Below are positions 1 through 22,313 of a stretch of 22,313 nucleotides of DNA, piece by piece. Below the pieces are notes generated by a model, which ran no database searches, had not been told where the DNA came from, and saw only the letters and a program-made list of their open reading frames with translations. This DNA is from a virus, in the IMG/VR virus record IMGVR_UViG_3300038557_000064, positions 1 through 22,313 of that record; one strand, given 5' to 3'. Position numbers and translations under genes: made by a program. Each line of letters begins with the position of its first letter. The stretch's first letter is position 1.

Positions 1-531
1 TCAGCCATACACAGCGCCAATCACCCGCCAGGGCACCACAATATGATCAATGCTCGAACTCTCCCTTACCAAGGGAGCGGCCTTACAACCGACAATTGCG
101 ACCTTTTTCAGCAGCCTGCTAGAGGTGTGCACCGAGGATCTACGAGGCGCTGAGCAGAACATCTCGCGTTGCTGGTCCCATACCAGGGACGCCGCCCGTC
201 CGATGCTCCGAAAGCCATCTCCCGGCGCGATGCTGCCGTCCAGAATCCCCTCAACGAGCTCCGGCGCGAGCAACGTTAGCTGTAGGATACGGCCAAGGTA
301 GCCCCGATCGATTCGCTCTGCCGCTGCTATGTCCGTTACTGATGCATGCCGTCCCTCTTCGAGCAGCCGCTGGTATCGAAACGCCCGTGCCAGCGCCTTT
401 ACCAACGCCGGATCGGCACGCGTCGTGAGCGGCGCCACGCCATCGGTCATCGGCGTGACAACGGTCTTCCGGCCCGGCCGGTGCCTGATGGCCAGCGGCA
501 CCCGGACCGTGATGCTGGTGGCGGCCGTCAT
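1..531 (-). CDS. Small HTH protein of the serine-recombinase module, with an unusual C-terminus
   Basis: The ATG at 529-531 overlaps the recombinase stop (ATGA), giving 176 aa; the open frame runs on upstream to 696, but that part lies under the recombinase gene. The stop is the first three bases of the window. Residues about 63-88 (ASVTDIAAAERIDRGYLGRI) look like a ParB/KorB-type helix-turn-helix. The preceding ADPALVKALARAFRYQRLLE is typical of the small protein that follows DUF2924 and recombinase genes in alphaproteobacteria. In that family, as I remember it, the chain ends soon after a W-x-x-QR segment. Here VWDQQR (about residues 117-122) is followed by about 55 residues that do not look conserved. 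The role is unknown; a DNA-binding accessory or directionality factor is plausible. The tail may reflect a frameshift, a lost stop or an element boundary. Confidence 0.75.
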   Translation of the reverse strand: MTAATSITVRVPLAIRHRPGRKTVVTPMTDGVAPLTTRADPALVKALARAFRYQRLLEEGRHASVTDIAAAERIDRGYLGRILQLTLLAPELVEGILDGSIAPGDGFRSIGRAASLVWDQQREMFCSAPRRSSVHTSSRLLKKVAIVGCKAAPLVRESSSIDHIVVPWRVIGAVYG

Positions 532-1880
532 GCCGCTGCCCTCAGGGCAGCCGGCGCGATAGCAGTGAGATCGCGGACGAGGCCGCCCAGCCCATCCAGC
601 CGCAGGCGAATGTCCGCGCCGGCAGGGCCGACCACCACCCGCTCCACCAGCGACCGCACGATCCGCGCCTGCTCCGCCGGAAATAGGTGCTCCCAAAGCG
701 GGTCGAGCCGATGGAGCGCGTCCTGGGTCTCGCCCTCTGTCAGGTCCGGCGCGTCCTTGCGCGCCGCCCGCCAGGTGCCGAGCACGATCTCCGGCTGCCG
801 CAGCAGAGCCCGCACCTGATCGACCACCGCCGCCTCGATCTCGGCCGCCGAGACCCGGCGCACGATGCTGGCGTCGCCGGCCGCATCACCCTTCAGGACC
901 CGCTGGGCCACGTAGTAGCGGTAGAGGCGCCCATTCTTTCGGGCGTGGGTCGGCGACAATGCCCGGCCATCCACCCCAAAGATCAGCCCCTTCAGCAGCG
1001 CCGGCGTCTGGGCTCGGTTCTGGTTGGCGCGGACCCGTGGGCTGACCTGCAGCACGGCATGGGCCCGATCCCATAGCTCCCGCGGGACGATCCCTTGGTG
1101 CTCGCCGGGATAGACCTGCCCCTTGTGCGCGGCCTCGCCAACGTAGGTGCGGTTGTTCAGCAGCTTGTAGACATCGCCCTTATCCAGCGGTCGCCCGGCC
1201 TTGCTGGTGAGGCCCTCCTCACGAAGGCGGTTCACCGTCTCCATGCCCGAGCCCGTCTCGACGAAGATCTCGAACACGCGACGCACCCGCGGTGCCTCGT
1301 CCTCATTCACGATCAGCTTGCGGGCCACCACGTCGTAGCCGAGCGGCACCTTGCCCCCCATCCACATGCCCCGCGCACGGGAGGCGGCGAATTTGTCGCG
1401 GATGCGCTCGCCAATGACCTCACGTTCGAACTGGGCAAAGCTGAGCAGGATGTTCAGCGTCAGCCGGCCCATGCTGGTGGTCGTGTTGAACGACTGCGTG
1501 ACGGAAACGAAGGTCACGCCGTGCGCGTCCATCACCTCGACCAGCTTGGCGAAATCCATGAGGGAGCGGGAAAGCCTGTCGATCTTGTAGACCACAATCA
1601 CATCGACGAGGTCGGCCTGGATGTCGCGCAGCAGGCGTTGCAGCGCCGGCCGCTCCAGCGTGCCGCCGGAGAACCCGCCATCGTCGTAGCGGTCGCGCAC
1701 CAGGACCCAACCTTCGGCGCGCTGGCTGGCGATGTACGCCTCGCACGCGTCCCGCTGCGCGTCGAGGGTGTTAAATTCCTTCTCCAGCCCTTCGTCGGTC
1801 GATTTGCGCGTGTAGACCGCGCAGCGCAGCTTCTTCGTCGTCGCCGGCATGGCCGGCTCGATAGGGGCGCGGCGGGTCAT
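528..1880 (-). CDS. Large serine recombinase (resolvase/integrase family)
   Basis: 450 aa. The N-terminal resolvase domain is clear: AVYTRKSTDEGLEKEFNTL carries the nucleophile (Ser27 in this start), followed by YDDGGFSGGTLERPALQRLL and KIDRLSRS with the active-site arginines. Residues about 170-280 are the recombinase DNA-binding domain (GMWMGGKVPLGYDV, then LLNNRTYVGEA). A C-terminal zinc-ribbon/coiled region is short, so the protein is at the small end for large serine recombinases. The first ATG overlaps the upstream DUF2924 stop (ATGA); an internal Met at residue 11 is an alternative start. It catalyses conservative site-specific DNA exchange through a 5'-phosphoserine intermediate and is the likely integrase/excisionase of this element. 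In this gene neighbourhood it could also be a resident alphaproteobacterial recombinase co-opted by the phage. Confidence 0.93.
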   Translation of the reverse strand: MTRRAPIEPAMPATTKKLRCAVYTRKSTDEGLEKEFNTLDAQRDACEAYIASQRAEGWVLVRDRYDDGGFSGGTLERPALQRLLRDIQADLVDVIVVYKIDRLSRSLMDFAKLVEVMDAHGVTFVSVTQSFNTTTSMGRLTLNILLSFAQFEREVIGERIRDKFAASRARGMWMGGKVPLGYDVVARKLIVNEDEAPRVRRVFEIFVETGSGMETVNRLREEGLTSKAGRPLDKGDVYKLLNNRTYVGEAAHKGQVYPGEHQGIVPRELWDRAHAVLQVSPRVRANQNRAQTPALLKGLIFGVDGRALSPTHARKNGRLYRYYVAQRVLKGDAAGDASIVRRVSAAEIEAAVVDQVRALLRQPEIVLGTWRAARKDAPDLTEGETQDALHRLDPLWEHLFPAEQARIVRSLVERVVVGPAGADIRLRLDGLGGLVRDLTAIAPAALRAAA

Positions 1881-2374
1881 GCGTCACCCCGCGCGCGCAG
1901 CCCGAAGAACGTCCAGCCGTTCCACCGCGTGCCGGTGATGTGGCGCGCGATGGCCGACAGCGACTGATAGGGCCGCCCCTCGAATTCGAAGTCGTTGATG
2001 CGCACCGTGACGACATGCTGCACGCCCTGCCATTCCCGGATCAGGCGCGTGCCGGCGAGCGGTCGGCTGTCGGCGCGGATGCGGCGCAGGACGACGTTGC
2101 CACCATCCAATTGCTCGCCGAGCGCCACGAGCCGGTCGACGGTCTCGGGCTTCAGCCCGCCATACGCGAGTTCCTGGATGCGGTACGCCAGCCGGCTCTA
2201 GATGTAGGCCCGGTTCCAAGGCGGCGGCTCCTTCCCGAATAGCTCTCGCCATTGGTCCTTCAGCGTGGCAGTGGGCGCCGCCTGCAGCGCGGCGAGCCGC
2301 GACAGCACCTGCGTCGGCGGGATCTTCGGGATGGTGGGCGCCGGCGCGGACGCGGCGGTGGATCGTCTGGTCAT
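1877..2374 (-). pseudogene. DUF2924 protein gene interrupted by an in-frame TAG
   Basis: Reading leftward from the ATG at 2372-2374, which overlaps the stop of the 71-aa gene, one frame encodes MTRRSTAASAPAPTIPKIPP, then LKDQWRELFGKEPPPWNRAYI. It then meets TAG at 2198-2200 and continues without a frame change as SRLAYRIQELAYGGLKPETV, RLIREWQGVQHVVTV and SLSAIARHITGTRWNGWTFFGLR to the stop at 1877-1879. These are the hallmark segments of DUF2924, which normally reads NRAY-(L/I)-E-SRLAYRIQELAYG, so TAG most simply replaces a GAG glutamate codon. Intact length would be 165 aa. Only the stop breaks it, so the event is recent, a sequencing error, or bypassed by readthrough. An internal ATG at 2126-2128 could still yield an 83-aa C-terminal fragment. 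DUF2924 genes regularly precede this recombinase type; their function is unknown. Confidence 0.88.
2198..2200 (-). other. In-frame amber codon in the DUF2924 gene
   Basis: On the minus strand the triplet is TAG, codon 59 counted from the ATG at 2372-2374 (174 bases, exactly 58 codons upstream). Both flanks remain in the same frame and both match the DUF2924 family. One base change, GAG to TAG, explains it. Confidence 0.85.
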
Positions 2375-2586
2375 GCGAGTCCCTTCCTGTTGGGGTTCGC
2401 ATGCAGGCGCTGCTTGGCGGTGGAGTGTAGGGGAACGTCTCCTACCCCCCGAGCTATCTCGGCATCGCGCGCTTCATCCTCGGCAGCGCGGCTGCGCAGC
2501 CGCACCAGGCCCCTGGCCAGGATGCCGCAGACCTCGCGGAGGTGCGGCGGGAGGTGAGCGTTCAGTCCCACGGGCGATGGCTTCAT
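2371..2586 (-). CDS. Small conserved protein of the DUF2924/recombinase module
   Basis: 71 aa, starting at ATG 2584-2586 and stopping in a 4-bp overlap with the DUF2924 start. The longer open frame to 2655 overlaps the 231-aa gene and lacks a reason to be used. The protein contains REVCGILARGLVRLRSRAAE followed by VPLHSTAKQRLHANPNRKG. I recognise this layout (an LA-x-CGILA-x-GL-RLR helix, then a basic tail) from short proteins encoded just upstream of DUF2924 genes. No function is known; the amphipathic helix and basic tail would suit a DNA- or protein-binding partner. Its start codon sits at the end of the 17-bp sequence that recurs, in the opposite orientation, at 5221-5237. Confidence 0.7.
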   Translation of the reverse strand: MKPSPVGLNAHLPPHLREVCGILARGLVRLRSRAAEDEARDAEIARGVGDVPLHSTAKQRLHANPNRKGLA

Positions 2587-2600
2587 ACTTAGCCCTACCC
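2584..2600 (-). repeat. 17-bp start-site repeat, left copy (opposite orientation)
   Basis: On the minus strand this reads GGGTAGGGCTAAGTATG, whose last three bases are the start codon of the 71-aa gene. The identical sequence, also ending in a start codon, occurs on the plus strand at 5221-5237. AGGG six bases before ATG may serve as a weak ribosome site. Confidence 0.85.
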
Positions 2601-2623
2601 GCCTCGGCAGCGATCCGTCCCAA

Positions 2624-3319
2624 TCAGGCGCGGCGGCGTTCCAACTGGGGCGCAATCCGCAGCCAGGGCTGGCTCAGCTTCTTCTTGATGGTGCTGGAGT
2701 CCGGATGCTCGCCACGATCAGCAAACCACGCCTCCATGCGGCGAACGTATTCCGCCAGCGTGGCCGGCGGGCCGTCCTGGAACATGCTGACCAATGCCTC
2801 GGCCCAGAAAGCGTCCCAGTCATAGCGTGGTGCTGCGCCGCGCGCGGCAGGTGGCAGCGCCACGGCAGCGGCTCCGCTGCCGGCCGTCGCCACACCCACC
2901 TCCTGCTCCGCCTCAAATCGCAAACGCTCGGCGTGCCGGACGACCAGCCGTTCGCGCGAAACCACGATCGTGCCCGCGTCATCGCCGCGCGCTTCAATAC
3001 TGATGTAGCGACCTGGCTCTGCCTTGAAGCTGCTGATCGTCTCGGACCCATTCATGAGGGTGGCCCAGGCCTGCGACTGGTGGAGATCTGCGGCGCCCGA
3101 GAGGTAGCTGCGCTCGTCCGGGATGTGGCACCAGTCCCGATCATTCACGTCCTCGATGCTGCCCTTCTCGACAGCGAGGCCCGCGACGACGACGGAGAGT
3201 GTGAGCTCATTGGCCGCGACGAAATTCGCCACGTCCAATTCCGTCACGCCCCAACGCTCACAGATCTCGGCCAGCCCATAGCAAGGCTTCCTCACAATTC
3301 GGCCGCCCACGACATTCAT
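2624..3319 (-). CDS. Hypothetical protein coupled to the XRE regulator
   Basis: 231 aa. The start overlaps the XRE stop (ATGA), so translation is probably coupled. The N-terminus (YGLAEICERWGVTELDVANF) resembles a short helix-turn-helix. The middle (ISIEARGDDAGTIVVSRERLVV) is predicted beta-rich. The C-terminus (DWDAFWAEALVSMF, PATLAEYVRRMEAWFADRGE, STIKKKLSQPW) is a segment I have seen in alphaproteobacterial phage and mobile-element proteins, where it looks like a small DNA-binding or replication-accessory module. I do not recognise a named family. The operon with ImmA/IrrE and XRE genes points to a role in lysogeny control or DNA binding; this is inference from position. Confidence 0.8.
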   Translation of the reverse strand: MNVVGGRIVRKPCYGLAEICERWGVTELDVANFVAANELTLSVVVAGLAVEKGSIEDVNDRDWCHIPDERSYLSGAADLHQSQAWATLMNGSETISSFKAEPGRYISIEARGDDAGTIVVSRERLVVRHAERLRFEAEQEVGVATAGSGAAAVALPPAARGAAPRYDWDAFWAEALVSMFQDGPPATLAEYVRRMEAWFADRGEHPDSSTIKKKLSQPWLRIAPQLERRRA

Positions 3320-3597
3320 CCCTTCCCGACAAAGCGCAACCGCCGATACGCCTGCACTACTTTCGCCATATCCTTCCGCATGTCCGGCGGCAGTCGCTGC
3401 GCCTCGACGAACAGATCATCCATCCGCACGCCGAGAATGGCGGCGGCGCGCTCTATCAGCTCGTCGCGGGGCGGGTTCTCCTGGTCGCGCTCAATGCGCG
3501 ACCAATAGGCCGCCGAGATTTCCAATCGCTCCGCGAAATCGTTCAACCCGATGCCGAGCGCAGTCCGTCGCTCGCGGATGACCGATCCAAAGCTCAC
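3316..3597 (-). CDS. XRE-family transcriptional regulator (repressor candidate)
   Basis: 93 aa, GTG start at 3595-3597 overlapping the stop of the metallopeptidase gene (GTGA). Residues about 5-65 form a lambda-Cro/C1-type helix-turn-helix: IRERRTALGIGLNDFAERLE then ISAAYWSRIERDQENPPRDE. The remaining C-terminal helix (PPDMRKDMAKVVQAYRRLRF) probably dimerises. With the adjacent ImmA/IrrE-like gene this makes the classical pair in which the metallopeptidase cleaves or inactivates the repressor under stress and releases the element. The nearby palindromes at 4469-4484 and 4505-4546 are the natural operator candidates. The protein is short compared with phage CI repressors and has no peptidase domain of its own. 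Confidence 0.88.
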   Translation of the reverse strand: MSFGSVIRERRTALGIGLNDFAERLEISAAYWSRIERDQENPPRDELIERAAAILGVRMDDLFVEAQRLPPDMRKDMAKVVQAYRRLRFVGKG

Positions 3598-4370
3598 CGT
3601 CGCTCTCCTTGCACCAGGCCGTAGCGGCTCAGCCGCACGGCGATAAATCGCTCTGACACCCCGAAGTCGCCGGCCAGCGCGGCGATCACGCCCTCGATCA
3701 CCTCGGGCGGGTTGTCGGCGGCCAAGATGCGGCTGCCCTGCCGTCCCCGATGCGGCGCATGGACCGTGCGCAGCCGCTCCGACCGCGCGTGCACCAGCAT
3801 GCGCAGATGGAGCTGCACCGGGGGAGCGAGTAGCGCACCCATGAATTCATTCGCCCGACGCTCGGAGGCCGCTGTGGTCCGGTCGAGTAGCGCGCTCGGG
3901 CCCGCAGTCACCGAGCGATAGCGCCGTGCCGGCGTGCCGAGTGCCACAGGCACATCGAACACCACGTGGCCCAGCTCGTGCGCCGCGGTGCTGACTGCCA
4001 GGTCCGGCCGGCCGGCCACCATGCGCGCATTCACCGAGACCAGCGCCGTGCCGGGCATGTCGGGATCCGTCTCGCAGACGCCGAGCACCGCCTCTCCGGT
4101 ACCATCATGCACGGGATGGTCGAGTTCCCAGGCGACCAGGATGGCCCGGCCATTCGCCGACACCGTCCGCGTGGCGCCGACCAGTGCGGCGAGCGGAAGC
4201 GCGAATCCACCAGGCTCCGTCATGGCCTGGCGGCGCACCTGCGCCGCGACTGCCCATAGGGTCTGGGCCGACAACGGCCGAGGCGCGCCCGAGGCGGCGT
4301 GATGCGGGTACTCAACGGTGATGGACATGCCGGGATCATGACGAATTGCTGTGCGATTGGTCAACAGCAT
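3594..4370 (-). CDS. ImmA/IrrE-family zinc metallopeptidase
   Basis: 258 aa. The zinc motif is intact: TAAHELGHVVFD places HExxH at residues 131-135, and the third-ligand helix ERRANEFMGALLAPP supplies Glu170. The C-terminus (IAALAGDFGVSERFIAVRLSRYGLV) is the usual winged-helix-like tail of the family. It is the first gene of the leftward operon and overlaps the XRE start. Proteins of this family cleave XRE-type repressors such as ImmR, or DdrO in Deinococcus. The ATG at 4368-4370 has a good GGAAGGG site six bases upstream. An internal ATG at 4326-4328 (MSITVEYPHH) starts the more typical N-terminus and is a credible alternative. The unusually long N-terminal part before HExxH is noted. Confidence 0.9.
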   Translation of the reverse strand: MLLTNRTAIRHDPGMSITVEYPHHAASGAPRPLSAQTLWAVAAQVRRQAMTEPGGFALPLAALVGATRTVSANGRAILVAWELDHPVHDGTGEAVLGVCETDPDMPGTALVSVNARMVAGRPDLAVSTAAHELGHVVFDVPVALGTPARRYRSVTAGPSALLDRTTAASERRANEFMGALLAPPVQLHLRMLVHARSERLRTVHAPHRGRQGSRILAADNPPEVIEGVIAALAGDFGVSERFIAVRLSRYGLVQGERR

Positions 4371-4468
4371 TGTTCCCTTCCTGTTCGCCTATCCCCGATA
4401 TCCACAGACGACCGGGTGAGGGAGCAGTTCCCGCATGGGTGGGGCGGAAATCGCCGGGCTATCCATCT

Positions 4469-4484
4469 GATTTCCGACGAAATC
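4469..4484. promoter_or_regulatory. Dyad GATTTC-n4-GAAATC, operator candidate
   Basis: Perfect 6-bp arms (4469-4474 and 4479-4484) separated by CGAC, four bases upstream of TATAAG. Size and symmetry fit a dimeric XRE-type operator. Binding is not demonstrated. Confidence 0.45.
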
Positions 4485-4504
4485 GGCTATAAGTCGCTGA
4501 TTTA

Positions 4505-4546
4505 GCAATGGGGAATAAATCCCAGGCCACTTCAATTCCCCATTGC
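4505..4546. promoter_or_regulatory. 12-bp perfect inverted repeat, operator candidate
   Basis: GCAATGGGGAAT at 4505-4516 is the exact reverse complement of ATTCCCCATTGC at 4535-4546, with an 18-bp spacer. The centre-to-centre distance is about three helical turns, compatible with two repressor dimers or a looped site. It lies in the divergent gap, about 80 bp upstream of the sigma-like gene. Without a U tract it is unlikely to be a terminator. Confidence 0.55.
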
Positions 4547-4625
4547 GCCCCATTCCGCCTCTCCGCCCCGGCAGGTCGTGTGGTTGTTTCTGGACGTCAT
4601 AACCTTCCTCCAGGAGCCGCGCCCG

Positions 4626-5201
4626 ATGCCCACCGAGCTTTCCCTCGCCGATCTCGACGTCGTTCACCCCCTTGCTGAGCGCTACGCGCGTCGCCTCTGC
4701 CGGACCTTGGGGCGGCCCGGCCATGAGCAGGAGGACATGGAGCAGGACATGCTGCTCGACCTCCTGGCGCGGTTGCCCGGCTTCGATCCGGCGCGCGGGA
4801 CGTTGGCGGCCTTCGCCACGGTCTGCTTCCAGCATCGCGCATCACGTCTCGCCACCCGGCTTCGCCGCGAGAAGCGCGAACGGCACGAGGCGTCGCTCGA
4901 CGACGCGGTGCCAGGCCAGGAGGAAGAGCTGACGCTCGCCGACATCATCCCCGAATCAGAGGGGTATTCGGCGTGGTGCGGCCAGCAGACCGACGCGGTG
5001 GCCGCGCTGGAGCGCCGCCTCGACCTGGATCGCGCCGGCGCCGTCCTGGACCAGCGCGACCACAGCATCTGCGCAGCCCTGACGCAGTGCACGCCGCACG
5101 AACTCGGCCAGCAGGGTCCCCTGCCGCGGTCGGTCCTCTACCGCCGCATCAGGGAAATGCGCCTGCGGCTGCTCGCCGGTGGCATCGCCGCGGCGGCCTG
5201 A
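4626..5201 (+). CDS. Small sigma-70-like protein, first gene of the early operon
   Basis: 191 aa from ATG 4626, chosen because AGGAG (4612-4616) lies nine bases upstream; the frame is open back to 4578. Residues about 33-92 resemble sigma region 2: HEQEDMEQDMLLDLLARLPG, FDPARGTLAAFATVCFQHRA, then basic RLRREKRERHEASLDD. Residues about 135-185 (RDHSICAALTQCTPHEL, LPRSVLYRRIREMRLRL) look like a region 4 helix-turn-helix. Known sigma-like phage proteins redirect host RNA polymerase to element promoters. As the first rightward gene after the control region, it may drive the early or late genes. The region 4 part is loosely conserved, so an antiterminator or a plain DNA-binding protein is the alternative. 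Confidence 0.68.
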   Translation: MPTELSLADLDVVHPLAERYARRLCRTLGRPGHEQEDMEQDMLLDLLARLPGFDPARGTLAAFATVCFQHRASRLATRLRREKRERHEASLDDAVPGQEEELTLADIIPESEGYSAWCGQQTDAVAALERRLDLDRAGAVLDQRDHSICAALTQCTPHELGQQGPLPRSVLYRRIREMRLRLLAGGIAAAA

Positions 5202-5220
5202 GACGCATCGGCGAGGGGCT

Positions 5221-5237
5221 GGGTAGGGCTAAGTATG
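5221..5237 (+). repeat. 17-bp start-site repeat, right copy
   Basis: GGGTAGGGCTAAGTATG, ending in the start codon of the 113-aa gene, is identical to the minus-strand copy at 2584-2600. The pair forms an inverted repeat around 2.6 kb that contains the whole control region and the XRE/ImmA and sigma-like genes. Confidence 0.85.
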
Positions 5238-5576
5238 GACACCAACATCACCGACATCCGCGCAGTGTCGAAGCCTCTCACCGAGGCGTCTCTCTGCACC
5301 TGGCTGGGCGCCGCGGCTCCCGGCGACAGCATCACCTACCACCGCGGCGCGCTCGCCCGGCAGGTCTGCCCGCAGTTGCAGTGCCTGCCCGAGCAGGAGC
5401 GCACTGCGCTGCAGCGCCTGGCGGCCCGCGCCTGGAAGCTCGCCGAGCTCGGCCTGGCCGACATCGTGCAGCGCCGCCACGGCTATGAGGACTACGCCTA
5501 CATCCTCGTCGCCCGGCGCCGGCCGCGTCGCTATGCGTCGTCCATCCTCCACCTGCTGCTCGTGGAGGCCGCGTGA
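5235..5576 (+). CDS. Hypothetical early phage protein, 113 aa
   Basis: The start ATG 5235 is the last codon of the 17-bp repeat. The protein begins MDTNITDIRAVSKPLTEASL and carries LCTWLGAAAPGDSITYHRGA, LPEQERTALQRLAARAWKLA and ADIVQRRHGYEDYAYILVAR. The pattern of a beta segment followed by a helix-turn-helix-like part would suit a small winged-helix DNA-binding protein. I do not recognise a named family. It is followed by a one-base overlap (TGATG) with the next gene, so it belongs to the early operon. Codon use matches the neighbours. Confidence 0.75.
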   Translation: MDTNITDIRAVSKPLTEASLCTWLGAAAPGDSITYHRGALARQVCPQLQCLPEQERTALQRLAARAWKLAELGLADIVQRRHGYEDYAYILVARRRPRRYASSILHLLLVEAA

Positions 5577-6118
5577 TGGACGCGCCCCGCACCAACCGCC
5601 CTACGCTCGACGCGCTGCGGCACATGCCGGTGAGCGACGTCATAGCGCTCCCCGCCGAGCATCTGGCGCTGCTGCAGACCGATGCGCGCGAGGCGCTGGA
5701 CGCCGCCAAGCGCATGCAGGACTGGATCGAGGCCGCGATCGCGCTCCGCTATGAGCAGCGCGCCATCGGCGCCCGTGCCGCGGCCGGCAAGGACACAGGC
5801 ACGGTCCGCTTCCAGGACGGTACCGTGGAGATCGCCGTCGATCTGCCGAAGAAGGTGGAATGGGACCAGGCACGGCTCGCCGCGCTGTCGGAGCAGATCC
5901 GCGCCTGCGGCGAGGACCCCGGCCAGTACGTCGAGGTCAGCTTCAAGGTCTCGGAGCGGGCCTACACCGCCTGGCCGGAGCGCATTCGCGCCGCCTTCGA
6001 GCCGGCCCGCACCGTGCGCACAGGTCGCGCCACCTATCGCCTCGCCATCATGTCGGAGACCGCGCGGCGGGACAGCCCACATGCCGGCGCGCTCTATCCT
6101 TTGCGGGGGGCTCTCTGA
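5576..6118 (+). CDS. Hypothetical early phage protein, 180 aa
   Basis: I start at ATG 5576, which shares its A with the upstream TGA; GTG 5573 would add one residue. The first half (LPAEHLALLQTDAREALDAA, KRMQDWIEAAIALRYEQRAI) is strongly helical and probably coiled coil. The second half (GTVRFQDGTVEIAVDLPKKV, EWDQARLAALSEQIRACGED, YVEVSFKVSERAYTAWPERI) looks like a compact alpha/beta domain. Proteins of this shape often sit just before the RecA-like ATPase gene in alphaproteobacterial phages and may support recombination or replication, but I cannot name a family. The stop overlaps the next start (TGATG), implying coupled translation. Confidence 0.78.
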   Translation: MDAPRTNRPTLDALRHMPVSDVIALPAEHLALLQTDAREALDAAKRMQDWIEAAIALRYEQRAIGARAAAGKDTGTVRFQDGTVEIAVDLPKKVEWDQARLAALSEQIRACGEDPGQYVEVSFKVSERAYTAWPERIRAAFEPARTVRTGRATYRLAIMSETARRDSPHAGALYPLRGAL

Positions 6119-6960
6119 TGGCGCTGCGCATCGTCACGGCCGACGACCGGCTCTCTGCCGCCGCGAACAAGACCACCATGGTCATCGTCGGCGAGAGCGG
6201 GTCGGGCAAGACCACGCTCGTCAAGGTACTGCCCGCCGTCGAGACAGCCTTCCTCGACCTCGAGGCCGGCATGAAGTCGGTGCAGGACTGGCGCGGCGAC
6301 AGCATCCCCGTGCGCTGCTTCGAGGACATGGTGGTTCTCACCTCCCTGATCGGCGGCCCGAACCCTGCGGCTCCGCCCACCGCCTTCTTCTCGAACGAGC
6401 ACTACGCCCATTATGCCGCACAGCATCCCGACCTCGTCGCGATGCTTGCCCGCAAGTCGATCATCTTCGTCGACAGCATCACCGATCTGACGCGCCAGGC
6501 CATGGTCTGGGCGAAGAAACAGCCCGAGGCCTTCTCCGACAAGACCGGTAAGCCGGACACCCGCGGCGCGTATGGCCTGCTCGGGCGCGAGGTCATTGGC
6601 CTGCTGAAGCACCTCCAGCACGCGCCAGGCAAGACCGTGATCCTGGTCGGCATCCTGGAGAAGCACACCGACGACTTCGGCCGCGTCACCTGGCAGCCGC
6701 AGATGGAGGGCGGCAAGGCCGGCCGCGAGCTGCCCGGCATCGTCGATCAGGTCATCACCCTCTCGCTCTTCTCCCGCGATGGCGACGGCGCGCTGGTCCA
6801 CGACCCTCAGCGCGGCACGGAACGCCGGCTGGTCTGCCAGGCAGGGAACCGCTTCGGGCTTCCGGCCAAGGACCGCTCCGGCCGCCTCGATGAGACCGAG
6901 CCGCCGGATCTGCTCGCGCTGCTCCGCAAGATCAACGCGCCCGCCCCATCCCCCGCCTGA
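6118..6960 (+). CDS. Phage RecA-like P-loop ATPase (AAA_24/Sak4-like)
   Basis: 280 aa, ATG 6118 in a one-base overlap with the preceding stop. Walker A is GESGSGKTT (residues 25-33, Lys31) and Walker B is IIFVDSITDLT with Asp119. The fold order matches phage nucleotide-binding proteins of the AAA_24 type, some of which (Sak4) act as single-strand annealing proteins in phage recombination. EKHTDDFGRVTWQPQMEG followed by GRELPGIVDQVITL is typical. It is followed by an ssDNA-binding-like gene, a pairing well known for this family. I infer a role in recombination or replication on cytoplasmic phage DNA; strand-annealing activity itself is not shown by sequence. Confidence 0.85.
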   Translation: MALRIVTADDRLSAAANKTTMVIVGESGSGKTTLVKVLPAVETAFLDLEAGMKSVQDWRGDSIPVRCFEDMVVLTSLIGGPNPAAPPTAFFSNEHYAHYAAQHPDLVAMLARKSIIFVDSITDLTRQAMVWAKKQPEAFSDKTGKPDTRGAYGLLGREVIGLLKHLQHAPGKTVILVGILEKHTDDFGRVTWQPQMEGGKAGRELPGIVDQVITLSLFSRDGDGALVHDPQRGTERRLVCQAGNRFGLPAKDRSGRLDETEPPDLLALLRKINAPAPSPA

Positions 6961-6986
6961 CCAGAACCCGAGAGGCACACCGATCG

Positions 6987-7712
6987 ATGTACGACATGAA
7001 CGACGCCGAACTGCCGCGTGGCTCCGACCTCATCCCGGACGGCACCTTTGCCAAGGTGACCATGGTGATCCGCCCCGGCGGGGTGGACGGTCAAGGCGAG
7101 GCGGACCGCGGCCTCCTGAAGGCATCCCGCGGCGGCGGCGACACCGCCATGGTCGACGGCGAATTCACGGTCGCTGCGGGCCCGCACATCCGCCGCAAGT
7201 TCTGGCAGACCTTCACGGTGGTCGGCGGCAAGGTCGACGAGCACGGCGTGTCCATCGCCTGGAAGATCTCGAAGGGGACCTTCCGCGCCATGATCGACAG
7301 CGCGCTGGGTCTCGACCCGCAGGATATGAGCGAGGCCGCAAAGGCCAAGCGGGTCCTTCGCGGATTGTCCGACCTGTCGGGCATCACCTTCGCCGCCAAG
7401 ATCCGGGTCGAGCCGGCGAATGACCCGCGCTACAGCGACAGCAACCGCCTCGACCGCGTGGTGCTGCCGGGCGAGCCCGAATATGCGCGCATCATGGCGG
7501 GCGAGCCCGTGCAGGCTTCGCCCAGCGGCCAGCGCGCCGCGAAGCCTGCCGCTGCTCCCGCGCCCGCTGCGCCGGCCTGGGCCAGCACGGTAGCGCCGCA
7601 GGCCGCCGCACCAGCGTCGCCCTCCTGGGCAGCACCGGCCGCGGCGCCGGCCGCCCCACCCCCGCGTTCGGCACCCCCTGCGGCAGGCGGCCCGGCCTGG
7701 CTGAACGGGTGA
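6987..7712 (+). CDS. Putative ssDNA-binding protein (DUF669-like position and shape)
   Basis: 241 aa. After DLIPDGTFAKVTMVIRPGG the protein has an OB-like beta-rich core (GEFTVAAGPHIRRKFWQTFT, GVSIAWKISKGTFRAMIDSA, GLSDLSGITFAAKIRVEPAN). It ends in a long Ala/Pro-rich linker (residues about 175-235) and a short tip, GGPAWLNG. A disordered linker with a conserved tip is typical of SSB-like proteins that recruit partners, although this tip is not the usual acidic one. The neighbouring RecA-like ATPase supports the assignment, since Sak4-type ATPases commonly sit beside an SSB-like gene. Family membership is inference. Confidence 0.72.
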   Translation: MYDMNDAELPRGSDLIPDGTFAKVTMVIRPGGVDGQGEADRGLLKASRGGGDTAMVDGEFTVAAGPHIRRKFWQTFTVVGGKVDEHGVSIAWKISKGTFRAMIDSALGLDPQDMSEAAKAKRVLRGLSDLSGITFAAKIRVEPANDPRYSDSNRLDRVVLPGEPEYARIMAGEPVQASPSGQRAAKPAAAPAPAAPAWASTVAPQAAAPASPSWAAPAAAPAAPPPRSAPPAAGGPAWLNG

Positions 7713-7719
7713 TGCGCCG

Positions 7720-8175
7720 ATGGTCCGTCGCCGCTGGACGCGGCCGGCGCAGCCGCGTGCTGCGGCCAAGTCCCTGCCACCGCCGCGCGGCTGCTCGCCC
7801 GATGATCAGGTCCGTCGCCTCACATGCGCGCTCTGCAGCCGGGAGGCAAAGGGCTTCGGCTACATCCACGAGATGCGGTTGGGCGAGTTTCCGCACCACC
7901 GCTTCTGCTCGATGCGGTGCTGCGACGCGGGCGGGGCGATGGCCCGCAGGTCCAACGGCGTGATCGACAAAACGCAGATGGAGGAGCGCGCGGTGAAGGA
8001 CGCGCGCCGGCCGCTCGCCGAGGTGTTGGTGGAGCTGAACCTCATGGCGCCGTTCCACGACCGCAGTGCCACGGAGATCGACCGCATCATCGAGGCCCGC
8101 GTCGACGGCTTCCAGGCATCCATGCAGCGCCAGTCCGCCGAGCGGGATCCGCTCGACGACCTGATCCCATTTTAG
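7720..8175 (+). CDS. Zinc-motif phage protein (DUF6511-like)
   Basis: 151 aa. A treble-clef-like zinc site is visible: CALC (Cys36, Cys39), then REAKGFGYIHEMRLGEFPHH and FCSMRC (Cys63, Cys67). The second half (VIDKTQMEERAVKDARRPLA, EVLVELNLMAPFHDRSATEI) is helical and ends in a D/L-rich tail, DPLDDLIPF. I associate this layout with the DUF6511 group of phage proteins, from memory. It could bind DNA or bridge replication proteins; no catalytic residues are apparent. It is sandwiched between the SSB-like and nuclease genes. Confidence 0.72.
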   Translation: MVRRRWTRPAQPRAAAKSLPPPRGCSPDDQVRRLTCALCSREAKGFGYIHEMRLGEFPHHRFCSMRCCDAGGAMARRSNGVIDKTQMEERAVKDARRPLAEVLVELNLMAPFHDRSATEIDRIIEARVDGFQASMQRQSAERDPLDDLIPF

Positions 8176-8184
8176 GGGGTGGCC

Positions 8185-8958
8185 GTGATCCTCGACCTCA
8201 ACCACCAATCCGGCCTGGTCTATGGACGCGCCGCGCACGGCGTGGCCGACACCACGGCGCGCATCAACGCGCATGTCGATGCCGCGCTGGTGGCCCGCAA
8301 CCAGCAGCAGCGCCCACGCGACTATCTTGGCGGCAGCCGCATCGGCGAGGCCTGCGCCCGCAAGCTGGTTTACGAGGTGGTCCATACGCCGAAGGATGCG
8401 GGCCGCGATTTCGACGGCGGCATCCTGCGCATCTTCGATGCGGGGCACCAGTTCGAGACACTGTCCATCCGCTGGCTCCGCCAGGCGGGCTTTGATCTGC
8501 GCGATCGCGGTGCCGATGGCGAGCAATTCGGCTTTGCCACCGCGGGCGGAAAGCTGCGTGGCCATGCGGATGGCGTCATCGTGGCCAGCCCCGATGTCGG
8601 CATCCGCTGGCCTTCCCTGTGGGAGCACAAGGCACTCGGTCAGAAGTCATGGACCGACTTGGTCAAACACGGCCTGCGCCAGTCCAAGCCGATCTACTTC
8701 GCCCAGGTGCAGCTCTACATGGCCTACCTCGAGCTCGAGGTGGCGCTCCTCACGGCGCTGAACCGCGACACGCTCGCCCTGCACCACGAGGCGGTGCCCT
8801 TCGACGCAGCAGAGGCGCAGCGCCTGTCCGACCGCGCCGTCGACATTCTGCGCGCGGCTGAGTCCGGCGAATTGCCGCCGCGCATCGCAGCGCATGCCGA
8901 CTTCTACCTCTGCCGCTTTTGCGCCTACGCGGCACGCTGCTGGGAGAATGCCCAATGA
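8185..8958 (+). CDS. PD-(D/E)XK nuclease of the Cas4/RecB type with an iron-sulfur cysteine set
   Basis: 257 aa. I chose GTG 8185 because AGGGGG (8174-8179) lies five bases upstream; GTG 8179 adds two residues. The nuclease motifs are GHADGVI (Asp129), LWEHKAL (Glu147, Lys149) and QVQLYM, the order expected for RecB/Cas4-type exonucleases. Four cysteines (Cys57 in GEACARK and Cys243, Cys246, Cys252 in LCRFCAYAARCW) match the 4Fe-4S signature of Cas4/AddB-type enzymes. It lies among recombination genes and is not near a CRISPR array, so it is a phage recombination exonuclease, probably generating single strands for the annealing ATPase. Its stop overlaps the next start (ATGA). Confidence 0.88.
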   Translation: MILDLNHQSGLVYGRAAHGVADTTARINAHVDAALVARNQQQRPRDYLGGSRIGEACARKLVYEVVHTPKDAGRDFDGGILRIFDAGHQFETLSIRWLRQAGFDLRDRGADGEQFGFATAGGKLRGHADGVIVASPDVGIRWPSLWEHKALGQKSWTDLVKHGLRQSKPIYFAQVQLYMAYLELEVALLTALNRDTLALHHEAVPFDAAEAQRLSDRAVDILRAAESGELPPRIAAHADFYLCRFCAYAARCWENAQ

Positions 8959-9731
8959 CGCCTGCCACCTCCTCGCGCATGACGCCCCTTGCCTTCAGCT
9001 TGAAGCGTCATGTCCTTCGTCATGCACATCGCTTTTGGTGTGAGATCGATGCCAAGGCGGTCGCTACCGCCCCGATTTACATCTTTCCAGATAGTCGCCG
9101 CTTCGACTCGGACGATGTTGAGCGGCTCGCCACCAGCAACCTGGGCGGCACGCTCAAGCTGCCGCACCCGCACTGCATCTTTGAACTTCAGGATCCTGAG
9201 GAGCCGGAGGCATGTCTCGCCTCCTATGCACGTGCCACCGAGGCAGGCGTCGATAGCTTCCTGTTCCGCTTTCTCCCAGAGCGGAATTGCTGGAGCGACC
9301 TGATGGCCGCAGTGGAATTCCTGCCCAACGGTGTGGCCGAAGTCATGGGCCACCCGAAGGAGCAGGACCCGAACCACTACGCGCCGACCTTTGAGGCAGC
9401 GACCTCCATGGTCTGGCGCGCGCTCGGACTACTCTCCATCCCCACACCGCTGGCCGAACATCAACTCTCGCCACTGCGTCGACGATCCTTTGCGAAGGAG
9501 GGCGTGCGCGGATGGAACTATCGTGTCGCTGACATCCAGCCACACATCATCGCATCCGCGCTGGCTGAGCGCAGCGGCTCACATGCCTCACCCCGCTGGC
9601 ACATTCGTCGCGGCCACTGGCGTGCGCTCGCTGATGGTCGCCGCGTCTTCGTCCGCGAGTGCGAGGTCGGCGATATCGCGCGTGGTGGCGTGATCAAGGA
9701 TTACCAGGTGAATGGCGGGGATCTGCCATGA
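8955..9731 (+). CDS. Hypothetical phage protein, 258 aa
   Basis: ATG 8955 overlaps the nuclease stop (ATGA). The first ~200 residues (LKRHVLRHAHRFWCEIDAKA, LPHPHCIFELQDPEEPEACL, GVDSFLFRFLPERNCWSDLM) show no domain I recognise. The C-terminus (PRWHIRRGHWRALADGRRVF, RECEVGDIARGGVIKDYQV) is a segment often seen at the end of phage and plasmid hypothetical proteins: paired His/Arg, then a short beta unit. It overlaps the helicase start by four bases, so it is coupled to the replication genes. A role in replication or host takeover is inference from position. Confidence 0.78.
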   Translation: MTPATSSRMTPLAFSLKRHVLRHAHRFWCEIDAKAVATAPIYIFPDSRRFDSDDVERLATSNLGGTLKLPHPHCIFELQDPEEPEACLASYARATEAGVDSFLFRFLPERNCWSDLMAAVEFLPNGVAEVMGHPKEQDPNHYAPTFEAATSMVWRALGLLSIPTPLAEHQLSPLRRRSFAKEGVRGWNYRVADIQPHIIASALAERSGSHASPRWHIRRGHWRALADGRRVFVRECEVGDIARGGVIKDYQVNGGDLP

Positions 9732-11020
9732 GCTTCACCCCATCTCCCCAACAAGCGGACGCCATCCGCGCCATCGTGGATTGGTTCCAGAACCGCACGC
9801 ACCAGCAGCAGGTGTTCCGGCTGTTCGGCTATGCCGGCAGCGGCAAGAGCACCGTCATCACCTACGCCATTCAGGCGATCGGCATCGACGTGGCAGCCGG
9901 CAATGACGAGGAGGATGCGGCGCGCCGTCGCATCCTCTTCGCGGCTTTCACCGGCAAGGCGGCGCTGGTGATGACCCGCAAGGGCACGCCTGCATCCACC
10001 ATCCACTCCCTCATCTATCGCGTCTCGGAGGCGACGCCCGAAGAAATCGACCGCGTCGAGCGCGAGCTCCTCGACCTGCAGCGTGGCCTCGGACGCATGG
10101 CACCCGCCGAACGCGCCTTTGCCGAGATGCAGATCAGCAAGCTGCAGCTGCGCCTCGCAGATATCCACAAGCCCACCTTCCTGCTGAACGAGCAATCGCT
10201 GGTGCGCGATGCCGACCTTGTCGTGTTGGACGAGGTGTCGATGGTCGGGCCCGAGATGGCCGCCGATCTGCTGGCCTTCGGCAAGCCCATCCTGGTGCTG
10301 GGCGATCCCGGCCAGCTGCCACCCATCAAGGGCACCGGCGCCTTCACCGAGGCAAAGCCGGACATCATGCTCACCGAGATCCACCGGCAGGCCGGCGAGA
10401 GCGCCATCATCCGCCTCGCCACTATGGCGCGGCAGGGCATCGACATTCCGTCCGGCGAGCATGACGCGCATGTCTGGAAGCTGCCACGCAATGCGGTCAG
10501 GCCCGAGCAGATGCTGCGCGGCGGCCAGGTCATCTGCGGCCGCAACGACACGCGGCGCTGGCTCAACAGCCAGATCAAGCAGGCCGCTGGCTTTCCGGCA
10601 CCCTATCCCGCGGGTCAGGACGAGAAACTCATCTGCCTCAAGAACCGCCACGACCTGAGCCTGGTCAATGGCATGTTCCTGTCGCTGGCGGAGATCCGGC
10701 ACGAGAGCGAGCTGGCCTTCTCGGCCACCATCACCACCGAGGATGGCGTCGCCATTTCCGGCCGGCACCGGTTCTACAAGGGCCACTACGACGACCACGT
10801 CCGCTACGACCGGGACCGTCTGACCCGCGACTACCGCGAGATGCGTGGGCTGATCGAGAGCAGCTGGGGCTATGCCATCACCTGCCACAAGGCCCAGGGC
10901 AGCCAGTGGGAGAATGTCGTCGTCTACGATGACGGGCTGAGCCGCACGGCGGAGGACCGCAACCGCTGGCTCTACACCGCCATCACGCGCGCGGAACGCG
11001 GGCTGGTGATCCTTGATTGA
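9728..11020 (+). CDS. RecD/Pif1-like superfamily 1 DNA helicase
   Basis: 430 aa from ATG 9728 (ATGA overlap). Walker A is GYAGSGKST (Lys40), Walker B LVVLDEVSM (Asp168, Glu169), and motif III GDPGQLPPI. The C-terminal HKAQGSQWENVVVYDD (His387, Lys388) and RWLYTAITRAERGLVIL carry motifs V/VI. AFTGKAALVMTRKG is the RecD/Pif1-specific Ia region, and the order fits a 5'-3' SF1B helicase. Phage RecD-like helicases (Dda in T4) assist replication restart. It lies next to the primase-helicase gene, whose TTG start overlaps its last eight bases. Confidence 0.93.
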   Translation: MSFTPSPQQADAIRAIVDWFQNRTHQQQVFRLFGYAGSGKSTVITYAIQAIGIDVAAGNDEEDAARRRILFAAFTGKAALVMTRKGTPASTIHSLIYRVSEATPEEIDRVERELLDLQRGLGRMAPAERAFAEMQISKLQLRLADIHKPTFLLNEQSLVRDADLVVLDEVSMVGPEMAADLLAFGKPILVLGDPGQLPPIKGTGAFTEAKPDIMLTEIHRQAGESAIIRLATMARQGIDIPSGEHDAHVWKLPRNAVRPEQMLRGGQVICGRNDTRRWLNSQIKQAAGFPAPYPAGQDEKLICLKNRHDLSLVNGMFLSLAEIRHESELAFSATITTEDGVAISGRHRFYKGHYDDHVRYDRDRLTRDYREMRGLIESSWGYAITCHKAQGSQWENVVVYDDGLSRTAEDRNRWLYTAITRAERGLVILD

Positions 11021-13946
11021 CCTGAACGACGCGGCGCCGCCGGCACCTTCCGTCCGCTACGACCTGGACGCCATCGGCGCCCGCCTGCGCGACACGGCCC
11101 CTGCCTGGGTGCCAGGGTTGTTCCCCAATGGTCGCCGCCAGGGCGATGAATGGCGTCTCGCCAACATCCAGGGTGCGCCGCCACGCCAGTCCGGATCCTG
11201 CGTGATCATGCTGGCCGGCGACCATGCCGGCGACTGGCACGATTTCGACGGTGCCCAGGGCGGCGGGCCGTTCAGCACGCTGGAGCATGGCACCGGCCTC
11301 TCGGGGCGGCTGCTGTTTGCCGAGGCTGCGGCGCGTGTCGGTTGGACGGGCGATGCACCCGGCAGGCAGGAACCGCCACCGGCGCGCAAGCCCGAGCGCG
11401 ACATGACGCATGAAATCGGCTTTGTGCGGGAGCACGCGGTGCCGATCTCCGGCACGCCCGCCGAGCACTACCTCCAGGGCCGCGGGCTGGCCGTGCCGCT
11501 CGGCGCCGATCTGCTGTTCCATCCCGACCTGACGAACTTCGAGACCAAGACCGGCTATCTGGCGATGGTCGGCTTGGTGCGCGATGTGGCCGGCGAGGTG
11601 ATCGCGCTGCATCGCACCTATCTCCAGCAGGATGGCGAGGCGGTCCGCAAGGCCGATGTCCCCAAGCCACGCATGATGCTGGGCAAGGTGGGCGGCGGCG
11701 CTGTGCGGCTGGCGCCGATCGGTGCGCACGGCGTGCTCGGGCTCTGCGAGGGTATCGAGACTGGCCTGGCCGTCATGGCGGCCTGCCCAGGGCTGCCGAT
11801 CTGGGCCACGCTCTCCACATCCGGCCTGGAGCAGGTGCAGCTGCCACCCGAGGCGCAGCGTGTCGTGATCCTGGCCGATCATGACACCTCCGGTGCCGGC
11901 ATGCGCGCCGCGGACGCTGTGGCGGGCCGCCTTCGCCGCAACGGCACCGTCGCCGCAATCGCCAGGCCGCCGCAGCAGGGCGACGACTTCAACGACATGC
12001 TCGTCCGGGATGGTCCCGAGGCAATCGCCGCCCTGGTGGATGCCACCCTGCGCGCTGCCGTCACGCCCTCATCCCCCGCGGAGGACGAGACCGGCCGCCA
12101 CCTGCCGCTGGGCTTCCTGGAGCCGGCAACTGCATTGCCAGTGCTCCGCGCCGATGAAGGCAATCTCCGCCGCGCCACCGATCGGGCCTGGAGCGCCATC
12201 CTGGCCTCCAACCGCACGCCCTGGCTGTTCCGGCTCGGCGGCTTGCCCAGCTGGGTCACGCCCGACGATGAGGGGCGGCCCGTCGCCGCCACCGTCTCGG
12301 AGGAGCGGCTCCGCCACATGCTGGCCAAGCTGGCGGATTGGCGGAAGGTCAACGCCAAGGGCGAAGCCATCCCCGCGCCGCCGCCCACCGGCGTGGTGAA
12401 GTCGCTGCTGGCCACCCCGGATCCCGGACTGCCCATCCTCGCCGGCATCGTCACCACGCCGGTCTTTGGGCGCGGCGGCGTGCTGCTCACCGAACCGGGC
12501 TACCACCCCGACGCCCGCCTGCTCTATCGCCCGACCACGGGCTTTCGCCTGCCACCTGTCCCGGACCGCCCCACGCCCCAGGACATCGCCGCCGCGCGTT
12601 CCCTGCTGCTGGACGACCTGCTGGGCGACTTCCCCTTCACCAGCACCGCCGAACGCGCTCACGCCCTGGCCTTGCTGCTGCTGAGCTTCCTTCGCGCCAT
12701 GATCGATGGCCCGACGCCGCTGCATCTGATCGAGAAGCCCACCCCCGGCACCGGCGCCACGCTCATGGTGGACGTCATCGCCACCGTGCTGACCGGCGTC
12801 GGCGCATCCGTCATGACCGAAGGGCGCGACGATGAGGAATGGCGCAAGCGGATCACCGCCAAGCTGCGGCAGATCCCCTCGCTGATCCTGATCGACAATC
12901 TGCGCGAGCAGCTGGACAGCTCGGCCCTCGCGGCAGCGCTGACGGCCCCCTTCTGGGAGGACCGCATTCTCGGGCAATCCGAGATGACGCGGCTGCCCAT
13001 CCGCTGCGCCTGGGTCGCCACCGGCAACAATCCCACCTTCTCGAACGAGATGGCACGGCGCCTGATCCGCATCCGGCTCGACGCGCACACCGACCAGCCT
13101 TGGCGCCGCGACAGCTTTCGCCATCCCGACCTGATGGTGTGGGTGCGCGCCAATCGCGGCCGGCTGGTGGCGGCCTGCCTCACCCTCTGCCAGGCCTGGA
13201 TCGCGGCAGGCCGGCCACGCGGCCAGCGCAGCATCGGCAGCTACGAGATCTGGGCGCAGACGCTGGGCGGCGTGCTCGAGGTGGGCGGTATCGAGGGCTT
13301 CCTGGGCAACCTCGACGAGATGATGGCCGCGTCCGACAGCGAGGGCGGTGCCTGGCGGGCTTTCGTGCAGACCTGGTGGGATCGCTTCGGCACAGCAGAG
13401 GTCAGCGCCAGCGATCTCTTCGGGCACGCCAAGATCGCCGACCCACCATTGCCACTAGGCGGCAAGGATGAAAACGCCCAGCGCATCCGCTTCGGGTTGG
13501 CGCTTCGGAAGCTTCGCGATCGCGCGTTCCGCATCAGCGACAGGATGGTGCACGTCCGGCCAGCGACGGCGCTGCACAACGCGCAGCGGTGGCGTCTCAC
13601 GCCGTCTCCGAAATGCGACACCGGAAATCCCTCCCAACCCTCCCCGATCACGCCGGCGGGTGGGAGGGTTGTGGGAGGGATGGGAGGGTTTGAAACCAAC
13701 CCTAGTAGCGAAACGATCCAGGTAGATCCTGGCTCGGGGGAGGGTTGGGAGGGATGGGAGGGATTCTCTACCCCCCACACATGCGCACGCGCGCACACGC
13801 ACATGAATGGCGCAGGGGCCGGAATTCCCTCCCAACCCTCCCATCCCTCCCCAAACCCTGATTTGACCTGGGTTTCCGGAGGGGAGGGTTCAAAACCAAC
13901 CCTACCAACCCTCCCCGAGCCCTCGTGGCTGGATGGCGTGCCGTGA
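11013..13946 (+). CDS. Toprim primase fused to an AAA+-like helicase domain
   Basis: 977 aa from TTG 11013, the only in-frame start available after a TGA at 11007-11009. Residues ~20-110 are a primase-like zinc-domain relic lacking the cysteines (GDWHDFDGAQGGGPFSTLEH). Residues ~150-330 hold a Toprim domain: LCEGIETGLAVM (Glu246) and VILADHDTSGAG (Asp289, Asp291). From ~350 a D5-like AAA+ domain follows: an atypical P-loop TPGTGATL (577-584) with Ala582 where Lys is expected, Walker B LILIDN (Asp628) and sensor ATGNN (669-673) with two arginines behind. Residues ~870-977 are low-complexity and derive from G/C-tract DNA. Primase-helicase genes of this type make primers and unwind phage DNA. 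The degenerate P-loop raises doubt about ATP hydrolysis. Confidence 0.88.
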   Translation: MIDLNDAAPPAPSVRYDLDAIGARLRDTAPAWVPGLFPNGRRQGDEWRLANIQGAPPRQSGSCVIMLAGDHAGDWHDFDGAQGGGPFSTLEHGTGLSGRLLFAEAAARVGWTGDAPGRQEPPPARKPERDMTHEIGFVREHAVPISGTPAEHYLQGRGLAVPLGADLLFHPDLTNFETKTGYLAMVGLVRDVAGEVIALHRTYLQQDGEAVRKADVPKPRMMLGKVGGGAVRLAPIGAHGVLGLCEGIETGLAVMAACPGLPIWATLSTSGLEQVQLPPEAQRVVILADHDTSGAGMRAADAVAGRLRRNGTVAAIARPPQQGDDFNDMLVRDGPEAIAALVDATLRAAVTPSSPAEDETGRHLPLGFLEPATALPVLRADEGNLRRATDRAWSAILASNRTPWLFRLGGLPSWVTPDDEGRPVAATVSEERLRHMLAKLADWRKVNAKGEAIPAPPPTGVVKSLLATPDPGLPILAGIVTTPVFGRGGVLLTEPGYHPDARLLYRPTTGFRLPPVPDRPTPQDIAAARSLLLDDLLGDFPFTSTAERAHALALLLLSFLRAMIDGPTPLHLIEKPTPGTGATLMVDVIATVLTGVGASVMTEGRDDEEWRKRITAKLRQIPSLILIDNLREQLDSSALAAALTAPFWEDRILGQSEMTRLPIRCAWVATGNNPTFSNEMARRLIRIRLDAHTDQPWRRDSFRHPDLMVWVRANRGRLVAACLTLCQAWIAAGRPRGQRSIGSYEIWAQTLGGVLEVGGIEGFLGNLDEMMAASDSEGGAWRAFVQTWWDRFGTAEVSASDLFGHAKIADPPLPLGGKDENAQRIRFGLALRKLRDRAFRISDRMVHVRPATALHNAQRWRLTPSPKCDTGNPSQPSPITPAGGRVVGGMGGFETNPSSETIQVDPGSGEGWEGWEGFSTPHTCARAHTHMNGAGAGIPSQPSHPSPNPDLTWVSGGEGSKPTLPTLPEPSWLDGVP
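13629..13645 (+). repeat. C-tract block A (part of the G/C-tract array)
   Basis: CCCTCCCAACCCTCCCC. It is the exact reverse complement of the first 17 bases of block C (13737-13753) and shares 16 of 17 bases directly with the start of block D. Confidence 0.9.
13658..13690 (+). repeat. G-tract block B with seven G3 runs
   Basis: Seven runs of GGG (13658, 13662, 13666, 13673, 13677, 13682, 13686) with loops of one to four bases fulfil the standard intramolecular G-quadruplex rule. The 16-bp GGGAGGGATGGGAGGG at 13673-13688 recurs exactly in block C at 13747-13762. B continues directly into GTTTGAAACCAACCCTA, which recurs with two changes after block E (13882 on). Confidence 0.9.
13737..13852. 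repeat. 26-bp imperfect inverted repeat (blocks C and D) enclosing a Z-DNA-type tract
   Basis: Block C (13737-13762, G-rich) and the reverse complement of block D (13827-13852, C-rich) match at 24 of 26 positions, the two differences being single A/T swaps. The 64-base interval contains CACACATGCGCACGCGCGCA and its continuation, a strictly alternating pyrimidine/purine run from 13776 to 13805. C alone has six G3+ runs and D six C3+ runs, so either strand could fold into a G-quadruplex or i-motif. All of it is inside the primase reading frame. Confidence 0.9.
13776..13805. other. 30-nt alternating pyrimidine/purine tract (Z-DNA-prone)
   Basis: Every base from c13776 to g13805 alternates pyrimidine and purine, including CGCGCGC. 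This is the sequence class most prone to adopt left-handed DNA under negative supercoiling. It sits in the loop of the C/D inverted repeat. Confidence 0.75.
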
Positions 13947-14073
13947 TGCGCCGTCCGCACAGCACCGGCCCGCCCAGGCCGCGATCGACTGAAAGCCGGG
14001 CAGCGACGGCGAGCTCCGCCAAGAACCGCGCCGTCGCCGCCCTCACCAGGATCATCCCCTTTCGGAGACCATC

Positions 14074-14622
14074 ATGGCATTTGCGACTCTCACCATGCCC
14101 GCCGCGCATGCAAGCCGCCCGCCCATCGCCCTCCCGCCCGCGATCAGCCTGGCGCAGCATGCCGTGCTCGCTCTGGATCTCGGCACCACCACCGGCTGGG
14201 CACTGCGGTCACGTGACGGCGGCATCACCTCCGGCAGCATGACCTTCAAGCCGACCCGGTTCGAACGCGGCGGGATGCGCTTCCTGCGCTTCCGCGGATG
14301 GCTGGCCGAGATCGCCGCCCTATCCGGCGGTGTGGCGCGGATCGTGTTCGAGGAAGTCCGGGCGCATGCCGGGACGGACGCGGCCCACATCTACGGCGGC
14401 TTCCTCGGCACGCTGACCGCCTGGTGCGAAGAGCACGAAGTCCCCTATGAGGGCGTTCCGGTCGGCACGATCAAGCGCTACGCCACCGGCAAGGGCAATG
14501 CCGACAAGGCGAAGATGGTCGCCGCCATCCAGGCTCGCGGCTTCGCGCCGGCCGACGACAACGAGGCGGATGCTATTGCCCTTCTGCTCTGGGCGACCGA
14601 TCCCACCGGAGGCCGCGCATGA
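14074..14622 (+). CDS. RuvC-like Holliday junction resolvase
   Basis: 182 aa. The RNase H-fold residues are in place: ALDLGTTTGWAL (Asp35), IVFEEVRAHAG (Glu93/Glu94) and DDNEADAIALLLW (Asp161, Asp162, Asp166). IYGGFLGTLTAWCEEHEVPY and GVPVGTIKRYATGKGNADKA are the usual RuvC-like phage resolvase segments. It resolves four-way junctions or branched replication intermediates before packaging. A 127-bp stretch with no convincing gene separates it from the primase gene. Its stop overlaps the next start (ATGA). About 25 residues before the core look non-conserved, so an internal start is possible but none is better supported. Confidence 0.9.
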   Translation: MAFATLTMPAAHASRPPIALPPAISLAQHAVLALDLGTTTGWALRSRDGGITSGSMTFKPTRFERGGMRFLRFRGWLAEIAALSGGVARIVFEEVRAHAGTDAAHIYGGFLGTLTAWCEEHEVPYEGVPVGTIKRYATGKGNADKAKMVAAIQARGFAPADDNEADAIALLLWATDPTGGRA

Positions 14623-14849
14623 GAATGCACGGCGCACCGCTGCCGCCCCGGTCCTGCCTCGACCGAGGGACGCGTAGCCCGACCAACGACAGCGAGGTGA
14701 ACGCCATGCGGGCTGCCGCCTGGCATCGGCACGGCGTGGCGGCGCTGCCTGTCGCCGACATCACGGACGACTGGCTGCGTCAGGCCATCACCAACGAAGC
14801 CAACCGGCGCTGGGGGCGTCGCAACGGGGAGAACCACCATGGTCGGTAA
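14619..14849 (+). CDS. Small phage protein, 76 aa
   Basis: ATG 14619 overlaps the resolvase stop. The conserved-looking core is AMRAAAWHRHGVAALPVADI then DDWLRQAITNEANRRWGRR. Its AW-x(3)-GV...I-DDWLRQ-x-I-x-NEA pattern resembles short phage proteins found between resolvase and late-control genes. The first ~28 residues are unremarkable; a start at ATG 14706 (MRAAAWH) would give a 47-aa protein and is possible. It overlaps the next gene by 11 bp. The role is unknown; a small DNA-binding or regulatory protein is plausible. Confidence 0.65.
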   Translation: MRMHGAPLPPRSCLDRGTRSPTNDSEVNAMRAAAWHRHGVAALPVADITDDWLRQAITNEANRRWGRRNGENHHGR

Positions 14850-15393
14850 GCGCAAGCCCAAGGTGGCGAAGCCGAAGCACGACGATCTGGCGAAGCCGTC
14901 GAAGTGGCGGCTGCAGCATGGTGGCTTCTCGGAGCCGGTCCGCGAGGCGGATCCCGAGACCGGCAGCCCAGTCCAGCACCGCCGTGCCGTGGACACGCTC
15001 GGGTTGATGCTGGCGCACGGCAGCATCACGCCACAGATGCACGAAGCGGGTGAAATCTTCCGCGGGCTGTTCCGCGCCGCTTGCTTCGACAGCATGTCGA
15101 CGTCGCAGATCATGCGCGTCCCAGGCACGCGCGTCGACACGCTCTCGTCGATGCAGGTCGAGGCACGGCGCCGCGTCGCTGCGGCGCTCGATGCGCTGGG
15201 GGGGCAGGACAGCCCCTGCGGCTCCTGCGCGTGGTTTGTCATCGGTCTCGAGTTCTCGGTCCGTGAGTGGTCGATGCGGCAAGGCTGGGCCGGACGGACA
15301 GTGCACGGCCCAGTGGGACAGGGCATCCTGGTCGGGTCCCTCGGCATTCTCGCCGTGCACTTCGGGCTGATGCCACGAGCGAGGGCGGCGTGA
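14839..15393 (+). CDS. Phage protein resembling DUF6456-type regulators
   Basis: 184 aa from ATG 14839. After a basic N-terminus (KRKPKVAKPKHDDLAKPSKW) come RRAVDTLGLMLAHGSITPQM and HEAGEIFRGLFRAACFDSMS, the helical pair I associate with DUF6456-like proteins. The C-terminus (CGSCAWFVIGLEFSVREWSM, then TVHGPVGQGILVGSLGILAV) looks like a region-4-type helix-turn-helix: EWSMRQGW followed by a recognition helix. It is the last gene before the stem-loop gap at 15394-15710, so it may control the switch to later genes. Family assignment is from memory. Confidence 0.68.
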   Translation: MVGKRKPKVAKPKHDDLAKPSKWRLQHGGFSEPVREADPETGSPVQHRRAVDTLGLMLAHGSITPQMHEAGEIFRGLFRAACFDSMSTSQIMRVPGTRVDTLSSMQVEARRRVAAALDALGGQDSPCGSCAWFVIGLEFSVREWSMRQGWAGRTVHGPVGQGILVGSLGILAVHFGLMPRARAA

Positions 15394-15401
15394 CGCGGGA
15401 T

Positions 15402-15429
15402 GATCGGGGCGGTCACCATCGCCCCGATC
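15402..15429. terminator. Stem-loop after the early operon, terminator candidate
   Basis: GATCGGGGCG (15402-15411) pairs perfectly with CGCCCCGATC (15420-15429) across an 8-base loop, starting nine bases after the stop of the last early gene. No T tract follows, so it would need Rho or act as a 3'-end stabiliser. An operator for the methyltransferase pair is the alternative. Confidence 0.5.
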
Positions 15430-15527
15430 CGGCTGTTACAATTCACCCCGTAGCGGCTCCGAAATCGATAAGGCTAGAAGCAAGACACGTAGAGAAGGTG
15501 CGAGAGCGCCGCGGCTGAACAGCCACG

Positions 15528-15564
15528 CTGCGGCTCGATCGAGACAGTGGCTCTCGAGCCGCAG
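15528..15564. repeat. 11-bp perfect inverted repeat in the 317-bp gap
   Basis: CTGCGGCTCGA (15528-15538) and TCGAGCCGCAG (15554-15564) are exact reverse complements, with 15 bases between. It could be a terminator stem, part of an untranslated leader or an operator. A shorter hairpin, CCCCGC-n5-GCGGGG, follows at 15577-15593. Confidence 0.6.
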
Positions 15565-15710
15565 GGTCCTTCCTGGCCCCGCTGTATGCGGGGGGCGGAA
15601 GCGCGCAACATTCCTAGCGCCAGGCTGTTTTTCCAGGTTGCCACGGCGCCGCGTTGCCAGCCCGACCGGACGCCATTCTTCACCACCACTATCATTTCCA
15701 GCAGGTGCGC

Positions 15711-17168
15711 ATGCCCCAGGCCCCATGGTCTGCGAGCGCCGTCGAGGCGCGCGCGGTCGCCTCCCTGCTGCCCTACGCCGGCAATGCGCGCACTCATTCC
15801 GCCGAGCAGGTGGCGCAGATCGCGGCCTCCATTCTCGAGTTCGGCTTCGTGGCGCCGGTGCTGGTGGATGAGCGCGGCGAGGTCATCGCCGGCCATGGTC
15901 GCCTGCAAGCCGCCAAATCCCTGGGCCTGGAGACCGTCCCCACCATCACCCGCGCCGGCCTGACCGAGGCCCAGAAGGCTGCCTATCGCTTGGCGGACAA
16001 CCGCATCGCGCTGAATGCCGGATGGGACGAGGCACTGCTCGCCGCCGAGGTGGCGAAGCTGCAGGAGATGGGCGGCATCGACCTGGAGCTGACCGGCTTC
16101 GACGCGGGTGAGCTCGATCGGCTGCTGGCCGGCATGGAGCCGGTGGCAACGGACCCTGGCAACGGGCCGCTTACCAGCCCGACCGTTGCCAGCAGCGATG
16201 GGCCTGGCAACGACGCGCCGGCTGAGGACCCCGCCGATGCGGAGCCCGAGCCGCCGCGCCAGGCCGTGACCCGGCCGGGTAACCTCTGGCTGATCGGCGA
16301 GCATCGCTTGCTGTGCGGCGACAGCACCAACGCCGCCTCGGTGGCGCGCGTGATGGGCGATGACCGCGCCGCCCTGCTGTTCACCTCCCCGCCCTACGGA
16401 AACCAGCGCGACTACACCACCGGCGGCGGCACGGATTGGGATGCGCTGATGCAGGGCATGTTCAAGCATCTCGACCTGGCCATGCGGCCAGACGGTCAGG
16501 TGCTGGTGAACCTCGGCCTCATCCACCGCGACAGCGAATGGATCCCGTATTGGTCCGGCTGGCTCGACTGGATGCGCGCCCGCGGCTGGCGCCGCTTCGG
16601 GCTGTATGCGTGGGACCAGGGGCCCGGCCTGCCCGGCGACTGGAATGGTCGCCTCGCGCCGGCCTTCGAATTCGTCTTCCACTTCAACCGCCAGGCCCGG
16701 CAAGCGAACAAGATCGTGCCCTGCAAATGGGCCGGCACGCCGAACAAGGGCAGCGGGCTGCGCGCAGCCGATGGAACCATCTCGGAATACCAGCATGCCG
16801 GCTTGCCGGTGCAGGACTTCCGCATCCCCGACAATGTGCTGCGCCTGACCCGCCACAAGGGCCGCGGCATCGAAACTGAACACCCGGCGGTGTTCCCGGT
16901 GGTGCTGCCGGAGTTCCTGATGCGGACCTACACCGACGAGGGCGAGGTGGTGTTCGAGCCCTTCGCTGGCTCCGGCACCACTATCCTGGCCGGCCAACGA
17001 ACCAGCCGTCGCGTGCACGCCATCGAACTGGCGCCGGCCTATGTCGACCTGGCGATCACGCGATGGCGCATGTTGCATCCGGACCAGCCGGTCACGTTGG
17101 CCGATGACGATCGGGACTACGACACCGTCGCCGCGGCACGCGTGGAGGCCACTGCCGATGCGGCCTGA
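15711..17168 (+). CDS. ParB-domain DNA methyltransferase 1 (TSPPY type)
   Basis: 485 aa from ATG 15711; the frame is open to 15654 but only this start fits the fold. Residues ~5-105 are a ParB/Srx-like domain (LPYAGNARTHSAEQVAQIAA, GEVIAGHGRLQAAKSLGLE, YRLADNRIALNAGWDE). A Pro/Asp/Gly-rich linker (~140-185) leads to the methyltransferase: motif IV TSPPYG (226-230 = SPPYG) precedes motif I FAGSGTT (418-424), the beta-class order. S-PPY usually marks N4-cytosine enzymes, D-PPY N6-adenine, so N4-cytosine is a guess. It overlaps the second paralogue by 11 bp. ParB-fused methyltransferases of phages protect phage DNA from host restriction. No restriction gene is nearby. Confidence 0.9.
   Translation: MPQAPWSASAVEARAVASLLPYAGNARTHSAEQVAQIAASILEFGFVAPVLVDERGEVIAGHGRLQAAKSLGLETVPTITRAGLTEAQKAAYRLADNRIALNAGWDEALLAAEVAKLQEMGGIDLELTGFDAGELDRLLAGMEPVATDPGNGPLTSPTVASSDGPGNDAPAEDPADAEPEPPRQAVTRPGNLWLIGEHRLLCGDSTNAASVARVMGDDRAALLFTSPPYGNQRDYTTGGGTDWDALMQGMFKHLDLAMRPDGQVLVNLGLIHRDSEWIPYWSGWLDWMRARGWRRFGLYAWDQGPGLPGDWNGRLAPAFEFVFHFNRQARQANKIVPCKWAGTPNKGSGLRAADGTISEYQHAGLPVQDFRIPDNVLRLTRHKGRGIETEHPAVFPVVLPEFLMRTYTDEGEVVFEPFAGSGTTILAGQRTSRRVHAIELAPAYVDLAITRWRMLHPDQPVTLADDDRDYDTVAAARVEATADAA
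16156..16192. repeat. 10-bp inverted repeat of TGGCAAC-type motifs inside methyltransferase 1
   Basis: CTGGCAACGG (16156-16165) and CCGTTGCCAG (16183-16192) are exact reverse complements with 17 bases between. TGGCAAC or its complement also occurs at 16144, 16205, 15637 and 15653. The CCAGCCCGACCG in the spacer (16174-16185) repeats 15657-15668 exactly. Confidence 0.8.
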
Positions 17169-18426
17169 CCTTCAAATGGAGATGATGCCGGTGGCATCGC
17201 TCGCGGCCTATGCCGCCAATGCGCGCATGCACCCCACCGAGCAGGTGGCGCAGCTGGCTGCGTCCATCGCGGAGTTCGGCTTCAACGTGCCGGTGCTGGT
17301 GGACGATGCCGGCGTGCTGATCGCCGGCCATGGTCGCGTCCTGGCGGCCAAGGCCCTCGGGCTCGACGCGGTGCCCGCCATCCGGCTCGGGCATCTGTCC
17401 GAGGCGCAGGCACGGGCCTTCCGGCTGGCGGACAACCAGCTGGCGCTGAACTCGACATGGGACGAGAGCCTGCTCGCCGCCGAGTTGCGGGAGTTGCGTG
17501 CCGACGAATTCGACCTTGGTGTGATCGGCTTCGACCAGGCGATGCTGGATCGGCTACTGGCCGACGCCGCGGGCGACGAGGGGAACGCTGGCGCCGGGGA
17601 TCCCGATGCGCCTGCGCCTGAGCCACCTGTCGTGCCGGTCACCCGTCCCGGCGATCTGTGGCAGCTCGGGCCCCATCGGCTGCTGTGCGGCGATGCCACC
17701 TCCGCGTCCGATGTCGCGCAGCTCCTGAATGGCGCGACCCCGCATCTGATGATCACCGACCCGCCCTATGGCGTGAATTACGATCCGGAATGGCGGAACG
17801 AGGCCGGCGTCTCGGCGACCATGCGCACCGGCAAGGTGGTGAATGACGACCGCGCCGATTGGCGCCAGGCCTGGGTGCTGTTCCCGGGCGATGTGGCCTA
17901 TGTCTGGCACGCCGGGGTGCATAGCCGCACGGTGATCGACAGCCTCGAGGCGACCGGCTTCGTGATCCGCAGCCAGATCGTCTGGGCCAAGTCACGCTTC
18001 GTGCTGGGGCGTGGGGACTACCACTGGCAGCACGAGCCCTGCCTCTATGCCGTCCGAAAGGGCGCGACCGGCCACTGGCAGGGTGCGCGGGACCAAGCGA
18101 CGCTCTGGGCCATCTCAAACGCCGGCGACGAGGACGCCGCCACGGTGCACGGCACGCAGAAGCCAGTGGAATGCATGCGCCGCCCAATCATCAACAACAG
18201 TTCGGCGGGTGAGGCGGTCTACGATCCCTTCCTCGGCAGCGGCACGACACTGATCGCCGCCGAGACTACCAGCCGAGCTTGCTACGCGGTGGACATCGAT
18301 CCGCGCTATGTCGATGTGGCGATCCAGCGCTGGCAGAACCTCACCGGCAAAGCCGCGGTGCTGGCCGGCGAGGAGCGGGTCTTCAACGACATCGCCGCCG
18401 CCCGCGGGGTGCAGGCGGCGGCTTGA
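17158..18426 (+). CDS. ParB-domain DNA methyltransferase 2 (DPPY type)
   Basis: 422 aa from ATG 17158, which overlaps the first enzyme's end by 11 bp. The N-terminal ParB-like domain (AAYAANARMHPTEQVAQLAA, GVLIAGHGRVLAAKALGLD, FRLADNQLALNSTWDE) closely parallels methyltransferase 1, so the two arose by duplication or share an ancestor. Motif IV is DPPYG (201-205), motif I FLGSGTT (358-364). DPPY suggests N6-adenine methylation. The linker is shorter than in its partner (~180-190). TQKPVECMRRPIINNSSAGE is the typical motif region X. It is convergent with the DUF3489 gene, with 17 bp between the stops. The sequence specificity cannot be read from the protein. Confidence 0.92.
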   Translation: MRPDLQMEMMPVASLAAYAANARMHPTEQVAQLAASIAEFGFNVPVLVDDAGVLIAGHGRVLAAKALGLDAVPAIRLGHLSEAQARAFRLADNQLALNSTWDESLLAAELRELRADEFDLGVIGFDQAMLDRLLADAAGDEGNAGAGDPDAPAPEPPVVPVTRPGDLWQLGPHRLLCGDATSASDVAQLLNGATPHLMITDPPYGVNYDPEWRNEAGVSATMRTGKVVNDDRADWRQAWVLFPGDVAYVWHAGVHSRTVIDSLEATGFVIRSQIVWAKSRFVLGRGDYHWQHEPCLYAVRKGATGHWQGARDQATLWAISNAGDEDAATVHGTQKPVECMRRPIINNSSAGEAVYDPFLGSGTTLIAAETTSRACYAVDIDPRYVDVAIQRWQNLTGKAAVLAGEERVFNDIAAARGVQAAA

Positions 18427-18443
18427 TCCTGGCGCCGATCGAG

Positions 18444-19301
18444 TCAGCCGGCGAGGTGGTAGACCGTGTAGGAGCCCCGTGCGCCTTCCTTGTTCGGGCC
18501 TACTTGGCGGACCCGCTCCATCACCTCGACCGCGTGGCCCTTCTTCTTCAGGCCGGCGAAGAATCCGCGGACCGTGTGCTGCGCCCAGCCCGTCGCCTCC
18601 GCGATCTGCGCGACCGACGCGCCCTCGGGCCGGCGCAGCATGGCGAGCACTTGCTCCTGCTTCGTGCCCTCGCGCGGCTTGCGCGGCTCGCCGGGCTCGC
18701 GGGCGACGCGGGCGGTCTTCCCGGCGAGCAGGGTGCGCAGGGCCTCCATCGGCGCGTCGAGGGCGCCGATCATGTCGCCCGCGCGGTTGGCTTCGTCGTC
18801 CCAGGCGGCGAGGATCGCGGCGGCCGCGTCGCGCAAGCTGGTGCGCGGCGTGGCAGTGCGTGTCGCGAGGGCCTGGTCGAGCAGGGCGATTTCCTCCGCC
18901 AGGGGCGCGGCCTGGGCGGGCTCGGCCGCGAGCGCGGGGCTTCCCCCCGGCTCGGCGGCCGGCGCCACCGTGGGCGCCGTGTCGGGCACGCTTCCCTCGA
19001 TGCCCGAGCAGTCAGGCTCGCCCGGCGTCGCGTCGCCCTCGTTCGGGTCGATGCCGATGGCGCGCAGCCCCTCGTCGGTGATGCGCGCCACGATCCAGCT
19101 CCCGTCCTCATCCTGGCGCCAGCCCAGCCCGACATACTCCCGCGGGGCGTTGATCTCAGTGAGCAGGTTGTTCTTGATCAGGCTGCGGAACACCGCGTTG
19201 CGCGCGGCGGCGGGCAGGGTCTTCGGCGAGCGGGCCAGGCCCATCTCGTGCTGCGCGGCGGCGCTGAGGATCACGCGCTGGCTGTCGGAAAGCTTGGTCA
19301 T
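18444..19301 (-). CDS. DUF3489-domain protein
   Basis: 285 aa, leftward, ATG 19299-19301 with GGAG about ten bases upstream. The N-terminus (TKLSDSQRVILSAAAQHEM, then AVFRSLIKNNLLTEINAPRE) and the C-terminus (TKQEQVLAMLRRPEGASVAQ, IAEATGWAQHTVRGFFAGLK) are the hallmarks of DUF3489. The latter is a winged helix-turn-helix. A variable Ala/Pro-rich middle (about 95-200) joins the two halves. The family occurs in alphaproteobacterial chromosomes, plasmids and phages and is presumed regulatory; no target is known. It forms a two-gene leftward island inside otherwise rightward genes, as moron-type cargo often does. Confidence 0.88.
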   Translation of the reverse strand: MTKLSDSQRVILSAAAQHEMGLARSPKTLPAAARNAVFRSLIKNNLLTEINAPREYVGLGWRQDEDGSWIVARITDEGLRAIGIDPNEGDATPGEPDCSGIEGSVPDTAPTVAPAAEPGGSPALAAEPAQAAPLAEEIALLDQALATRTATPRTSLRDAAAAILAAWDDEANRAGDMIGALDAPMEALRTLLAGKTARVAREPGEPRKPREGTKQEQVLAMLRRPEGASVAQIAEATGWAQHTVRGFFAGLKKKGHAVEVMERVRQVGPNKEGARGSYTVYHLAG

Positions 19302-19398
19302 CGTGGTGGTCTCCGGGTCCGGGTGCCGGTCATCGGCCCCTACTGCCGGGAGCCCCGCCGGGCAGAACCCGGTCGGGGCGGTGCGGGAGTGGTCCGCG

Positions 19399-19635
19399 TC
19401 AGCAGGCGTATTCGCCGCGGCGGAAATGCTGGTCCGCGATCTCCTTCAGCTTCGCGGTGGCATCCGAAAGCCAGGCGGCCTCGCCCCAGAGCACTGTCTC
19501 CGGATCCGCGCCGAAATGCTCCGCGCTGGCCTGGGTGAGTTCGGCGAGGAGGGCGTCGAATTCGGCCTTCTTTGCGAGGAAGGCGGCCAGGCTGTTTTCC
19601 TGGTTGCGGGCGGCGCGGGCTTCGCGGTCGATCAT
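19399..19635 (-). CDS. Small hypothetical protein, 78 aa
   Basis: ATG 19633-19635 is preceded by GGAG seven bases upstream; the longer frame to 20310 overlaps the terminase genes and is a shadow. The protein is acidic and helical (ARNQENSLAAFLAKKAEFDA, LLAELTQASAEHFGADPETV, LSDATAKLKEIADQHFRRGE). It is encoded 97 bp upstream of the DUF3489 gene on the same strand, with a similar leader sequence (GGAGACCA), so the two are likely co-transcribed. I recognise no family. Small acidic proteins of this sort in phages are often inhibitors or accessory factors, but nothing here proves it. Confidence 0.72.
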   Translation of the reverse strand: MIDREARAARNQENSLAAFLAKKAEFDALLAELTQASAEHFGADPETVLWGEAAWLSDATAKLKEIADQHFRRGEYAC

Positions 19636-19758
19636 GCTGGTCTCCGTCGTGGTGCAGGGCATCCGTGCGTGTGACGGACCATTCGCGCTGTGCCGCGCAT
19701 GAGCCAAGCGCATCCCGCGCTTATCAAATGGCGATGATTGGAGGCGTTCGATCACATC
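19636..19758. promoter_or_regulatory. Divergent gap between the leftward island and the terminase genes
   Basis: This 123-bp region should hold both promoters. It contains AAGCGC-n5-GCGCTT at 19706-19722, a perfect 6-bp dyad, and TTATCAAATGG beside it. No strong -35/-10 pair was found. Confidence 0.4.
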
Positions 19759-20349
19759 ATGATCGCGGTCGCTTCCGCTGCGCTGGTGCCCTCGCAGCGC
19801 GAGGTGGCGCGCCGGCTCGGCATCTCGCACACCGCGCTGCAGAAGGCCGCGCAGGCCGGCCGCATCGCGCAGGAGCCGGGCGGCGGCTGGGACGTCGAAA
19901 AGGTTCGCGCGCGGCTGGCGGCCAGCAGCGATCCGGCGCGCAAGACGGCGTCCATGGCGGCGCCGGTACCGGCACAGCCCTCGCCGCCGCCGGCCGCGCC
20001 GCGGGCAGCAATCGTCGCCCCGCCCCTGCCTGAGCCGCTGCCCACGCCCTCCGCGAGCGGCAGCAGCTTCCACAATGCGCGCACCGCCAACGAGATGCTC
20101 AAGGCGCAGGAGCGCAAGCTCCGGCTTGATGAGCGTCGCGGCCAGCTGGTCGAGAAGGCGCGGGCCCTGATGCTGGTGCACAGGCTGGCGAAGGAGGAGC
20201 GCGATGCCATCCTCGCCTGGCCAGCCCGTATCGCCGCGGAACTGGCGGCCGAACTGGGTGTCGACGCGCATCGGCTGCAGACGCTGATGGATGCCCGGCT
20301 GCGGCAGCACCTGGCCGAGCGCAATGACGTCCGTGTGGCGGTCGCATGA
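19759..20349 (+). CDS. Terminase small subunit-like DNA-binding protein
   Basis: 196 aa from ATG 19759 (MIAVASAAL); a TTG at 19738 would add seven residues. Residues ~12-35 (SQREVARRLGISHTALQKAA) are a winged helix-turn-helix of the Nu1/small-terminase kind. A Pro/Ala linker (66-97) joins it to a long helical part (NEMLKAQERKLRLDERRGQL, VEKARALMLVHRLAKEERDA) that probably oligomerises. The stop overlaps the large terminase start (ATGA), the expected gene pair. It would recognise the packaging start site and hand DNA to the large subunit. Confidence 0.82.
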   Translation: MIAVASAALVPSQREVARRLGISHTALQKAAQAGRIAQEPGGGWDVEKVRARLAASSDPARKTASMAAPVPAQPSPPPAAPRAAIVAPPLPEPLPTPSASGSSFHNARTANEMLKAQERKLRLDERRGQLVEKARALMLVHRLAKEERDAILAWPARIAAELAAELGVDAHRLQTLMDARLRQHLAERNDVRVAVA

Positions 20350-22313
20350 TGACCGGCGAGCAGATTATCGGCGAGCTCGGCAACTTCGACGGTGCCGCCG
20401 AGATTCTGCAGGCCTGGCGCGACGGCATGGCGCCGGAGCCGGCCCTGCTGGTCTCGGACTGGGCCGACAAGCACCGCATGCTCGGCTCCCGCGGCAGCGC
20501 CGAGCCCGGTCCGTGGCGCACGAACCGCACGCCCTATCTGCGCGACGTGATGGATGCGCTCTCGCCGGCACATCCGGCCCGACGCGTGGTCTTCATGAAA
20601 GGGGCGCAGGTCGGCGGCACCGAGTGCGGCAACAACTGGATCGGCTACGTCATCCATCACGCGCCGGGTCCGATGCTGGCCGTGCAGCCAACCACCGAAC
20701 TGGCCAAGCGCTTCTCCGACCAGCGCATTGACCCGCTGGTCGAGGAGACGCCTGCCATCCGGCAGCGGGTCGCCCCGGCGCGCTCACGTGACAGCGGCAA
20801 TCGCCAGCTCTCGAAGGAGTTCCCTGGCGGCCAGCTGGTGATGACCGGCGCCAACAGCGCGGTGGGCCTGCGCTCCATGTCGGCCCGCTTCCTGTTCCTG
20901 GACGAGGTCGACGCCTATCCCGGTGACGTCGAGGGCGAGGGCGATCCGGTCGCGCTGGCCGAGGCCCGCGCCCGCACCTTCGGCTGGCGGCGCAAGACCC
21001 TGCTGGTCTCGACGCCCACCATCTCCGGCCTGTCGCGCATCGAGCGGGAGTACCTGGCCAGCGACCAGCGGCGGTTCTTCCTGCCCTGCCCACACTGCGC
21101 GGCGATGCAATGGCTGCGCTTCGAGCGGCTGGTCTGGGACAAAGGCGAGCCGGACAGCGCGCGCTACCTCTGCGAGGCCTGCGACGGTGCGATCGGCGAG
21201 CAGCATAAGACCGCCATGCTGGCCGGCGGCGAATGGCGGCCCACCGCCATACCGCAGGATCCACACGCCATCGGCTTTCACATCTCGGCGCTGTATTCGC
21301 CGGTCGGCTGGTTCTCCTGGTCGCAGGCGGTGCGGGATTGGGAGGCGGCGCAGGGCGACGACCGCGCGATCAAGACGTTCCGGAACACCGTGCTTGGTGA
21401 GACCTGGCAGGAGAGCGGCGAGGCGCCGGACTGGCAGCGGCTTTACGATCGCCGCGAGGAATGGGCGCCCGGCACGGTTGCTGCCGAGGGACTGCTGCTG
21501 ACGGCGGGTGTCGACGTCCAGCGCGATCGGCTCGAGGCCAGCATCTGGGCCTGGGCGCAGGACCGGCAGTCCTGGCTGATCGAGCATCGCATCCTGGTCG
21601 GCAATCCCTTCGAGGCGGCGGTCTGGGACGAACTGCGCGGCCTGCTGGGCGAGACCTGGCGGCACGCTTCCGGCCACCGGCTTGGCCTTGCCATGACGGC
21701 GATCGACAGCGGTGACGGCATGACCACTGCCGAGGTCTACAGCTTCGTGCGTCGCGCCGGTGCCGGGCGCGCCATTGCCGTGAAGGGCCAGGACGGGCTG
21801 CGGGCGGCGATCGGGCAGCCCTCGGCCACGGAGGTGCGGCGGAACGGCCGCAAGCTCGGCGGGCTGAAGGTCTGGCCGGTGGGGTCGTCCTTCCTGAAGG
21901 GCGAGACCTATGGCTGGCTGAAGCTAGAACGGCCGACGGCGGAAAGCGGCGATCCGTTCCCGCCAGGCTTTGTCCACCTGCCGCTGCACGCGGCGGGAGA
22001 GGAATTCTGCCGCCAGCTCACCGCGGAGCAGTTCGTGGCCCGCGCCGGCCGCAACGGCTTTCGCCGGCTGGAATGGGTCAAGACCAGGGAACGGAACGAA
22101 GCACTGGACTGCCGAGTCTATGCCCGCGCCGCGGCTGCTGCGCTTGGCATGGATGGCTGGGGCGACGGGCGTTGGGCACGGATGGCGGATGCGCTGTCGC
22201 TGCCGGCGGTGGAGCCCGCAGCACCGGCGCCGACCGATGGTACCGCGCCGAACACCACGACCAGCACACGCCCGCGGGGCTGGCTCGCGCCGCGCGGCAA
22301 CTGGCTTCGCTGA
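20346..22313 (+). CDS. Phage terminase large subunit, GpA family
   Basis: 655 aa; ATG 20346 overlaps the small subunit stop, and a second ATG at 20349 is equivalent. The ATPase half has FMKGAQVGGTE (residues 83-93) as Walker A and FLFLDEVDAYP (Asp186, Glu187) as Walker B. Cys248/Cys251 and Cys276/Cys279 form a zinc site. The nuclease half has LTAGVDVQRDRLE, AIDSGDGMTT and a C-terminal helical tail. Size and order match lambda-GpA-type terminases, which cut concatemers and pump DNA into the procapsid. The stop is the last codon of the window, so the gene is complete and downstream head genes are expected beyond 22313. Confidence 0.95.
   Translation: MMTGEQIIGELGNFDGAAEILQAWRDGMAPEPALLVSDWADKHRMLGSRGSAEPGPWRTNRTPYLRDVMDALSPAHPARRVVFMKGAQVGGTECGNNWIGYVIHHAPGPMLAVQPTTELAKRFSDQRIDPLVEETPAIRQRVAPARSRDSGNRQLSKEFPGGQLVMTGANSAVGLRSMSARFLFLDEVDAYPGDVEGEGDPVALAEARARTFGWRRKTLLVSTPTISGLSRIEREYLASDQRRFFLPCPHCAAMQWLRFERLVWDKGEPDSARYLCEACDGAIGEQHKTAMLAGGEWRPTAIPQDPHAIGFHISALYSPVGWFSWSQAVRDWEAAQGDDRAIKTFRNTVLGETWQESGEAPDWQRLYDRREEWAPGTVAAEGLLLTAGVDVQRDRLEASIWAWAQDRQSWLIEHRILVGNPFEAAVWDELRGLLGETWRHASGHRLGLAMTAIDSGDGMTTAEVYSFVRRAGAGRAIAVKGQDGLRAAIGQPSATEVRRNGRKLGGLKVWPVGSSFLKGETYGWLKLERPTAESGDPFPPGFVHLPLHAAGEEFCRQLTAEQFVARAGRNGFRRLEWVKTRERNEALDCRVYARAAAAALGMDGWGDGRWARMADALSLPAVEPAAPAPTDGTAPNTTTSTRPRGWLAPRGNWLR

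Follow-up and report, generated by a model that had tools for sequence, protein, structure and literature searches.

The origin of phage lambda is located inside gene O (PMC6022878, PMC7466680). Four 18-bp hyphenated palindromes together with an AT-rich tract occupy the middle of O, whose protein recruits the host helicase. The alpha protein of the satellite phage P4 carries a TOPRIM primase, a helicase and a C-terminal winged helix within a single polypeptide. Its winged helix binds the origin repeats, after which the DNA is unwound and primed (PMC4234260). The Rep helicase of the SaPI islands recognises, through its C-terminal domain, iterons that are found directly downstream of its own gene (PMC7581432), and apparently acts as two hexamers. 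In the PLE, which are satellites of Vibrio cholerae, the RepA_N domains covary with the origins, which are the target of an origin-directed nuclease (PMC8263062). The locus described here belongs to an alphaproteobacterial prophage family and is very probably the replication origin of that family, contained within the 3' part of the gene that encodes its initiator, with iterons that are bound by the initiator's winged helix. This reading is drawn from sequence comparison and from analogy with the systems above.

The window, which is the whole stretch of 22,313 bases that was analysed, is a virus record whose prophage genes encode a recombinase, a Cas4-like exonuclease, a Dda-like helicase, a RuvC-like resolvase and a GpA-type terminase, alongside the primase-helicase that contains the array. 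The primase-helicase starts with a DUF7146 and TOPRIM primase half, followed by a P-loop helicase-like half, a C-terminal winged helix and a disordered tail (see the table). In a profile alignment the TOPRIM half aligns to residues 64–313 of P4 alpha with a probability of 94%, and Foldseek finds a weak match of the window protein to the D5-type helicase 8xj8 (E 0.017). The TIGR01613 (primase_Cterm) model matches P4 alpha but not, at E 1e-3, the window primase. AlphaFold models residues 599–684 of the helicase core poorly, with a pLDDT below 50, and predicts the tail from residue 868 to be disordered, again with a pLDDT below 50. The winged helix is matched by VIA-align to generic winged helices with Z up to 7, P4 alpha being absent among the matches listed. 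Foldseek with the winged helix alone gave no match at E 1e-3, and a PDB sequence search gave none with either the winged helix alone or the whole primase. Within the conserved C-terminal peptide, W972 is retained in more than 90% of the family primases.

Table. Features of the primase-helicase gene and of the array at its 3' end, in window coordinates
Feature	Position	Strand	Basis
Primase-helicase gene, 977 aa	11013..13946	+	Pfam DUF7146 and Toprim_3, PHROG DNA primase matches, AlphaFold model, Foldseek to DnaG primases
Predicted C-terminal winged-helix DNA-binding domain, residues about 795-864	13395..13604	+	AlphaFold models; winged-helix matches with Z 5-7
Predicted recognition helix, residues 820-833	13470..13511	+	Predicted secondary structure; 821/825/829 covary with N3/N2/N1
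Wing residues 855-857 (H, N, A in the window)	13575..13583	+	Covary with iteron bases M and Y; AlphaFold model
Conserved C-terminal peptide EPSWLDGVP; family consensus P-x-W-L-x-x-V/L	13914..13943	+	Tail comparison
Block A, two iterons: TCCCTCCC 13628-13635, ACCCTCCC 13637-13644	13628..13644	+	Iteron scan, sequence
Block B, three iterons at 13662, 13673, 13682	13662..13689	-	Iteron scan, sequence
Block C, three iterons with 9-bp spacing at 13738, 13747, 13756; left half of central core	13738..13763	-	Iteron scan, inverted repeats
Block D, three iterons with 9-bp spacing at 13826, 13835, 13844; right half of central core	13826..13851	+	Iteron scan, inverted repeats
Block E, one iteron	13882..13889	-	Iteron scan
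Block F, two iterons: ACCCTACC 13899-13906 (one mismatch), ACCCTCCC 13908-13915	13899..13915	+	Iteron scan
Alternating pyrimidine/purine tract of 30 nt that separates C from D; may serve for strand opening or as a spacer	13776..13805		DNA-level conservation in most lineages

The last 350 nt of this gene are occupied by an array of 8-bp iterons with the form A-CCC-TCCC, of which there are about 14 copies; both orientations occur, and the spacing is mostly 9 bp. The window iterons are either ACCCTCCC or TCCCTCCC, together with a single ACCCTACC. The tail contains seven exact copies of ACCCTCCC, whereas synonymous recoding leaves 0.47 on average, and no copy is present in the remaining 21,965 bases of the window. 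A preliminary description of this DNA had viewed the region as six blocks, A to F, of G3 or C3 tracts, and all six were recovered where it had placed them. Its inverted repeat between C (13737–13762) and D (13827–13852) does match at 24 of 26 positions, with perfect sub-arms of 17 nt and 16 nt, and the inverted repeat between A and C is not only perfect but longer than had been thought, at 19 nt (13627–13645 and 13737–13755). The element GGGAGGGTT-n3-AACCAACCCTA occurs twice, at 13682 and 13882, the alternating run between C and D is exactly 30 nt long, and the reading frame stays open through the array to 13946, all as described.

Relatives of the primase were collected from scans of species genomes and viral contigs, giving 119 complete genes once copies had been removed, nearly all of which are alphaproteobacterial. 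The preliminary description had raised the possibility that the tail is absent from homologues; the tail of almost every relative carries an array with the same layout, whilst the unit itself is specific to the lineage (about 100 relatives). The units share the form A-NNN-YCMC and fall into about 28 types, which include ACCCTCCC, ATCCTCCC, AGGTTCCC, AGGTCCCC, AGGTTCAC, AGGCTCAC, ACGTTCCC, ACATTCAC, ACTCCCCC and AGACCCCC. A tail has a median of 10 exact unit copies, which synonymous recoding reduces to 0.26. Outside the tail the median is zero, and six near-complete contigs have 0 or 1 copy elsewhere. The array forms a two-fold pseudo-palindrome with 9-bp steps around a centre of 56, 59 or 62 bp. 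Measured approximately from the centre, the left-side iterons are at −126 and −106 (minus strand), −90 (plus) and −50, −41 and −32 (minus), and the right-side iterons at +32, +41 and +50 (plus), +88 and +100 (minus) and +116 (plus). In the window and its closest relatives the outer blocks vary but the core is kept. In L057, one of the relatives close to the window, the array is mixed and looks as if caught in transition, since most blocks contain ACTCTCCC and ACACTCCC whereas others retain ACCCTCCC. A nucleotide search of phage records with the array region returned no match, and no isolated phage of the collection reaches 80% coverage of the primase. Literature searches, whose reach did not extend to most subscription journals, found no account of the array or of the code outlined below.

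The peptides encoded by the tails differ completely, and include GEGWEGWEG, GEPGEP, CEPCEP, GERGER and GGPGGP. Since the layout recurs whilst the peptides change completely, it is the DNA and not the peptide that is conserved, as the preliminary description had suspected, and the alternating tract recurs in the same way. It is highly unlikely that the low-complexity tail has been selected as protein, with the DNA repeats arising as a by-product of codon repetition. Such an explanation would account for the maintenance of the open frame and of the C-terminal W-L peptide, but the tail is predicted to be disordered, a single iteron encodes unrelated peptides in different frames and on different strands, the copies vanish under synonymous recoding, and in two relatives (L047 and L114) the iterons run on beyond a premature stop.

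The preliminary description had been headed by a G-quadruplex/i-motif array, in which the folded G3/C3 tracts would themselves be the functional element, serving as a pause, a primase target or an origin. G4 motifs are indeed present in the window and in related C-rich lineages. However, such a motif is found in only 24 of 72 non-redundant tails, and in just two of the 27 with a TCAC core, with the layout and the covariation unchanged. The array is better described by the 8-bp iteron than by G3/C3 tracts, and a function that depends on folding is very improbable. Its further suggestion, that a mobile or REP/MITE-like mini-repeat has replaced the 3' end of the gene, draws on the hairpin potential of the inverted repeats, but carries a negligible probability: rather than being dispersed, the iterons are essentially confined to one locus per phage, with near-zero copies elsewhere, and they hold fixed positions with a lineage-specific unit sequence that covaries with the protein of the host gene.

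Two further candidates were considered and set aside. The sequence GGGAGGG resembles KOPS, but a KOPS-like or other host motif does not fit with the unrelated units that occupy these positions in other lineages. Hairpins formed by the RNA at the mRNA 3' end would conserve pairing within each hairpin, and leave unexplained both the sharing of one unit throughout each phage and the tracking of that unit by the winged helix.

The relationship between the unit and the protein was analysed in 97 non-redundant sequences, with an effective number of 41.6, by calculating the mutual information between each variable iteron base and all primase columns up to residue 862, with automatic unit calls. Of the 862 columns, those that scored highest were 829 for N1, 825 for N2, 821 for N3, 857 for Y and 855, followed by 856, for M, with z values of 6.0–8.4. 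Residues 821, 825 and 829 are one turn apart and make up one face of the predicted helix 820–833, and residues 855–857 lie in the wing. A branch co-change test, which used a tree of the separate motor region (561 columns) and in which four units were set by hand, gave columns 829, 825, 821, 857 and 856 as the top columns, with p values of 8e-7, 8e-10, 6e-9, 1e-14 and 2e-8, respectively.

The correspondence takes the form of a simple code. At position 821, R or K is found with N3 = T in 57 of 58 cases and H, Q or N with C in 29 of 33, and T at position 825 accompanies G at N2 in 59 of 61. K or R at 829 goes with C or T at N1, and I, M or A with G. In the wing, A at 857 is associated with Y = T (71 of 73) and S, T or V with C (19 of 20), L034 and L042 being exceptions to the 857 rule, whilst HK, HN or HQ at 855–856 is found with M = C and RR or QG with A. 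The window residues N821, I825, L829, H855, N856 and A857 agree with the window unit. Prediction of the base from the residue reaches an accuracy of 0.83–0.96, compared to 0.57–0.75 by nearest relative, with relatives more than 95% identical in the motor excluded. When the training is restricted to distant relatives the accuracy drops for N1, N2 and Y, and Y is then predicted no better than by its majority base; over the largest distances Y and N1 fare worst. Near-isogenic pairs display the same correspondence as single swaps: I825T is accompanied by A>G at N2 between L079 and L209, and R821H by T>C at N3 between L019 and L020. The pairs L011/L012 and L080/L086 have near-identical motors and different units, and their contact residues differ too. 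Because the iteron bases covary with residues of its winged helix, we infer that the primase reads the array by physical binding. The array thus has the appearance of an iteron origin, a short repeat in many copies that is apparently read by its cognate initiator.

Here, as in lambda, the initiator has its putative binding sites within its own coding sequence, with the frame kept open. Unlike those of lambda, these iterons are 8 bp long, and they form a two-fold array, set around an alternating GC-rich tract, where the gene of a primase-helicase reaches its 3' end. The likeness to the PLE lies in the covariation of a DNA-binding domain with its iterons. There, the two are swapped as a module and the specificity has been shown by origin swaps, in two specificity groups with three intergenic iterons of about 30 bp, in contrast to the about 28 unit types, in-ORF array and base-to-residue resolution found here. 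SaPI Rep likewise combines a C-terminal domain with short iterons, although the SaPI origin is outside the gene and the described islands have AEP-type, not TOPRIM, primases (PMC7581432).

There is also a likeness in pattern to P4, where the same combination of TOPRIM primase, helicase and C-terminal winged helix that is predicted here is present. P4 (NC_001609), which was used as a control, has 8-bp iterons of sequence [CT]TGTTCAC, some of them 9 bp apart, in ori1 and crr. These fit N-NNN-YCMC, with NNN = TGT and a TCAC core, and the unit of one relative, L026, is A-TGT-TCAC. Common to the two systems are iterons of 8 bp that have a TTCAC core, occur in both orientations and are in part spaced 9 bp apart. 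The crr of P4 sits directly downstream of the alpha gene, and the P4 iterons, unlike those described here, are outside the gene and at two sites. As a pattern the array appears to be of the P4 type, which does not imply shared ancestry. A profile comparison of the winged helix with P4 alpha gave no alignment and detected no homology, and since the winged helices fail to align by sequence, membership of the P4 alpha family is not claimed. By eye, TKQGIQ of P4 resembles the T-x-QGAQ of TCAC-type primases, which is noted as a lead only.

Among more distant relatives, the primase of the Methanosarcinales virus vir525 stops just past the winged helix, and the AT-rich DNA immediately after its gene contains nine ATACCCGCA iterons in both orientations. 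It would appear from this that the simpler arrangement is an origin that follows the gene, and that the alphaproteobacterial frame extends through the origin. The distant relatives RpAliso and phiAsp2 were also examined for an array, and have none.

GC skew can have other causes than an origin. In 17 of 21 contigs of 39–56 kb, no more than 1 kb separates the array from the global minimum of the detrended cumulative GC skew (0.94 expected), although these counts are not independent because the contigs are related and several clades recur. In the other four the minimum is more than 1 kb from the array, at 12.8 kb in G010. The skew to the right of the array exceeds that to the left in all 21 contigs, and in all 21 the third-position skew, taken over the genes that share the strand of the primase, rises across the array. 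As this rise is seen in co-directional genes, gene orientation fails to explain the skew. Together with the analogy to known systems, the skew points indirectly to origin activity at the array. Replication origin was one of several options in the preliminary description, and it is the one that iterons, covariation and skew strongly support.

Covariation shows recognition and not its purpose, and the array is inside a transcribed gene. The primase-helicase might bind the end of its own gene as an operator, thereby autoregulating transcription or translation through the module, with replication starting elsewhere. However, the array is at the 3' end rather than at a promoter, an operator does not predict the two-fold layout, the alternating centre or the skew minimum, and P4 primase-helicase winged helices of such a type act on origins (PMC4234260). 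An operator is consequently unlikely, and the array is best explained as the origin.

At the centre of this candidate origin, the alternating run of 30 nt stands out against the gene body, where no run exceeds 10, and against synonymous recoding, which gave a mean of 13 and a run as long in 0 of 200 simulations. In the relatives the longest alternating run has a median of 28 nt in the tails, versus 10 in the gene bodies and 12.7 after synonymous recoding. The tract is absent or short in some clades, and is 13 nt in most ACGTTCCC tails. It is nonetheless conserved in most lineages, and its sequence is that of a putative Z-DNA element. No window at the array is AT-rich, as an AT-rich unwinding element would be, and the spacers are 48–62% GC. 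We propose that the alternating tract is the melting site.

Initiation would begin with the binding of each iteron by the C-terminal winged helix of the primase-helicase from the same gene, the helix face of 821, 825 and 829 reading N3, N2 and N1, and wing residues 855–857 reading M and Y of the core. Protomers would assemble on the inverted halves, and a helicase complex would form on each side of the centre. The centre would then melt at the alternating tract, and forks may depart in both directions, primed by the TOPRIM half.

More broadly, it is possible, rather than probable, that this is a fast-diversifying origin/initiator specificity system. About 28 iteron types of an in-ORF origin would be paired with a single winged helix through a simple residue-to-base code, and the strands would be opened by a Z-prone tract, not by an AT-rich element. 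The driver may be incompatibility between co-resident prophages or origin-targeting parasites or nucleases, as demonstrated with PLE and Odn. How the strands are opened at an origin that is GC-rich and lacks an obvious AT-rich element is a question that the array also raises. Knowledge of origin recognition usually comes from single initiators, whereas here about 28 matched origin/initiator pairs are found in one family. As these include near-isogenic pairs that differ by one contact residue and one base, the DNA-recognition code of an initiator becomes readable from sequence, and testable. For a large, uncharacterised family of alphaproteobacterial prophages the likely origin has been located, and the code would allow cross-reaction among co-resident phages to be predicted.

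The rule by which primase residue 857 tracks the iteron base Y (Ala with T; Ser, Thr or Val with C) has one clear exception, the clade of the relatives L034 and L042, in which the unit itself differs, being C/T-ACC-TCAC, and is found with Ser at 857. The tail of another relative, L057, is encoded by a mixed array with three NNN types within the one tail, and its primase differs from that of the window at a single contact residue (N821H). This locus may represent an intermediate in a specificity switch.

In further relatives a frame change inside the array truncates the primase ORF, to 925 aa in both L047 and L127 and to 947 aa in L114, and the iterons run on beyond the stop, which reflects either sequencing error or decay, or else is a sign that it is the DNA that is kept. 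The helicase encoded directly 5' of the archaeal virus iterons (L370) is related to the window's primase.

Features of the window and of locus L370
Location	Feature	Basis
4578-5201	small protein within early phage module	sigma-70 region 2 match
13914-13943	C-terminal peptide of primase	
15654-17168	resembles ParB-N + N6/N4 DNA methylase fusion	Pfam and PHROGs
17041-18426	adjoining gene, same resemblance	by eye only
L370:4036-4371	nine ATACCCGCA iterons directly 3' of helicase gene, virus of Methanosarcinales archaeon	

Every complete tail ends, 3' of the variable array, in a short conserved peptide, P-x-W-L-x-x-V/L, which is possibly a docking site for another replication protein.
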